From assembly GCF_026410505.1 (NCBI RefSeq), contig NZ_JAPMIU010000001.1, positions 248,001-312,000 on the forward strand: DNA of 64,000 nt, written 5' to 3'. A model generated the notes under the pieces. That model searched no databases. It saw only the letters and a list, made by a program, of their open reading frames with translations, and was not told the DNA's origin. The translations under genes were made by a program, and so were the position numbers. This document shows, piece by piece, positions 1 to 64,000 of this stretch (its first letter is position 1; every line of letters begins with the position of its first letter). The DNA is from Frateuria hangzhouensis. Its GTDB lineage: Bacteria > Pseudomonadota > Gammaproteobacteria > Xanthomonadales > Rhodanobacteraceae.

Positions 1-109
1 TATGCAGGATCAAGGCATGCCCGGCCAGCGGCAGGTACTGCTTGGGACAGTCGCCGCCGACCCGGGTGCCGCGCCCGGCGGCCGGTATCACGCACCACAG
101 CGGGCCCAC
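1..109 (-). CDS. ispD: 2-C-methyl-D-erythritol 4-phosphate cytidylyltransferase, N-terminus only
   Basis: Only the first 36 codons lie in the window; the gene runs off the left edge. IspD transfers CMP from CTP to methylerythritol phosphate in the cytoplasmic non-mevalonate isoprenoid pathway. The visible part contains the nucleotide-binding signature [18 protein letters not shown] (about residues 9-26), typical of IspD N-termini. The start is a GTG one base after the ftsB stop, which implies translational coupling. The ftsB-ispD order is the usual gammaproteobacterial arrangement. The call is firm for the family; nothing can be said about the C-terminal half. Confidence 0.88.
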
Positions 110-110
110 G

Positions 111-434
111 TCAGTGCCCGCCGCCGTCGCTGGCCGGCGGCGTGCTCGTGCTGCCGGCCGGTCGTTCGACCACCTGGTAGAAGGTCTCCCCCGGTTTGAT
201 CAGGCCCAACTCCGCGCGCGCACGCGCCTCGACCGCCTGCTCGCCATGCTTGAGGTCGCTGACGTCGGCCGCCAGCGCCTGGTTGCGCTGGATCAGCCGC
301 TCGTTGTCCGCGCTCTGTTTCTTCACCGCGGCGCGCAGGGTATGTACTTCATGCATGCCGCCGCTGCCGGTCCACAGCTTGAACTGCAGACCGATCAGGA
401 TCACGAGCAGGACCAGGGCGATCCAACGCAGCAT
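111..434 (-). CDS. ftsB: Cell division protein FtsB
   Basis: This 107-residue protein has one N-terminal membrane segment (about residues 4-20) and then a charged heptad-rich stretch (about 28-75), the layout of FtsB. FtsB forms a periplasmic coiled-coil complex with FtsL and FtsQ that activates septal peptidoglycan synthesis. The Gly/Pro/Ser/Thr-rich tail (last 20 residues) is variable in the family. It lies 21 bp downstream of eno and one base before ispD, as in many gammaproteobacteria, so it is probably cotranscribed with both. Identification rests on size, topology and synteny, since FtsB sequences are poorly conserved. Confidence 0.9.
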
Positions 435-455
435 GGGCGGTGCGGCCTGTCAGCG

Positions 456-1763
<1,308 letters not shown>

Positions 1764-1787
1764 TCATCAAGGGTGAAAAGGGTTTCC

Positions 1788-1863
1788 GTAGGAGCCCACT
1801 TGTGGGCGATGCTCTGGGCCTGGTGCACGGATGGAAGAGCATCGCCCACACGTGGGCTCCTAC
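1788..1863. repeat. Paired GTAG-headed palindromic repeat (REP/SMAG-like) between kdsA and eno
   Basis: The element begins GTAGGAGCCCAC and ends GTGGGCTCCTAC, so both outer ends carry GTAG in inverted orientation. Inner arms GGGCGATGCTCT and AGAGCATCGCCC also pair, so the 76 bp can fold as one long hairpin or two small ones. A GTAG head followed by a small stem is the known signature of REP elements mobilised by RAYT transposases and of SMAG elements in Stenotrophomonas. Related copies occur elsewhere in this window. No RAYT gene is present here. Confidence 0.85.
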
Positions 1864-1870
1864 GAAGGTC

Positions 1871-2704
<834 letters not shown>

Positions 2705-2760
2705 GAGTCTTTCCCGTCGATGCCCGCCCGTGAGGCAAGCTGCCAACCCTTCGAGGCGCT

Positions 2761-2830
2761 CCCGCGCATGCGGGAATCCATCGTCAAAGGGCGGCCAAAG
2801 GCAAAATGGATCCCCGCTTCCGCGGGAATG
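2761..2830. repeat. Imperfect inverted repeat between pyrG and kdsA
   Basis: The left arm CCCGCGCATGCGGGAATCCA (2761-2780) is repeated in inverted, slightly diverged form as TGGATCCCCGCTTCCGCGGG (2808-2827). Each arm also holds its own small hairpin (CCCGC/GCGGG). The arrangement differs in sequence from the GTAG-headed family and looks like a second intergenic repeat type. I recall similar GGATCCCCGC/GCGGG sequences in other xanthomonad intergenic spaces, but only one copy is in this window. Confidence 0.65.
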
Positions 2831-2894
2831 GCGCCCCCGAGGCCGCGGCGCGCCACATTATGGAGGACGCGCCGGGCGCGCCGGACGCCACTTT

Positions 2895-4938
<2,044 letters not shown>

Positions 4939-6738
4939 ATGACCACCCCCATTCCCTCCCGCCTGGCCGCCCTGCGCCAGGCCATGCAACGCCACGGTGT
5001 CGCCGCCTGCCTGGTGCCCAGCGCCGATCCGCATCTGTCCGAATACCTGCCCGCCCACTGGGCCGCGCGCGAATGGCTGTCCGGCTTCACCGGCTCGGCC
5101 GGCACGCTGGTGATCACCGCGGACGCGGCCGATCTGTGGACCGACTCGCGCTATTTCGCCCAGGCCGAGCAGCAACTGGCCGGCAGCGGCGCGGCGCTGA
5201 AGAAGCAGAAGATTTCGCACGCTCCCGAGCACCTGCAGTGGCTGCAGCAGCATTTGAACGAAGGCGAGGTGCTGGCGGTGGCCGGCGACAGCCTGTCGCT
5301 CGCCGCGCGCAGGCAGATCGAACGCCTGCTGGGCGAATCCGGCGCCCGCGTGCGCACCGACCTGGACCTGCCGGGCGAAGTCTGGACCGATCGCGCGCGG
5401 CTTCCCACGGCGACGGTCTTCGAACATCCGGCCGGCTACCCGGGCGCCACCCGCACGGAAAAACTGGAGCGCCTGCGCGCGAGCCTGCGCCGCCAGCAGG
5501 CTACGCACCATCTGGTGTCCAGCCTCGACGATATCGCCTGGTTGACCAACCTGCGCGGCAGCGACGTGGAGTGCAACCCGGTGTTCCTCGCCCACCTGCT
5601 GGTCGAGACCGACGGGCCTGCCACCTTGTTCGTCGACCGCAACAAGCTTTCCGACGCGCTGGTCGCCAAGCTCAAGGCCGATCGCATCCACATCGCCGAT
5701 TACGCCACCGTGACCGACGCGCTGGGGGAACTGGGCAAGGACGCGCGCCTGCTGCTCGATCCGGCACGCGTGGTCTGCGCGGTCGCCGACGCCATCGGCA
5801 GCGAGGCCGCCCGTATCGAGGCGGCCAATCCCTCCACCGCCTTCAAGGGCCGCAAGACCGAGTCCGAGCTGGAGCACATCCGCGAGGTGATGCGCCGCGA
5901 CGGCACCGCGCTGGTGCGCGCCTTCCGCCGGCTGGAAGAGCGCCTGGCCGCCGACATGACCCAGACCGAGCTCGACGTCGACGCGCTGCTGCGCGAGGAG
6001 CGCTCGGCGCAGCCGGATTTCATCGGCGAGAGCTTCGCCACCATCGCCGGCTACCAGGCCAACGGCGCCCTGCCGCACTACCGCGCCACGCCCGAGGCGC
6101 ACAGCACGTTGCAGCGCAAGGGCCTGCTGCTGGTCGACTCGGGCGGCCAGTACCTGGGCGGCACCACCGACATCACCCGCGTGCTGGCGCTGGGCGAGAC
6201 CACCGCCGAGCAGCGCCGCGACGCCACGCTGGTGATGAAGGGGCTGATCGCGCTGTCGCGCGCGCGCTTTCCCAAGGGGGCCAGCGGCCCGCAGCTCGAT
6301 GCGCTGGCCCGTGCGCCGCTGTGGGCGAGCGGGCTGGATTACGGCCACGGCACCGGCCACGGTGTGGGTTATTTCCTCAATGTGCACGAGGGTCCGCATG
6401 GGATCCGCCCGCCCGCATCCAACGGCGCGCTGGTGCCGCTGGAGCCGGGCATGATCACCTCGATCGAGCCGGGCCTGTACAAGCCCGCGCGCCACGGCAT
6501 CCGGCATGAGAATCTGGCGGTAGTGGTGCAGGCGGACCAGACCGAGTTCGGCGAGTTCCACGCCTTCGAAACCCTGACGCTGTGCCCGTTCGACCGCCGC
6601 GCGCTGGAGCCGGGCCTGCTCAACCCGGAGGAGCGCGCCTGGCTGGACGACTACCACGCCGGCGTGCGCGGGGCGCTGGCGCCCTTGCTGGAGGATGCGG
6701 ACCTCGCCTGGCTGGAGCGGCATTGCGCGCCACTCTGA
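4939..6738 (+). CDS. Aminopeptidase P family (M24B) Xaa-Pro aminopeptidase, long form
   Basis: This family removes an N-terminal residue that precedes proline, using two metal ions in the cytoplasm. At 599 residues it matches the long XPNPEP1-like form: two creatinase-like N-terminal domains (about 5-130 and 160-300), the M24 pita-bread domain (about 310-530) and a short C-terminal extension containing LEPGLLNPEERAWLDDY. Metal-ligand motifs are visible in order: LLVDSGGQYLGGTTDITR (two Asp), GHGTGHGVGYFLNVHEGP (His), ITSIEPGLY (Glu) and RHENLAVV (Glu). The start ATG overlaps a three-codon ATG-TGA reading frame and has only a weak GGACGG ribosome site. It appears to be a single-gene unit. Confidence 0.93.
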   Translation: MTTPIPSRLAALRQAMQRHGVAACLVPSADPHLSEYLPAHWAAREWLSGFTGSAGTLVITADAADLWTDSRYFAQAEQQLAGSGAALKKQKISHAPEHLQWLQQHLNEGEVLAVAGDSLSLAARRQIERLLGESGARVRTDLDLPGEVWTDRARLPTATVFEHPAGYPGATRTEKLERLRASLRRQQATHHLVSSLDDIAWLTNLRGSDVECNPVFLAHLLVETDGPATLFVDRNKLSDALVAKLKADRIHIADYATVTDALGELGKDARLLLDPARVVCAVADAIGSEAARIEAANPSTAFKGRKTESELEHIREVMRRDGTALVRAFRRLEERLAADMTQTELDVDALLREERSAQPDFIGESFATIAGYQANGALPHYRATPEAHSTLQRKGLLLVDSGGQYLGGTTDITRVLALGETTAEQRRDATLVMKGLIALSRARFPKGASGPQLDALARAPLWASGLDYGHGTGHGVGYFLNVHEGPHGIRPPASNGALVPLEPGMITSIEPGLYKPARHGIRHENLAVVVQADQTEFGEFHAFETLTLCPFDRRALEPGLLNPEERAWLDDYHAGVRGALAPLLEDADLAWLERHCAPL

Positions 6739-6835
6739 CTCCCATCTCCCGAGGGGGAGAGCGGCTTCAATGCTTGACCGCCCCGCCCGCCTCTCGCCAT
6801 CCTGCAACGTTCCCGTTTCCTGACCGACCCCACGC

Positions 6836-8725
6836 ATGAGCAGTCGCTACAACGCCGCCGACATCGAAGTCCTCTCCGGCCTCGACCCCGTCAAACGCCG
6901 CCCGGGCATGTACACCGACACCTCGCGCCCGAACCACCTGGCGCAGGAAGTCATCGACAACTCGGTCGACGAGGCGCTGGCCGGTCACGCGAAGTCGATC
7001 GAGGTGATCCTGCGCAACGACGGCTCGGTGGAAGTGAGCGACGACGGCCGCGGCATGCCAGTGGACATCCATCCCGAGGAAGGCGTGCCGGGCGTCGAGC
7101 TGATCCTTACCCGCCTGCATGCGGGCGGCAAGTTCAACGGCAAGAACTACAACTTCTCCGGCGGCCTGCATGGCGTGGGCGTATCGGTGGTCAACGCGCT
7201 GTCGCAACGCGTCGAGGTGACCATCCGCCGCGACGGCAACGAATACCGCATGGCGTTCGAACACGGCGACCGCGTCAGCGAGCTGGAAGTCATCGGCTCG
7301 GTGCCGAAGCGCAAAACCGGTACCACCGTGCGCTTCTGGGCAGACCCGAAGTACTTCGACTCGCCGAAGATCTCGATTCCCAGGCTCAAGCACCTGCTGC
7401 GCGCCAAGGCCGTGCTCTGCGCGGGGCTCAACGTGAAGCTGCTCGACGAGGCCAGCGGCGAGACCACCGAGTGGTACTACGAGGATGGCTTGCGCGACTA
7501 TCTGCGCGGCGAGCTGGATGGCGCCGAGGCGATCCCCGCCGACCTGTTCGTGCATCATGTCGCGCGCGACACCGAAGGCCTGGACCTCGCCCTCACCTGG
7601 CTGCCCGAGGGCGAACTGGTGCAGGAGAGCTACGTCAACCTGATCCCCACCGCCCAGGGCGGCACCCACGTCAACGGTTTGCGCACAGGCCTGACCAACG
7701 CCATCCGCGAGTTCTGCGACATCCGCAACCTGTTGCCGCGCGGCGTCAAACTGGCGCCGGAAGACGTGTGGGAGCGCCTGGCGTTCGTACTCAGCGCCAA
7801 GTTGCTCGATCCGCAATTCGCCGGCCAGACCAAGGAGCGCCTGTCCTCGCGGCAGGCCGCCGCGCTGGTCGAGGGCGTGGTGCACGATGCCTTCAGCCTG
7901 TGGCTCAACCAGCACGTCGATCTGGGTGAACGCATCGCCCAGCTCGCCATCGAACGCGCCAGCGCGCGCCTGAAAGCCGCCAAGCAGGTGGTGCGCAAGA
8001 AGATCACCCAGGGCCCCGCCCTGCCCGGCAAGCTGGCCGACTGCACCGCCACCGACCTCACCCGCACCGAGTTGTTCCTGGTCGAGGGCGATTCGGCCGG
8101 CGGCAGCGCCAAGCAGGCGCGCGACAAGGATTTCCAGGCGATCCTGCCGCTGCGCGGCAAGATCCTCAACACCTGGGAGGTCGAATCGACCTCGGTGCTA
8201 GCCTCCGAAGAAGTGCACAACCTGGCGGTGGCCATCGGTTGCGATCCGGGCAAGGACGACCTGTCCGGCCTGCGCTACGGCAAGGTCATCATCCTGGCCG
8301 ACGCTGACTCCGACGGCCTGCACATCGCCACCCTGCTCTCGGCGCTGTTCCTGCGGCATTTCCCTTCCCTGGTGCGCGAGGGACACGTATTCGTGGCGAT
8401 GCCGCCGCTGTTCCGCGTGGACGTCGGCAAGCAGGTGTTCTACTGCCTGGACGAGGTCGAAAAGCTGGCGATGCTGCAGAAGATCGAACGCGAGAAGATG
8501 AAGGGCGCCGTCAGCACCACCCGCTTCAAGGGCCTGGGCGAAATGAACCCGGGGCAGCTGCGCGAGTCGACCATCCATCCCGATACCCGCCGCCTGGTCC
8601 AGCTGACCGTCGACGACAGCGAGGGCACGGCGAAGCTGATGGACATGCTGCTGGCCAAGAAGCGTGCCGGCGACCGCAAGAGCTGGCTCGAGGAAAAGGG
8701 CGACCTGGCCACGCTCGAGGTCTGA
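6836..8725 (+). CDS. parE: DNA topoisomerase IV subunit B
   Basis: ParE is the ATPase subunit that, with ParC, decatenates daughter chromosomes. At 629 residues the length is standard. The GHKL ATPase motifs are visible: VIDNSVDEAL with the catalytic Glu near residue 40, SDDGRGMPVDIHPE, and FSGGLHGVGVSVVNALS. The TOPRIM domain follows with LVEGDSAGGSAKQARDKDFQ, LPLRGKILN and ADADSDGLHI. ParE is favoured over GyrB because the protein lacks the extra C-terminal insertion of long GyrB proteins. It starts 97 bp after the aminopeptidase stop; parC is not in the window. Confidence 0.96.
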   Translation: MSSRYNAADIEVLSGLDPVKRRPGMYTDTSRPNHLAQEVIDNSVDEALAGHAKSIEVILRNDGSVEVSDDGRGMPVDIHPEEGVPGVELILTRLHAGGKFNGKNYNFSGGLHGVGVSVVNALSQRVEVTIRRDGNEYRMAFEHGDRVSELEVIGSVPKRKTGTTVRFWADPKYFDSPKISIPRLKHLLRAKAVLCAGLNVKLLDEASGETTEWYYEDGLRDYLRGELDGAEAIPADLFVHHVARDTEGLDLALTWLPEGELVQESYVNLIPTAQGGTHVNGLRTGLTNAIREFCDIRNLLPRGVKLAPEDVWERLAFVLSAKLLDPQFAGQTKERLSSRQAAALVEGVVHDAFSLWLNQHVDLGERIAQLAIERASARLKAAKQVVRKKITQGPALPGKLADCTATDLTRTELFLVEGDSAGGSAKQARDKDFQAILPLRGKILNTWEVESTSVLASEEVHNLAVAIGCDPGKDDLSGLRYGKVIILADADSDGLHIATLLSALFLRHFPSLVREGHVFVAMPPLFRVDVGKQVFYCLDEVEKLAMLQKIEREKMKGAVSTTRFKGLGEMNPGQLRESTIHPDTRRLVQLTVDDSEGTAKLMDMLLAKKRAGDRKSWLEEKGDLATLEV

Positions 8726-8731
8726 TCACTC

Positions 8732-8791
8732 GCAGGAGCGCACCTGTACGCGACCGTGATGCATGGCGGTCGCGCACAGGTGCGCTCCTGC
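8732..8791. repeat. Paired palindromic repeat after parE (GCAG-headed variant)
   Basis: The ends are GCAGGAGCGCACC and GGTGCGCTCCTGC, with inner arms GCGACCG and CGGTCGCGC, giving a 60-bp near-perfect hairpin seven bases after the parE stop. It is the same design as the GTAG-headed elements of this window but with GCAG at both outer ends. It may act as a 3'-end stabiliser or terminator for parE. Confidence 0.8.
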
Positions 8792-8845
8792 AGGCCAGCA
8801 GCCCAACGCGCTAAGGTAGCGGCCTCCAAGACGCCGAGCGCAGCC

Positions 8846-9376
8846 ATGGCCCTGCCCCCGCCCATCAACCTGCAACGCTGGATCGACGAGCACCGCCACC
8901 TGCTCAAGCCGCCGGTGGGCAACAAATGCATCGTCGACGGCGACTTCATCGTGATGATCGTCGGCGGCCCCAATGCGCGTACCGACTACCACTACGACGA
9001 AGGTCCGGAGTTCTTCTACCAGCTCGAGGGCGAGATGGTGCTCAAAGTGCAGGATGAGGGCGTCGCGCGCGACATCCCGATCCGCGCCGGCGAGATGTTC
9101 TACCTGCCAGCGCGCGTGCCGCATTCGCCCCAGCGCCTGCCCGAATCGGTGGGGCTGGTGATCGAACGCCGGCGGCTGTCCGGCGAACAGGACGGCTTGC
9201 TGTGGTTCTGCGAGCGTTGCAACCACAAGCTGTACGAGGAGTACTTCATCCTGCAGAACATCGAACAGGACTTCCCGCCCGTGTTCGACCGCTTCTACCG
9301 CTCGCGCGAGGCACGCACCTGCGATGCCTGCGGGCACGTGAACCCGGCACCGGCACGCTACGAATCGACCCCGTAG
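8846..9376 (+). CDS. nbaC: 3-hydroxyanthranilate 3,4-dioxygenase
   Basis: The enzyme opens the ring of 3-hydroxyanthranilate to give the precursor of quinolinate, so it serves kynurenine-pathway NAD synthesis or tryptophan breakdown. The 176-residue cupin holds Fe(II) ligands in [17 protein letters not shown] (His, Glu) and [20 protein letters not shown] (His). The C-terminus has the rubredoxin-like second iron site of bacterial enzymes: CERC and CDAC. I chose [12 protein letters not shown] as the start because the longer frame from 8756 would translate the palindromic repeat. The stop codon TAG lies inside the next repeat's GTAG head. The other kynurenine genes are not in the window. Confidence 0.95.
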
Positions 9377-9438
9377 GGTGGTCTTCAGCCCACCCCTCCG
9401 ATATCCCTCCCGAACAGACGGACCAAAGCCCGTCTACG
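9371..9438. repeat. GTAG-headed repeat between two convergent genes, contributing both stop codons
   Basis: The left end reads CCGTAGGGTGGTCTTCAGCC and the right end GCCCGTCTACGG, so GTAG appears at both outer ends in inverted orientation. The plus-strand dioxygenase stops at the left TAG (9374-9376) and the minus-strand NUDIX gene stops at the right TAG (9436-9434). The middle is more degraded than in the other copies. Confidence 0.7.
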
Positions 9439-9988
9439 GGCGATCGCGCGCCAGCCAGCGCTGCGCCATGCGCCGCAATGACTCGTCGGCACCAGCGTCC
9501 CGCGCGATCTCGCCGATCGACCGCCAGGCCAGCTCCAGGGATTCCTCGCTGACCGCGAACGCCTCGCTGCCAGTCGCGCGCACCACGTAGCGCACGTCGT
9601 AGTGCCAGTGCGCCGGCTCGTCGCCGCGCGCGGGAATCAGGTGGCGGTCCAGATCGAAGATCGCCGGTTCGACGACCAGATCGCAAAGCCCGGATTCCTC
9701 CTCCGCTTCGCGCAACGCCACGCGCGCCAGATCGCTGTCGCCATCAGCATGCCCGCCCAGTTGCAACCAGCGTGCAAGCTTGCGGTGATGGGTCAACAGT
9801 ACGCGCTCGCCATCGCCGCTCACCAGCCAAGCCGAGCCGGTGAAATGGCCGGGCGCGTGGCTGCGCTCGAACGCTTCCGGCGCACTGGCGAGGAACTCCA
9901 GAAACAGGCCGGCGGAAGGGTCCTTCGGACGGGCCCGCGCGTGCTGCCGCAAGGCCTCGTCGAGGTCGTGGAATGGAGCTGGTGTCAT
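9434..9988 (-). CDS. NUDIX hydrolase
   Basis: NUDIX enzymes cleave nucleoside diphosphates linked to another moiety. The 184-residue protein has a recognisable NUDIX box spanning GGHADGDSDLARVALREAEE followed by ESGL; the core REAEEES with metal-binding glutamates is intact, but the canonical Glu before the seven-residue spacer is Ser. The GGHADG form is common in a subgroup of unknown substrate. I prefer the ATG at 9988 (MTPAPFHDLDEAL); a TTG seven codons upstream would also be possible, and neither has a clear ribosome site. It is convergent with the dioxygenase gene. The substrate cannot be told from sequence. Confidence 0.88.
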   Translation of the reverse strand: MTPAPFHDLDEALRQHARARPKDPSAGLFLEFLASAPEAFERSHAPGHFTGSAWLVSGDGERVLLTHHRKLARWLQLGGHADGDSDLARVALREAEEESGLCDLVVEPAIFDLDRHLIPARGDEPAHWHYDVRYVVRATGSEAFAVSEESLELAWRSIGEIARDAGADESLRRMAQRWLARDRP

Positions 9989-10159
9989 TGTCCGTGGGGG
10001 GATCGGCAAACGGGCATTCTAGCGACGGCCACGCGTGCCTTGTGGCGCTTGTACCCCTAGTCACGCTCGGCTAAGGTTGCCCGTCACATCGGCTCGACGG
10101 GTTGGTAACGTCAAGGGTCGGGAGCAAGCAGTCCGTCTGTTCTACGGGGAACCCATTAC

Positions 10160-11671
10160 ATGCTCTTCAAGCGCGTCAAGCCGCTCGACCAGATTCTTGC
10201 CACCGCCGAAAAGAAAAGCCTGGTTCGCCAGCTCGGACCGGTCCAGCTCACCCTGATGGGCGTGGGCGCCATCATCGGCACCGGCATCTTCGTGCTGACC
10301 GCCGAGGCCGGCCAGAAAGCCGGGCCGGGCATGATGATTGCGTTCGTGATCGCCGCGGTGGTTTGCGGGCTGGCTGCGCTGGCCTACGCCGAACTCGCTT
10401 CGATGGTGCCCGTATCCGGTTCGGCCTATACCTACACCTACGGCGTGCTCGGCGAGGGGCTGGCATGGGTCGTCGGCTGGGCGCTGGTGCTCGAGTACGC
10501 GATCGCCGCGGGTACCGTCGCGGTCGGCTGGTCGGGCTACATGAACGGTTTGCTCCTGCATACCAATCTGTTCGGACTGGTTTCGCCCGGCGCCCTGGCC
10601 CTGCCGGAGGCGCTGCGCAGTGGCCCGTATGCCGGCGGCAGCTTCAACCTGCTGGCCTTCCTGATTTCGCTGGTGATCACCTGGCTGCTGGTGATGGGCA
10701 CGTCCAAGTCGGCCAAGGTCAACGCCGTGCTGGTCGCGATCAAGATCATGGCGTTGACTGCATTCATCATCATCGCCGTGCCGGCGGTGCAGGACGCCAA
10801 TTTCGAGCCGTTCCTGCCCAATGGCTGGGGCAGCCCGCTCGGCGGCATCGGCGTACTGGGCGCGGCCGCTTCGATCTTCTTCGCCTACGTCGGCTTCGAT
10901 GCTGTTTCCACCGCGGCCGAGGAAACCAAGAATCCCAATCGCAACATTCCGATCGGCCTTATCGGTTCGCTGGCGATCTGCACCATCTTCTACCTGCTGG
11001 TGGGCTACGGTGCCGTCGGTTCGGTCGGCTCGCAGCCGATGCTCGGTCCCGACGGCCTGGCGCTGCATCCAGGCACGCCGGAGATGGCCGCCGCCTGCCA
11101 GGCCACCGACGCACTGGTCTGCAGCAAGGAGCCGCTGGCCCACGTGATGCGCCTGCTGGGCTTCAACAAGCTCGGCAACCTGATCGGCCTGGCCGCGGTG
11201 CTGGCGCTGCCGTCGGTGATTCTGGTGATGATCTACGGCCAGACCCGCATCTTCTTCACGATGTCGCGCGACGGCCTGCTGCCGCCGAGCCTGTCCAAGC
11301 TGCACCCGCGCTACCACACGCCGCACGTGCTGACCATCATCACCGGCATCGCCGTGTCGCTGTTCGCCGCCACCTTCCCGGTCGGCGTGCTGGCCGACAT
11401 CACCAATTCCGGCACGCTGTTCGCCTTCATGATGGTGTCGGTGGGCGTGATGGTGCTGCGCGTGCGCCAGCCCGAGCGTCCGCGCCCGTTCCGTACGCCG
11501 TTCGTGTGGTTCATCTGCCCGTTGGCGGTACTCGGCTGCCTGCTGCTGTTCTTCAACCTGGGCCTGTACACGCTGCTGCTGTTCTTCAGCTGGGCGATCG
11601 TTGGTCTGGTGGTGTACTACCTTTACGGCTATCGCAAGAGCTACCTGGCCAACGGCAACGAGCCGGGCTGA
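10160..11671 (+). CDS. APC-family amino acid permease (CAT-like), first of two
   Basis: This 503-residue inner-membrane transporter has about 12 hydrophobic segments. The APC signature is in the first segment (GVGAIIGTGIFVLTAEAG, about residues 34-51), followed by YAELASMVPVSGSAYTYTY and the conserved FFAYVGFDAVSTAAEETKNP in the middle. The latter is typical of the cationic amino acid transporter-like (CAT) branch. The likely role is amino acid uptake by proton symport; specificity is unknown. A GGGGA ribosome site precedes the ATG. A strong rho-independent terminator follows, so it may be transcribed separately from its paralogue downstream. Confidence 0.92.
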   Translation: MLFKRVKPLDQILATAEKKSLVRQLGPVQLTLMGVGAIIGTGIFVLTAEAGQKAGPGMMIAFVIAAVVCGLAALAYAELASMVPVSGSAYTYTYGVLGEGLAWVVGWALVLEYAIAAGTVAVGWSGYMNGLLLHTNLFGLVSPGALALPEALRSGPYAGGSFNLLAFLISLVITWLLVMGTSKSAKVNAVLVAIKIMALTAFIIIAVPAVQDANFEPFLPNGWGSPLGGIGVLGAAASIFFAYVGFDAVSTAAEETKNPNRNIPIGLIGSLAICTIFYLLVGYGAVGSVGSQPMLGPDGLALHPGTPEMAAACQATDALVCSKEPLAHVMRLLGFNKLGNLIGLAAVLALPSVILVMIYGQTRIFFTMSRDGLLPPSLSKLHPRYHTPHVLTIITGIAVSLFAATFPVGVLADITNSGTLFAFMMVSVGVMVLRVRQPERPRPFRTPFVWFICPLAVLGCLLLFFNLGLYTLLLFFSWAIVGLVVYYLYGYRKSYLANGNEPG

Positions 11672-11703
11672 AGTTTGCGTCGTTACGTCCAATGAAAACC
11701 CAG

Positions 11704-11730
11704 CCGGCACGGTGAAAACCGTGCCGGTTT
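11704..11730 (+). terminator. Rho-independent terminator between the two permease genes
   Basis: A perfect 10-bp stem CCGGCACGGT / ACCGTGCCGG with a GAAA tetraloop is followed by TTTCATTT. It lies 32 bp after the first permease stop and only about 10 bp before the second permease ATG, so it overlaps the place where the second gene's ribosome site should be. Confidence 0.85.
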
Positions 11731-11740
11731 CATTTCCGGA

Positions 11741-13189
11741 ATGCCCATGCTGAAACAGCTGCTTGCCTGCAAGACCGACTTCTCCGACGCCGACGACGCG
11801 AAAGGCATCGGCCTGCGCCGCACGCTGGGGCCCTGGGGGTTGACTGCGCTGGGCATCGGCGCGGTGATCGGCGGCGGCATCTTCGTGATCACCGGTCAGG
11901 CGGCGGCCGAACACGCGGGGCCGGCGGTCATCCTGGCCTTCGTGATCGCGGCGATCTGCTGCAGTTTCACGGCGCTGTGCTATGCCGAATTCGCCACGCT
12001 GATCCCGATGTCGGGCAGTTCCTACTCCTACGCCTACGCCACGCTGGGTGAACTGGTGGCCTGGTTCATCGGCTGGAACATGGTGCTGGAGTACGGCGTG
12101 TCGGCCTCGGCGGTGGCGGTGAGCTGGACCGGCTACTTCGTCAGCCTGCTCGACCATCTGGGCGTGCACCTGCCGGCGGCCCTGACCCACGCCCCCCTGG
12201 CATACGAGAACGGCCACCTGATCACCACCGGCGCACTGTTCAACCTGCCGGCGGTGGCGATCGTGCTGGCGCTCACCTGGCTGTGCTACGTCGGCATCCG
12301 CGAATCCAGCGGCGCCAACATTGCCATGGTGCTGCTCAAGGTCGGCCTGATCGTGGTGGTAATCGTCGCCGGCTGGCGCTACGTGAACCCGGACCTGTGG
12401 CATCCGTTCATCCCCGCCAGTGAGGGACCCGAGAAGTACGGCTGGTCGGGCATCATGCGCGCATCCACCCTGGTGTTTTTTGCCTACATCGGCTTCGAGG
12501 CCACCTCGACCGCGGCACAGGAGGCGAAGAATCCCCAACGCGACCTGCCCATCGCCACGCTGGCCTCGCTGGCCATCTGCACGGTGCTTTACGTCGGCAT
12601 GGCGGCGGTCATCACCGGGCTGCTGCCGTTCAACCTGCTGGGGACCGCCGAACCGGTGGTCACCGCGGTCAAGGCGCATGCGGAACTGGAATGGCTGCGC
12701 TGGCTGGTTGAAGTCGGCGCGCTGATCGGCCTGTCCTCGGTGGTGCTGGTGATGATCATCGCGCAGCCGCGCATCTTCATGATCATGGGGCGCGACGGCC
12801 TGTTGCCGCCGGTGTTCGCCAAGATCCATCCGCGCTACCGCACGCCGCACATCAATACGGTGATCACCGGCCTGGGCATTGCCGCGCTGGCGGCCGTGTT
12901 CCCGCTCGACATCCTGGGCGACCTGGTGTCGATGGGCACGCTGATCGCCTTCGTCGCCGTCTGCGCCGGCGTACTGATCCTGCGCCACACCCAGCCGCAG
13001 CTGCCGCGTACCTTCCGCGTGCCCTGGGCGCCGGTGACCTGTTCGCTCGGCGTGCTGAGCTGCCTGATGCTGCTGTATTGGGAAAACTGGTACCAGTGGC
13101 TGATGCTGGGTATCTGGACCCTGATCGGCATGGCGATCTATTTCGGCTACGGACGCCGGCACAGCCAGCTGCGCAAAGCTTCGGCATAA
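11741..13189 (+). CDS. APC-family amino acid permease (CAT-like), second of two
   Basis: This 482-residue membrane protein is a paralogue of the preceding gene: it shares GIGAVIGGGIFVITGQAA, the SGSSYSYAYATLGE segment, FFAYIGFEATSTAAQEAKNP, and the late RDGLLPPVFAKIHPRYRTPH loop. About 12 membrane spans are expected. The paired genes probably arose by duplication and now differ in substrate. Substrate is not deducible. The start MPMLKQLLACKTDF has a weak GGAATG upstream. A hairpin with TTCG loop at 13203-13226 follows the stop and could terminate transcription, although it lacks a T tract. Confidence 0.92.
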   Translation: MPMLKQLLACKTDFSDADDAKGIGLRRTLGPWGLTALGIGAVIGGGIFVITGQAAAEHAGPAVILAFVIAAICCSFTALCYAEFATLIPMSGSSYSYAYATLGELVAWFIGWNMVLEYGVSASAVAVSWTGYFVSLLDHLGVHLPAALTHAPLAYENGHLITTGALFNLPAVAIVLALTWLCYVGIRESSGANIAMVLLKVGLIVVVIVAGWRYVNPDLWHPFIPASEGPEKYGWSGIMRASTLVFFAYIGFEATSTAAQEAKNPQRDLPIATLASLAICTVLYVGMAAVITGLLPFNLLGTAEPVVTAVKAHAELEWLRWLVEVGALIGLSSVVLVMIIAQPRIFMIMGRDGLLPPVFAKIHPRYRTPHINTVITGLGIAALAAVFPLDILGDLVSMGTLIAFVAVCAGVLILRHTQPQLPRTFRVPWAPVTCSLGVLSCLMLLYWENWYQWLMLGIWTLIGMAIYFGYGRRHSQLRKASA

Positions 13190-13661
13190 ACCGGAGCACA
13201 TCAGGCGGGCTTCGGCCCGTCCGCCTCGGGATAGGCTGGAGTCCGCTCTTCATCCGTTCACAGGCACTGGTTGGATGCCGAACGTTGGCCGACGTTCGCA
13301 GGCGGACGCGACACTTAACAAGTTTTTCATATACAGCCAGCCTGAGCCCGCAAACAATTTTGATTTCCAAGTCGTTGAATCAAAAAGATTTAACGGAACT
13401 TTTCCGAGAAAAATCCTGGCGCCGGTCGCCCTAACGACCCATCACGGGAGTATCATCCGGACTCCGAGGGTTGATCACTTGGCAGTGGGCCCCGGATCGC
13501 CGCCCGGCGCGTCAGGCGGGTCAGCTCCTCAGCCTGACGCGTCTGGGCAGCACTTTTCAGATAGGCCGTTCGGCCCGCTTACACCCATTGCATCCCCCCG
13601 CACGACGCACTCATGAGGGCGAGCGAACGCGCGCCTTCGCGTCGAGCCGGGGTTAGCTTGC
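13190..13661. other. 472-bp gene-free region with a hairpin, an AT-rich patch and an inverted repeat
   Basis: No credible gene was found; the longest frames are uncharacterised and lack family features. Three structures stand out. A TTCG-loop hairpin lies at 13203-13226, just after the permease stop. A patch at about 13310-13420 is strikingly AT-rich for this genome and includes an 8-bp-stem inverted repeat TTTTGATT/AATCAAAA at 13358-13385. A perfect 10-bp inverted repeat CGCGTCAGGC/GCCTGACGCG lies at 13508-13541 with a 14-nt spacer. Confidence 0.7.
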
Positions 13662-13997
13662 TCAGGCCTTCCTGGGCGTATGCGAGACACACCAGCCCTG
13701 GGCATGCACCGATTTGCCCGGGAACAACTGGCACGGTCCGTAGGGCTTGGCGCCGGCGTCGGTGTAGAACTGGCAGTTGGCGCAAACGTCGCCCGCCTTG
13801 TGTTTCGGATTCTTCGACTTGGCGGCGTCTTCGACGTAGTCGAGCGCCTTGGCGGTCGGGTCGGATTCGGACACGTGCGGCAGGTCTGCCGCGCGCGCAA
13901 ATCGCGGCAAGCCACCGACGACCGCAGCGGCGGCGGCGGTACCGGCCGCCACCTTGAGGAAGCGGCGACGCGCTTCGAGGTCTTTTTCTTGCGACAT
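13662..13997 (-). CDS. High-potential iron-sulfur protein (HiPIP), Tat-exported
   Basis: HiPIPs are small periplasmic [4Fe-4S] electron carriers. The 111-residue precursor has a twin-arginine signal (ARRRFLK followed by an alanine-rich hydrophobic run, ending near FARAAD). The mature part has the four cluster cysteines in the family pattern: VCANCQFY, GPCQLFPGK and GWCVSH. I chose MSQEKDLEARR as start because GGAGGT lies about seven bases upstream; the frame is open nine codons further. Downstream is the gene-free stretch, and upstream it diverges from mtnB. It likely links a cytochrome bc1-type complex to a terminal reductase, by family analogy. Confidence 0.94.
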   Translation of the reverse strand: MSQEKDLEARRRFLKVAAGTAAAAAVVGGLPRFARAADLPHVSESDPTAKALDYVEDAAKSKNPKHKAGDVCANCQFYTDAGAKPYGPCQLFPGKSVHAQGWCVSHTPRKA

Positions 13998-14123
13998 GGA
14001 ATGAACCTCCGTTGTTTCTGCCACCGCGGAAGCGGAGGCCTCCGGCGATGGTACGCTCGCCGCGTCAATGAAACCTGACTTGCGAGAACGACTCGCATTT
14101 GCCGTCGGGCGAACGGACCGGCG

Positions 14124-14155
14124 TGTTATAGTCGCGCACCATTTAGACGTCCAAA
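14124..14155 (+). promoter_or_regulatory. mtnB extended -10 promoter and 14-bp palindrome
   Basis: TGTTATAGT at 14124-14132 is an extended -10 element (TGnTATAGT). About 10 bp downstream, over the expected transcription start, lies TTTAGACGTCCAAA (14142-14155), a palindrome except for one base pair, with GACGTC at its centre. It ends six bases before the mtnB ATG, where there is no clear ribosome site. A repressor bound here would block both initiation and translation. Confidence 0.55.
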
Positions 14156-14161
14156 CCGACC

Positions 14162-14806
14162 ATGCAGGAACTACCCTCCTCCGTCGATCCCGCCCGCTTC
14201 GCGCTCTGCGCCGACGCTATCGCCGAGGCCGCCCGCGAGCTGGCATCGCTGGGCTGGACGCCGGCCACGAGCAGTAACTTCTCGATGCGCGTGAACGAGG
14301 AGCTCGCGGCGGTCACCATCTCCGGCCGCGACAAGGGCCGGCTCGGCCGCGAGGACATCATGCTGGTGGACATGGCCGGCCACGCCGTCGGCACGCGCGC
14401 GCGGCCCAGCGCCGAGACCGAACTGCATACCCAGGCCTATCGCCGCCTGCCACACGCGCAGGTGGTATTGCATACCCATTCGCGCACGCAAAGCGTGGCT
14501 TCGCGGCTGTTCGCGCGCGAGGGCGTCGTGCGGTTGCAGGGCTGGGAGCTGCAAAAGGCCATCACCGGCTACACCACGCACGATAGCGTGCTGGAAATCC
14601 CGGTGTTTCCCAATACCCAGCACATGCCCGAGCTGGTCGAGCGCATCGACGCGTGGCTGGACGCCGACAAGCCGCTGCACGCCTATCTCATCGACGGCCA
14701 TGGCATCTACGCCTGGGGCGCCGACATGGCCGAGGCGCGGCGCCACCTCGAAGCGCTCGAATTCCTGCTCGGCTGCGAGCTCGATCTGAGGAGACTGTCC
14801 GCATGA
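14162..14806 (+). CDS. mtnB: Methylthioribulose-1-phosphate dehydratase
   Basis: MtnB dehydrates 5-methylthioribulose 1-phosphate in the methionine salvage pathway that recycles methylthioadenosine. The 214-residue protein belongs to the class II aldolase/adducin fold: SSNFSMR near residue 38, [12 protein letters not shown], a Zn-binding [12 protein letters not shown] (two His) and the late [20 protein letters not shown] with [10 protein letters not shown] (third His). The gene overlaps mtnD by ATGA, indicating coupling. It is the first gene of the mtnB-mtnD-mtnC cluster and diverges from the HiPIP gene across 164 bp. Confidence 0.95.
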
Positions 14807-15360
14807 GCCGCCTGCGTATCTACGACGAAACCCTGCCCGCCACGCCGGCGGCGGTACTCACCGCGCCGACCGACATCGCCCGTGAACTGGGCAAGGTCGG
14901 CGTGCGTTTCGAACAATGGGAGGCCAGTGCGCCAATCGCGCCCGGTGCCAGCCAGGATGAGGTGATCGCCGCCTACCGTGGCGACATCGACCGGCTGATG
15001 CGCGATGGAGGCTACCAGTCGGTCGACGTGATCAGCCTCGCTCCTGATCACCCCGACCGCGCCGCGCTGCGCAGCAAGTTCCTCGGCGAACATACCCACA
15101 GCGAAGACGAGGTCCGATTCTTCGTTGCCGGCAGCGGCCAGTTCACCCTGCACATCGGCGACAAGATCTATGACGTGCTGTGCGAGGCGGGCGACCTGAT
15201 CGGGGTACCCGACGGCACGCCGCACTGGTTCGACATGAGTGAATCGCCCAATTTCGTCGCCATCCGCCTGTTTACCAACAAGGAAGGCTGGGTCGCCAAC
15301 TTCACCGGCGCCGACATCGCCGAGCGCTTTCCGCGCATGGAGCCCGCCACGCGTTCGTAG
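14803..15360 (+). CDS. mtnD: Acireductone dioxygenase
   Basis: MtnD oxidises the acireductone of the methionine salvage pathway; with Fe(II) it yields the ketoacid precursor of methionine and formate. The 185-residue cupin has the metal-binding motif [13 protein letters not shown] (two His and a Glu) and the fourth ligand in [14 protein letters not shown]. The ATG overlaps the mtnB stop. Its own stop codon TAG lies in the GTAG head of a palindromic repeat, so the C-terminus (EPATRS) may have been set by the repeat's insertion. Confidence 0.95.
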
Positions 15361-15417
15361 GGCGGGCTTCAGCCCACCGGCAACGCGCGGCAACGGTGGG
15401 CTGAAGCCCACCTTACG
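15357..15417. repeat. Paired GTAG-headed palindromic repeat inside the mtn cluster
   Basis: It reads GTAGGGCGGGCTTCAGCCCA at the left and GGTGGGCTGAAGCCCACCTT at the right, a 61-bp hairpin whose arms pair almost completely; the right end closes with TTAC instead of CTAC. The mtnD stop codon is formed by the left GTAG. It separates mtnD from mtnC by about 100 bp. Confidence 0.85.
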
Positions 15418-15461
15418 GCGCCTCGGCTATGCTTGCCCGCCTACCTGGACACGTGCCGCCC

Positions 15462-16148
15462 ATGACCACCATCCGCGCCATCGTCACCGACATCGAGGGC
15501 ACCACCAGCTCGATCGACTTCGTCAAGGACGTGCTGTTCCCCTACGCGCGCAAGCGCCTGCCGGCCTTCGTCGAGACGCACGCCGACCAGCCCGAGGTGC
15601 AGCACTGGCTGCATGAGGCGGCCAGGGAAGCCGGCTTCATCGAAGCCAGCCGCCAGGAAATCATCGAACTGCTGCTGGGCTGGATCGACCAGGACCGCAA
15701 ATCCACCGCGCTGAAGGCGCTTCAGGGCATGATCTGGAAGGAAGGCTACGAGGCGCGCGAATACCGCGCGCACGTCTATCCGGAGGTGGCCGCGCGCCTG
15801 CATGCCTGGCGTGCCGACGGCCTGCACCTGTACGTCTATTCCTCCGGCTCGGTGCCTGCGCAGCGCCTGTTCTTCGGCTACAGCGACGCCGGCGACCTGA
15901 CGCCGCTGTTCGCCGGCTATTTCGATACCGAAACCGGCCCGAAGCGCGAGGCGGACTCCTACACGAAGATCGCCGAGGCGATCGGCGAGCGCCCCGAACA
16001 CATCCTGTTCCTGTCGGACATCGTCGAGGAGCTGGACGCGGCCCGCACCGCCGGCCTGCAGACCGGCTGGTTGCTGCGTCCGCCGCAGGCAATGCCCGCC
16101 GATCCGCGCCATCGCGCCTACGTGGACTTCGACGCCATCGAGCCCTGA
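15462..16148 (+). CDS. mtnC: Enolase-phosphatase E1 (acireductone synthase)
   Basis: MtnC is a bifunctional HAD-family enzyme that enolises and dephosphorylates 2,3-diketo-5-methylthiopentyl-1-phosphate, giving acireductone. The 228-residue protein has the HAD nucleophile motif IVTDIEGTTSSIDFVKDVLF at its N-terminus, the second motif YVYSSGSVPAQRLFFGYS, and the metal-site motif ILFLSDIVEELDAA. I chose MTTIRAIVTD as start; the frame is open 11 codons upstream but without family support. It completes mtnB-mtnD-mtnC; the mtnA and mtnP/mtnK steps are not here. Confidence 0.96.
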   Translation: MTTIRAIVTDIEGTTSSIDFVKDVLFPYARKRLPAFVETHADQPEVQHWLHEAAREAGFIEASRQEIIELLLGWIDQDRKSTALKALQGMIWKEGYEAREYRAHVYPEVAARLHAWRADGLHLYVYSSGSVPAQRLFFGYSDAGDLTPLFAGYFDTETGPKREADSYTKIAEAIGERPEHILFLSDIVEELDAARTAGLQTGWLLRPPQAMPADPRHRAYVDFDAIEP

Positions 16149-16155
16149 GGCCGCG

Positions 16156-17172
16156 ATGCGCGCCAGCCTGATCGCTCTGCTCGCGTTCGCCGCCGGTATC
16201 CTTGCGATGCAGGTGTTGCAGAGCTGGCCACCGCGCGAGCCTGCGGCCCAGGCGCTGCGTGCCCCGCCTGTCGTCCCGTCTACCGTCCTTCCACCGATGG
16301 ACGACGCCGAAGCCCCGGCGCTACCCGTGGACGATTGGCCGGACCAGGCGCCCACGCCCGAGCAGGTGCTCTACGCCCAGCCGCGGTTGGTCGATGACGC
16401 CCTCCACGAGCTAAGCCCTCGCATTCCCGGCAAGACGAACCTGTACCTGCTCGCCTTCGCCGCCGACGGCAGCGAGGACGTGTTCCGCAACGAGGCCGAG
16501 TATGCGGCGCGCCTGTTCACCGGACGCTTCGGCCCGACCGCCCACGCGCTGGTGCTGGAAAACCATGCCGGCACGCTCGCCCGCCGGCCGCTGGCGACCT
16601 GGACCAACCTGGAAGATGCACTCGACGGGCTCGCCCGCGCCATGGATCCGCAACAGGACATCCTGCTGCTTTATCTCACCACCCACGGTAGCGAGGACCA
16701 CACCCTGCTGGTGGACATGGACCCGCTGCCGCTGGATCAGATCGGCGCGCAGGAACTGGGCGCCATCCTCGCGGCACGCCCGTTCAAATGGAAAGTCGTG
16801 GTGGTCAACGCCTGCTACTCCGGCGGCTTCATCCCGCCGCTGCAGGGCGACGGCACGCTGGTGCTCACTGCCGCGCGCAGCGACCGCAGCTCGTTCGGTT
16901 GCGGCAACGATTCGGCCGCCACCTATTTCGGTCGCGCGTGGCTGATCGATGCGCTGAACCGCACACCGGATGTCATCGCCGCCTTCGCCCAGGCCAGGGA
17001 CGAAATCGCGCGGTGGGAACAGCGAGACCAGCTCACGCCCTCCGAACCGCAGATGGCCGTCGGCAAAGGCATCGCGGAGAAACTGGCGCGCTGGCGCCAG
17101 GGCCTCGAGCCCGGCCCGGCAGTGCCATTTCGTCCCGCCACGCAGGATCGGGCGCCGTTGGCCCATCCCTGA
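16156..17172 (+). CDS. C13 (legumain-like) family cysteine peptidase, membrane-anchored
   Basis: This 338-residue protein starts with a hydrophobic segment (about residues 4-22) that is a signal anchor or uncleaved signal, then a Pro/Ala-rich linker to about residue 85, then a caspase/legumain-fold domain. The catalytic pair is visible: His in LLYLTTHGSEDHTLL and Cys in VVVVNACYSGGF, the usual C13 spacing. Legumain-type enzymes cut after Asn or Asp, and bacterial members are poorly studied. It lies 7 bp after mtnC on the same strand, so cotranscription with methionine salvage is possible but functionally unexplained. A periplasmic location is inferred. It converges on hisIE. Confidence 0.85.
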   Translation: MRASLIALLAFAAGILAMQVLQSWPPREPAAQALRAPPVVPSTVLPPMDDAEAPALPVDDWPDQAPTPEQVLYAQPRLVDDALHELSPRIPGKTNLYLLAFAADGSEDVFRNEAEYAARLFTGRFGPTAHALVLENHAGTLARRPLATWTNLEDALDGLARAMDPQQDILLLYLTTHGSEDHTLLVDMDPLPLDQIGAQELGAILAARPFKWKVVVVNACYSGGFIPPLQGDGTLVLTAARSDRSSFGCGNDSAATYFGRAWLIDALNRTPDVIAAFAQARDEIARWEQRDQLTPSEPQMAVGKGIAEKLARWRQGLEPGPAVPFRPATQDRAPLAHP

Positions 17173-17264
17173 GCGGCGCCGAGCGCGCCCGTGCAAGACC
17201 GCATGCCGTGGCCGCTACGGTCGCGTACCGGTCTGGGCAGAAATGGCTTCTCTGGCGGCCCCGG

Positions 17265-17876
17265 TCAGCCTTTGGACCGTTGCGCATGCCGATCGGCAAG
17301 CAACGTGGCGACATCGGCAAGCCCGAGCCCACGCGCACGCAGCGCCACCGTCAGGTGGAACAGCAGGTCGGCGGCTTCGCCAAGCAGTTCCGCATCCCCC
17401 TGCGCCACCGCGGCGAGCGCCGTCTCGACGCCTTCCTCGCCGACCTTCTGTGCGATGCGGCGAATGCCGCCCTCGAATAGTCCAGTGGTATAGCTGCCGG
17501 CGGGTCGCTCGGCGGCGCGACGGGCAACCAGTGCATCGAGTTCGGCAAGAAAACCCAGTGGCGGCCGCGCCTCGCCAAAGCAACTGGCGGTCCCGCGATG
17601 GCAGGTGGGCCCGGCCGGCTCGGCCAATACCAGCAACGCATCCGCATCGCAGTCGACGTGCAGGCCCTTTAGCCGTAGCACGTGCCCGGAATGCTCGCCC
17701 TTGGTCCACAAGCGGGCCTTGCTGCGGCTATGGAAGGTCACCAGACCGCTGGCGCGCGTGACCGCCAGCGCCTCGGCGTCCATGTAGCCGAGCATCAGCA
17801 CTGCACCGGTCAACCAGTGCTGCACGATCGCCGGCACCAGACCACCGCCCTTGCCGAAGTCGAGATCTTCAGTCAT
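17265..17876 (-). CDS. hisI: Bifunctional phosphoribosyl-AMP cyclohydrolase / phosphoribosyl-ATP pyrophosphatase
   Basis: HisIE carries out steps 2 and 3 of histidine synthesis. The 203-residue protein has an N-terminal cyclohydrolase half ([19 protein letters not shown]; metal-binding DCDADALL and [11 protein letters not shown]) and a C-terminal pyrophosphatase half ([33 protein letters not shown]). The start ATG overlaps the hisF stop by 4 bp. It is the last gene of the his operon, ending 92 bp from the convergent C13 peptidase gene. Confidence 0.96.
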
Positions 17877-18673
17877 GAACCCACCTGCATGCGTTGCCGC
17901 GTTGGAACACGCACCGCCATGCCCTGCCCGGCGAGCCAGTGCTTCAACGCGTTGATGTCGACCGCGCCGGTATGGAACACGCTCGCCGCCAGCGCTCCGT
18001 CCACGTCGGCCCGGACGAATACGTCGCGGAAATGCTCTGGCGTACCGGCGCCGCCGGAGGCGATCAGCGGCACCGCGCAGACCGCTCGCACCTGCGCCAG
18101 TTGCGCCACGTCGTAGCCGGCGCGCACGCCATCGCTGCCCATGCAATTGAGTACGATCTCGCCCGCACCCAGGCGCTGGGCTTCGACCACCCAGTCCAGG
18201 GTGCGCCACGGCAGCGCCTGTGCGCGCGAGGGATCGCCGGTGTACTGACGCACGCGCCACTGGCCGTCGCCATCGCGCAGCGAATCGACGCCGACCACCA
18301 CGCATTGCACGCCGAACGCATCGGCCAGTTCGGTAATCAGCGCCGGCCGTTCCAGCGCCGGCGAGTTGATCGATACCTTGTCGGCCCCGGCATGCAGCAC
18401 CGCGCGCGCCTCATCGACGCTGCGGATGCCACCGGCCACGCAAAACGGAATATCTATCTCTCGCGCCACCCGTTCGACCCATGCGCGGTCGACCGCGCGC
18501 CGCTCGGGGCTGGCGGTGATGTCGTAGAACACCAGTTCGTCCGCGCCGGCGTCGCGATAGCGCAGCGCCAGCTCGACGATACCACCCACCACCGCGTGAT
18601 CGCGGAAGCGCACGCCCTTGACCACCTGCCCATCGCGTACGTCCAGGCAGGGGATGATGCGGCGGCTCAACAT
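17873..18673 (-). CDS. hisF: Imidazole glycerol phosphate synthase, cyclase subunit
   Basis: HisF uses ammonia supplied by HisH to form imidazole glycerol phosphate and AICAR from PRFAR. The 266-residue beta/alpha barrel begins [20 protein letters not shown] with the first catalytic Asp, and continues [32 protein letters not shown] and [18 protein letters not shown], which holds the second catalytic Asp. The NCMGSDG form differs from the commoner SMDRDG but keeps the Asp. It overlaps hisA by 7 bp and hisIE by 4 bp. Confidence 0.97.
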
Positions 18674-19395
18674 GCCAGCGCCTCGCCCAACGTGAAGCGG
18701 CCTTCGAGCAACGCTCGGCCGAGGATCACGCCACGCGCGCCAGCGCCCCGCACGGCGCGGATGTCCGCCATCGAACGCACGCCGCCGGACGCCTGCACGG
18801 ACAACGCCGGTGCGAGCTCCGCCAAGTGTCGATACAGCGCCAGGTTGAAACCGGCGAGCATGCCGTCGCGGTCGATATCGGTACACAGCAGGTGGCGCGC
18901 ACCATGCGCCGCGTACCAGGGCGCCAGTTCGTCGAGCGTGCGCGCCTCGGCCCTTGTCCAGCCCGCGCTCGGCAGCATCCAGCGGTCGTCCGTCCAGCGG
19001 GTGTCCAGCGCGATGGTGAAGCGCTCGCCGCCATGACGGTCCAGCCAGTTCGCGACCCGTTGCGGATCGCGGATCGCCACGCTGCCCACGACCACGCGCT
19101 CGACGCCCACATCGAACAAGCGGTGCACGTCGGCGATGCCGCGCACGCCGCCGCCCGCCTGCACGCGCAAGCCGGTGCGCGCGAGCGCTTCGATGACCGG
19201 CAGGTTGGCCAGGCCACCCGATTGCGCGCCATCCAGGTCGACCACGTGCAGCCACCGCGCACCGGCCGCGGCATAACTTTCGGCCAGCGCGACCGGATCG
19301 TCGGAGTACGTGGTCTGGCGCGCGTAGTCGCCCTGGGCCAGGCGTACGACCTGGCCTGCGCGCAGGTCGATGGCGGGGATGATGTCGTGTTTCAT
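18667..19395 (-). CDS. hisA: ProFAR isomerase (HisA)
   Basis: HisA performs the Amadori isomerisation of ProFAR to PRFAR. The 242-residue barrel starts [20 protein letters not shown] with the catalytic Asp, and shows phosphate-binding loops [14 protein letters not shown] and [13 protein letters not shown], plus a second catalytic Asp in [15 protein letters not shown]. The start overlaps the hisH stop (ATGA). Despite homology with the hisF neighbour, the AIDLRAG motif and length separate it clearly. Confidence 0.97.
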
Positions 19396-20042
19396 AGCGC
19401 AAGGAAGTTGTGCAGCAGGCGGGCGCCCACCGCAGCGGAGCGTTCCGGATGAAATTGCATGCCCTGGAAGTTGCCGCGGGCGATCACCGCCGAGAACGCC
19501 GATCCGTGTTCGGCCACCGCAAGCGTGGCATCGCCCACCGGCACCGCGTAGCTGTGCACGAAGTAGGCCTGGGCGTCGTCGTCCAGCCCTTCGAGCAAGG
19601 GATGGGCAGCGCAGGCGCGCAGCCGGTTCCATCCCATGTGCGGCACCCGCAGGCCCGGCGCGGGTTGCAGCCGGCGCACGCAGGCGGGAATCACGCCCAG
19701 GCAATCCACCCCGCCTTCTTCGGAATGCGCGCACAGCAGTTGCATGCCCAGGCAGACCCCAAGCACCGGCTGGGTGAGTCCACGCAGCAGCTCGACCAGG
19801 CCCGATGCCCGCAGGCGGGCCATGGCCGGGGCGGCTGCGCCGACGCCCGGCAGGATGACCTTGCCCGCGCTGCGGATCGTCTCCGGGTCGGAGGTCAACG
19901 GTGCCTGGACGCCCAGGCGCTGCAACGCATAGCGCATGGAGCCGATGTTGGTACCGCCAGCATCCACGAGCACGACCGAAGGCGAGGGTTGCCGATCATC
20001 CGCCGACCGCGTCGTGGCGAAAGTTGCAAGCGGCATGGTCAT
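19392..20042 (-). CDS. hisH: Imidazole glycerol phosphate synthase, glutamine amidotransferase subunit
   Basis: HisH hydrolyses glutamine and channels ammonia to HisF. The 216-residue class I amidotransferase has the oxyanion strand [11 protein letters not shown], the nucleophile elbow [16 protein letters not shown] and the His/Glu pair in [12 protein letters not shown]. It has a roughly 20-residue N-terminal extension ([19 protein letters not shown]) before the conserved [13 protein letters not shown], so translation might instead begin at the second ATG (20036). The first ATG overlaps the hisB stop, which favours it. Confidence 0.95.
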
Positions 20043-21103
20043 AGCGTCCCCTTGGTGCTGGGCAGCGCGGTACCTTCGCGGCGCAGCGCCTGGCGCAGCG
20101 CGCGGGCAACGGCCTTGAAGCACGCTTCGACCATGTGGTGCGCATTCTCGCCGCGCACCGACAAATGCAGGTTGGCACCCAGCGTTTCGCACAGCGAGCG
20201 GAAGAAGTGCCCGACCAGCTCGGTCGGCAACTCGCCCACCCGCTCGCGCGGGAAGCGGCCTTCGAACACGAAGTACGGCCGGCCCGAGATATCCAGCGCC
20301 GCGCTGGCAAGAGCCTCGTCCATCGGCAGGGTAAAGCCATAGCGGCCGATGCCACGCTTGTCGCCCAGCGCCTGGCGCAATGCCTGGCCCAGTGCGAGGC
20401 CGCAGTCCTCCACGGTGTGGTGTTCGTCCACCTCCGTGTCGCCCGTGCAGGCAAGCGTGAGCGCGAAGCCGCCGTGCTTGCCCAACTGCTCCAGCATGTG
20501 GTCGAAAAAGCCCAGCCCGGTGCGGATCTGCGGATCGGCGCAACGATCCAGATCGACATCCACCTCGATGGCGGTCTCGCGCGTACACCGGGTCACGGCC
20601 CCGACGCGCGGAGCATCCAGTAACTGGTGCGCGACCCCTTCCCAGCTCCCGCCCTGCGGGCCGACCCGAAAGCCGCGCACGCCAAGGTTGGCCGCCAGTT
20701 GCATGTCGCTCGCGCGGTCGCCGATCACCGCTGACGCGGCCCGGCTCCATCCGTCGTCGGACAAGTAATGCCGCAGCAGGCCGGTACCGGGCTTACGCGT
20801 ATCCATGCCTTCATGCTCGAAACTGCGATCCACCAGGACCTCGCGAAATGCGATGCCTTGCGAGGCAAGGATGCGCAGCAACAATTCCTGCGGCCCGCGA
20901 AACGCCTCCTCGGGAAAGCTCCCGGTCCCCAGCCCGTCCTGGTTGGTCACCATCACCAGCTCGTAGCCAGCCGCCACGCAGCGTTGCAACGCGGCGATCA
21001 CACCCGGCATCAGGTCGAGTTTGGCAAAGCTGTCGATCTGCTCGTCCGGCGGCTCGACGATCAGGCAGCCATCGCGATCGACAAAGAGGATCTTGTGCCT
21101 CAT
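20039..21103 (-). CDS. hisB: Bifunctional histidinol-phosphatase / imidazoleglycerol-phosphate dehydratase
   Basis: This 354-residue fusion is of the enterobacterial type. The N-terminal HAD phosphatase has the nucleophile motif [15 protein letters not shown], the [16 protein letters not shown] segment and the metal-site [16 protein letters not shown]. The C-terminal dehydratase starts near residue 165 and carries the two manganese-binding repeats [14 protein letters not shown] and [18 protein letters not shown]. It starts about 100 bp after hisC, the only sizeable gap in the his operon, which contains what looks like a remnant of a palindromic repeat. Confidence 0.97.
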
Positions 21104-21127
21104 GCCGCAGCTCTCCCGTTGCCGGAA

Positions 21128-21152
21128 TGCCGCTTGTGCGCGACCGCCATGC
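21128..21152. repeat. Remnant of a palindromic repeat in the hisC-hisB gap
   Basis: The segment contains CTTGTGCGCGACCGCCATGC, which closely resembles the arm of the parE-side repeat (GCACAGG..., GCGACCG, GCATGGCGG). The partner arm is degraded. It accounts for the unusual 103-bp gap in an otherwise overlapping operon. Confidence 0.45.
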
Positions 21153-21206
21153 GCTGGCCGGCAAAAAGCGGCGCGCAGCGTGTGCCCTCACCATCGCGGG
21201 CAAGGC

Positions 21207-22265
21207 TCATGTTTTTTCGCCAAACACGGCGAGTACACGATCGTTCTCCTGCACAGTCCCGAGCGTAATGCGCAAGGCATCGCCCAGGCCCGGATAGCGG
21301 CGCACATCGCGCACCACGATGCCTGACTCGATCAGCCGCCGATATGCATCTGCCGCATCGTCGAAACGTACCGCCAGAAAATTCGCCTGCGACGGAAGCA
21401 CTGCGCGTACGCCCGGCATCGCGCGCAGCGCCATGGCCATCCGCGTTCGCTCTGCGCGCACCAACTCGATGTGATCCCGCACAGCCGCCTGTCCCGCCGG
21501 CGACAGCGCTTCCAGCGCGGCAGCCACGCACGGTCGCGGCAACGGATACGGCGGCAAGATTCGCTGCAGCAACGCCACCACCTCCGGATGCGCGAGCAGG
21601 CAACCGATGCGGGCACCAGCCAATGCATAAGCCTTGGACAGCGTGCGCAACACGGCCAGGTGTTCGTAACGATCGAGCAACGCCGTGGCGCTGGCGCCGC
21701 CGGCAAACTCCACGTACGCCTCGTCCACGACCAGCAGGGCGCTTCCGTCCAGCCGCTGCGCCAGACGTTCGATCGCTTCCATCGGCACGCCGGCACCGCT
21801 CGGATTGTTCGGCGCGCAGACGAACACCAGCTTCACCGCCGGCGTCAGCGCCGCCAGCACCGCATCGACGTCGAGCGAGAAATCCGGCGCCAGCGGTACC
21901 TCGATCACCGCCGCGTGTTGCACGCGGGCGCACAACGCATACATGCCGAAGGTCGGCGGCTGCACCAGGATTGCGTCCTCGCCGGCACGGCAGAAAGCAC
22001 GCACCAGCAGGTCGATCGCCTCGTCGCTGCCGCGGCCGACCAGCACCTGCCCGCTTCGCACGCCGTACAACTTGGCGAGCCGCTCGACCAGTGCGGCAGG
22101 TTGCGGTTCGGGGTAGCGATGGCAACCCAGCCCGGCATCGCCGAAGGGCGCCCAGGCCGATTCATTGGCGTTGAGCAGCACCTCTCCGCCCGTCGCTTCC
22201 ATGCGCGCGGAGGAATACGGCACCAGCGCGCGGATCTCCGCGCGCGCAAGCTCCAGCACGCTCAT
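21207..22265 (-). CDS. hisC: Histidinol-phosphate aminotransferase
   Basis: HisC transaminates imidazole acetol phosphate to histidinol phosphate. The 352-residue PLP enzyme (fold type I) shows [12 protein letters not shown] near the N-terminus, [16 protein letters not shown], the PLP-contacting [11 protein letters not shown] and VVDEAYVEF, and the Schiff-base lysine in [15 protein letters not shown]. The first ATG overlaps the hisD stop by 4 bp. Length is normal. Confidence 0.96.
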
Positions 22266-23584
22266 GCGACCGGCACCTCCGCGCGTTCGTCCAGCGCGGC
22301 CAGCCGCAAGGTGACCGCGCGACGATGCGCCTCCAACTGTTCGGCCGCGGCCAGGATTGCCGTGCACGGACCGATCTCGCGCAGGCCATCGCAGGTCAGT
22401 TCCTGCACGCTGATCTGCTTCAGGAAGCTGGCCACCGACACGCCGCTGTAGCTGCGCGCGTAACCATAGGTGGGCAACACATGGTTGCTGCCGCTGGCAT
22501 AGTCGCCCACCGACTCGGGCGTCCAGGCCCCCAGGAACACCGAACCGGCGTTCTCTACGCGATCCAGCCACGCGCGCGGCGCGGCCAGCTGCAGAATCAG
22601 GTGTTCCGGCGCATAGCAGTTGCTAACCTCGAGCGCCTGCTCCAGCGAATCGACCAGGATAAGCCGGCTGTGCGCCAGCGCCTCGCGCGCGATCGCCGCC
22701 CGCGGCAGGGTTTCGCATTGGCGCCGGACCTCGGCCGCGACGGCATCGAGCACGCCAGCCGACGGACTGACCAGCAAGACCTGCGAATCGGGCCCGTGTT
22801 CGGCCTGCGAAAGCAGGTCCGCGGCCACGAACGCGGGCTCGGCCTGTGCATCGGCGACGACCAGCACCTCCGACGGCCCCGCCGGCATGTCGATGGCCGC
22901 CCCGTCCGGGCCATTGGACACCTGCAGCTTGGCCTCGGTGACCCAGGCGTTGCCCGGCCCGAACACCTTGTCGCAGCGAGGCACGCTGGCGGTGCCATAA
23001 GCCATCGCTGCAATCGCCTGCGCGCCGCCGAGCTTGAACACCCGGTGCACGCCGAGCACGCGGGCGACGTACAACACCGCCGGATCGCAGCGGCCATCCG
23101 GCCGTGCGGGCGAGCACATCACGATCTGGCGGCAGCCCGCGATGCTCGCCGGCGCGGCCAGCATCAGCGCCGTCGACGGCAAGGGAGCGCTTCCGGCCGG
23201 CACGTAAAGGCCTACCCGCGCGATCGGCCGCAGCACGCGCTCGACCCGTACGCCCGGCGCAGTATCGATCGATACGGGGGCGGGCGCGGTGGCCCGATGG
23301 AATGCCTCGATGCGCCCGGCTGCGTCGCGGATCGCCGCCTTCAGCGACGGGTCGAGGGCCGCCTCGGCGGCGTCGAATTCAGCCACCGCGACTTCGAGCC
23401 GATCGAGCGTGCAACCATCATAGGCACGGGTGAAGTCGACAAGCGCATCGTCGCCACGCGCACGCACCTGCGCGATGATCTGCCCCACGCCTTCGCACAA
23501 TGCCTCGCCACGCGCCAGCGCCGGCCGCGCAAGCGCCTGGAGGCGCCCCTGCTCATCCAGCTCGTTCCACACCAGCCGTTTCAT
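22262..23584 (-). CDS. hisD: Histidinol dehydrogenase
   Basis: HisD oxidises histidinol to histidine in two NAD-dependent steps, the last steps of the pathway. The 440-residue enzyme shows [18 protein letters not shown], the substrate and Zn region [31 protein letters not shown] (Zn-binding Gln/His and catalytic residues) and [20 protein letters not shown] near the C-terminus. It overlaps both hisG and hisC by 4 bp, consistent with coupled translation. Confidence 0.97.
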
Positions 23585-24477
23585 GCCAGCATCCTCTCCA
23601 CCGGCAATACGAACATCTCGCGCGCGCCGGCCTTCTTGATCTCCTCCAACTGGCGCCAGCTAACCTCGCCAGCGCACAGCGCCTGCAGCATCACCTGGTC
23701 CGGCTGCCCGGACAGCGGCAGCAGTGTCGGTTGCGGCCCACCGGGCAAGAGGCGGGTGATCGCGTCCAGCGAGCCGCGCGACGCCTGCAACAGCAACAGG
23801 CGCGACTCGCGCACCTGGATTACCCCGTCGATGCGCTTGAGCAGCAGCTCGACCAGGTCGCCGCGCTCGTCGGCCGGCAACACCTGCGGGCCGACCAGCA
23901 GCGCCTCGCTTTCCAGCACCACCTCCGCTTCGCGCAACTGGTTGGCCATCAGCGTGCCGCCGCTCTGCACCAGATCGCAGATGGCATCGGCCGTACCCAG
24001 CCGCGGCGCAATCTCCACGGAACCGGCCAGCGTCAGCACGCCGGCATCGATGCCGTGCTTGCGCAACCAGCGCCCGAGCAGGCCCGGATAGGACGTGGCG
24101 ATGCGCCGGCCGGCCAGGTCGGCGGCGCCGGCGTAAGCCAGTTCCTGTGGCACCGCCAGCGACAGCCGGCAGCGGCCGAAGCCCAGCGGCCGCCATTCCG
24201 CCAGCGCGACGGCATCGGCCTGTCCGGCGGTCAGTTCGTACTCGTTGAGCACGTTGCGCCCGACGATGCCCAGGTCGCAGACGCCCTGCGCGATCAACCC
24301 GGGAATGTCGTCATCGCGCACCAGCAGCAGGTCTACCGGCTCGCCCTCGCCGAAGCAGAACAACTTGTCGCGGCTCTGCCGGAACGTGAGACCGCAACGG
24401 GTCAACAGATCCCGTGCCGGCTCGGTCAGCCGGCCCGACTTCTGCATCGCGATGCGCAACCGATCGCGCGGCCTCAT
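23581..24477 (-). CDS. hisG: ATP phosphoribosyltransferase, long form
   Basis: HisG joins ATP and PRPP in the first committed step of histidine synthesis and is the usual target of histidine feedback. At 298 residues it is the long form, with a C-terminal ACT-like regulatory domain (from about residue 220, [19 protein letters not shown] onward) and no need of HisZ. The catalytic part shows [38 protein letters not shown] and the PRPP-binding [14 protein letters not shown]. The start overlaps the regulator's stop (ATGA), so synthesis of the first enzyme is coupled to the regulator. Confidence 0.97.
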
Positions 24478-24806
24478 GCCCGTGCCTTGGCGGTCTTGCG
24501 CTTGCGTGCCGCGCGCGCCGCCGCCGCGAGATAGCCGCCGTTGCCCTGGTTGAGGTACCGCGCCACCCGCCCGATGGTGGTGATGCTCACCCCCGTGCGC
24601 TCGTGGATCTCCCGGTAGGACAACTCCTCCAGCAGGTACGGCACCACCCGCCAGCGATCCACCATCGCCTCCAGCTCCGCCGGCGTGCACAGGTCATGCA
24701 GGAACGCCTGCATCTCGTCCACCTCGCGCAACGCCAGCAGCGCCTCGCATAGGCTTCGCTCCACCGACTCGTTCGGGGTCTCGGGGTCGATCGCTCGTCG
24801 CTTCAT
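24474..24806 (-). CDS. TrpR/YerC-family transcriptional repressor leading the his operon
   Basis: This 110-residue protein has the TrpR-like helix-turn-helix: CTPAELEAMVDRWRVVPYLL followed by SYREIHERTGVSITTIGRVARYLNQGNGGY. The tail is Ala/Lys/Arg-rich. TrpR-superfamily proteins dimerise and bind palindromic operators with an amino acid corepressor. Its place as first gene of a his operon, overlapping hisG, implies a histidine-responsive repressor that controls its own operon; I recall that comparative genomics names such a xanthomonad regulator HisR. A near-perfect 18-bp palindrome lies three bases before its ATG. The effector and function are inference from context. Confidence 0.88.
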   Translation of the reverse strand: MKRRAIDPETPNESVERSLCEALLALREVDEMQAFLHDLCTPAELEAMVDRWRVVPYLLEELSYREIHERTGVSITTIGRVARYLNQGNGGYLAAAARAARKRKTAKARA

Positions 24807-24809
24807 AAT

Positions 24810-24867
24810 GTACTAACGCGTTAATACAACAGGCGGCAAATGTAGACGATGATGGGGCGCGACGCAA
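24810..24867 (-). promoter_or_regulatory. his operon promoter and 18-bp operator
   Basis: On the minus strand TTGCGT (24867-24862) and TACATT (24844-24839) form a promoter with ideal 17-bp spacing. Downstream, 24810-24827 reads GTACTAACGCGTTAATAC on the plus strand, an 18-bp palindrome broken at one base pair. It resembles the E. coli Trp operator in its outer GTACTA/TAGTAC half-sites. It would span about +4 to +22 and ends three bases before the regulator ATG; no ribosome site is visible, so bound repressor would cover the whole leader. Confidence 0.7.
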
Positions 24868-25014
24868 GTTCTAGGAGGTCCAGTCGAAGTCTCCGATTCT
24901 GACGATCTTTCGCCGCGGCTGAGTCGCGCTGAAAGCCATCCGCCCATCCGGTGGTAAGGCTTTTCCGACGACACGAATGTCCTGCGGATTACGTTACAAA
25001 CTGAAGCGTCAGGC

Positions 25015-25070
25015 TTGTCGTGGACATCGGCGGCGGCTGTAATGATCCCGCGTTCAATTGATGTGAACGC
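25015..25070 (+). promoter_or_regulatory. Predicted T4SS promoter with 21-bp palindrome
   Basis: TTGTCG (25015-25020), a 17-bp spacer, and TGTAAT (25038-25043) resemble a sigma-70 promoter. Immediately downstream, at the expected start site, GCGTTCA (25050-25056) and TGAACGC (25064-25070) form a perfect inverted repeat with a 7-bp spacer. The core also fits the T-N11-A pattern of LysR-type sites. Location over +1 suggests a repressor site. No CpxR-type GTAAA-N5-GTAAA box, known upstream of the Xanthomonas citri system, was found. Confidence 0.5.
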
Positions 25071-25141
25071 TTGCTGCCAACGGGCCGCTCCCCTCGCACC
25101 GGAGCGATCTGCTTGAAGATGGATTGGACAGGGGAGTCTGA

Positions 25142-25297
25142 ATGGAAGCGCTATCTCGTGCCGTGCGGAAGCTGAGGCTTTCCGCCGCCCTCGCGACGAA
25201 ATTGGCAAGCATGGACGATCGTTTCGCTTGCGCATGTGCCCGCCGATGCGACCGCCTGCCATCGCTGCTGCCGATCGCCTGCTCCAGCTTTTCCTGA
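25142..25297 (+). CDS. Possible small leader ORF upstream of virB7 (unproven)
   Basis: An ATG preceded by GGGGAG at five bases opens a 51-codon frame (begins MEALSRAVRKLRLSAAL) ending with TGA. It is rich in Cys, Arg and Ala and resembles no family I know. The position in the long T4SS leader and the good ribosome site are the only support. It could be a chance frame, a leader peptide or a small regulator; I consider chance most likely. Confidence 0.2.
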   Translation: MEALSRAVRKLRLSAALATKLASMDDRFACACARRCDRLPSLLPIACSSFS

Positions 25298-25400
25298 TGC
25301 GCCCGGCCTGGGCCTAGGCGCGGTTCTGCCGCGTCCGTGCCGGCGCGCGCCGACGTCATTCGCCACGCGGCTGACAGCCGCCTTCACTTGCGAGTACCAC

Positions 25401-25901
25401 GTGAACAAGGTTTCTCCGAACCGAATCCTGGGAACCCTGCTGCCGGCCCTCCTGCTGGCAGGCTGCGGAACACCTGCCGCCAAGGACTTCGGCGGTCACT
25501 GGAAACCGGTCAACCGTTTCCAGTCGTCCACCACCGAGATTCCGTTGAACCGCCCCTACACCTACTACGCCTCGCCGATGGACGAGACGCTGCGAACCAT
25601 GCTGATCCGATGGACCAGCGATACCGGCATGACGCTGGTCTATCGCATGCCATCCGACTACACCCTGTTCGCGCCGGTCACCAAGGTCCGCACCGGCGAC
25701 ATCCGCCAGGCAGCCAGCAAACTCAGCGCGATCTACGCGGCCCAGGGCGTGTCCATTACCGTCGCGGACGGACGCCTGCAGGTCGATCGCGCCAGGACGC
25801 TGGGTTCCCGGACCAAGCCACGCGATCCGGTTGCACCGTCGCAGGCAGCAACTGAGCGCACGACGACCGCCTCTCCCGAAACCAGCGGCGGAGCCCGCTG
25901 A
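25401..25901 (+). CDS. virB7: T4SS outer-membrane lipoprotein VirB7 with N0-like domain
   Basis: VirB7 anchors the T4SS core complex in the outer membrane and binds VirB9. The 166-residue precursor begins at GTG and has a lipoprotein signal with lipobox LLAGC (lipid-accepting Cys22). It is followed by DFGGHWKPVNRF, a VirB9-binding-like segment, and a globular domain of about 75 residues (MDETLRTMLIRWTSDTGM through SITVADGRLQV) resembling the N0 domain of secretins. A VirB7 with an N0 domain is the known hallmark of the Xanthomonas antibacterial T4SS; classical VirB7 has only about 50 residues. A Thr/Pro-rich tail of about 35 residues follows. It overlaps virB8 by one base. Confidence 0.9.
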   Translation: MNKVSPNRILGTLLPALLLAGCGTPAAKDFGGHWKPVNRFQSSTTEIPLNRPYTYYASPMDETLRTMLIRWTSDTGMTLVYRMPSDYTLFAPVTKVRTGDIRQAASKLSAIYAAQGVSITVADGRLQVDRARTLGSRTKPRDPVAPSQAATERTTTASPETSGGAR

Positions 25902-26761
25902 TGCGCGCCCGCAAGACCGGTCCCGGCAGGGTCGGGGAAGCCGTCTCCAGGGCGGTCAACTACGAACTCACAATCGCCGACATCGCCCGCCGCAGCGAGC
26001 GCCGGGCGTGGTGGGTGGCTTTTTCTGGCCTGGGCATGTCGCTGATCCTCGCCGGCGGCTACTTCTACATGTTGCCGCTCAAGCAAAAAGTGCCCTACCT
26101 GGTGATGGCCGATGCCTACACCGGTACCAGCACCGTGGCGCGGTTGACCGGGGACTTCAGCCATCGCCGGATCAGCACCAGCGAGGCGATCAACCGCAGC
26201 AACGTCGCCCATTTCGTGATGGCCCGTGAGTCCTACGACCTGGCCCTGCTCAACCTGGGCGACTGGACTACGGTGCAGACCATGGCCTCGCCGGGCGTCA
26301 AAGCGGCCTATACCCGGCTCTATTCGTCGATGAACCCGGACAGTCCCTACAAGACCTACGGGAAGGACAAGGCCATCCGCGTCAAGCTACTCAGCATCGT
26401 GCTCATCGGCGCCGGCAAGGGCCGCACGCCCACCGGCGCCACCGTTCGTTTCCAGCGCAGCCTCTACGACAAGCAGAGCGGCGCCAGGCAACCGCTGGAC
26501 AGCAAGATCGCCACGATGGAATTCACCTACAAGGCGAATCTGGAAATGGACGACCGCAACCGGATCGAGAACCCGCTCGGGTTCTGGGTCACCAGCTACC
26601 GCGTCGACAACGATTACGCCACGCCTGCGCCCGCCGAGATCCCCGCCGTTTCCGCGGCGCCGGCGACACCACAGGCCTTTGCCGCCTCGCAGTCTTCGCC
26701 CGCCTCCGGCCCTCTCCTGGCGCCGACGCCGGCTACCGCCGCCAACGGAGTGATCCAATGA
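25901..26761 (+). CDS. virB8: T4SS inner-membrane protein VirB8
   Basis: VirB8 is a bitopic inner-membrane assembly factor of the T4SS. The 286-residue protein has a cytoplasmic N-terminus, one membrane segment (about residues 37-59, WWVAFSGLGMSLILAGGYF) and a periplasmic NTF2-like domain with the conserved SPYKTYG and the YRVDNDY strand end. The last 50 residues are a Pro/Ala/Ser-rich tail. The ATG overlaps the virB7 stop, and its own stop overlaps the virB9 start. Confidence 0.93.
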   Translation: MRARKTGPGRVGEAVSRAVNYELTIADIARRSERRAWWVAFSGLGMSLILAGGYFYMLPLKQKVPYLVMADAYTGTSTVARLTGDFSHRRISTSEAINRSNVAHFVMARESYDLALLNLGDWTTVQTMASPGVKAAYTRLYSSMNPDSPYKTYGKDKAIRVKLLSIVLIGAGKGRTPTGATVRFQRSLYDKQSGARQPLDSKIATMEFTYKANLEMDDRNRIENPLGFWVTSYRVDNDYATPAPAEIPAVSAAPATPQAFAASQSSPASGPLLAPTPATAANGVIQ

Positions 26762-27525
26762 TCCGGCATCCCCTTGCCGTGGCGGCCATGCTGCTCTGCG
26801 TAACCGGTATCGCCGTTCCGATGCACGTCCAAGCACAAGTCGTACAGCAGTACGAATACCAGCCGGACCATATCTATCCGGTACGCACCGGCCTCGGCAT
26901 CACCACCCAGATCGAGCTCAGCCCGAACGAGCAGATCCTCGACTACAGCACCGGGTTCAGCAGCGGCTGGGAACTCACCCGCCGCGACAATGTGTTCTAC
27001 CTGAAACCGAAAAACGTGGACGTCGACACCAACATGATGGTGCGCACCGCCACCCATTCCTACATCTTCGAGCTGAAAGTGGTGGCGACCGACTGGAAGG
27101 TGCTGGACCAGGCCAGGCGCGAAGGCGTGCAGTACAAGATCACCTTCGCCTACCCGGCCGACACCAGCTTCTCCAAGGAGAAGAAAAAGGCCGCCGCGGC
27201 ACCGCCGCTCGACACCCACCTCGTCCCCGGGCGCAGCTACAACTTCGATTACGACTACGCCACGCGCAGCAAACGCGCGCCATGGCTGGTGCCCGCGCAC
27301 GTCTATGACGATGGACGCTTCACCTATATCCGGATGAGCGACCTCAAACGCTTCCCCACCGGCAACTTTCCGGCGGTCTTCATGCGCGAGACGGCGCACG
27401 GCGAGGACTCCCTCGTCAACACCACCGTCGAAGGCAACACCATCGTCGTCCACGGAACTTATCCCTACCTCGTCATCCGCCACGGCGACAACGTCGTCGG
27501 CCTGCGAAGGAACGCCGCCGAGTGA
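26758..27525 (+). CDS. virB9: T4SS core protein VirB9
   Basis: VirB9 forms the T4SS core-complex layers with VirB7 and VirB10. The 255-residue precursor has a signal peptide (cleavage likely after HVQA, near residue 26), an N-terminal beta domain including TQIELSPNEQILDYSTGFSS, a linker with SKEKKKAAAAPP, and a C-terminal beta-sandwich (YNFDYDYATRSKRAPWLVPA to the end) that by family knowledge binds VirB7. Overlaps with virB8 and virB10 show tight coupling. Confidence 0.94.
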   Translation: MIRHPLAVAAMLLCVTGIAVPMHVQAQVVQQYEYQPDHIYPVRTGLGITTQIELSPNEQILDYSTGFSSGWELTRRDNVFYLKPKNVDVDTNMMVRTATHSYIFELKVVATDWKVLDQARREGVQYKITFAYPADTSFSKEKKKAAAAPPLDTHLVPGRSYNFDYDYATRSKRAPWLVPAHVYDDGRFTYIRMSDLKRFPTGNFPAVFMRETAHGEDSLVNTTVEGNTIVVHGTYPYLVIRHGDNVVGLRRNAAE

Positions 27526-28712
27526 GCACGCAGATCCCCTATGAGGCCGCCGAGGGCGCAAACGCCGGTCATGGCGAAGCGCTGGCGGACAATCCCTATT
27601 CCACGCACTACCAGCAGCCGGCCCCGCCGGACCTGGATGCGGGCGCGCCGCGACTGAGGTCGAACGAACTGCGGCGGATGAACCGGCGGGCGCTGCTGAT
27701 GCTCGGTTCGGCCGTGGCGCTGCTGTTGTTCGTCTCGTACTGGATGATCAGCAGCGCCACCTCGCGCCACGAACCGCGCAAGATCAGGGACGAGAAGGTC
27801 ACCGTGGCCGATGCACCATCGGCCCTGGCCCTCCCGCCCGCGCGCAAGCCCGAAACCCGACCGATTCCGCTGGCCCGTCAGGCGGCGCTGCCGCCCCTGA
27901 CGCTTCCGCCCCAACCGCGGTCTACCGATTCGCTCATACAGGCGCCGCCGGCCTATGCGGCGCACGAACCCTCGCTGGTCGAGCGGCGGATCGCCGGCAC
28001 ATCAGACCCCGTGGCCAACCTGTCGTCCACGCCGCCGGGCGCGCCACCCCAGGCGGCCGCAAGCCCCCTGCTGTCCAGCCGCGTGACCGCGACCAAGGCC
28101 AAGCCGCTGGAGCACGCCGACGCGCTGATGCAGCGCGGCACCTACATCCGTTGCGTGCTGGAAACCCGGATCGTCACCAACGTGCCCGGCTATACCTCCT
28201 GCCTCGTCACCGAACCGGTGTACTCGTTCAACGGGCGCAAGCTGCTGCTGCCCAAGGGCTCCAAGGTACTCGGCGCCTATTCAAGCGGCCCCAAGGGCCG
28301 CCGCGTCGCGGTCGTGTGGGACCGCATCATCACGCCGACCGGCGTGGACGTAGACATGAGCAGCAAGCCTAGCCCCGGCATCGACAACCTGGGCGGCGCC
28401 GGCCTGCCGGGCCACTACGACGCGCACTGGGGAAGCCGCATCAGCGCCGCGCTGCTCATCAGCATGCTCAGCGACGCCTTCAAGTACGAGGCGGCCAAGC
28501 ATGGTCCCACCACGTCCTCGATTGCCACCGGCGGCGTAGTCGTGCAGGAGCCGTTCGAGAGCAACACCGCGCGCACCGTCCAGAACCTTGCGGACATGGC
28601 CGTACGCGAAGCCGCCAACCGGCCGCCCACGGTGACCATCAACCAGGGCACCGTGATCTACGTCTACGTCGCCCGCGACGTCGACTTCAGCGACGTCGTC
28701 GCGCGCTTCTGA
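27522..28712 (+). CDS. virB10: T4SS core and channel protein VirB10
   Basis: VirB10 spans both membranes and links energising ATPases to the outer-membrane pore. The 396-residue protein starts at a GTG overlapping the virB9 stop. It has a cytoplasmic N-terminus, one membrane segment (about 57-77), a proline-rich periplasmic stretch (about 92-150) and a C-terminal beta-barrel domain. Conserved C-terminal pieces include GTYIRCVLETRIVTNVPG, GRKLLLPKGSKVLGAYSS, RVAVVWDRIITPTGVDVDM and the late IATGGVVVQEP. The antenna helices that insert in the outer membrane are expected around residues 290-330. Confidence 0.95.
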   Translation: MSTQIPYEAAEGANAGHGEALADNPYSTHYQQPAPPDLDAGAPRLRSNELRRMNRRALLMLGSAVALLLFVSYWMISSATSRHEPRKIRDEKVTVADAPSALALPPARKPETRPIPLARQAALPPLTLPPQPRSTDSLIQAPPAYAAHEPSLVERRIAGTSDPVANLSSTPPGAPPQAAASPLLSSRVTATKAKPLEHADALMQRGTYIRCVLETRIVTNVPGYTSCLVTEPVYSFNGRKLLLPKGSKVLGAYSSGPKGRRVAVVWDRIITPTGVDVDMSSKPSPGIDNLGGAGLPGHYDAHWGSRISAALLISMLSDAFKYEAAKHGPTTSSIATGGVVVQEPFESNTARTVQNLADMAVREAANRPPTVTINQGTVIYVYVARDVDFSDVVARF

Positions 28713-28720
28713 ACAGGCTC

Positions 28721-29770
28721 ATGGAAGACACCCTCGCCCTCGTTTCCAACGAATTCCTCGACTACCAGTACGAGGTGCTGGGCGTGCGCGAGTTCATGGC
28801 CTCGCCCGAGGTCACCGAGATCTGTATCAACCGGCCCGGCGAGCTTTACCTGGAAAGCCGTGGCGGCTGGCGGCGGGTGGACGTGCCCTCGTTGACCTTC
28901 GAGCGGGCGCGCCAGTTCTGCACCGCCGTAATCAACGAAAGCAACACCGGTCAGCGCATCACCGACGTCGACCCGGTGGTGTCGCTGACCTTTCCCACCG
29001 GCCAGCGCGCCCAGTTCGTCATCCCGCCCGCCTGCGAGGCGGGCAAGGTGTCGATCACCATCCGCCTGCCCTCGAAGCAGGCCCGCACGCTGGACCAGTA
29101 CCAGGCGGACGGCTTCTTCGACCAGATCCTGGAGGATGCGCGCGAGCTCGGCGAGGAAGACCGCGAGCTGCTGGACCTGCGTGCCCAGCGCCGCTACGCC
29201 GAATTCTTCAAGGCCGCCGTGCGCAGCAAGAAGAACATCGTGGTGTCCGGCGCGACCGGCAGCGGCAAGACCACCTTCATGAAATCGCTGGTCCACCACA
29301 TCCCCGCTGCCGAGCGCCTGGTGAGCATCGAGGATGCCCGCGAGCTTTTCATCAGCCAGCCCAACGTGGTCCACCTGCTCTATTCCAAGGGCGGACAGAG
29401 CACCAGCAACGTGACCGCGAAAAGCTGCATGGAAACCTGCCTGCGCATGAAGCCCGACCGCATCATCCTGGCCGAGCTGCGCGGCGACGAGGCGTTCTAT
29501 TTCATCCGCAACTGCGCGTCGGGCCACCCCGGCTCGATCACCAGCTGCCACGCAGGCAGCACCGAGCAGACCTGGGACCAGCTGGCCCTGATGGTCAAGG
29601 CCTCCACCGAGGGCGCCGGCCTGGAGTTCGCAACCATCAAGCGGCTACTCCGGCTGACGATCGACATCGTTGTGCACATCAAGGCGCATGCCGGGCAGCG
29701 ACACATCACCGGCATCGACTTCGACCCTGCGCGCGGCTTCCTGCAAGACGCACCGCCACCAGCGTGCTGA
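28721..29770 (+). CDS. virB11: T4SS hexameric ATPase VirB11
   Basis: VirB11 is a cytoplasmic traffic ATPase that powers pilus assembly and substrate transfer. The 349-residue protein shows Walker A GATGSGKTTF (residues 177-186), the Asp box SIEDARELF, Walker B RIILAELRGDEAF and the His box CASGHPGSITSCHA. The N-terminal domain begins VREFMASPEVTEICINRPG. It follows virB10 by 8 bp without a strong ribosome site. Confidence 0.95.
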   Translation: MEDTLALVSNEFLDYQYEVLGVREFMASPEVTEICINRPGELYLESRGGWRRVDVPSLTFERARQFCTAVINESNTGQRITDVDPVVSLTFPTGQRAQFVIPPACEAGKVSITIRLPSKQARTLDQYQADGFFDQILEDARELGEEDRELLDLRAQRRYAEFFKAAVRSKKNIVVSGATGSGKTTFMKSLVHHIPAAERLVSIEDARELFISQPNVVHLLYSKGGQSTSNVTAKSCMETCLRMKPDRIILAELRGDEAFYFIRNCASGHPGSITSCHAGSTEQTWDQLALMVKASTEGAGLEFATIKRLLRLTIDIVVHIKAHAGQRHITGIDFDPARGFLQDAPPPAC

Positions 29771-29788
29771 CCGACGAGGAACCAAGGG

Positions 29789-30601
29789 ATGGTCCCCGCA
29801 CTCAATCCGATGTCCTGCCCCGACCTGGCGGTTCCGGCCGAGGTCATGCAACACGTCGTCCAGGTCGAGTCCGGCGGCAACCCGTTCGCCATCGGCGTCG
29901 TTGGCGGCCGGCTCGAGCGCCAGCCACGCAAGCTCGAGGAGGCCATCGCCACCGCACGCATGCTCGAGTCGAAGGGATACGATTATTCGCTCGGCATCGC
30001 CCAGATCAATCGCGGCAACCTTTCACGCTATGGGCTCGAATCCTTCGAGAAGGCCTTCGACGCCTGCACCAACGTCGCCGTGGGGGCACGCATCCTGGCC
30101 GAGTGCTACAGCCGGTCCGACAGCGACTGGGGCAAGGCCTTCAGTTGCTATTACTCGGGCAACTTCACCGCCGGCTACCGCGATGGCTACGTGCAGCGGG
30201 TCTTCGCGTCGCTCGGAGGCGGCGTGCCCGACAGCTCGGCGCCGATAACCGTCCACCCGCAGGCGACGGAACACCCTTCCGGCCACAGAACCCCGGCCGC
30301 GCGCGCCGGGAAGCCCGGCAGTGCCGCCTATCGCGTCTCGATCCGTTCGGTGGCCATCGACCCGACTGGCGGCGCGCTGGTGTCCGCCCCCACGGGAACG
30401 ACCGCTCCTGCGCAAAGTCCCGCGCCCGACACGATTCCATTACCCGCGATTCCCAAGGCCACCGACACCATCGCCTCGGCATTCGTACCCCGCGTGAGCG
30501 GCCCCGGCGATCGACCCAATGAACCTCTCGTTCCTGCGGCACCCACGGGAGCGCCGCCTCCACCGGATCAGGAGATAGCCGATGCCGCGTTCGTCTTCTG
30601 A
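29789..30601 (+). CDS. virB1: T4SS lytic transglycosylase VirB1, no visible signal peptide
   Basis: VirB1 opens peptidoglycan for T4SS assembly. The N-terminal 150 residues form a transglycosylase SLT domain with catalytic Glu in VVQVESGGNPFAIGVVGG (Glu27 from this start) and the motif YSLGIAQINRGNLSRYGL, followed by a Pro/Ala/Thr-rich tail to residue 270. Neither this ATG nor the one at codon 8 (MSCPDLAVPAE) gives a hydrophobic export signal, which is unusual for a periplasmic enzyme. Export may use the T4SS itself or a non-classical route. A purine-rich GAGGAACCAAGGG precedes the start. Confidence 0.9.
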   Translation: MVPALNPMSCPDLAVPAEVMQHVVQVESGGNPFAIGVVGGRLERQPRKLEEAIATARMLESKGYDYSLGIAQINRGNLSRYGLESFEKAFDACTNVAVGARILAECYSRSDSDWGKAFSCYYSGNFTAGYRDGYVQRVFASLGGGVPDSSAPITVHPQATEHPSGHRTPAARAGKPGSAAYRVSIRSVAIDPTGGALVSAPTGTTAPAQSPAPDTIPLPAIPKATDTIASAFVPRVSGPGDRPNEPLVPAAPTGAPPPPDQEIADAAFVF

Positions 30602-30722
30602 CCCGTGTGCCCGAACACGCATGCCCTTGTCCCGAATCCGGCTGCCCGATGGGAAGCCATCCATGAAGCGCCCATGGCCCGATGGCCGCTGTTGCCAACC
30701 CGTCCCACGAGGAAAAATCAAG

Positions 30723-31130
30723 ATGGCCAAGAACCTGCCTGCCAACCCGAACGCCCGCCACCCGATCCGCAGCGGAGCTGCCCTGTTCATCGCCCTGGCG
30801 ATGTGCCTGGCGTTGGCGCTGCCCGGCATCGCGCTCGGCCAGGACGTCACCGACACCATTGCCACCACCTGCGGTTTCGCCAGCAGCGTCAACAAGATCC
30901 TGAACGCGATCTCGATCATCGTCGTGACCATCGCGATCGTCTTCTCGGGCTACCAGATCGCCTTCGCCCACAAGCGCATCTCCGACATTTCTCCCGTGCT
31001 GATCGGTGCGGTGCTGATTGGCGCCGCGGGCCAGATCGCCAAGATGTTCCTTGCCGGCAGCACCAGCGCTTCGGGCGCCACCGCGTGCACGGCCAGCCTG
31101 GTCACCCACGTACTCAATTTCTATGCATAA
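30723..31130 (+). CDS. virB2: T4SS pilin-like subunit VirB2
   Basis: VirB2 is the pilin-like T4SS component. The 135-residue precursor has a signal peptide of about 40 residues with a long polar N-region, ending around LALPGIALGQDV. The mature part of about 93 residues has two hydrophobic segments (ILNAISIIVVTIAIVFSGYQ and VLIGAVLIGAAGQIAKMFL) split by the short basic loop AHKRISD, the VirB2/TraA layout. I chose the ATG at 30723 because GAGGAAAAATC precedes it. The stop overlaps the virB3 start. Confidence 0.9.
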   Translation: MAKNLPANPNARHPIRSGAALFIALAMCLALALPGIALGQDVTDTIATTCGFASSVNKILNAISIIVVTIAIVFSGYQIAFAHKRISDISPVLIGAVLIGAAGQIAKMFLAGSTSASGATACTASLVTHVLNFYA

Positions 31131-31431
31131 GGATGCATTGTTTCGCGGCTGCACCCGCCCGCCCATGTTCATGGGCGTGCCCTACGTGCCGTTCTTCATG
31201 GCCGCGGGCGGGTGCATGTTGCTGGCGATGTATTTCAACCTGTTCTTCCTGCTGCTGATCCCGCCGGTGATCTTCGTGATGCGCCAGATGGCGCGGCGCG
31301 ACGAGATGATTTTTCGCCTGCTCGGGCTGCGCCTGCAGTTCCGCACCCGGGTCAAGAACCTCGGGGAGAACGACGGCATGTGGGTGTTCACGCCCAACAT
31401 CCACCGCGGCCAGTCGAAGGCCAATCCGTAA
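31123..31431 (+). CDS. virB3: T4SS inner-membrane protein VirB3
   Basis: VirB3 is a small inner-membrane protein that works with VirB4. The 102-residue product starts MHKDALFRGCTRPPMFMGVP, the typical VirB3 opening, and has two adjacent hydrophobic segments (about residues 22-60) ending in VMRQMARRDEMIFRLLGLR. The start lies inside the 3' end of virB2 (8-bp overlap). A strong hairpin follows the stop before virB4. Confidence 0.92.
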   Translation: MHKDALFRGCTRPPMFMGVPYVPFFMAAGGCMLLAMYFNLFFLLLIPPVIFVMRQMARRDEMIFRLLGLRLQFRTRVKNLGENDGMWVFTPNIHRGQSKANP

Positions 31432-31438
31432 CGTCACC

Positions 31439-31466
31439 GCCGCCCTGGTTTGCCGACCAGGGCGGC
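31439..31466 (+). promoter_or_regulatory. Perfect hairpin between virB3 and virB4
   Basis: A perfect 10-bp stem GCCGCCCTGG / CCAGGGCGGC with loop TTTGCCGA lies 8 bp after the virB3 stop and 16 bp before the virB4 ATG. It has no T tract, so it is a better candidate for an RNA-processing or translation-control hairpin than for a terminator. It occurs where the operon passes from the abundant pilin to the large ATPase. Confidence 0.6.
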
Positions 31467-31481
31467 CACCGGAACCTGCAC

Positions 31482-33962
31482 ATGTCCAAGCCCGCCTTCC
31501 TGCCCGATACCCCCATCAGCGAGCTCTTGCCGCTGTCCACCCACGTGTCGCCCACGGTGCTCAAGACCACCGGCGGCGACTTTCTGATGGTCTGGCGGCT
31601 GGGTGGCTTGCCCTTCGTGGGGCGCGAGGAATGGGACCTGGAGCATCGCCATGCCACCTTCAACCGCATGTTGCAGACCCTGCGCGCGCCCGATTTCGTC
31701 AACGTCGCGTTCTGGATTCACGATGTGCGCCGCCGCCGGCGCATCGCCGACCGGGGCCGTTTCGTCCAGCCGTTCAACCAGGCCCTGTCGGAGGCCTATT
31801 ACGAAGCGCTGTCGAGCCAGAAGCTCATGCAGAACGAGCTCTACCTCACGATGCTCTACCGGCCCGTGGTCAGCGGGAAAAAATTGGCCGAGAAGCCGAG
31901 CGACGTTAGCCGGCTCGAGGCCGAACAGCAGCAGGCCGTGGTCACCATCCTGGAGCTGGCGGGCAACGTCGAGGCCGTACTCAAGGACTACGCGCCCCAC
32001 CGCCTGGGCATGTACGAAGCCGCCAACGGCGTGGTGTTCTCCGAAGCGCTGGAATTCTACGGCTACCTGCTCAACCGGCTGGACGAGCCCGTGCCAGTGC
32101 TGCCCGCACCGGTCTACAACTACCTGCCGGTAAGCAAGCAGCGATTCTCCGCCAAGACCGGCGATTTCGTGGTAACCACGCCGCAGGGCGTCAATCACTT
32201 CGGCGCCATCCTCAACATCAAGGAATACACCGACGGCACCTACCCCGGCATCCTCAACGGCTTGAAGTACCTGGGCTTCGAATACGTCATCACGCACTCC
32301 TTCAGTCCCATGGGCCGCCAGGATGCCCTCAAGGCGCTGGACCGCACCAAGGGCATGATGGTGTCCTCCGGCGACAAGGCGTTCAGCCAGATCGCCGAGC
32401 TGGACCTGGCGATGGACCAGCTGGCGTCGGGCAATTTCGTGCTGGGCGAGTACCACTTCACCATCGCCATCTACGCGCCGAGCCAGGAAGCGCTGTCGCA
32501 GCAGATCGCCGCGACCCGCGCGGAGCTGTCCAACGCCGGCTTCGTCTCGGTCAAGGAGGACCTCGCCGTCACCGCCGCCTTCTACGCGCAGCTGCCAGGC
32601 AACTGGAAGTACCGCACCCGCCTGGCCAACGTCAGCTCACTGAACTTCCTGGGCCTGAGCCCGCTGCACAACTTCGCCATGGGCAAGCGGGAGAACAACC
32701 CCTGGGGGGACTGCGTCACCACCCTTCAGAGCACCAACGGGCAGCCTTATTACTTCAACTTCCACGCCACCCATCCGGCCGAGAATTCGCTGGGCGAGAA
32801 GGCCATCGCCAACACGATGGTGATCGGCAAATCCGGCACCGGCAAGACCGCGTTGATCAACTTCCTGCTGAGCCAGGTGCAGAAGTTCGAGCCGGCCCCG
32901 ACCATCTTCTTCTTCGACAAGGACCGCGGCGCGGAGATCTTCGTGCGCGCCTGCGGTGGCAATTACCTTGCGCTGGAAAACGGCAAGCCCACCGGCTTCA
33001 ACCCGTTCCATTGCGACCGGACCGAGGCCAACGTCCAGTTTCTGGCCGACCTGGTCAAGGTGCTGGCAGGCAAGAGCGTTTACAGCTCGCGCGAGGAGGA
33101 GGACATCTTCCGCGCCGTCGAGAGCATGCTCGACACACCCATGCGCCTTCGCAGCATGACCAACTTCCAGAAGAGCCTGCCGAACCTCGGCGACGACGGC
33201 CTGTTCATCCGCATGCGCAAATGGACGGCCGGCAATTCGCTGGGCTGGGTGTTCGACAACCCGGTCGACACGATCGACCTGGAGAAGGCCAGCATCATCG
33301 GCTTCGACTACACCGAAATCATCGACAACCCGGAAGTGCGCGCGCCGGTCATCAACTACTTGCTGCACCGCCTGGAGGCGCTGATCGACGGCCGACCGCT
33401 GATCTACGTGATGGACGAATTCTGGAAAATCCTCGATGGCAAGGGGGGCCTGAAGGAGTTCGCCAAGAACAAGCAGAAGACCATCCGTAAGCAGAACGGT
33501 CTGGGGATCTTCGCCACGCAGAGCCCCGAGGACGCGCTGGCCAGCGACATCGCCGCAGCCCTGGTCGAGCAGACGGCCACGATGATCCTGTTGCCCAACC
33601 CCAATGCCAGCCGCGAGGACTACATCAACGGCCTGAAGCTGACCGAAGCCGAATACCAGGTGGTTGTCAGCCTGGACGAGCGATCCCGTTGTTTCCTGGT
33701 CAAGCAGGGCCACGCCAGCGCTGTCTGCCAGCTCAACCTGCGCGGCATGGACGACGCCCTGGCGGTGATCTCCGCCTCCACCGACAACATCGACATCATG
33801 CATCGGGTCCTGCACGAATGCGCCACCGCCAAGGGCGTGCCGGCCGATGCCTTGCGTCCCGAGCAATGGCTCGAACTGTTCTATGCAAGTCGCAAGGGCA
33901 GCGGCAAGGGCCGGTCCCATGCATCGCCTGCGGCCGGCGCAGCTTTCGCAACGGCCCATTGA
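31482..33962 (+). CDS. virB4: T4SS ATPase VirB4
   Basis: VirB4 is the largest T4SS ATPase, needed for pilin mobilisation and secretion. At 826 residues it is a standard VirB4 (not fused to VirB3). Walker A is IGKSGTGKTALINF (GKSGTGKT at 449-456) and Walker B is YVMDEFWKIL (Asp645, Glu646). The conserved NNPWGDCVTTLQ and the late GIFATQSPEDALASDIAAAL are also visible. I chose MSKPAFLPDT because the upstream extension would translate the intergenic hairpin. The start is 50 bp after virB3. Confidence 0.96.
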   Translation: MSKPAFLPDTPISELLPLSTHVSPTVLKTTGGDFLMVWRLGGLPFVGREEWDLEHRHATFNRMLQTLRAPDFVNVAFWIHDVRRRRRIADRGRFVQPFNQALSEAYYEALSSQKLMQNELYLTMLYRPVVSGKKLAEKPSDVSRLEAEQQQAVVTILELAGNVEAVLKDYAPHRLGMYEAANGVVFSEALEFYGYLLNRLDEPVPVLPAPVYNYLPVSKQRFSAKTGDFVVTTPQGVNHFGAILNIKEYTDGTYPGILNGLKYLGFEYVITHSFSPMGRQDALKALDRTKGMMVSSGDKAFSQIAELDLAMDQLASGNFVLGEYHFTIAIYAPSQEALSQQIAATRAELSNAGFVSVKEDLAVTAAFYAQLPGNWKYRTRLANVSSLNFLGLSPLHNFAMGKRENNPWGDCVTTLQSTNGQPYYFNFHATHPAENSLGEKAIANTMVIGKSGTGKTALINFLLSQVQKFEPAPTIFFFDKDRGAEIFVRACGGNYLALENGKPTGFNPFHCDRTEANVQFLADLVKVLAGKSVYSSREEEDIFRAVESMLDTPMRLRSMTNFQKSLPNLGDDGLFIRMRKWTAGNSLGWVFDNPVDTIDLEKASIIGFDYTEIIDNPEVRAPVINYLLHRLEALIDGRPLIYVMDEFWKILDGKGGLKEFAKNKQKTIRKQNGLGIFATQSPEDALASDIAAALVEQTATMILLPNPNASREDYINGLKLTEAEYQVVVSLDERSRCFLVKQGHASAVCQLNLRGMDDALAVISASTDNIDIMHRVLHECATAKGVPADALRPEQWLELFYASRKGSGKGRSHASPAAGAAFATAH

Positions 33963-33994
33963 TTGATCCACCGTCATTACGAGAGGAAAGCGCC

Positions 33995-34768
33995 ATGACC
34001 CACGTGCTCCCCCACCCGATGCGGCCGCGCCTGTGGGGCCAGGTCGCCCTGATCGTGGCCATACTCGGCGTTTCCATCGACGCGCCCCGGGCTCAGGTGC
34101 TGGTTACCGACCCCACCGCCATCGCGGCGAACGAGGAGGGCTTCAAGTCGCAGCTGGTCCAGAGCATGGCCGGGTACACCAGGCAAGGCCTGCAATTTGC
34201 GAAGCAGGTGGAGCAGCTCCAGCAATTGCTCATGACCGTAAAGGGCCTCGGCACCAATATTTCCTTTTTCTCGGCCAAGCTCGAACCGATCACCGACCCG
34301 ACTGAACTCATTGACCAGAATTGTCCAAGTGCCTCCGGTGGTTCCGTAATCGGCAGCCTGCTGACGTCCGCCGCGTCAGCTATCAGTGATCAAACGCCTA
34401 TCACGGTAGCCCAGCAGCAGATTTGCGCGAACATCACGGTGCTTCAAATCGACCAGTACAACCGCACGGTCAACATCGTCAATCAATTGGACCAATACAG
34501 CGGGACGTTGCAAAAGCTCAACAAACTGGCCAATCAAGTGAACACGCTCGGAACAACAAGCGGCGCGACTACCCAGGCTGCCACTCTCGACGCGACAACG
34601 TCCTATGCCACGCAGCATTGGCAAACGGCGATTGCGGGAGACCAGGCCATTATCGATGGTCTCAACAAGCAACAATCGATCCTGGCAAAGACGGCGTTAA
34701 GGGGACAAAACGTCTTGGGGACCGTGGTGCAGGCGGCCGCCCTGAAATCAGCGCTCTCCATCGATTGA
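33995..34768 (+). CDS. virB5: T4SS minor pilin VirB5-like protein
   Basis: VirB5 proteins sit at the T4SS pilus tip and can contact target cells. The 257-residue precursor has a signal peptide (ending near DAPRAQ, residue 35) and then mostly helical sequence: FKSQLVQSMAGYTRQGLQFA and KQVEQLQQLLMTVKGL, then LNKLANQVNTLG. Position between virB4 and virB6 and the helical fold support VirB5; the sequence itself is divergent, as usual. From about 34240 the base composition is clearly less GC-rich than the neighbouring genes. GAGAGGAAAG precedes the ATG. Confidence 0.8.
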   Translation: MTHVLPHPMRPRLWGQVALIVAILGVSIDAPRAQVLVTDPTAIAANEEGFKSQLVQSMAGYTRQGLQFAKQVEQLQQLLMTVKGLGTNISFFSAKLEPITDPTELIDQNCPSASGGSVIGSLLTSAASAISDQTPITVAQQQICANITVLQIDQYNRTVNIVNQLDQYSGTLQKLNKLANQVNTLGTTSGATTQAATLDATTSYATQHWQTAIAGDQAIIDGLNKQQSILAKTALRGQNVLGTVVQAAALKSALSID

Positions 34769-34835
34769 TAGACACGGGCAAATCCACGCGCGTGTGGAAT
34801 GAGCGGCCCGGCGCAAAAGAAAGGAATCAGGCGCA

Positions 34836-35960
34836 ATGCCAACAAACCTCGCCGACTTTGTTTACTTCAGGCTGGTTTATGACTACCTGACTAAACAGAT
34901 CAACAATTTCGGAATGAATCTCATGGCGTCCTTCATGACGTGGGCGAGTGCATTGGCACTGCTCATGGTGACGCTATGGATCATGATCCAGGGCTACCGC
35001 CTCATCACCGGACAGTCGCGCGAATCGCTGATGGCCATGGTGATGAACATGACGCGTGTCGTCATCATCGTCACCGCCGCCACCACCATGTCGGTCTTCG
35101 GCTCCAATCTGCATCGGCTGTTCACCACGGACCTGAGTACCGGCATCAACCAGCTTTTCACCGGTAGCGACGAGACCGCTGCGGAAACCATCGACAAGAA
35201 CCTTGCCTGGACCCAGCTTGCGCTGGGCGCGATCGACGCGGTGCAGGTTGCGCCCGGTGATTTTGAGACAACCAAGCGCAAGGCTCACGCCATGCTCATT
35301 GCTGGATTGGGCACCGCCAGTCCGCCGATGGCAGCCGGGGCGATGTTGCTGCTCTACCAGACCACCATTGCCCTGTTCATCGGCTTGGGGCCGCTGTTCA
35401 TCCTTTGCCTCATCTTCGACCAGACCAAAGATCTCTTCCGCAAATGGCTGCTGTACGGCATTGGAACGATCTTCTCCATGGCCGCCCTGGGTTTCATCAG
35501 TTCGCTGGTGCTGCAACTGACCTTGCGCGTGGCGGCCGCATTCTGGTCGGCGAACCTGATCAACCAGTTGACCGGCTTAAGTAAGGAAGGGCTGTCCAGC
35601 CAGGCGCTGCAACAAGGCGGGATTGGACTGTTGATGACCGTGCTGATCATCAGCGTACCGCCACTGGCCGCGGCATTCTTCCAGGGGACCGTGGGCAGCT
35701 TCATGCATTACTCCGCCTTTGGCGGTGGCCCCGGCAGCCGTCCCGGGCCGCAGGGACAACCGCCGGGTTCCTATGTCGGATATGTCATGTCGCATGCACA
35801 ACACCCCATCCATGCGGGACAGCCGGGCGTTCGCCCGCAAGCCGCCTCCGGCCTGCACGGCAGGCCCTCGCCGGTTTCCGGCGCACGCGTGACAACCATG
35901 TCGCCTGTCATCCACGACGAGGCCATTCCCGTTCGCCCACATCCGCAATACCGGGTTTGA
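34836..35960 (+). CDS. virB6: T4SS polytopic inner-membrane protein VirB6
   Basis: VirB6/TrbL proteins form part of the inner-membrane T4SS complex. The 374-residue protein has about six hydrophobic segments between residues 28 and 290, with the conserved Trp-containing RKWLLYGIGTIFSMAALGF stretch. It ends in an 80-residue hydrophilic Gly/Pro/His-rich tail (from FGGGPGSRPGPQGQPPG) of unknown role. AAAGGA lies upstream of the ATG. Context and topology make the call; primary sequence of VirB6 is weakly conserved. Confidence 0.9.
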   Translation: MPTNLADFVYFRLVYDYLTKQINNFGMNLMASFMTWASALALLMVTLWIMIQGYRLITGQSRESLMAMVMNMTRVVIIVTAATTMSVFGSNLHRLFTTDLSTGINQLFTGSDETAAETIDKNLAWTQLALGAIDAVQVAPGDFETTKRKAHAMLIAGLGTASPPMAAGAMLLLYQTTIALFIGLGPLFILCLIFDQTKDLFRKWLLYGIGTIFSMAALGFISSLVLQLTLRVAAAFWSANLINQLTGLSKEGLSSQALQQGGIGLLMTVLIISVPPLAAAFFQGTVGSFMHYSAFGGGPGSRPGPQGQPPGSYVGYVMSHAQHPIHAGQPGVRPQAASGLHGRPSPVSGARVTTMSPVIHDEAIPVRPHPQYRV

Positions 35961-36012
35961 CCATGAGCATCACCCTAGCGAAATCTGTCTCAACAAGCGC
36001 CGGAGGAACGCC

Positions 36013-36339
36013 TTGAAACTACGCATCCGCTCCATTCTCCTGGTGGTCGGCACCGCCGCTACTGGCCTTACCACGGCTTCCGTCCGCGCCCAGAGCGTGG
36101 ATCCTTGCAATGTCTACACGTGCATGGCCGGCATCTCCGGCGCAGGTACAACCGGCGGCCCCGGCTGTGTACCGGCGACGACGTATTTTTTCAGTCTCGT
36201 CGTATTCGATCCGTTCTTCGATGCCGCGGCGACCTCGCAGTTGCGCAGGACGTACCTCATGACCTGCCCGGGTGCCAACGTCGCCACCAATGCCGCGTTG
36301 CTGAACGCCATCATCGCCGAATGGGGCGCAGTGCCTTAG
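36013..36339 (+). CDS. TrbM/KikA-like small exported T4SS protein
   Basis: This 108-residue precursor begins at TTG with a good GGAGGA site, has a signal peptide ending near VRAQS (residue 27), and a Cys-rich mature part: DPCNVYTCMAGISGAG, GGPGC, and RTYLMTCPGAN. The DPC-CMAG-C pattern is that of the TrbM/KikA/MpfK family, found in conjugation and Xanthomonas-type T4SS loci with unclear function. Four or more cysteines suggest periplasmic disulfides. It lies between virB6 and virD4. The TTG overlaps the TGA of a 17-codon frame starting at 35963. Confidence 0.78.
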   Translation: MKLRIRSILLVVGTAATGLTTASVRAQSVDPCNVYTCMAGISGAGTTGGPGCVPATTYFFSLVVFDPFFDAAATSQLRRTYLMTCPGANVATNAALLNAIIAEWGAVP

Positions 36340-36378
36340 GCGGCGAAGCAGACCTCTTCCCATGGACAAGCTGAGCTC

Positions 36379-38103
36379 ATGATCTTGCGCAACAAGGCCA
36401 TCGTCGCCTCCTTGGCTCTGGCGCTCGCTGTAGTTGCCGGGCTCTACGCATCCGGCTGGCTGGTCGTGGCGCTTCTGGATGTGCGCGTGCCACTCGATGC
36501 AGCCACCTACGGCCATTACCTTGTGGCGATCGGCAGGCCCGAAGTCGAACCCTACGCAGATCGCATCAAGCTCGCCGGTGGAGTGGGCTTCGGCCTGCCT
36601 CTGGCGGCCTGGGCGGTAATGCTCTACTTCATGTTCAGGCCGCGAGCACGCTCCACCCATGGCGATGCCCGGTTCGCCGCCCGAGGAGATCTGGCCCGGC
36701 TCGGCCTGCTCAACCAGGATCCGACCGGTATCATCGTGGGCAGGTTCGGCCGTCAGTTCCTGCGCATTCCCGGCACGCGCCACGCCCTGCTGGCGGCGCC
36801 GACGCGCAGTGGCAAGGGTGTCGGCGCGGTAATCCCGAACCTGCTCAGTTACCACGGTTCGATGGTCGTGCTGGACATCAAGCAGGAGGCCTTCGACATC
36901 ACCTCCCAGTGGCGTTCGAAGCTCGGCCCCACGTTCTTGTTCAATCCGTTTGCCGAAGACCTGCGCAGTCATCGGTGGAATCCGTTCGCTTATGTGCGTC
37001 CCGGCGCGGTCTACCGCACCTCGGACCTGCAGGCCATTGCCGATTGCCTTTACAAGGACCCGCCCAACCAGGACCCGTTCTGGGCAAACATGGCCCGCTC
37101 GACCTTCGTCGCGACGGCCAGCCTGTTGTTCGACTGCTGGGTGGACGGGGTCGACAAGGGATTCGACAAGAAAGACGGATACCCCACCCTGGGCGCCGTC
37201 TACCGCCTGCTCTCAGGTGATGGCAATGACTTGAAGGCACACCTGAAGACCGTGCTCGAACACCCGCATATCAGTCCGGGGACGCGCACCGCGTTTGCCA
37301 ACATCACCGCCCTGGCCGATCAGACCTTCACTTCGGTGATCGCGAGCACGCAGGCGCCGCTGCTGATCCTGGCCAATCCGATCCTGGACAAGGCCACGTC
37401 CGGCAACGACTTCTGGCTACCAGACCTGCGCCGGAGGGTGCAGTCGATCTACGTCGGCATTTCGCCCAGCAAGCTTACCGAGGCGGCCGGGCTGCTCAAC
37501 CTCTTCTTCAACCAGGCGATCAAACTCAACGTGGGCGTCACCCCGGACAAGGACCCCACGCTCAAGCACCAATGCCTGTTCATGCTGGACGAATTCACCG
37601 CACTCGGGCGGGTCGACGTCATGGTCGATGGCGTGGCCTATTTCGCCGGCTACAACGTGCGCGTGTTCTGCGTCATCCAGTCGTTGTCCCAGCTCGACGC
37701 GGTGTATGGCCCGGAAAAGGCCCGCAGCATGATCACCAACCTCGCCTGCCAGGTGATCTACACACCACGCGAGCAGCGCGACGCCAACGAATACAGCGAG
37801 ATGCTCGGCTATACCACCGAGCGACGGCGCCAGCGCACCCGTTCCAAGGGCGGATTCGGTCAAGGCAGCAGCGTGTCCTATGCGGAAGTGGAAGAGAAGC
37901 GCGCCCTGATGCTGCCGCAGGAGTTGAAGGGACTCGACCCCAGGAAGGAGATCGTGTTCATCGAAGGCACGCCGCACCCGATCCGCTGCGACAAGATCCG
38001 TTACTACGAGGATGGCTACTTCAAACCGCGGCTGCTGGGTGCCGCAAGCGTGCCCCGCCTGGCGATGGAACCCGAGCAGCGCGAAGCGGAAACGATCGGC
38101 TAG
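36379..38103 (+). CDS. virD4: T4SS coupling protein VirD4
   Basis: VirD4 recruits substrates to the T4SS; in the Xanthomonas system it recognises effectors carrying the XVIPCD domain. The 574-residue ATPase has two N-terminal membrane segments (about 7-35 and 70-90), Walker A APTRSGKG (140-147) and Walker B FMLDEFTALG (Asp404, Glu405). SVIASTQAPL and CVIQSLSQLDAVYG mark the conserved core. It is the last gene of the cluster, whereas in X. citri it is recalled at the opposite end, before virB7. Its stop overlaps the convergent lpxK stop by 4 bp. Confidence 0.95.
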   Translation: MILRNKAIVASLALALAVVAGLYASGWLVVALLDVRVPLDAATYGHYLVAIGRPEVEPYADRIKLAGGVGFGLPLAAWAVMLYFMFRPRARSTHGDARFAARGDLARLGLLNQDPTGIIVGRFGRQFLRIPGTRHALLAAPTRSGKGVGAVIPNLLSYHGSMVVLDIKQEAFDITSQWRSKLGPTFLFNPFAEDLRSHRWNPFAYVRPGAVYRTSDLQAIADCLYKDPPNQDPFWANMARSTFVATASLLFDCWVDGVDKGFDKKDGYPTLGAVYRLLSGDGNDLKAHLKTVLEHPHISPGTRTAFANITALADQTFTSVIASTQAPLLILANPILDKATSGNDFWLPDLRRRVQSIYVGISPSKLTEAAGLLNLFFNQAIKLNVGVTPDKDPTLKHQCLFMLDEFTALGRVDVMVDGVAYFAGYNVRVFCVIQSLSQLDAVYGPEKARSMITNLACQVIYTPREQRDANEYSEMLGYTTERRRQRTRSKGGFGQGSSVSYAEVEEKRALMLPQELKGLDPRKEIVFIEGTPHPIRCDKIRYYEDGYFKPRLLGAASVPRLAMEPEQREAETIG

Positions 38104-39086
38104 CTGGCGGCCGTATGGCTGGTCTTGATGCGGCCGGCAAGCGCTTCGAAGAACTCCCGCGGCAGCTCCGCATGCACCGGCACCCGCCACCAGCCCGGCT
38201 GCGCGAAACGCCGGCACTTGATGGCATCCTTGTCGGTCATCAGCACCGGCAGGTCGTCACCGAAATGGAAGTCGGCCGGGATGAAGGCGTGGTGGTCCGG
38301 GAAGGCGTGCTCGATCGGCAATATGCCGTAGGCGCGCAGGCTGTCGAAGAAGCGTGCCGGATGGCCGATGGCGGCCACGGCGTGTACGCGCTGGCCGGTG
38401 AAGGCGGTCAATGGCTGGCAGGTATCGTCGCTGAGCGAGCAGGCCTCGCCGCCCTGCAGTTGCATGGGATAGGCCCCCATGCGTTCACCACCGTTGCAGA
38501 CGCGCATGTCGGAGGTGACCAGGCGCATCAGTGGCTCGCGCAGCGGGCCGGCCGGCAGCAGGCGCCCGTTGCCGAAACCACGCACGGCGTCGATCACGCA
38601 GATTTCCACGTCGCGGGCCAGCCGATAATGCTGCAGGCCGTCGTCGGCAATGATCACGTCACAGCCGGCGCCGATGAGCAGCCTGGCCGCTGCCGGGCGA
38701 TTGCGGCCCACGGCCACCGGGATGCCCTGGGTGCGGATCAGGCTCGGTTCGTCGCCGACCTGCTGCGGATTGGGTGACTCGTTGAGCAGCAGCGGCTCGC
38801 GCTGACGTCCACCGTAGCCGCGGCTTACCACCCCAGGGGTAAAACCGCGCTCACGCAGTTCCCTGGCCACCGCGATCGTGAGCGGCGTCTTGCCCGTGCC
38901 ACCCGCGGTAATGTTTCCAATGACCACCACCGGCACCGGCAGGCGCACGGTTCGTCGCCAGCCGCGTCGGTAGAACGTGCGGCGCAGGCCGGTCACGCCG
39001 CCATAGAGCCACGCCAGCGGATGCGTCCACAGCGGCGTACGGCGTTCGCCGTACCAGGCTTGTTCGAGCTTCTGCGCAAGCGCCAT
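38100..39086 (-). CDS. lpxK: Tetraacyldisaccharide 4'-kinase
   Basis: LpxK phosphorylates the lipid A disaccharide at the inner membrane. The 328-residue protein has an N-terminal membrane-associated segment and the P-loop VIGNITAGGTGKTPLTIAVA (GGTGKT at 62-67), followed by GVVSRGYGG and the conserved VIIADDGLQHYRL. It is 11 bp downstream of msbA, the usual order. Its 3' end overlaps virD4, so the genes that often follow lpxK (kdsB and relatives) are displaced. Confidence 0.96.
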   Translation of the reverse strand: MALAQKLEQAWYGERRTPLWTHPLAWLYGGVTGLRRTFYRRGWRRTVRLPVPVVVIGNITAGGTGKTPLTIAVARELRERGFTPGVVSRGYGGRQREPLLLNESPNPQQVGDEPSLIRTQGIPVAVGRNRPAAARLLIGAGCDVIIADDGLQHYRLARDVEICVIDAVRGFGNGRLLPAGPLREPLMRLVTSDMRVCNGGERMGAYPMQLQGGEACSLSDDTCQPLTAFTGQRVHAVAAIGHPARFFDSLRAYGILPIEHAFPDHHAFIPADFHFGDDLPVLMTDKDAIKCRRFAQPGWWRVPVHAELPREFFEALAGRIKTSHTAAS

Positions 39087-39097
39087 GTGTGGACGCC

Positions 39098-40873
39098 TCA
39101 GCCTTCTTCCTGCTCGTGGAACTGCATGCGGTGCAACGCCGCGTACTGTCCGCCCAAGGCTACCAGTTCCGCGTGCGTGCCACGTTCGACGATGCGCCCC
39201 TGGTCCATCACGGCGATCTGGTCGGCATGTTCGATGGTCGAAAGTCGATGCGCGATGACCAAGGTGGTGCGATCGCGCATAAGCCGCTGCAGGGCCTGCT
39301 GGATCAGCCGTTCCGATTCGGTGTCCAGCGCGCTGGTGGCTTCGTCCAGCACCAGGATCGGCGCGTTCTTGAGGATCGCCCGGGCGATCGCCAGGCGTTG
39401 GCGCTGCCCGCCGGAAAGCATGCCGCCACCCTGCCCGATCGGGCTGTGGATGCCTTGCGGCATGCGCTGGATGAACTCCATCGCGTTGGCCGCTTCGGCC
39501 GCGGCGACGATGTCCGCTTCGCTGGCGCCGGCCAGTTCGCCGTAGGCAATGTTCTGCGCCACGGTGCCGTCGAACAGCACCACGCTCTGCCCCACCCAGC
39601 CGATCTGGCGACGCAGTGAAGCGAGCGTGTAGTCGCGGTAGTCCGCGCCGTCGAGCACGATGTGCCCGGCGCTCGGCTCTTGGAAGCGCGGCAACAGGCT
39701 GACCAGGCTGCTCTTGCCGCTGCCCGAACGGCCGACCAGGGCCGTTACCGTGCCCGGCGCGCAGTGCAGCTCGACGCCACGCAAGGCTTCGGTCTCGCTG
39801 CGCGGGTAGCGCAAGTGGATGCCTTCGAAGCGCAGGTCGCCGCGGGTGCGCTCGAGCATCTGGCATCCGCTGTCCTGCTCGGGCGGCAAGTCGATCACCG
39901 CAAACAGATCCTCTGCTGCGGATACGCCGCGCTGGATGTTCGCCTGCACGCCGGCCAGCCGTTTGAGCGAGGGCATCATTGCGCCCATCGCCGTGAGTAC
40001 TGCGATGAATACGCCCGGCGAGATGTGGTCGATCGCCCCCGGCCGTGTGCCGAGGTAGACGAGCACCGCCAGCGCGAAGGCCGCGGTGGTCTGGATGGCG
40101 GTGCTCGAATAGGCGTTCGTGGCGGCGATCTTGAGGTTGAGCCGGCGCGTGTGTTGGGTCACCTGGTCGAAGCGCTGTGCCTCATGTGCCTGTCCACCGT
40201 AGATGCGCACTTCCCGATGCGCACCCACCGACTCGTCCACCGTGCCGGTGACCGAGCCCATCGAGCCCTGGATGCGCCGGCTGATGGCGCGATAGCGGCG
40301 GCTGACCACCGTGGCGATCAGTACCACGGCGGGAATCATCACCAGCAGGGCCAGCGTGAGGTAAGCGCTGTTGTGCAGCATCACGTAGGCCATGCCGATC
40401 ACGGTGACGCCTTCGGTCACGGTCACCTTCAGCGCATCGGTGGAGGCTGCCGCAACCTGCTCGCTCGTGTAGGTGATGCGCGAGATCTGCTGGCCCGAAG
40501 GTTCGGTGCCAAAGAAGGTGGCCGGCAGGCGCAGGTAGGAGGCGAACACGTCCCGCTGGATCGCCTGCACCACGTTGCGGCCGATGTAGGCGATGCCATA
40601 GCTGCTTACGAAGGTTCCCATGCCGCGTACGGCGAAGATCCCGATGATCCAGATCGGCATCCAGAAAATCAGGAAGGGGTCCTTGTTGGCGAACAACTGG
40701 TCCAGCATGGGACGCAGCAGGTTGGTGAACACGGCCAGGCCGGCACCATCGACCGCCATGCCGAGCACCGCGATCATTCCTACCATCCACCAGCGCCGCG
40801 TATAGCCGAGCAGCCGCTTGTAGACGCGCAGCGTTTCGGCGTCCCAGACGGCGACCTTGCCGGTTGCCGTCAA
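39098..40873 (-). CDS. msbA: Lipid A export ATP-binding/permease MsbA
   Basis: MsbA is the ABC half-transporter that flips lipid A-core across the inner membrane. The 591-residue protein has six membrane spans in the first 310 residues, then an ATPase domain with Walker A VGRSGSGKSSLVSLL, signature LSGGQRQRLAIARA and Walker B ILVLDEATSALD. The start appears to be a TTG overlapping the exbD stop (TTGA), since no ATG occurs before the first span. Its place between exbD and lpxK is conserved in xanthomonads. Confidence 0.95.
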   Translation of the reverse strand: MTATGKVAVWDAETLRVYKRLLGYTRRWWMVGMIAVLGMAVDGAGLAVFTNLLRPMLDQLFANKDPFLIFWMPIWIIGIFAVRGMGTFVSSYGIAYIGRNVVQAIQRDVFASYLRLPATFFGTEPSGQQISRITYTSEQVAAASTDALKVTVTEGVTVIGMAYVMLHNSAYLTLALLVMIPAVVLIATVVSRRYRAISRRIQGSMGSVTGTVDESVGAHREVRIYGGQAHEAQRFDQVTQHTRRLNLKIAATNAYSSTAIQTTAAFALAVLVYLGTRPGAIDHISPGVFIAVLTAMGAMMPSLKRLAGVQANIQRGVSAAEDLFAVIDLPPEQDSGCQMLERTRGDLRFEGIHLRYPRSETEALRGVELHCAPGTVTALVGRSGSGKSSLVSLLPRFQEPSAGHIVLDGADYRDYTLASLRRQIGWVGQSVVLFDGTVAQNIAYGELAGASEADIVAAAEAANAMEFIQRMPQGIHSPIGQGGGMLSGGQRQRLAIARAILKNAPILVLDEATSALDTESERLIQQALQRLMRDRTTLVIAHRLSTIEHADQIAVMDQGRIVERGTHAELVALGGQYAALHRMQFHEQEEG

Positions 40874-41298
40874 CGCGCGGCCCCCTGGCTGGGCGTGGTG
40901 GCGATCGACAGGTGCGAGAAGCCGAGCTGGCCCAGTGCGTCCATCGCCGTGACCACGCTCTGGTGAGGCGTCATGGCGTCGGCCCGGATGGTCACCGGAC
41001 GGTCGTGGTCGTCGCCGGCCACGCGGGCGATCGCCTGCTTGAGCGGATCGATGCCCTCGCCCATCACCTCGTCGCTGCCCACGTAATAGCGGCCATCGCG
41101 ATCGATCATCATGGTCAGCGCCGGGGCGTGCAGGTCACGATCCGCGGCGCTGGCCTGAGGCAGCGTGACCTGCAGGCGCGAGTGCTGCACGAAAGTGGTG
41201 GTCAACACGAAGAACATCAAAAGCGTCAGCAGCACGTCGATCAGCGAGATCACGTTGATCTCGAAATCGTCCTGCCGGCGGTCGGAACCAATACGCAT
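40870..41298 (-). CDS. exbD: ExbD/TolR family protein
   Basis: ExbD-type proteins use the proton gradient with ExbB-type partners to energise outer-membrane processes. The 142-residue product has a short cytoplasmic N-terminus, one membrane span with the critical Asp (FEINVISLIDVLLTLLMFFV; Asp near residue 21) and a periplasmic domain with VTIRADAMTPHQSVV. It sits between exbB and msbA, an arrangement seen in this order, so the pair may serve envelope lipid handling or TonB energising; which is unknown. Confidence 0.93.
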   Translation of the reverse strand: MRIGSDRRQDDFEINVISLIDVLLTLLMFFVLTTTFVQHSRLQVTLPQASAADRDLHAPALTMMIDRDGRYYVGSDEVMGEGIDPLKQAIARVAGDDHDRPVTIRADAMTPHQSVVTAMDALGQLGFSHLSIATTPSQGAAR

Positions 41299-41305
41299 GC
41301 GTGCC

Positions 41306-41962
41306 TCAGCCTGCGCTGGTGGCAGCCGCCGCGGTGCGACGCGGACGCGCCGCGGCCGCCGGCGTGCCGGTCAGGTCATCCAGTAGCGCGGTGGCCTGCT
41401 TCTCCATATCGATGCAGTAACCGGCCACCTTGGAGCGGAAATAGCGGTGCAACACATAGGCCGGGATCGCCACCACCAGGCCCATGGCCGTGCAGATCAG
41501 CGCCTCGCCGATGCCACCGGCCATCTTGGTCGGGTCGGCCATGCCGCCGCCCATCACCTGCATGAACATGCGGATCAGGCCGATCACGGTGCCGAGCAGG
41601 CCCAGCAACGGGCCGATCAGCGCGATGGTGCCGAGCGTGTTCAGGTAACGCTCCATGCGATGCACCACGTGGCGGCCGGTGTCCTCGATGCGCTCCTTGA
41701 TCTGCTCGCGCGGGCGGTTGCGCACGGCCAGCGCGCCGGCCAACAGTTCGCCCAGCGGCGAACCGGCGGCGAGCGCCTCCAGGTGGGCCGGGTCGAGCTG
41801 GCCGCTTCGCGCCCACTGGCGCACTTCCGCGCCAAGCCCATCGGGCAGCACGGCCTTGCGGCGCAAGGTCCACCACCGCTCCAGCACGATCGCCAGGGCC
41901 ACCGCCGAACAGATAAGGATGGGCGCCAACGCCCAACCGCCAGCCATCAGAATCTCAAGCAC
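41306..41962 (-). CDS. exbB: ExbB/TolQ family proton channel
   Basis: This 218-residue protein is the partner of the adjacent ExbD. It has three membrane spans: near the N-terminus (ALAPILICSAVALAIVLERW), and the pair IALIGPLLGLLGTVIGLIRM and ALICTAMGLVVAIPAYVLHR, with the conserved LGTVIGLI and threonine-containing GEALICTA motifs of ExbB/TolQ. The C-terminal tail is Ala/Thr/Arg-rich. The gap to exbD is 7 bp. TonB itself is not in the window. Confidence 0.94.
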   Translation of the reverse strand: MLEILMAGGWALAPILICSAVALAIVLERWWTLRRKAVLPDGLGAEVRQWARSGQLDPAHLEALAAGSPLGELLAGALAVRNRPREQIKERIEDTGRHVVHRMERYLNTLGTIALIGPLLGLLGTVIGLIRMFMQVMGGGMADPTKMAGGIGEALICTAMGLVVAIPAYVLHRYFRSKVAGYCIDMEKQATALLDDLTGTPAAAARPRRTAAAATSAG

Positions 41963-42062
41963 TGCCTAACTCCCGCCAGGGCAACTTCGCAAGGGGAGGC
42001 GGCATCATAGCAGTCCCTTCACAGGGTTCCGCGGCGCGCTTGGCAGTTGCAAAAACGACCGT

Positions 42063-44369
42063 TCACTCACGCCAGTAGCGGGGGTGGCGCTGGCGCCAGG
42101 TGACTTTCACGGCGGGCTCGACAGTGGGCTGCGCGACGACCTCGATGGCTCCGCGCGTGGCGGTGTTCAGCAGCGGCACGCCGGCGTCGGCGTAGCGCTG
42201 GACCACCAGCGGGTGCGGATGGCCGAAGCGATTGTGCCAGCCGGCCGAAACCAGCGCCAGCCGGGGCGCCGCGGCGGCAATGAAGGCCGGGTCGGACGAG
42301 TGCCGGCTGCCATGGTGAGGCACTACCAGCACCGTGGGCCGCTCCGGCCCGATGGCGGCGGCCACGGCAGGCTCCACACGACTGCTGATGTCGCCGGTCA
42401 GCAGCAGGCGCCCGCCTGCACCGTCCACGGCCAGAACACAGGAGCGGTCGTTGCGCCGTCCCGCGGGATGCGGCGACGGCGACAACATGCGAAAACCGAC
42501 CCCATCCCAGTGCCACGCCTGCCCCGCCACGCAGGGGTGCATCGGTACCTGCATGCGCCGGGGCTCCCCGGCAAGGCGCGCGGCATGCGGGAACGCCTTG
42601 GCGACCGCCGGTGCGCCGCCGGCATGATCGTTGTCCGCATGGCTGACCGCCAGCAGGTCGAGCCGGTCGATGCCCAGCGCATGCAACGCCGGCACCACCA
42701 CCGCATCGCCCAGGTCGAAACCGGACGGGTAGCGCGCGCCGGCGTCGTAGACCAGCGCATGGTGGCGGGTGCGCACGACCACCGACAGGCCCTGCCCCAC
42801 GTCCAGCACCCAGGCCTGGAAGCCGCCCTCGGCCGGAGGATGCGACACCGGCCAGACCAGCGGCAGGAACAGCAACAGGCCCAGCCCGCGCAGCGGCAAG
42901 CCGCGCGGGGCGAACAGCCATAAGGCGCCCAGCGTAGCCAGCAGCAACGCCCACGGCCCCACCTCGGGCAGGTACCAATGTGCGCCCGGCCAGCTCGCCA
43001 TGCGTTCGAGCAGCCACCATTGTGCGTGCACGAACACCGCGGCCAGCTTCAGCACCGGCGCTGCGGTCGGCGGGGCGAGCAGGAGCAGCAACATGCCCAG
43101 CAGCGCGCAAGGCACGATCACGAAACTCACAAACGGCACGGCAATGAGGTTCGACAAGGCGCCGACCAACGAAGCTTCGCCGAAGAACCACAACGTCAGC
43201 GGCAGCAGCGCCACCGTCATCACCAGTTGCCCGGCGGTCAGCTCGTGCAGAAATCCGCGCAGGCCCTGCGGACGCGCATTCAGGCAGAGCATCAGGAAGG
43301 CCACGCCGATGAAGGACAGCCAGAACCCCGCCGACAGCACGGCCAGGGGGTCGGCGATCAGCATCGCGACCATCGCCAGACCCAGAGTCTGCGCGCCGCC
43401 GATCGCGCGGCGGCTGCAACGGGCCAAGGCCACCACCGCGATCATCAGCAGCGTGCGCACGGTCGGCAGGCCGAAGCCGGCCAGCGCGCCGTACAGGCCC
43501 GCCGCCAGCAAGGCCGCGGCGGCCTGGGCCGGCAGGCGCGGCAAGCGCAGCGCCAGGCCTGGCCCAAGCAGGTACAGCAGGCGCACGAGCGCGATGCCGA
43601 ACAGCGCGGCCATGCCCACGTGGAATCCGGAAATGGCGATCAGGTGCGACACGCCGTTGCCGCGCGCCACTTCCCAGTCGTCCTGGCTCAGTCCGCGCGT
43701 ATCGCCGATGGAGAACGATTGCAGCAGCGCCGCGTCGTGAGGATCGGCCACGCGAGCGGCAATGCCGCGGGCGATGCGCTCACGCACGCCATCGACGCAT
43801 CGCGCCGTTCCCAGCCACCGGTTGATGCCCTTCGCACGCACGTAACCCGTGGCGGCGATGCGCTTCTCCAACGCGCTGCGCTCGCTGTCGTAACCGCCGG
43901 GGTTGAGTAGGCCGCGCGGCCGCCGCAGCCTTACGTGCAACTGCCAACGCGAGCAGGCGGGCAAGGCGGGCGCGTCGTCGTACCAGCTCAGTCGCACGCG
44001 GCCGTGCAAGGCTACCGGTTTGCCATCAAGCGTTGCTCGATCGACGTGCAACATGAAGCGGGTAGCGTCTTCGCGTACCTGCGGCAGGCCGGACAGCGTG
44101 CCGGAAACATCGAAGTCGCGCCGTTCCAGCTCGCGCGGCAGCCGCAGGTCGAGCGCGAGCGTGCCGCGCCAGATGGCCCAGGCCACACCCAGCAGCACCA
44201 ACGCGGGCACGCGCAGTTTGGGCCAGCGCAGGCTGGCCCAGAACATCACCAGGCCGGGCAATGCCCCCCAAGCCGGCGGCGGCAAGGCCGGCAGCCATTG
44301 CACGGCCGCCACGCCCAGCAGCAACGCGATTCCGGTTGCCGCCGCACCGGGCATCCGTGCCTCGTGCAT
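42063..44369 (-). CDS. comEC: DNA uptake channel ComEC/Rec2
   Basis: ComEC transports single-stranded DNA across the inner membrane during natural transformation. The 768-residue protein has three parts: an N-terminal OB-like domain (DUF4131), the Competence membrane domain with about ten spans (ISGFHVGMAALFGIALVRLL is its typical motif), and a C-terminal metallo-beta-lactamase-like domain from about residue 510 with VSHADNDHAGG. Together with a T4SS that may lyse neighbours, it suggests uptake of released DNA, which is inference. It is separated from lolD by 267 bp that hold no gene. Confidence 0.95.
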   Translation of the reverse strand: MHEARMPGAAATGIALLLGVAAVQWLPALPPPAWGALPGLVMFWASLRWPKLRVPALVLLGVAWAIWRGTLALDLRLPRELERRDFDVSGTLSGLPQVREDATRFMLHVDRATLDGKPVALHGRVRLSWYDDAPALPACSRWQLHVRLRRPRGLLNPGGYDSERSALEKRIAATGYVRAKGINRWLGTARCVDGVRERIARGIAARVADPHDAALLQSFSIGDTRGLSQDDWEVARGNGVSHLIAISGFHVGMAALFGIALVRLLYLLGPGLALRLPRLPAQAAAALLAAGLYGALAGFGLPTVRTLLMIAVVALARCSRRAIGGAQTLGLAMVAMLIADPLAVLSAGFWLSFIGVAFLMLCLNARPQGLRGFLHELTAGQLVMTVALLPLTLWFFGEASLVGALSNLIAVPFVSFVIVPCALLGMLLLLLAPPTAAPVLKLAAVFVHAQWWLLERMASWPGAHWYLPEVGPWALLLATLGALWLFAPRGLPLRGLGLLLFLPLVWPVSHPPAEGGFQAWVLDVGQGLSVVVRTRHHALVYDAGARYPSGFDLGDAVVVPALHALGIDRLDLLAVSHADNDHAGGAPAVAKAFPHAARLAGEPRRMQVPMHPCVAGQAWHWDGVGFRMLSPSPHPAGRRNDRSCVLAVDGAGGRLLLTGDISSRVEPAVAAAIGPERPTVLVVPHHGSRHSSDPAFIAAAAPRLALVSAGWHNRFGHPHPLVVQRYADAGVPLLNTATRGAIEVVAQPTVEPAVKVTWRQRHPRYWRE

Positions 44370-44582
44370 TCCACCCTCCCATGGCGAGCGTCCAGCCTAG
44401 CGGTGGACAGGCTTCGGGAGGGCTGAAATGTGTGTAGGGATCGGCTGGTTCGGGCCAAGTCGTCCCCATCCGTTCTCTGGACATCCTCCCGCGTAAACGG
44501 GAAAAGGACCGCCAGTAGAACGCGCGTCGCCGCATCGTCCCTGCGCACCGCGAACAATGGCAGCGAGACGCCCGGTAACGGG

Positions 44583-44607
44583 CCTTCCCCGCTCTGCAAG
44601 GGGAAGG
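44583..44607 (-). terminator. Hairpin in the lolD-comEC gap, possible terminator
   Basis: CCTTCCCC and GGGGAAGG pair across a 9-nt loop, 30 bp after the lolD stop. No T tract follows, so termination is uncertain. The rest of the 267-bp gap (44370-44636) holds no gene and no clear promoter, although comEC must be expressed from here or by readthrough. Confidence 0.35.
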
Positions 44608-44636
44608 TGCCTACAGGCGGATGGGAGAGGCCCGCC

Positions 44637-45356
44637 TCAACCCAACGCCGCGCGCGCCTTTTCCTGCAGCACGCCGTTATGCAGCTCCAGCGTACGATCC
44701 ATCTTGTTCGCCAGCCGATGGTCGTGGGTGACCAGGATGAAGCTGGTGCCGACCTCGCGATTGAGCTCGAGCATCAGTTCATAGACCTGCGCGGCATTGC
44801 CCTCGTCGAGATTGCCGGTGGGCTCGTCGCCGAGCACGCAGGCGGGGCGGGTGACCAGCGCGCGCGCCACCGCACAGCGCTGGCGTTCGCCGCCGGACAG
44901 CTCTGCCGGCTTGTGCTCCTCGCGCTTGCCCAGCCCGACGCGCTCCAGCAACACCCGCGCCTGGCGCTGCGCTTCCTCGATGGCCACGCCGCGGATCAGC
45001 AGCGGCATGCACACGTTCTCCAGTGCGGTGAACTCGGGCAGGAGGTGGTGGAACTGGTAGATGAAGCCCAGTGAACGGTTGCGCACGCGGCCGCGTTCGG
45101 CGTCGGAAAGCCGGGACAGGATGCGGCCTTCGACCTCCACCTCGCCGCGGGTCAACGTGTCCAGCCCGCCGATGATGTGCAGCAGCGTGCTCTTGCCCGA
45201 GCCGGAGGCGCCGACGATGGCCAGCGTCTCGCCCCGCTTGAGGGTGAAGCTGACGTCCGCGAGGACGTCCGTCTTCAGATCGCCCTCCTCGTAGGTCTTG
45301 GCGATCCCGCTGGCGCGCAGCACGATGTTGTTGTCCATGGTCGAGGGCTTATTCAT
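44637..45356 (-). CDS. lolD: Lipoprotein-releasing system ATPase LolD
   Basis: LolD powers release of outer-membrane lipoproteins by the LolCDE-type transporter. The 239-residue ATPase has Walker [21 protein letters not shown], the Q-loop region [13 protein letters not shown], signature [15 protein letters not shown] and Walker [14 protein letters not shown]. The start overlaps the end of lolC by 8 bp; a second ATG six codons in (MDNNIVLRA) is an alternative. It is likely coupled to lolC. Confidence 0.95.
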
Positions 45357-46593
45357 AGCGAAGCGCCTGCGCCGGCTGCGTGCGCGAGGCGCGCCACGCG
45401 GGATAGAGCGTTGCCAGCAGCGAGAAGATGAAGGTGACCAGCGTTACCCAGCCGACGTCGCTGGCGACCAGCTTGCTGGGCACTTCGCTGATGTAATAGA
45501 CGTCCGGCGAGAGGAAGGTGACGCCGGTGAGGTGCTCGACCCATTTGATGATGGCCGGCAACTTCCATGACAGCAGCGAGCCCAGGCCCACGCCGAAGCC
45601 GATGCCGACCACGCCCACCAGCACACCCTGCACCATGAACATGCCCATGATGCTGCGCGGGGTCGAGCCGAGCGTTCGCAGGATCGCGATGTCGGCCTGC
45701 TTGTCGGTAACCAGCATCATCAGCATCGAGATCAGGTTGATCACCGCGACCAGGATGATCAGCGACAGGATGATGAACATCACGTGCTTCTCCATCGAGA
45801 TGGCGGAGAAGAAGTTGGCGTGGCTGTCCATCCAGGTCTGCACGACGTAGAACTGGCCCAGGGTGCTGGCCAGCTCCCTGGCCACGGGACGGGCGTTGAA
45901 CATGTCGTCAAGCTTGAGACGGATGCCGGTGGGGCCGTCCAGGCTGCGGAGCTTCTCGGCGTCGTGCATGTTGATCATGGCCAGGCCCGAGTCGAACTCC
46001 TGCATGCCAAGCTCGAAGATGCCGACCACGTGGAAGCCGCGCAGGCGCGGTACGCTGCCCATCGGCGTAGCGCGGAATTCCGGCACCGCCATGGTCACGC
46101 GGTCGCCGACCGTAACCCCCAGCGTCAACGCCAGTTCCCTGCCCAGCACGATGTTCCAGCTATCGGGCTTGAGCTGGTCCAGGCTGCCCTGGACCATATG
46201 CGTATTGATGTCCGAGACCTTCGGCTCCTGGCTCGGCTCGATGCCGCGCACCAGTGCGCCACTGGGCCGGCGCGCCTGCAGGAAGGCTTCCATCTCCACG
46301 TAGGGCGCAGCGCCTCTGACATGCGGGTTGGCCTCGGCAATGTGCACCGCGCGCGGCCAGTCGCGCACCGCCTCGCCCGGGAGGCCCGACACGGTGGCGT
46401 GCGAAATGGCGCCGAGGATGCGCGTGCGCAATTCGGAATCGAAGCCGTTCATCACCGACATCACCGTGATCAGCGCAGTCACGCTGATGGCGATGCAGAC
46501 GATGGAGACAGTGGAGATGAAGGAGATGAACTGGTTGCGTCGTTTGGCGCGGGTGTAGCGCAGGCCGATGAACAGTTCGAGCGGTCGGAACAT
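45349..46593 (-). CDS. lolC: Lipoprotein-releasing system permease LolC/LolE
   Basis: This 414-residue inner-membrane permease extracts outer-membrane lipoproteins. It has an N-terminal span ([20 protein letters not shown]), a large periplasmic domain (about 50-265) and three C-terminal spans with [20 protein letters not shown], typical of LolC/LolE. Only one permease gene is present, so it probably works as a homodimer (LolF-like arrangement). The start [20 protein letters not shown] is the standard N-terminus; the longer frame to 46641 is unsupported. Confidence 0.95.
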
Positions 46594-46693
46594 GGGCGGT
46601 CGCTTTTTCCAGTCGGGGGGCGGGCCGCCCTGTCGATGCATTATCGGGTATTCACTCGGACCGTGCCCAAGGTGAAAAGTGCCACGCAGGCAT

Positions 46694-46758
46694 GGGGACG
46701 CCCTTGAGGTTGATCGCCATGCGTGGAGATGGCGGTCGCGCCCAAGGGCGCTCCTACA
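46694..46758. repeat. Degraded GTAG-headed paired palindrome between ygfX and lolC
   Basis: The right end GGGCGCTCCTAC carries GTAG in inverted orientation and pairs imperfectly with GGGGACGCCCTTG at the left; inner arms GATCGCCAT and ATGGCGGTC also pair. The left GTAG head is lost. The right end touches the ygfX stop codon, which is again inside the repeat (TAG at 46754-46756). Confidence 0.65.
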
Positions 46759-47179
46759 GAATCTCGGCGACCGGAGAATGCGCGGCCAGGCGCATGCGCA
46801 GCCGGCGGCGGATGTCCGGGTCGCTGTTGTCCGGTGCCAGCAGCAGGGTTTCGGTCGTGTGATCGGTCTTCAGCCGCAGCAGCACGCAACTGCCGATCAC
46901 GCGATGGGAGCGCAGCGTGGCCGGGAGCTGGCTGCGGTCGGCCCGGTAGACAGCCCAGCCGTCCGGCCCATAGCCCAGGCCGGCAATGCCTGAGCGCCCC
47001 GAGCGGCGCGCGCCGGCAACGGCCAGCATCGACGTGCCTGCCACCAATGCCATTTTCAGTCCGGAAGGTGCGCCGCTCAGTGCGATGGCGACGAGAGCGA
47101 GCGCGGTGACAATGGCCAGCAACCTGCGGGGCAGGTGCGAGGGCCGGTAGTCAAAGCCGATGGCGGGCGCGGATGTCAT
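46754..47179 (-). CDS. ygfX: YgfX-like membrane protein
   Basis: The 141-residue product begins MTSAPAIGFDYRPSHLPRRL, has two close membrane spans (about residues 22-60) and a soluble C-terminal part with YGPDGWAVYRADR and LLAPDNSDPDIRRRLRMRL, the YgfX (CptA) pattern. In E. coli ygfX lies beside sdhE (ygfY), and the two have been described both as a toxin-antitoxin pair and as flavinylation-related. Here the start overlaps sdhE by 29 bp, supporting the assignment by context. The stop codon lies in a palindromic repeat. Confidence 0.8.
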   Translation of the reverse strand: MTSAPAIGFDYRPSHLPRRLLAIVTALALVAIALSGAPSGLKMALVAGTSMLAVAGARRSGRSGIAGLGYGPDGWAVYRADRSQLPATLRSHRVIGSCVLLRLKTDHTTETLLLAPDNSDPDIRRRLRMRLAAHSPVAEIL

Positions 47180-47390
47180 CGATGATCGCCTGCCAGTCAG
47201 CGCGCGGGGCCTGCGCGTGGCCCATGATCCAGTCCCACAGATCCGGGTCCTGGGTGTCGAGCAGTTGGTCGAAGGCCAGTTGTGTCGCCGTATCGGCGCT
47301 GGCGTAGCGCTCGTCCAGCCATCCGCCCAGCAGGGCGTCGAGTTCGCGCGTGCCGCGGCGGGCACGCCAGCGCAGGCGGGCGAGGCTCAT
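47151..47390 (-). CDS. sdhE: FAD assembly factor SdhE
   Basis: SdhE promotes covalent attachment of FAD to SdhA. The 79-residue helical protein has the family motif ARRGTRELDALLGGWLDERY near residues 9-28 (RGxxELD) and the C-terminal DPDLWDWIMGHAQAPRADW. It lies downstream of sdhB, separated by a 200-bp element with long inverted ends, and overlaps ygfX. Confidence 0.92.
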   Translation of the reverse strand: MSLARLRWRARRGTRELDALLGGWLDERYASADTATQLAFDQLLDTQDPDLWDWIMGHAQAPRADWQAIIDDIRARHRL

Positions 47391-47420
47391 GGCAACGCGA
47401 GGCGCGAAGCGCCAGCCTTG

Positions 47421-47620
47421 GCTCCCTCTCCTCTGCGGGGAGAGGGTTGGGGTGAGGGACGGGGCTCGCGGGAAAAGTGGGACTGAGCCTCGACGCGCTT
47501 TGCAAAATGCGCGGGCGCCGAGATCTCAGCGCGTTCCGGCTGCACCGCGACGGCTCTAATGGAAGTGTGTCGCAAGAGTGTCCCCTCACCCCAACCCTCA
47601 CCCCGCAGGGGAGAGGGAGC
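47421..47620. mobile_element. 200-bp MITE-like element with 38-bp terminal inverted repeats
   Basis: The left end reads GCTCCCTCTCCTCTGCGGGG then AGAGGGTTGGGGTGAGGG; the right end, read on the minus strand, is GCTCCCTCTCCCCTGCGGGG then TGAGGGTTGGGGTGAGGG. The ends match at all but two or three positions over 38 bp, enclosing about 120 bp without a gene. Size and long near-identical ends fit a miniature inverted-repeat element or large paired repeat. No clear target duplication was identified. It splits sdhB from sdhE. Confidence 0.7.
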
Positions 47621-47634
47621 TTGGTCTCCGGATC

Positions 47635-48414
47635 CTACGAGCGGCGCTCGACCATCAGTTTCTTGATCTCCGCAATCGCCTTGGCTGGGTTCAGACCCTT
47701 CGGGCAGGTGCGCGCGCAGTTCATGATGGTGTGGCAGCGGTAGAGCTTGAACGGGTCTTCCAGGTCGTCCAGGCGCTCGCCGGTGACTTCGTCGCGGCTG
47801 TCGGCGATCCAGCGGTAGGCCTGCAGCAGGATGGCGGGGCCGAGGTAGCGGTCGCCGTTCCACCAGTAGCTCGGGCAACTGGTCGAGCAGCACGCGCACA
47901 GGATGCACTCGTAGTAGCCGTCGAGCTGCTTGCGGTCCTCCGGCGACTGCAGGCGCTCGCGCGCCGGCGCCGGGCTCTGCGTGCGGATCCACGGCTTGAT
48001 CGAGGCGTACTGCGCGTAGAAGTGCGTCAGGTCCGGCACCAGATCCTTGACCACCGGCATGTGCGGCAGCGGATAGATCTTCACCTCGCCCGAGCCGCAG
48101 TCGCCGATGGCCTTGGTGCAGGCCAGCGTGTTGGTGCCGTCGATGTTCATCGCGCAGGAGCCGCAGATGCCTTCACGGCAGGACCGGCGCAGCGTGAGCG
48201 TCGGGTCGATCTCGTTCTTGATCTTCAGCAGCGCGTCCAGAACCATCGGGCCGCACGCGGCCAGGTCGATCTCGTAGGTATCGACGCGCGGGTTCTGATC
48301 GTCGTCCGGACTCCAGCGATAGACCTTGAAGGTCTTCGGCTTCCTGGCGCCCTTGGCCGGGTAATGCTTGCCGGACTGGATCTTGGAATTTTTTGGTAGC
48401 GTGAACTCTGCCAC
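47635..48414 (-). CDS. sdhB: Succinate dehydrogenase iron-sulfur subunit
   Basis: SdhB carries electrons from the flavin to quinone through three iron-sulfur clusters. The 259-residue protein has the [2Fe-2S] motif [21 protein letters not shown] and the [4Fe-4S]/[3Fe-4S] motifs [16 protein letters not shown] and [17 protein letters not shown]. The N-terminus ([16 protein letters not shown]) is typical. It follows sdhA by 79 bp that contain two tandem palindromes. Confidence 0.97.
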
Positions 48415-48434
48415 GGTGACCTCACTTGGCCTGT

Positions 48435-48452
48435 GCGCTCATCCATGAGCGC
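48435..48452. repeat. Short perfect palindrome in the sdhA-sdhB gap
   Basis: GCGCTCATCCATGAGCGC is an inverted repeat with 8-bp arms around CC. It shares the centre ATCCAT with the next palindrome 12 bp away, so the two are members of one short repeat family (GC-N4-ATCCAT-N4-GC, with differing stems). Confidence 0.8.
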
Positions 48453-48464
48453 GAGAATCAAAAA

Positions 48465-48482
48465 GCGGCCATCCATGGCCGC
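48465..48482 (-). terminator. Palindrome plus T5 after sdhA, terminator-like
   Basis: GCGGCCATCCATGGCCGC has 8-bp arms; on the minus strand it is followed directly by TTTTT. It starts about a dozen bases after the sdhA stop and before sdhB. The form is that of a rho-independent terminator or attenuator and could lower sdhB relative to sdhA, though the 2-nt centre means the real hairpin loop would be larger. Confidence 0.5.
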
Positions 48483-48493
48483 ACTCTGAAATA

Positions 48494-50281
48494 TCAGTAG
48501 ACGCGCTTCTTCGGCGGCACCACGTCGACCTCGTCGGTCAGCGTGTACATGTGCACCGGGCGGAATTCGAAGCTGGCCTGGCCTGCGTCGCTGAGGCTGA
48601 CGAGGGTGTGCTTCATCCATTGCTCGTCGTTGCGATCGGGGAAATCCTCGCGCGCATGCGCGCCGCGGCTTTCGGTGCGCTGCTCGGCCGAATGCATGGT
48701 GACCACGGCCTGCGCGAGCAGGTTGGACAGCTCCAGCGTTTCGATCAGGTCGGAATTCCACACCAGCGAACGGTCGGTGACGCTGACGTCCTTGAACGAA
48801 TCGAACACCTCGGAGATGTGTCGCTTGCCCTCGGCCAGCGTCTCGCCGGTGCGGAACACCGCCGCATCCTTCTGCATGGTTTTCTGCATCTCGGCACGGA
48901 TCTGGGCCGTGGGCTTGCTGCCCTTGGCGTAGCGCAGCGCGTCGAAACGCCCCAAAGCCTTGTCGAGGATGCTGGCTGGCAGATCCTTGTGCAGCGTGCC
49001 CGGCTGCACCAGCTCGGCGCAGCGGCCGGCCACGGCGCGGCCGAACACGACCAGGTCGAGCAGCGAGTTGGAACCCAGTCGGTTGGCGCCATGCACCGAC
49101 ACGCAGGCCGCCTCGCCAATGGCGAACAGCCCCGGCACCACGGCATCGACGTCGTCGCCCTTCTTCTGCACGACTTCGCCGTGATAGTTGGTCGGGATGC
49201 CGCCCATGTTGTAGTGCACGGTCGGGATGACCGGGATCGGCTCCTTGGTCACGTCCACGCCGGCGAAGATGCGCGCCGATTCGGCGATGCCCGGCAGGCG
49301 CTCGTGGATCACGTCGGCGCCCAGGTGCATCAGGTTCAGATGGATGTGGTCCTTCTCCGGACCGACGCCCCTGCCTTCGCGGATCTCGATGGTCATCGCG
49401 CGGCTGACTACGTCGCGCGAGGCCAGGTCCTTGGCGCTGGGTGCGTAGCGCTCCATGAAGCGCTCACCCTCGGAGTTGGTGAGGTAGCCGCCTTCGCCGC
49501 GCACGCCTTCGGTGATCAGGCAGCCGGCACCGTAGATGCCGGTCGGGTGGAACTGCACGAACTCCATGTCCTGCAACGCCAGGCCGGCGCGCAGCACCAT
49601 GCCGCCGCCATCACCGGTGCAGGTGTGCGCCGAAGTGGCGCTGAAGTAGGCGCGACCGTAACCGCCGGTCGCCAACACCACGGCGTGGCCGCGGAAGAAG
49701 TGCAGCGTACCTTCGTTGAGATCGAGCGCGAGCACGCCGCGGCAGACGCCGGCCTCGTCGAAGATCAGGTCGATCGCGAAGTACTCGATGAAGAACGCCG
49801 CGTCATGCGCCAACGCCTGCTGGTAGAGCGTGTGCAAGATCGCGTGGCCGGTGCGGTCGGCCGCGGCGCAGGTGCGCTGCGCGGTACCCTTGCCGTAGTG
49901 CGTGGTCATGCCGCCGAACGGGCGCTGGTAGATCTTGCCTTCCTCGGTGCGCGAGAACGGCACGCCGTAGTGCTCCAGCTCGATAATCGCGGCCGGGGCC
50001 TCCTTGCACATGTACTCGATCGCATCCTGGTCGCCGAGCCAGTCGGAACCCTTGATGGTGTCGTAGTAATGGAAGCGCCAGTCGTCCTCGCCCATGTTGC
50101 CCAGCGCGGCGGAGATGCCACCCTGCGCCGCCACGGTGTGCGAGCGGGTCGGGAAGACCTTGGTGATGCACGCGGCCTTCAGACCCTTCTCGGCCAGGCC
50201 GAAAGTGGCGCGCAGGCCTGCGCCGCCGGCGCCAACCACGATCACGTCGTACTTGTGTTGCTGAACCTTGTAGGCTTCCAT
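48494..50281 (-). CDS. sdhA: Succinate dehydrogenase flavoprotein subunit
   Basis: SdhA oxidises succinate to fumarate in the TCA cycle and complex II. The 595-residue flavoprotein starts [20 protein letters not shown] with the dinucleotide-binding loop. The covalent-FAD histidine is in [18 protein letters not shown], and [20 protein letters not shown] and the catalytic Arg region [17 protein letters not shown] are visible. It overlaps neither neighbour: 5 bp separate it from sdhD. Confidence 0.98.
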
Positions 50282-50286
50282 CGAAC

Positions 50287-50682
50287 TCACGCTCCCAGGG
50301 CGATGCGCAGCACCGCGAGCACGCCGGCCAGGGTGGCCAGCACGGCAATGAACTTGATCGCCATCAGGAGCGTCGCTTCCTTCCAGCGGGTGTGGACGTA
50401 ATCCTCGATCACCACCTGCAGGCCCAGCACGGCGTGCCAGAACGCGGTGACGACGAAGGCGATCAGCAGCACGGCGTTCCAGGGACGGGCGACCAGCTCG
50501 CGCGCGGTGGCATAGTCGGCGTGCAACATGCGCAGCACCAGCGTGACCAGCCAGATACCCAGGGCGACCAGGGCGACGGCGGTAACGCGCTGCACCCACC
50601 AGTGGCTCACGCCGTGCTGGGCCGAGCCCAGGCCGCGGGCCTTCTTCAGCGGGCTGCGGTATTCCTTCGGATAAGCGCTCAT
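50287..50682 (-). CDS. sdhD: Succinate dehydrogenase membrane anchor subunit
   Basis: SdhD anchors SdhAB and helps form the quinone and heme site. The 131-residue protein has three membrane spans (about residues 28-52, 66-90 and 100-128), with [17 protein letters not shown] holding conserved histidines. The N-terminus contains [20 protein letters not shown], typical of the family. Its ATG overlaps the sdhC stop by 4 bp. Confidence 0.94.
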
Positions 50683-51074
50683 GCGGCGGCTCCCAGGGTC
50701 AGCACGTAGGCCCACGCGGCGATGGTCAACAGCAGGCTGACGATGATCGAGCTCCAGCTCGATCGCACGAATTGCACGATCTCGTAGCCGTAGCCGCCAT
50801 CTTGGATGAGATGCCGGATGCCGTTGCACAGGTGGTAGAACAACGCCCAGCTCCAGCCGACCAGCAGGATGATGCCGACCGGGCTGCCGACGAAGGCGGT
50901 GAAGTGGCCGAAGCGCTCCTCGCCCCCGGCCAGCGCCAGCAGGCCCCAGGCGACCAGCAACAGGCCCACCGACAGGGCGATGCCGGTGGCACGATGCAGG
51001 ATGGAAGTCATCATCTGCACCTGCCATCGATAGACGGAAAGGTGGGGTGAAAGCGGTCGTCGCGTGTCTGCCAT
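50679..51074 (-). CDS. sdhC: Succinate dehydrogenase cytochrome b556 subunit
   Basis: SdhC contributes to the heme and quinone site. The 131-residue protein has [20 protein letters not shown] then [19 protein letters not shown], the cytochrome b556 signature, and three spans. The heme His is expected in [18 protein letters not shown]. It lies 82 bp after the SdhAF4-like gene and overlaps sdhD. Confidence 0.95.
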
Positions 51075-51155
51075 GGCGGCTATCCGTGTGGTGGAATCGC
51101 TGGCTGCGATCGCCCGCTTCCCATGTCCGTGCCGGCTCGCGCCGCCACGGGCGGG

Positions 51156-51323
51156 TCAGAAGTCGATGCAGCGCCCGTTCTTTTCCCAATCGCCGTAGCG
51201 GGTGGGGTCCGGCGCCGGACGCTCCGGTGCCGATCCGCCTTCGACCGGCCGCACGGGCACGGCCTTGCTTCCCGCGGGCGCGGGAGCCGGGGTGGATTCG
51301 GTTTGGGAGGAGGTCTCGGACAT
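51156..51323 (-). CDS. SdhAF4-like (DUF1674) succinate dehydrogenase assembly protein
   Basis: The 55-residue protein has a Pro/Ala/Ser-rich front and the family's conserved C-terminus DPTRYGDWEKNGRCIDF. SDHAF4/Sdh8 proteins protect and mature flavinylated SdhA. The start MSETSSQTES was taken over the longer frame because only the C-terminal motif is conserved and TAAGT-like sequence precedes the longer part. Its place directly before sdhC supports a complex II role and makes it the likely first gene of the sdh operon. Confidence 0.85.
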   Translation of the reverse strand: MSETSSQTESTPAPAPAGSKAVPVRPVEGGSAPERPAPDPTRYGDWEKNGRCIDF

Positions 51324-51437
51324 AAGTAAAGCCGCAGAAGCGTAATACGCGTCAACGTGGAAGCACAACCTTGACGCTGCGCGAAAACCGTTGTCCATGC
51401 CTTGCCTTCGCGCCCGCCATCCCTTATCTCATGCGCC

Positions 51438-52229
51438 ATGCCAAGCACCTATCCCGCCGAGCTCGTCTCGATCGAAGGCCCTGACGCGATCGCCTTCGCG
51501 CAGTCCCAATTGAGCAGCAACCTCGCTTCCCTTGCCGACGGCCAATGGCAGTTCAGCGCCTGGCTCGACGCGCAGGGACGCGTGCGTGCGCTGTTTCACC
51601 TGGTGCGCCTGGATGCGCAGCGCCTGCGGTTGTTGCTGCGCGGTGGTGAGGCCGGCGCGTTGGCCGGCGAGCTGCAGCGCTACATGTTCCGCGCGAAGGT
51701 GCGCGTCGCTGCGTTGCCGGCGCAACAACTGGCCACCGTGGATGCGATGCCGCTGCATGCGGCCATGGAACAGGACGATATCCTGTTGCTCGGCTGCGGC
51801 TCACACGGTCTGAGGCTCGTCGCGGACGGCGACGACGACTGGCGCCTGCCGCAACTGCGCGCCGGCTGGCCATGGCTGGTAAATGGCACGCCCGGCGAAT
51901 TGCTGCCGCCGTGGCTGGATCTGGGCGCGCTCGGAGCCACCGCGCTGGACAAGGGCTGCTATCCCGGCCAGGAGATCGTCGCGCGCCTGCATTACCGCGG
52001 TGGCAGCAAGCGACAGCTGCACCGCCTGGCACTGTCGCGCGCCTTGCCGCCGGGCAGCGTGCTGGACGTCGACAGCAAGGCATCGATCCACATGCTCGAC
52101 GTGGTACCGGTGAACGTGGCAGCCGAGGCGCTGGCGGTAGTGCACGAAAGCACTCTGGGCGCCCTGAGGTCCGGCATCGAGGTCACGCACGATGGCCTGC
52201 CGGTGTCCATGCAGGTGATCGCTCCTTGA
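51438..52229 (+). CDS. ygfZ: Tetrahydrofolate-binding protein YgfZ
   Basis: YgfZ helps build or repair iron-sulfur clusters using tetrahydrofolate. The 263-residue protein has the family signature LDKGCYPGQEIVARLHYRG (the essential Cys near residue 180) and a GcvT-like fold starting PAELVSIEGPDAIAFAQSQL. It diverges from the sdh operon, which needs Fe-S clusters, a plausible functional link. I chose MPSTYPAEL; the frame is open 12 codons upstream. Confidence 0.94.
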   Translation: MPSTYPAELVSIEGPDAIAFAQSQLSSNLASLADGQWQFSAWLDAQGRVRALFHLVRLDAQRLRLLLRGGEAGALAGELQRYMFRAKVRVAALPAQQLATVDAMPLHAAMEQDDILLLGCGSHGLRLVADGDDDWRLPQLRAGWPWLVNGTPGELLPPWLDLGALGATALDKGCYPGQEIVARLHYRGGSKRQLHRLALSRALPPGSVLDVDSKASIHMLDVVPVNVAAEALAVVHESTLGALRSGIEVTHDGLPVSMQVIAP

Positions 52230-52326
52230 TCGCTCCTCCGTTGCAGGAGGGAGCCCCAACCGCCCACCGATGCCGGCCGGGCAACCGCTGGAGCCAACTC
52301 TGCGCAGTCGCCCCCGGCGGCGTGAC

Positions 52327-52665
52327 TTATGCCAGCCTGGCTCCATTGGGCACCGGGCGCTCCACCGTGGTGACGACCACACCCGCCTCGGTATGGAAGC
52401 CGGTCAGCAGAAACTGCGAGCGAACCGGCCCGATCTGCTTTTCGGGAAAGTTGAGTACGCCGACGATCTGCTTGCCGATCAACTGCTCGGGCGCGTAGAG
52501 CGCTGCGATCTGGGCGCTGGTCTTGCGCTCGCCATAGGGTCCGAAGTCGGCCCACACTTTCCACGCCGGCTTGCGTGCCTCCGGAAAGGGCTCGACCCGC
52601 ACGATGGTGCCGGCGACGATCAGGATTTTCTCGAAATCCGCCCAACTGATCTCTTCCACGCTCAT
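52327..52665 (-). CDS. csaA: CsaA-like tRNA-binding domain protein
   Basis: The 112-residue protein is a single EMAP/tRNA-binding OB domain: [40 protein letters not shown] and the C-terminal [20 protein letters not shown]. CsaA has been described as a secretion-related chaperone in Bacillus; the role in proteobacteria is unclear. The ATG overlaps the stop of the FAD oxidoreductase gene (ATGA), so the two are translationally coupled. Confidence 0.88.
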
Positions 52666-53951
52666 CCTTCCAGCCTCGTTTTCAACCAATCCTGCCATTC
52701 GGCCCGCCAATAGGCCGCCTGTGCGCCCAGGAAGCCCAGCGGGCGATATGTAGGCGCCAGGCCGTAATCGGTGAACTCACGCCAGGCCGGATCGCTTTCG
52801 GCGATCGCCGCGGCCAGCAGTTCGCCCGCCGCACAGGTCGAACTGAGGCCATGCCCGCCGAACGCCTGCGCCCACCACAGCCCGTCCTCGCGCCCGCCGA
52901 TCTGCGGCATCTGGTGGCGGGCGTAGCTCATCAGCCCGGACCAGGCGTAGTCGATGCGCACGTCGCCGAGCTGCGGGAACACCCGCAGCAGATCGCGCCG
53001 CAGCAGCCGCTGCACGGCGCCCGGAGCACGATCGAGCACCGAGATACGGCCGCCCCAAAGCAGACGGGTGTCGGGCAGCGGACGGTAGTAGTCGAAAGCG
53101 AAGCGGGTGTCGTAGATGGCCGCGTTTGTGTCCAGGCATCCGGCCAGCCGCTCACCCAGTGGCTCGGTCACCATCACGTAGGTGGCGATCGGCAGGATCG
53201 CGCGGTCGATCCGCCGCTCCAGGCCCGCCAGGTAGCCACCGCAGGCAAGCACCACCTGCTCGGCCAGCACCTCGCCATGGGCAGTCTGCACCCGCCAGCG
53301 GCCGCCTTCCCGCTGCAGCCGCCGTACGCCGCTATGTTCGTGGATGCGCACGCCCTGCCCCGCCGCGGCACCGGCCAGGCCGATCGCGTAGTTAAGGGGA
53401 TGCAGATGCAATGCGTCGCGCTCGAACAATCCATCGTGGTAGCGCGTGCTGTGGATGCGCTCGCGCAACTCGGTTTCGGGCAGCCATTGCCATGTCACGC
53501 CATAGCGCTCGGCCAGCAACCGCTGGCGTGACCGCAGTACGTCCGGATCGCGAAACCAGTTGGCCCAGATCACGCCCTGGTCGACCGCATCGCAGGCAAT
53601 CGCGTAGTCGGCCACGCGGCGGCGGATGCGATGCACGCCCTCGATCGTGCGAGTGAACAGCGCCCGCGCCCGGGTCTCGCCCAGCTGATCGAGCAGGGAC
53701 TGTTCGCCCAGCGAGTAGCCGGCGAACACGAAGCCGCCATTGCGGCCTGACGCACCGTGGCCAATCTGCTCGCGCTCCAGCAACACGACATCGCGCAGCC
53801 CGCGCTCGGCCAGTCCCAACGCCGTATTGAGCCCCGCAAAGCCGCCACCGATCACTGCCACGCGCACCTCCTGTCGGCTTTCGAGCGGCGCATACGGAGC
53901 GTACGGCGTGGCCGTGGCGCGGTAGTAAGAGATGGCGGGCGACGGCGTCAT
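52662..53951 (-). CDS. FAD-dependent amine/amino-acid oxidoreductase (DAO family)
   Basis: The 429-residue protein has the FAD-binding fingerprint [20 protein letters not shown] near residue 30, [17 protein letters not shown] typical of the DAO and gamma-glutamylputrescine oxidase group, and the C-terminal [20 protein letters not shown]. The likely chemistry is oxidative deamination of a small amine or amino acid; the substrate is unknown. I chose the ATG at 53951; a GTG at 53993 would add 14 residues. Cotranscribed with csaA. Confidence 0.88.
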
Positions 53952-54034
53952 GGGATCGGGCCGGTCGGGCGACGGCTGAGCATATCGCGGCACAAGCTGC
54001 TGTTCGACCGAAACCGCGGATGCGGCCGAATTGA

Positions 54035-54105
54035 AGGAACCCGCTTGCAGGCGATGCTCTCGCCTGGGCCAGCCAAGGGCATCGCCCGCAAGCGGGCTCC
54101 TACAG
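54035..54105. repeat. Paired palindromic repeat upstream of the FAD oxidoreductase gene
   Basis: The right end GCGGGCTCCTAC carries GTAG in inverted orientation; the left arm GGAACCCGCTTGCAGGCGAT pairs with it and has lost its head. Inner arms GCGATGCTCT and GGGCATCGC pair. It belongs to the GTAG-headed family of this window and lies between galU and the oxidoreductase gene. Confidence 0.75.
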
Positions 54106-54122
54106 GTGGACCTTGCAGACGG

Positions 54123-55010
54123 TCAGAGCTGGCCGACAAACTCGCGCACGACCGGCGCGAGCTTGGGATCCTGCATGGCCATGTGCATGGTGGCCCGGAC
54201 CAGGCCGGCCTTGTTGCCGCAGTCGAAGCGGGTGCCTTCGAAACGATAGGCGAGGACCTTGCCCTGTTCCGTCAGCAGCGCCTCGATGGCGTCGGTAAGC
54301 TGGATCTCGCCACCGGCTCCGGGTTCGGTCTGCTCGAGCAGCTCGAAGATGCGGCCTGGCAGCACGTAGCGGCCGACCACCGCGAGGTTGGACGGGGCAT
54401 CGGCGGGTCTGGGCTTTTCGACCATGTAGCGGATGCGCGCACTGCGTGCGTCCACGGGCTCGGCATCGACGATGCCGTACTTGTCGGTCTGGTCGTGCGG
54501 CACTTCTTCCACGGCGATCACGCCGGCGTGCTCGCTCTCGGCCAGCGCCGCCATCTGCCCCAGCGCACCCTTGCGCCCTGCCCCGATCTGGCCGTTCCAG
54601 ATCAAATCATCGGGCAGGATGATGCCGAACGGCTCGTCGCCGACCACCGGCTTGGCGCACAGCACGGCATGGCCCAGGCCATGGGCCTCCGGCTGCGTGA
54701 CGAAGATGGCCCGCACGTTGGACGGCAGCGTGCCCTGCACCAGCGCGAGCAACTCGTCCTTGCCCTTCTCCTCCAGCTTGGCCTCGAGCTCGTAGGCCTT
54801 GTCGAAGTAGTCCGCGATGGCGTGCTTGTAGCGGTTGGTGACGAACACCAGGGTGTCCGCGCCGGCATCCACCGCTTCGTCGACCGCGTACTGGATCAGC
54901 GGCTTGTCCAGCACCGGCAGCATTTCCTTGGCCACCACCTTGGTGGCGGGCAGGAAACGCGTGCCGAGGCCGGCCACCGGGAACACCACCTTGCGCAACG
55001 GCTTGGTCAC
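54123..55010 (-). CDS. galU: UTP-glucose-1-phosphate uridylyltransferase
   Basis: GalU makes UDP-glucose for LPS and exopolysaccharide. The 295-residue enzyme starts MTKPLRKVVFPVAGLGTRFL with the nucleotide-binding loop GLGTRFLPATKVVAKEMLP, and shows QYAVDEAVDAGADTLVFVT and the product-site GEIQLTDAIEALL. It begins directly after the sugar dehydratase gene stop (no gap), so coupling is likely. Confidence 0.97.
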   Translation of the reverse strand: MTKPLRKVVFPVAGLGTRFLPATKVVAKEMLPVLDKPLIQYAVDEAVDAGADTLVFVTNRYKHAIADYFDKAYELEAKLEEKGKDELLALVQGTLPSNVRAIFVTQPEAHGLGHAVLCAKPVVGDEPFGIILPDDLIWNGQIGAGRKGALGQMAALAESEHAGVIAVEEVPHDQTDKYGIVDAEPVDARSARIRYMVEKPRPADAPSNLAVVGRYVLPGRIFELLEQTEPGAGGEIQLTDAIEALLTEQGKVLAYRFEGTRFDCGNKAGLVRATMHMAMQDPKLAPVVREFVGQL

Positions 55011-56933
55011 TCACTTCTCTCCTGTTTCGATGCGACCCTGTTCGACGCGTCCCGCCTCGCGGCGGATCGAGACCACGTTGTCCGGCTGCGCGGTATCGCT
55101 CCAGCGGAACGACGGCAGCAGGCTGGACACGCAGCGCCGCAACTCGTCCTCGTTGAACGCCGCGGTGGCCTCGCTGGCCTTGTTGAGCAGCGCCTGCAGC
55201 AGCTCCCAGGACACCTCGCGATGTTGCGCGAGGAAGATCTTGGCGTGCGCGGTAGCGCTGTAATTCTCGAGCTGGTGGAAGAGCTCCTCGAAAAGCTTCT
55301 CGCCGGCGCGCAGGCCGGTGTAGACGATCGGGACCTCGGTACCGGGCTTCTTGCCCGCAAGCCGGATCATCTGCTCGGCGAGGTCGCGGATCTTCACCGG
55401 CTCGCCCATGTCGAGCGCGAAGATCTCGCCGCCCTGCCCCAGGCAGGCCGCCTGCAGGATGAGCTGGCAGGCCTCCGGAATGGTCATGAAGTAGCGGGTG
55501 ATTTCCGGGTGGGTGATCGTAACCGGGCCGCCGTCACGGATCTGCTGGCGGAACAGCGGCACCACCGAACCGGCCGAATCGAGCACGTTGCCGAAGCGCA
55601 CCGTGATGTAGTGCGTGGCCGAGTTGGCGTTGAGATTCTGGCAGTAGATCTCGGCGACGCGCTTGCAGGCGCCCATCACACTGGTCGGATTGACCGCCTT
55701 GTCGGTGGAGATCAGCACGAAGCATTCGACATGGAATTCGTTGGCCAGGTCGGCCACCGTGCGCGTACCCAGCACGTTGTTGCGGAACGCCGCGCGCAGC
55801 TGCTTCTGCAGCATCGGCACGTGCTTGTACGCGGCTGCGTGGAACACCACCTGCGGCTTGGTCTCGGCGAAGGTCTCCTGCATCGCGATACGGTCGCCGC
55901 AATCGCACAGCACGCACTCGAGCAGCAGCTCCGGATAGTCGCTGCGCAGTTCCTTGCCGATGCGGTAGAGGTTGTATTCGCTCTGCTCGACGATGGTCAG
56001 CGATTGCGCACCCAGGCGCGCCACCTGCCGGCAGAGCTCCGAGCCGATCGAGCCGCCACCGCCGGTGATCAACACGCGGCGACCGGTAAGCGTTTCGCGG
56101 ATGGCGGTCCAGTCAAGCTCGACCGCATCGCGGCCCAACAGGTCCTCGATCGCCACTTCCTTGATCTCGTTGAATTGCGCGCGGCCGGCAACCACGTCCT
56201 CGAGCCGGGGCACCGTGCGGTACGGCAGACCGGTCTGGTCGCACATCTCCACCACCCGGCGCATCTCGCCGGTGGTCGCGGCGGGCAAGGCGATCAGCAA
56301 CATCTCCACCGCCGCCTCGCGCGCCAGTTCGGGCAACTGCTCGATGCAGCCGAGCACCGGATGGCCATTGATGGAAGCACCGCGCAGCCCGGCCTTGTCG
56401 TCGACGAAACCAATCACGCTGTAGCGGCCGTCATGGCGCAGGTCGCGCGAGAGCGCCTCGCCAGCGCGATCGGCGCCGACGATCAGCACCCGCTTGCACG
56501 TCCGCGCGCTGAACAGGTCCAGCCTGCTGTCTTTCCAGAACCGGTAAGCCAGGCGCGGCACGCCCAGCAGCAGGGTCAGCGCCACGGGATAGAGCAGCAG
56601 TACCGAACGCGGCACGCCTTCCATGCGCTCGTAGAGAAACAGCACCACGTAGATGGCCACGGTTCCCAGCACCGCCGCTTTGAGGATGTTCCACATGTCC
56701 GGAAGGCTGGCGAAGCGCCATACACCCTTGTACAGGCCGGTCCAAGTGAAAATGAGCCCCTGCATGGCCAGCACGATCGGAAACTCGAGCGCGTCGAAGC
56801 TGCCGTCCTGCCCGGGCGCCGTGGCATAGCGCAACGCCTTGGCGATCCACCAGGCACAACCGGCCATCGCCAAGTCGTGCGCGACCACGGCGAGGCGCGG
56901 GTGGATGAGACCGATCCATTTACGTGGCGACAT
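55011..56933 (-). CDS. WbpM/FlaA1-like membrane NDP-sugar 4,6-dehydratase/epimerase
   Basis: This 640-residue protein has four N-terminal membrane spans (about 15-130), a first Rossmann domain with VLIVGADRAGEALSRDL, and a C-terminal SDR domain from about residue 290 with RVLITGGGGSIGSELCRQVA, FHAAAYKHVPMLQ and ISTDKAVNPTSVMGACKR. These features fit WbpM/CapD-type 4,6-dehydratases that make UDP-linked 6-deoxy sugars for O-antigen. AAGGAG precedes the ATG. Its 3' end meets galU and its 5' end overlaps the glycosyltransferase gene by 14 bp. Confidence 0.92.
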   Translation of the reverse strand: MSPRKWIGLIHPRLAVVAHDLAMAGCAWWIAKALRYATAPGQDGSFDALEFPIVLAMQGLIFTWTGLYKGVWRFASLPDMWNILKAAVLGTVAIYVVLFLYERMEGVPRSVLLLYPVALTLLLGVPRLAYRFWKDSRLDLFSARTCKRVLIVGADRAGEALSRDLRHDGRYSVIGFVDDKAGLRGASINGHPVLGCIEQLPELAREAAVEMLLIALPAATTGEMRRVVEMCDQTGLPYRTVPRLEDVVAGRAQFNEIKEVAIEDLLGRDAVELDWTAIRETLTGRRVLITGGGGSIGSELCRQVARLGAQSLTIVEQSEYNLYRIGKELRSDYPELLLECVLCDCGDRIAMQETFAETKPQVVFHAAAYKHVPMLQKQLRAAFRNNVLGTRTVADLANEFHVECFVLISTDKAVNPTSVMGACKRVAEIYCQNLNANSATHYITVRFGNVLDSAGSVVPLFRQQIRDGGPVTITHPEITRYFMTIPEACQLILQAACLGQGGEIFALDMGEPVKIRDLAEQMIRLAGKKPGTEVPIVYTGLRAGEKLFEELFHQLENYSATAHAKIFLAQHREVSWELLQALLNKASEATAAFNEDELRRCVSSLLPSFRWSDTAQPDNVVSIRREAGRVEQGRIETGEK

Positions 56934-57960
56934 GACGCTCCTTCTGCGGTACACGCCGCACGCAACGGCGCTTGATAACGATCCATGTTGCGCCCGCTGC
57001 CGTATACACGGCGGCACAGGCCGGCAATGCCATGGTGGGGTGAAGCCTTGCTATGAGTGCCGCGGGTGCGGCGACGAGCAGGTTCCAGCCCAGGTACAAC
57101 GCGGCGGCGCGTTTGTGCGTGCGGCCGGATCGTACCAGCCACTGGTACAGATGCTCGCGGTGTGGAGCATACCAGCGCCTGCCGCGTAGGAAGCGGTTCA
57201 GCAACGTCAAGCTGGCATCGGCGACAAAGCTGGATCCGAGAATGAGTGCCGGCCAGAGCAACGCGGGCTGGACCCGCCACAGCATCGCGGCAAGGGCGAA
57301 CAGCAACAGGCCAACGCTACCGCTACCCACGTCGCCCATGAAAATGCGCGCGGGCGGCCGGTTGTAGCACCAGAAACCCAGGCAGGCGGCCGCCACGATG
57401 AAGCCGGCGGCTGCCAGTACGGGATAGCCCGCGCTGGCGCCCAGACAGCCGAGGCCCGTCGCCATGAAGAGCCCCTGCTGTGCCAGCAGCGCATCGATGC
57501 CGTCCATGAAATTATGCAGATTGATGCTCCAGCCGCCGGCCAGCACCAGCAACGGCAGCCAGGCCCAGCTCAGGCCCGCGCCGGCAAGCAGCGCGGCGCC
57601 GAACACTCCGGTCGCCAGCAGTTGCACGCCCAGCCGGGGCCACTGCCGCAACGGCCGGTGGTCGTCCCACCAGCCAATGGCTGCCACCAGCAACAAGGCC
57701 CCCTCCAGGCTCGCGATCGTCCAGCCCGACCATGCCCCTGGCAGCGTCGACCAGACGCCCGGCAACGCGACCAGGCAAGCCAGCACGATGCCGATGCCAC
57801 CGCCGCGCGGCGTGGGCAGCGTATGCGAGCGGCGCTGGCCGGGCTGATCCAGCATGCCGCGCCGGTGCGCGTAGGCGATCGCCCCGCGCGCCGCCAGCGC
57901 CGCGATCGCCAGTGCGGCCAGGCTCCATCCCAGCGCGATGATCCATTCGGCGCGGTTCAC
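56920..57960 (-). CDS. WecA/WbpL-like polyprenyl-phosphate sugar-1-phosphate transferase
   Basis: The 346-residue, roughly ten-span protein belongs to glycosyltransferase family 4 (WecA/MraY type), which starts O-antigen or capsule units by moving a sugar phosphate from UDP-sugar to undecaprenyl phosphate. Motifs are RRSHTLPTPRGGGIGIVLAC, HNFMDGIDALLAQQG and RIFMGDVGSGSVGLLL (conserved Asp residues). The GTG start overlaps the lapB stop (GTGA). Together with the WbpM-like gene it forms a two-gene O-antigen initiation unit; the other glycosyltransferases are elsewhere. Confidence 0.92.
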   Translation of the reverse strand: MNRAEWIIALGWSLAALAIAALAARGAIAYAHRRGMLDQPGQRRSHTLPTPRGGGIGIVLACLVALPGVWSTLPGAWSGWTIASLEGALLLVAAIGWWDDHRPLRQWPRLGVQLLATGVFGAALLAGAGLSWAWLPLLVLAGGWSINLHNFMDGIDALLAQQGLFMATGLGCLGASAGYPVLAAAGFIVAAACLGFWCYNRPPARIFMGDVGSGSVGLLLFALAAMLWRVQPALLWPALILGSSFVADASLTLLNRFLRGRRWYAPHREHLYQWLVRSGRTHKRAAALYLGWNLLVAAPAALIARLHPTMALPACAAVYTAAGATWIVIKRRCVRRVPQKERHVAT

Positions 57961-59129
57961 TCGTTGGCTACGCCGTGAATCGGACGGATGGTGCTCCAGC
58001 CCTTGCAGCTGGGACACTGCCAATGGTGCGCCTTGGCGCCGAACCCGCAACGGCTGCAGCGGTACATCGCCTGCCCTTCGAGCAGCTTGCGGGTAAGGTC
58101 GCGCAGGATCAGGAAATTCTCGCGCGCCTCACCCTCGATCTTGTCCATGGTCGCGTCGATCAGCGCCATCAGGCCACGCACCGAGGGCCGCTGGCGAAGC
58201 TGCGAGGTAAGGAAGTCGATGCCCGCACGCTCACCGTCGCGCTGGTGGTACAGCCGCGTCAGCGCCAGCACCGGCGAGATGCCGTGGTAGCGCGCCAGGA
58301 TGTCGCGCAGGAAATGCTCGGCGCGCTCCATCTGGCCGATACGCGCGTAGCTGTTGAGCAGCGGCGGCAGGATCTCCGGCACGAAGGCGATGTCCGCGCC
58401 CACCGCGGCCTCGTACGCCGCGACCGCTTCGGCGTGCTCGCCCGCTTCCGCATGCAGCCGGCCGGTGAGCATGAAGGCGCGCACACAGTCGGCCTGGCAT
58501 TCGAAGGCCTGGTGCAAGTAGTCGCGCGCTTCCGAGCGCGCGCCGTGCTGGCGGGCCTGCTCGGCCAGTTCGCAATAGAACTGGGCGATCATGGGCGACT
58601 CGTCGTCACCGGTCATGGCCTCGAGCCGACGCGCGTGGTCGATCGCCTTGTGCCAGTCGCGCTCGTGCTGGTAGATCGCCACCAGATGGCGTAACGCCGA
58701 GGGCGCGTGCGCATTCATCGCGACCAGGTCGGAAAACAGTGCCTCGGCACGGTCGAGCAGGCCGGCGCGCATGTAATCCTCGCCCAGCTCCAGCAGCGCG
58801 ACCGTCTTCATCGCCTCGGTCAGGCCCGGACGCGACACCAGGTGCTGGTGCAGGCGGATCGCGCGGTCGACCTCGCCGCGGCGACGGAACAGATTGCCCA
58901 GCGCCAGGTGGGTTTCGACCGTATCGCGGTTGTACTCGGCAAGCTTGAGGAACACCTCGATCGCCTTGTCCTGCTCCTCGTTGAGCAGGTAGTTCAGGCC
59001 ACGGAAATAGTCGGACGACAGTTCGCTGACTCGCATGCCGGAACGATGCACCGCCGCGCGGCGGGCCGCGAACCAACCGCTGGCGAAGGCCGCCGGCACC
59101 AGCAGAACCAGCACGTAGAGGATGCTCAT
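57957..59129 (-). CDS. lapB: LPS assembly regulator LapB (YciM)
   Basis: LapB controls LpxC levels and LPS assembly at the inner membrane. The 390-residue protein has an N-terminal membrane segment (about 3-20), several TPR repeats (about 38-330) and a C-terminal zinc ribbon with CSRCGFGAKAHHWQCPSC, the rubredoxin-like module of the family. It overlaps lapA by 4 bp, as in E. coli yciSM, and sits downstream of ihfB, as usual. Confidence 0.96.
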   Translation of the reverse strand: MSILYVLVLLVPAAFASGWFAARRAAVHRSGMRVSELSSDYFRGLNYLLNEEQDKAIEVFLKLAEYNRDTVETHLALGNLFRRRGEVDRAIRLHQHLVSRPGLTEAMKTVALLELGEDYMRAGLLDRAEALFSDLVAMNAHAPSALRHLVAIYQHERDWHKAIDHARRLEAMTGDDESPMIAQFYCELAEQARQHGARSEARDYLHQAFECQADCVRAFMLTGRLHAEAGEHAEAVAAYEAAVGADIAFVPEILPPLLNSYARIGQMERAEHFLRDILARYHGISPVLALTRLYHQRDGERAGIDFLTSQLRQRPSVRGLMALIDATMDKIEGEARENFLILRDLTRKLLEGQAMYRCSRCGFGAKAHHWQCPSCKGWSTIRPIHGVANE

Positions 59130-59383
59130 GCGCGGGCCGGCGTCTTCCCGCTGGACTGGCGCGCACGGCGCAGCACGCGACGATGGCGCAGGCTCATGCC
59201 GAGCCAGGCCGTGAGTCCGCCCAGCAGCCAGCCGATCACCAGGGCGACCAGCAGACCGGCGCCCTTGGGCATCGTCAACTTGGCGAAGGCCAGGTCATAA
59301 CTCACCGGATCGGCGTTGAGCGCGCCGACGACCACGCCGACGACGACGAAGAGCACGAGGATGAGCAAGGCAATCAATCGCAT
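59126..59383 (-). CDS. lapA: LPS assembly protein LapA (YciS)
   Basis: This 85-residue membrane protein has two spans (about 4-22 and 43-65) separated by a short periplasmic loop with NADPVSYDLAF, the LapA/YciS form. It works with LapB in LPS assembly. It overlaps the lapB start and lies after the ihfB terminator. Confidence 0.9.
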   Translation of the reverse strand: MRLIALLILVLFVVVGVVVGALNADPVSYDLAFAKLTMPKGAGLLVALVIGWLLGGLTAWLGMSLRHRRVLRRARQSSGKTPARA

Positions 59384-59480
59384 GGCGAAACTTTACCTGA
59401 ATCGGCTTGAACCGGCACAGACCGGCACATTCGAACCGCTCTTGTTTGCGCAGACCGCTTGCGACGGCAACGCCATCCAC

Positions 59481-59515
59481 AAAAAGGGCAGGATCGGCTC
59501 GCGCCGCCTGCCCTT
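59481..59515 (-). terminator. Rho-independent terminator after ihfB
   Basis: On the minus strand a stem AAGGGCAGG / CCTGCCCTT with a GC-rich 14-nt loop is followed by a T tract (the five Ts opposite 59481-59485). It lies about 35 bp after the ihfB stop, before lapA. Confidence 0.75.
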
Positions 59516-59551
59516 CCTCAAAACACCCGGGACCAGGCCCGGTAGACCCCG

Positions 59552-59851
59552 TCAGGCCATTTCAGCCTGCAGTGAAAGGTTTACGCGTTCGCGCAGTTCC
59601 TTGCCCGGCTTGAAATGCGGCACGTGCTTGCCCGGCAGGGCGACCGCTTCGCCGGTCTTGGGATTGCGGCCCATGCGCGGCGGGCGATAGTGCAACGCAA
59701 AGCTGCCGAAGCCGCGGACCTCGATGCGCTCGCCCTGTGCCAGCGCGTGGCTCATCTGTTCGATCACGCTCTTGACCGCGAGCTCCACATCGCCAAACGC
59801 AAGATGGGTCTGGCGCCTGGCCAGAGCCTCGATCAGTTCGGATTTGGTCAT
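59552..59851 (-). CDS. ihfB: Integration host factor beta subunit
   Basis: IHF bends DNA and shapes transcription and recombination. The 99-residue DNABII protein has the typical [20 protein letters not shown] opening, [20 protein letters not shown] and the DNA-minor-groove arm [20 protein letters not shown]. It follows rpsA, the standard place of ihfB, after a strong hairpin at 59880-59904. Confidence 0.97.
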
Positions 59852-59879
59852 GGGTCCCCAATGTCCGTGACGTTAAACG

Positions 59880-59904
59880 GCGGGGCGGCTTGGCGCCGCC
59901 CCGC
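59880..59904 (-). terminator. Strong GC hairpin between rpsA and ihfB
   Basis: GCGGGGCGGC and GCCGCCCCGC form a perfect 10-bp stem with a 5-nt loop. On the minus strand only CGTTTAA follows, so it is probably a partial terminator or RNA-stabilising hairpin at the rpsA 3' end. Confidence 0.6.
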
Positions 59905-59936
59905 TTCATGCTCAAGCCATTGTAATCCTAAAGGAT

Positions 59937-61610
59937 TTACTCGGACTTGTTGAGCTGCTCCTTGAGCAACGCACCCAACTTGGTGGTACCGCCGGAAGCG
60001 GGGCCGTAATCGGCCATCACGTCCTGCAGATCGGCCTCGTCCTTGGCGCGGATCGAGAGCGCCAGCTGGCGACCCTTGCGGTCCATGCCGGTGAACTTGG
60101 CCTCGACCGCGTCGCCCACCTTCAGGTGCTGGGTGGCGTCGTCGATGCGCTCCTTGGCGATGTCGTTGGCGCGCAGGTAACCCTCCACGCCCTCGCCCAG
60201 GTCGATCACCGCACCCTTCGCGTCCACTTCCTTGACGGTGCCGTTGACGATCGTGCCGCGCGGATTGTTGGCCATGAACTGGCCGAACGGATCCTGCTCC
60301 ATCTGCTTGATGCCGAGGGAGATGCGCTCGCGCTCCGGATCGACCGCCAGCACCACCGCCTCGATCTCGTCGCCCTTCTTGAAGTTGCGTACGAGGTCTT
60401 CGCCGGAGGCCTGCCAGGAGATGTCGGAAAGGTGCACCAGGCCGTCGATGCCGCCTTCCAGGCCGATGAAGATGCCGAAGTCGGTGATCGACTTGATCTG
60501 GCCGGACACCTTGTCGTTCTTCTTGTGCATGGCGGCGAACGCTTCCCACGGATTGGAACGCGTCTGCTTGATGCCCAGCGAGATGCGGCGACGCTCTTCA
60601 TCGACGTCCAGCACCATCACTTCGGTCTCGTCGCCGACCTGCACCACCTTGGCCGGGTTGACGTTCTTGTTGGTCCAGTCCATCTCGGACACGTGGACCA
60701 GGCCCTCGACGCCCGGCTCGATCTCGACGAAGCAGCCGTAATCGGTGACGTTGGAGACCTTGCCGAAGATGCGGCTGCCGACCGGGTAGCGACGCGAAAT
60801 CGCGACCCACGGATCGTCGCCCAGCTGCTTGAGGCCCAGCGACACGCGGTTGCGCTCGCGGTCGTACTTGAGCACGCGCACGTCCAGTTCGTCGCCGACG
60901 TTGACCACTTCGGACGGGTGGCGCACACGCTTCCACGCCATGTCGGTGATGTGCAGCAGGCCGTCGATGCCGCCCAGATCCACGAACGCGCCGTAGTCGG
61001 TGAGGTTCTTGACCGTACCCTTGACCACCGCGCCCTCGGTCAGGCGTTCCAGCAGCTTCTCGCGCTCCTCGGAGAACTCGGTCTCGACGACGGCGCGGCG
61101 GCTGACGACCACGTTGTTGCGCTTGCGGTCCAGCTTGATGATCTTGAACTCGAGGTCCTTGCCCTCGAGGTACACCGGATCACGCACCGGGCGCACGTCG
61201 ACCAGGGAACCCGGCAGGAACGCGCGGACGTCCTTGATGTCGACGGTGAAGCCGCCCTTGACCTTGCCGGAAATCTTGCCGGTGATGGTCTCTTCCTTGT
61301 CGAAAGCCGCCTCGAGGTCGTCCCACACCATCGAGCGCTTGGCCTTCTCGCGGGAGAGCTTGGTCTCGCCGAAGCCGTCTTCCAGGGCGTCGAGGGCAAC
61401 CTTCACCTCGTCGCCTACCTGCACCTCCAGCGTGCCCTCTTCGTCCTTGAACTGCTCGATCGGGACGATGCCTTCGCTCTTGAGGCCGGCGTTGATCACG
61501 ACGACGTCGTTGCGGATTTCCACAACGATGCCGGTGACGATGGCACCCGGCTTCAGCTTGGCGATGGCCTGCTGGCTCTGTTCAAACAGCTCGGCAAAAC
61601 TTTCAGTCAT
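59937..61610 (-). CDS. rpsA: Ribosomal protein S1
   Basis: S1 helps the small subunit bind structured mRNA. The 557-residue protein has six S1 (OB) repeats; repeated units include [20 protein letters not shown] and several G-x-FV-DLG or GIDGLVH-type cores, such as [20 protein letters not shown]. It starts [20 protein letters not shown], the usual S1 N-terminus. It lies between cmk and ihfB as in E. coli. The leader contains a CACAAG/CTTGTG hairpin 25 bp before the ATG (61636-61650), and S1 is known to regulate its own translation. Confidence 0.97.
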
Positions 61611-61757
61611 GTTGATTCCAGAAATGGGAAAAGGCCACAAGCCCCTTGTGCGCGCCGTCGGATTGATATGCGCACGAGCTAACCGGCCCACCGGTTGTGG
61701 GTGTCGCAGAAAACGCGCCCTTTGACGGACCGCCCTGTCGGCACCGTTGAACCAAAA

Positions 61758-61775
61758 CCTCCGCCGCGGCGGAGG
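61758..61775 (-). terminator. Palindrome with T tract between cmk and rpsA
   Basis: CCTCCGCCGCGGCGGAGG is an 18-bp perfect palindrome; on the minus strand it is followed by TTTTGGTT. It lies 24 bp after the cmk stop and about 150 bp before rpsA and could separate the two transcripts. Confidence 0.6.
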
Positions 61776-61799
61776 CGCCTTTAGCCGCGTGCAGCCTTA

Positions 61800-62480
61800 T
61801 CAGGGCCGCACGACGGCAAATACTTTCGCGACCACGGTGTCGATGGGCATGCCGGTGGTATCCACCAGAACAGCATCGTCGGCCGGGCGAAGCGGGGCGA
61901 CGGTACGCGACGCGTCGCGCTCGTCACGCGCCTCGATCTCGCGCTGAAGGGCGCCAAGTGTAACGTTCAGACCCTTTTCCTTCAACTGCTTATAGCGCCT
62001 TTTCGCCCTTTCGGCGGCGCTGGCGGTGAGGAACACCTTGAACGGGGCGTCGGGGAAGATCACCGTACCCATGTCGCGCCCGTCGGCCACCAGGCCCGGA
62101 GCCTTGCGGAAACCCAGTTGGAGGTCCACCAGGGCCTGGCGCACCGACGGAATCGAGGCAATCGCCGAGGCCGCCGCGCCAGCGGTTTCGGTGCGCAGTT
62201 CGTCCGTGGCGTCGTGGCCATTGACGATCACCCGGGTTTCGCCGTCGTCGGCCGCGGCCTGAAACCGGATCCGCGTCGATTGCGCACAGCGGGTGACCGC
62301 GTCGGCGTCGGACAGGTCCAGCCCTTCGGCGCCCGCGGCATAGCCGACCGCCCGGTACAACGCGCCCGAATCGAGCAGTCGCCAGCCCAGATGTTCGGCG
62401 ACCAGGCGGCTGATGGTGCCCTTGCCCGACCCGGACGGTCCGTCGATGGTGAGGACTGGGACCGGCTGCGTGGGGCTCAT
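61800..62480 (-). CDS. cmk: Cytidylate kinase
   Basis: Cmk phosphorylates CMP and dCMP. The 226-residue kinase starts with [20 protein letters not shown] (P-loop GPSGSGKGT), and shows [32 protein letters not shown] and the lid region [15 protein letters not shown] chose [13 protein letters not shown]; the longer frame is open but unsupported. It precedes rpsA, the conserved order. Confidence 0.96.
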
Positions 62481-62580
62481 GGGACTCCGGGGAATGCGGC
62501 AAAAGCCCATGTTAACGCGTTGACCACCCCCATGGCGCGTGCTATCCAGTCGCGCACCGCCTTGCCGTTCCTTTCCCGAC

Positions 62581-62838
62581 ATGACCGATCTTCGCAGCGA
62601 GTTCGACGAGGCCGCCGAGGACGTCAAGCGGCTCGGCAGCCGACCGGACAACGACACGCTGCTCAAGCTTTATGCCCTGTACAAGCAGGGTTCCAGGGGC
62701 GACATCCAGACCCATCCGCCGGGCTTCTTCGACTTCGTCGGAACGGCCAAGCACGAGGCGTGGGCGCAGTTGTCCGGCATGCCGCGGGATGAGGCGATGC
62801 GCCGTTACATTTCGCTGGTGCGACAACTTCTCGCCTGA
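62581..62838 (+). CDS. Acyl-CoA-binding protein
   Basis: The 85-residue four-helix protein matches the ACBP family: [40 protein letters not shown] with the acyl-CoA binding KQG and PG segments, and [20 protein letters not shown]. ACBPs buffer long-chain acyl-CoA esters. The next gene, fadH, acts in unsaturated fatty acid oxidation on the same strand, a sensible neighbour. Confidence 0.94.
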
Positions 62839-62845
62839 GCCCGCA

Positions 62846-62911
62846 GGGGGGCTTCGACCCACCAAAGCCCTGCTTCCTGGCATCACCCGAAAGGTGGCTG
62901 AAGGCCCGCCC
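62846..62911. repeat. Degraded palindromic repeat after the acyl-CoA-binding gene
   Basis: GGGGGCTTCGACCCACC and GGTGGCTGAAGGCCCGCCC pair imperfectly, resembling the arms of the mtn-cluster element (GCTTCAGCCCACC, GGTGGGCTGAAGCCC). Both GTAG heads are lost. Likely an old copy. Confidence 0.45.
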
Positions 62912-62960
62912 TTCGCCCGCGCCGCGGTCGTGGCTTGCTTTCGGTGCGTCCACCCGGCAC

Positions 62961-64000
<1,040 letters not shown>

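Follow-up and report, generated by a model that had tools for sequence, protein, structure and literature searches.

Stem-loops that stand at the 5' end of a transcript, or within a few nucleotides of it, occur on the ompA and papA mRNAs of E. coli. In the part of PMC3997798 available to us, where the ompA and papA stem-loops are cited, structures at the 5' end are described as stabilising because both RppH and RNase E depend on 5' ends that are single-stranded. For virB operons the closest described leader is that of Xanthomonas citri, and the accessible sections of PMC7286519 report that CsrA represses virB through the 5' UTR in this species, that transcription starts 249 nt upstream of virB7 as mapped by 5'-RACE, and that GGA motifs are present at seven positions. 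The same sections describe an ORF in the leader as not conserved and devoid of a canonical ribosome binding site, and report that deletion of the first 72 nt, the first four GGA motifs included, did not significantly change the reporter. Loci of this type are described as encoding X-T4SSs that kill bacteria, and the published list includes F. terrea, according to the portion of PMC6536674 at hand.

The Frateuria locus shares with the X. citri operon, as presented in the accessible sections of PMC7286519, the virB7-first gene order, a GGA-containing leader and a sigma70-like promoter, with a predicted leader length of about 351 nt versus the 249 nt of X. citri. Unlike the Xanthomonas-like loci examined, which are without a 5'-terminal hairpin, the Frateuria leader adds two predicted stem-loops, here called SL1 and SL2. 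SL1 would resemble the ompA and papA elements in being a stem-loop that is predicted to stand at or near the 5' end; unlike these it is a predicted structure, it lies on an antibacterial type IV secretion operon, and several genera have the fold in spite of a changing sequence. Our literature search, in which sources were in part accessible, found no description of a virB leader hairpin. From comparative analysis and the analogy with ompA and papA we consider it moderately probable that the inverted repeat upstream of virB7 is a 5'-terminal stem-loop on the virB mRNA which hinders 5'-end-dependent decay, and this explanation is better supported than that of a DNA operator.

Promoter and inverted repeat in Frateuria

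The inverted repeat is located 351 nt upstream of virB7 in the X-type T4SS locus of Frateuria. The features are given below with positions in the window, i.e. the whole 64-kb stretch of DNA that was analysed.

24474-24806, minus strand: TrpR-like gene (Pfam), divergent and upstream of the virB operon
25015-25020, plus strand: -35 element TTGTCG of the best-scoring promoter of the region; identity 0.87 among five Frateuria
25038-25043, plus strand: -10 element TGTAAT, 17-nt spacer to the -35 element; identity 0.93 among five Frateuria
25050-25070, plus strand: inverted repeat GCGTTCA-ATTGATG-TGAACGC, the predicted 5'-terminal stem-loop SL1 of the virB mRNA
25078-25115, plus strand: predicted SL2 (CAACRGG...YCYGCUUG), from RNAalifold on five Frateuria leaders, columns 29-66
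25128-25136, plus strand: ACAGGGGAG, predicted Shine-Dalgarno sequence of the uORF and like the CsrA motif, conserved upstream of the uORF start
25142-25297, plus strand: uORF of 51 codons, start region conserved and body variable
25401-25901, plus strand: virB7, GTG start, first structural gene of the locus
25901-38103, plus strand: rest of the secretion locus, with VirB8, VirB9, VirB10, VirB11, VirB4, VirB6 and VirD4 among others (Pfam)

The rest of the secretion locus is presumed to be co-transcribed from the virB promoter, and Pfam assignments of ten proteins gave VirB8, VirB9/CagX, VirB10/TrbI, VirB11, VirB4, VirB6 and VirD4. With a generic matrix, TTGTCG-17-TGTAAT is the top sigma70-type promoter of the region, and six nucleotides (GATCCC) separate its -10 element from the repeat. 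The preliminary description had reported this promoter followed by a perfect GCGTTCA-N7-TGAACGC, and its letters and coordinates are correct; a sigma70-type promoter at this place is supported, and both hexamers are conserved across the five Frateuria.

The repeat has a single exact match, both in the window and in the whole genome, where inexact matches number zero at one mismatch and 10 at two mismatches; allowing up to three mismatches gives 5 matches in the window, where 5.05 are expected. By chance a 7+7 repeat is expected about 0.04 times in an intergenic region of ~600 nt with the given spacer, and ~0.4 times with any spacer of 3-12 nt. A single 7+7 repeat, taken alone, is unremarkable, and it is the conservation in relatives that raises this one above chance level. 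It is very unlikely that the repeat is fortuitous and was simply retained by descent: single repeats of this size are not rare per genome and the relaxed matches in the window show no excess, but the arms are conserved above the loop and the near flanks, and hairpins occur in positional excess across the family, as described below. The intergenic region (24780-25420) had no Rfam match at E values up to 1, and no plasmid relatives of it were found. A terminator or attenuator was rejected, as no T-run follows the repeat.

The genus comparison comprised six Frateuria genomes, F. flava and F. terrea among them, of which five carry VirB7; the remaining genome is 86% complete. The preliminary description had made conservation of the palindrome in close relatives decisive for its reading, and both arms are indeed identical in four of the five VirB7-bearing Frateuria, at 326 to 351 nt upstream of virB7. 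The gap between the -10 element and the repeat is 6-7 nt in these four full-stem Frateuria. The fifth, F. terrea, has the variant GCGCTCA-N7-TGAGCCC at this place, which keeps 6 of 7 pairs, one pair having changed on both sides (T-A to C-G) and one being broken. Pairwise identity among the five loci is 0.94 and 0.83 in the arms and 0.69 in the loop, compared with 0.63 in the -35/-10 spacer, 0.48 in the segment between the -10 element and the repeat, 0.41 in the distal upstream part, 0.46 in the uORF body and 0.51 in the part preceding virB7. Other parts of the leader are also highly alike, namely the segment just after the repeat (0.72), the surroundings of the uORF start (0.81-0.83) and the virB7 Shine-Dalgarno sequence (0.89). 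Among 671 windows of 7+N7+7 shape, identity in four of the five species was found at the repeat and the virB7 start only. The near-invariant stem within Frateuria (4/5) counts against the RNA interpretation to the extent that it is also expected of an operator.

Predicted folds gave a less uniform picture. When the first 41 nt are folded, SL1 belongs to the optimal structure in four of the five Frateuria; F. terrea has a weaker stem, and its optimal structure is a different one. The z-scores of single-strand folds of the Frateuria leaders range from -2.2 to +0.4, with F. terrea unfavourable, and such predicted folds are by themselves weak evidence.

Hairpins after virB promoters in the Rhodanobacteraceae

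The position of the start site was estimated from Xanthomonas-like loci with a CAAAGT -10 element, which belongs to the first-ranked promoter of the matrix. If +1 is placed at the seventh nucleotide after the -10 element, the GGA motifs at +42, +57 and +70 match in three of four loci, and the fourth needs a shift of one base. This rule, calibrated in the outgroup, gives predicted starts for the Rhodanobacteraceae and puts +1 at 25050, the first G of the Frateuria repeat, in agreement with the earlier placement of the repeat over +1; in three relatives with a 7-nt gap the predicted +1 is 1 nt before the stem. With the start at the seventh nucleotide, the hairpins would therefore begin at or next to +1. 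The Xanthomonas-like loci have no strong 5' hairpin (predicted folds of the first 30 nt between -0.1 and -2.7 kcal/mol), and the family hairpins folded alone give about -7 to -9 kcal/mol as averages by genus.

The exact start site, the folding in the cell and the effect on mRNA decay are what we infer. Transcription would start at or next to the first G of the repeat, and the virB mRNA would thus begin in a hairpin of 7 bp with a 7-nt loop, with hardly any nucleotide left unpaired at the 5' end. Judging from ompA and papA, such a hairpin should impede RppH as well as RNase E at its 5' sensor, and the 351-nt leader and the polycistronic mRNA would have a longer life. RNase E/G, RppH and CsrA are all encoded in the genome, with family matches over cut-off.

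VirB7 was found in 45 of 147 Rhodanobacteraceae genomes, and 50 upstream regions were analysed. The best promoter was chosen in each by the generic sigma70 matrix, blind to hairpins, and a hairpin was counted when it had a stem of at least 5 bp with at most one G·U pair, a loop of 3-8 nt and a start 4-9 nt after the -10 element. Two loci lay too near the end of their region, so that 48 were scored for the best promoter; the genus tally covers all 50. A hairpin follows the best promoter in 30 of the 48 loci, compared with 5.5±2.1 in dinucleotide shuffles (maximum 13; 0/300 reach 30), although the genomes are related and the counts are not independent events. When Frateuria is left out, the numbers are 25 of 43 loci and 4.9 in shuffles. 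The offsets from the -10 element peak at 6 nt (16 loci) and 7 nt (8 loci), together 24 of the 48.

Several controls were examined. Second-ranked promoters are at background (4/49), as are the best promoters of the Xanthomonadaceae (4/20). Third- and fourth-ranked promoters have hairpins in 12/49 and 11/49 loci, values reached by 1/300 and 13/300 shuffles; these controls are not clean, though the hairpin promoter of one locus (L010) is itself third-ranked, which would explain part of the excess. In 146 other intergenic regions of the Frateuria genome, delimited by crude gene calls (the longest ORFs from 300 nt upwards, without overlap), a hairpin was found in 29, at 6-7 nt in 11, and in 1 of the 20 with promoters scoring at least 7. 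The control in the Xanthomonadaceae is not clean either: a short hairpin is present after the third-ranked promoters in 8 of 19 Xanthomonadaceae loci (L095-L114), which none of 300 shuffles reach.

By genus, a hairpin after the best promoter was found in Frateuria (5/5), g10 (14/15), g4 (4/4), g19 (5/6), g18 (1/3) and g15 (1/1), and no such hairpin was scored in g3 (0/2), g21 (0/2), g20 (0/1), g13 (0/4), g22 (0/4) and g17 (0/3). For the g15 and g18 hits (L018, L031) the promoter lies downstream of the uORF start, and chance is their probable explanation, and one further hit (L063) is probably also at an unlikely promoter. The hairpin promoter does not rank first in the two g3 loci or in L013 of g21; in L059 it does, but the stem has two G·U pairs, which is over the limit; g3 and g21 do show hairpins with clade-aligned -10 anchors, which were chosen after the hairpins had been seen. 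Genus g10 includes Luteibacter. Since g19, g13 and g17 all include Dyella, the trait is split within Dyella. By this test the pattern is absent from g13, g22 and g17 and at background in the Xanthomonadaceae, which means that the hairpin is not required by the secretion system; on the sequences compared, it is a feature of some Rhodanobacteraceae genera.

Three further observations concern these promoters. Three Rhodanobacteraceae genomes (G025, G142 and G368) have two virB7-like loci, and in G025 both of them (L013, L059) have a hairpin after a CAGAAT box, anchored by eye. The virB promoters of several genera, in nine loci (L014, L017, L022, L025, L030, L010, L011, L013 and L026), have conserved letters in common just upstream of the -10 element (about TGCGKCASAAT); the letters exceed the need of a -10 element and may possibly reflect an activator or a sigma preference. 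For the g19-type promoters (GG...GC), sigma54 was weighed by eye as an alternative and rejected, the spacing being one base short.

The stems are unrelated in sequence between genera, as illustrated by CTCGAGG-TCTGGCT-CCTCGAG, GCGGAC-AGGG-GTCCGC, GGATGGC-CGA-GCCATCC and AGGGGT-CTGTACC-ACCCCT. In a catalogue of 35 stems of at least 5 bp the loops are 3-8 nt long and G·U pairs occur in 15; these counts are descriptive, as the -10 anchors were picked from clade alignments after the hairpins had been seen, the search admitted G·U pairs, so that their tally is partly a product of the method, and among the loci included (L040-L043 being some of them) L041/L050 and L042/L090 each seem to be one locus entered twice. 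Pairing was tested in g10 with the nine of 14 hairpins that are ungapped and of equal length (16 nt). Three of the six pairs have changed on both sides, and 92.6% of cells pair, compared with 86.5% in column shuffles (5/500 reach the observed value) and at most 52% with slid partners; the innermost pair fails in four of the nine. Base pairing is thus kept independently of sequence and at the same position across genera, though not in all of them. What this comparison of sequences shows is the promoter, the position, and a fold that is conserved although the letters that form it are replaced.

G·U pairs and varying loop length are tolerated by RNA, and generally not by a dimeric DNA-binding protein. 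The loop lengths of 3-8 nt and the presence of G·U therefore fit RNA better than an operator. Palindromes that overlap promoters are easily taken for repressor sites, and in this case the cross-genus comparison favours an RNA element; the combination of same position, changed sequence, G·U pairs and variable loop offers a cheap means to discriminate between the two.

Candidate operator sites and neighbouring regulators

The preliminary description proposed direct repression of the secretion locus by an unlinked regulator. An operator over +1 at which a dimeric repressor, LysR-type or not, would act on the virB promoter specifically is in our view unlikely. Such a site would account for the near-perfect arm conservation in four of five Frateuria, the centres of its TTCA/TGAA half-sites are 11 bp apart, which is one helical turn, and its position over +1 suits repression. 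Against it stand the unrelated sequences with varying loops and G·U pairs at the same place in sister genera, and the lack of a shared second site in the six Frateuria genomes. The sequence and spacing expected of an operator are kept within Frateuria (4/5) and not across genera, whose promoters also differ.

The preliminary description had also called for a genome scan for further sites. The whole palindrome is unique, and the exact core GTTCA-N7-TGAAC occurs at seven places in the six Frateuria genomes. Four of these places are virB promoters, and the remaining three, found in three different genomes, adjoin unrelated genes and have no common gene within 1.5 kb. Since no second site is shared, a regulator that has several targets, or that controls its own gene through the exact core site, is unlikely on these sequences; the scan covered the exact core, and degenerate sites or a single-target repressor fall outside its reach. 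With sister-genus hairpins that are unrelated as well, the proposed unlinked repressor is weakly supported at best. A near-match in L013 (CGGTTCAAAAGATGTGGACGG) was rejected as a distant copy of the operator, as it does not begin at a promoter start but some 50 nt before the uORF; L013 bears its own hairpin after CAGAAT.

LysR-type operators have the form T-N11-A. The likeness that was first noted is real in that the Frateuria repeat holds T-N11-A within an inverted repeat, but this carries little information because it follows automatically from TCA-N7-TGA. Unlike LysR-type operators, the repeat lies over +1, has no LysR-type gene in the window and has no shared further sites in the six Frateuria genomes searched. 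A LysR-type HTH (HTH_1) has 26 matches in the genome and none in the window, the nearest being about 40 kb from the site, which also weighs against a LysR-type operator, and a linked LysR gene, which for such sites is usually divergent, is absent.

The divergent neighbour is instead TrpR-like, with histidine genes, recognised by eye, beyond it, and this regulator is probably HisR-type. Immediately upstream of its gene is a near-perfect 18-bp palindrome, GTACTAACGCGTTAATAC (24810-24827), similar in all five Frateuria loci and with 0 matches in 100 shuffles at up to three mismatches, which is probably the regulator's own operator. The TrpR-like nature of the divergent gene and this palindrome of its own both count against a virB operator at the repeat.

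The CpxR box is GTAAA-N5-GTAAA. As had been stated previously, the repeat is not such a box: no match was found near the promoter, and the two CpxR-like motifs in the window, each with two mismatches, are both at 12.6-13.4 kb. The suggestion that regulation may thereby differ from X. citri has no basis in the literature on X. citri virB, as far as the sources were accessible, because the virB study points to CsrA, with the 5' UTR as its site of action, and a term search of its accessible sections gave no mention of CpxR (PMC7286519). No paper linking CpxR or CpxAR to the X. citri virB system was found in a search that was judged in part by title.

The remainder of the leader and CsrA

The CsrA motif is ACARGGA, which ACAGGGGAG resembles. 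RNAalifold on the five Frateuria leaders found SL1 in columns 1-21 together with SL2; 3 of 29 pairs have changed on both sides, and the covariation term of the whole structure is slightly unfavourable (+0.52 kcal/mol). The leader has GGA motifs and csrA is present in the genome, as predicted for a CsrA-controlled leader. CsrA binding in the SL1 loop was rejected, as GGA occurs in none of the five Frateuria loops.

It is distinctly unlikely that SL1 belongs to a larger CsrA-controlled leader in which its main effect would be on the binding of CsrA or a ribosome at ACAGGGGAG and the uORF start and not on 5'-end decay. The repression of X. citri virB by CsrA through the 5' UTR (PMC7286519, accessible sections), the presence of csrA and the conservation of SL2 and the uORF start beside SL1 are consistent with this. 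On the other side are the SL1 loops devoid of GGA and the 72-nt deletion in X. citri, which had no significant effect on the reporter in the accessible sections of PMC7286519 and therefore argues against an important role of the corresponding X. citri segment; in our own reading, this deletion also takes away the uORF start.

The 5'-terminal stem-loop that we favour as protection against decay could also be combined with such control. That the virB leader of the Rhodanobacteraceae forms one integrated post-transcriptional switch, in which the hairpin acts together with competition between CsrA and ribosomes at the uORF Shine-Dalgarno sequence, is a tentative and rather doubtful extension. If it were true, the 5' hairpin would close the default route of 5'-end decay and the fate of the operon mRNA would be decided downstream, where CsrA and ribosomes would compete for the ACAGGGA-like Shine-Dalgarno sequence of a uORF encountered again and again in much of the order; the sequence of the hairpin would be free to drift, but not its place. 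Our data suggest that an antibacterial secretion machine is controlled partly via mRNA life and translation in the Rhodanobacteraceae, and control at the mRNA level agrees with what was found for CsrA in X. citri.

The uORF itself is widespread. A Shine-Dalgarno sequence with an ATGGA start is located within 400 nt of virB7 in 37 of the 50 Rhodanobacteraceae leaders (0.7 in shuffles, maximum 3), and 32 of these 37 open an ORF of 40-60 codons (0.13 in shuffles). About 13 plausible uORFs of 42 to 78 codons were found among 20 Xanthomonadaceae loci, a count that leaves out one of 8 codons and one at -553. Within the first nine codons of the g10 uORF, differences are concentrated at the third position (361, versus 139 and 178 at the other two), but amino-acid-changing codon differences (280) exceed silent ones (159). 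The coding signal in these codon patterns is thus no more than suggestive, and the uORF may be translated.
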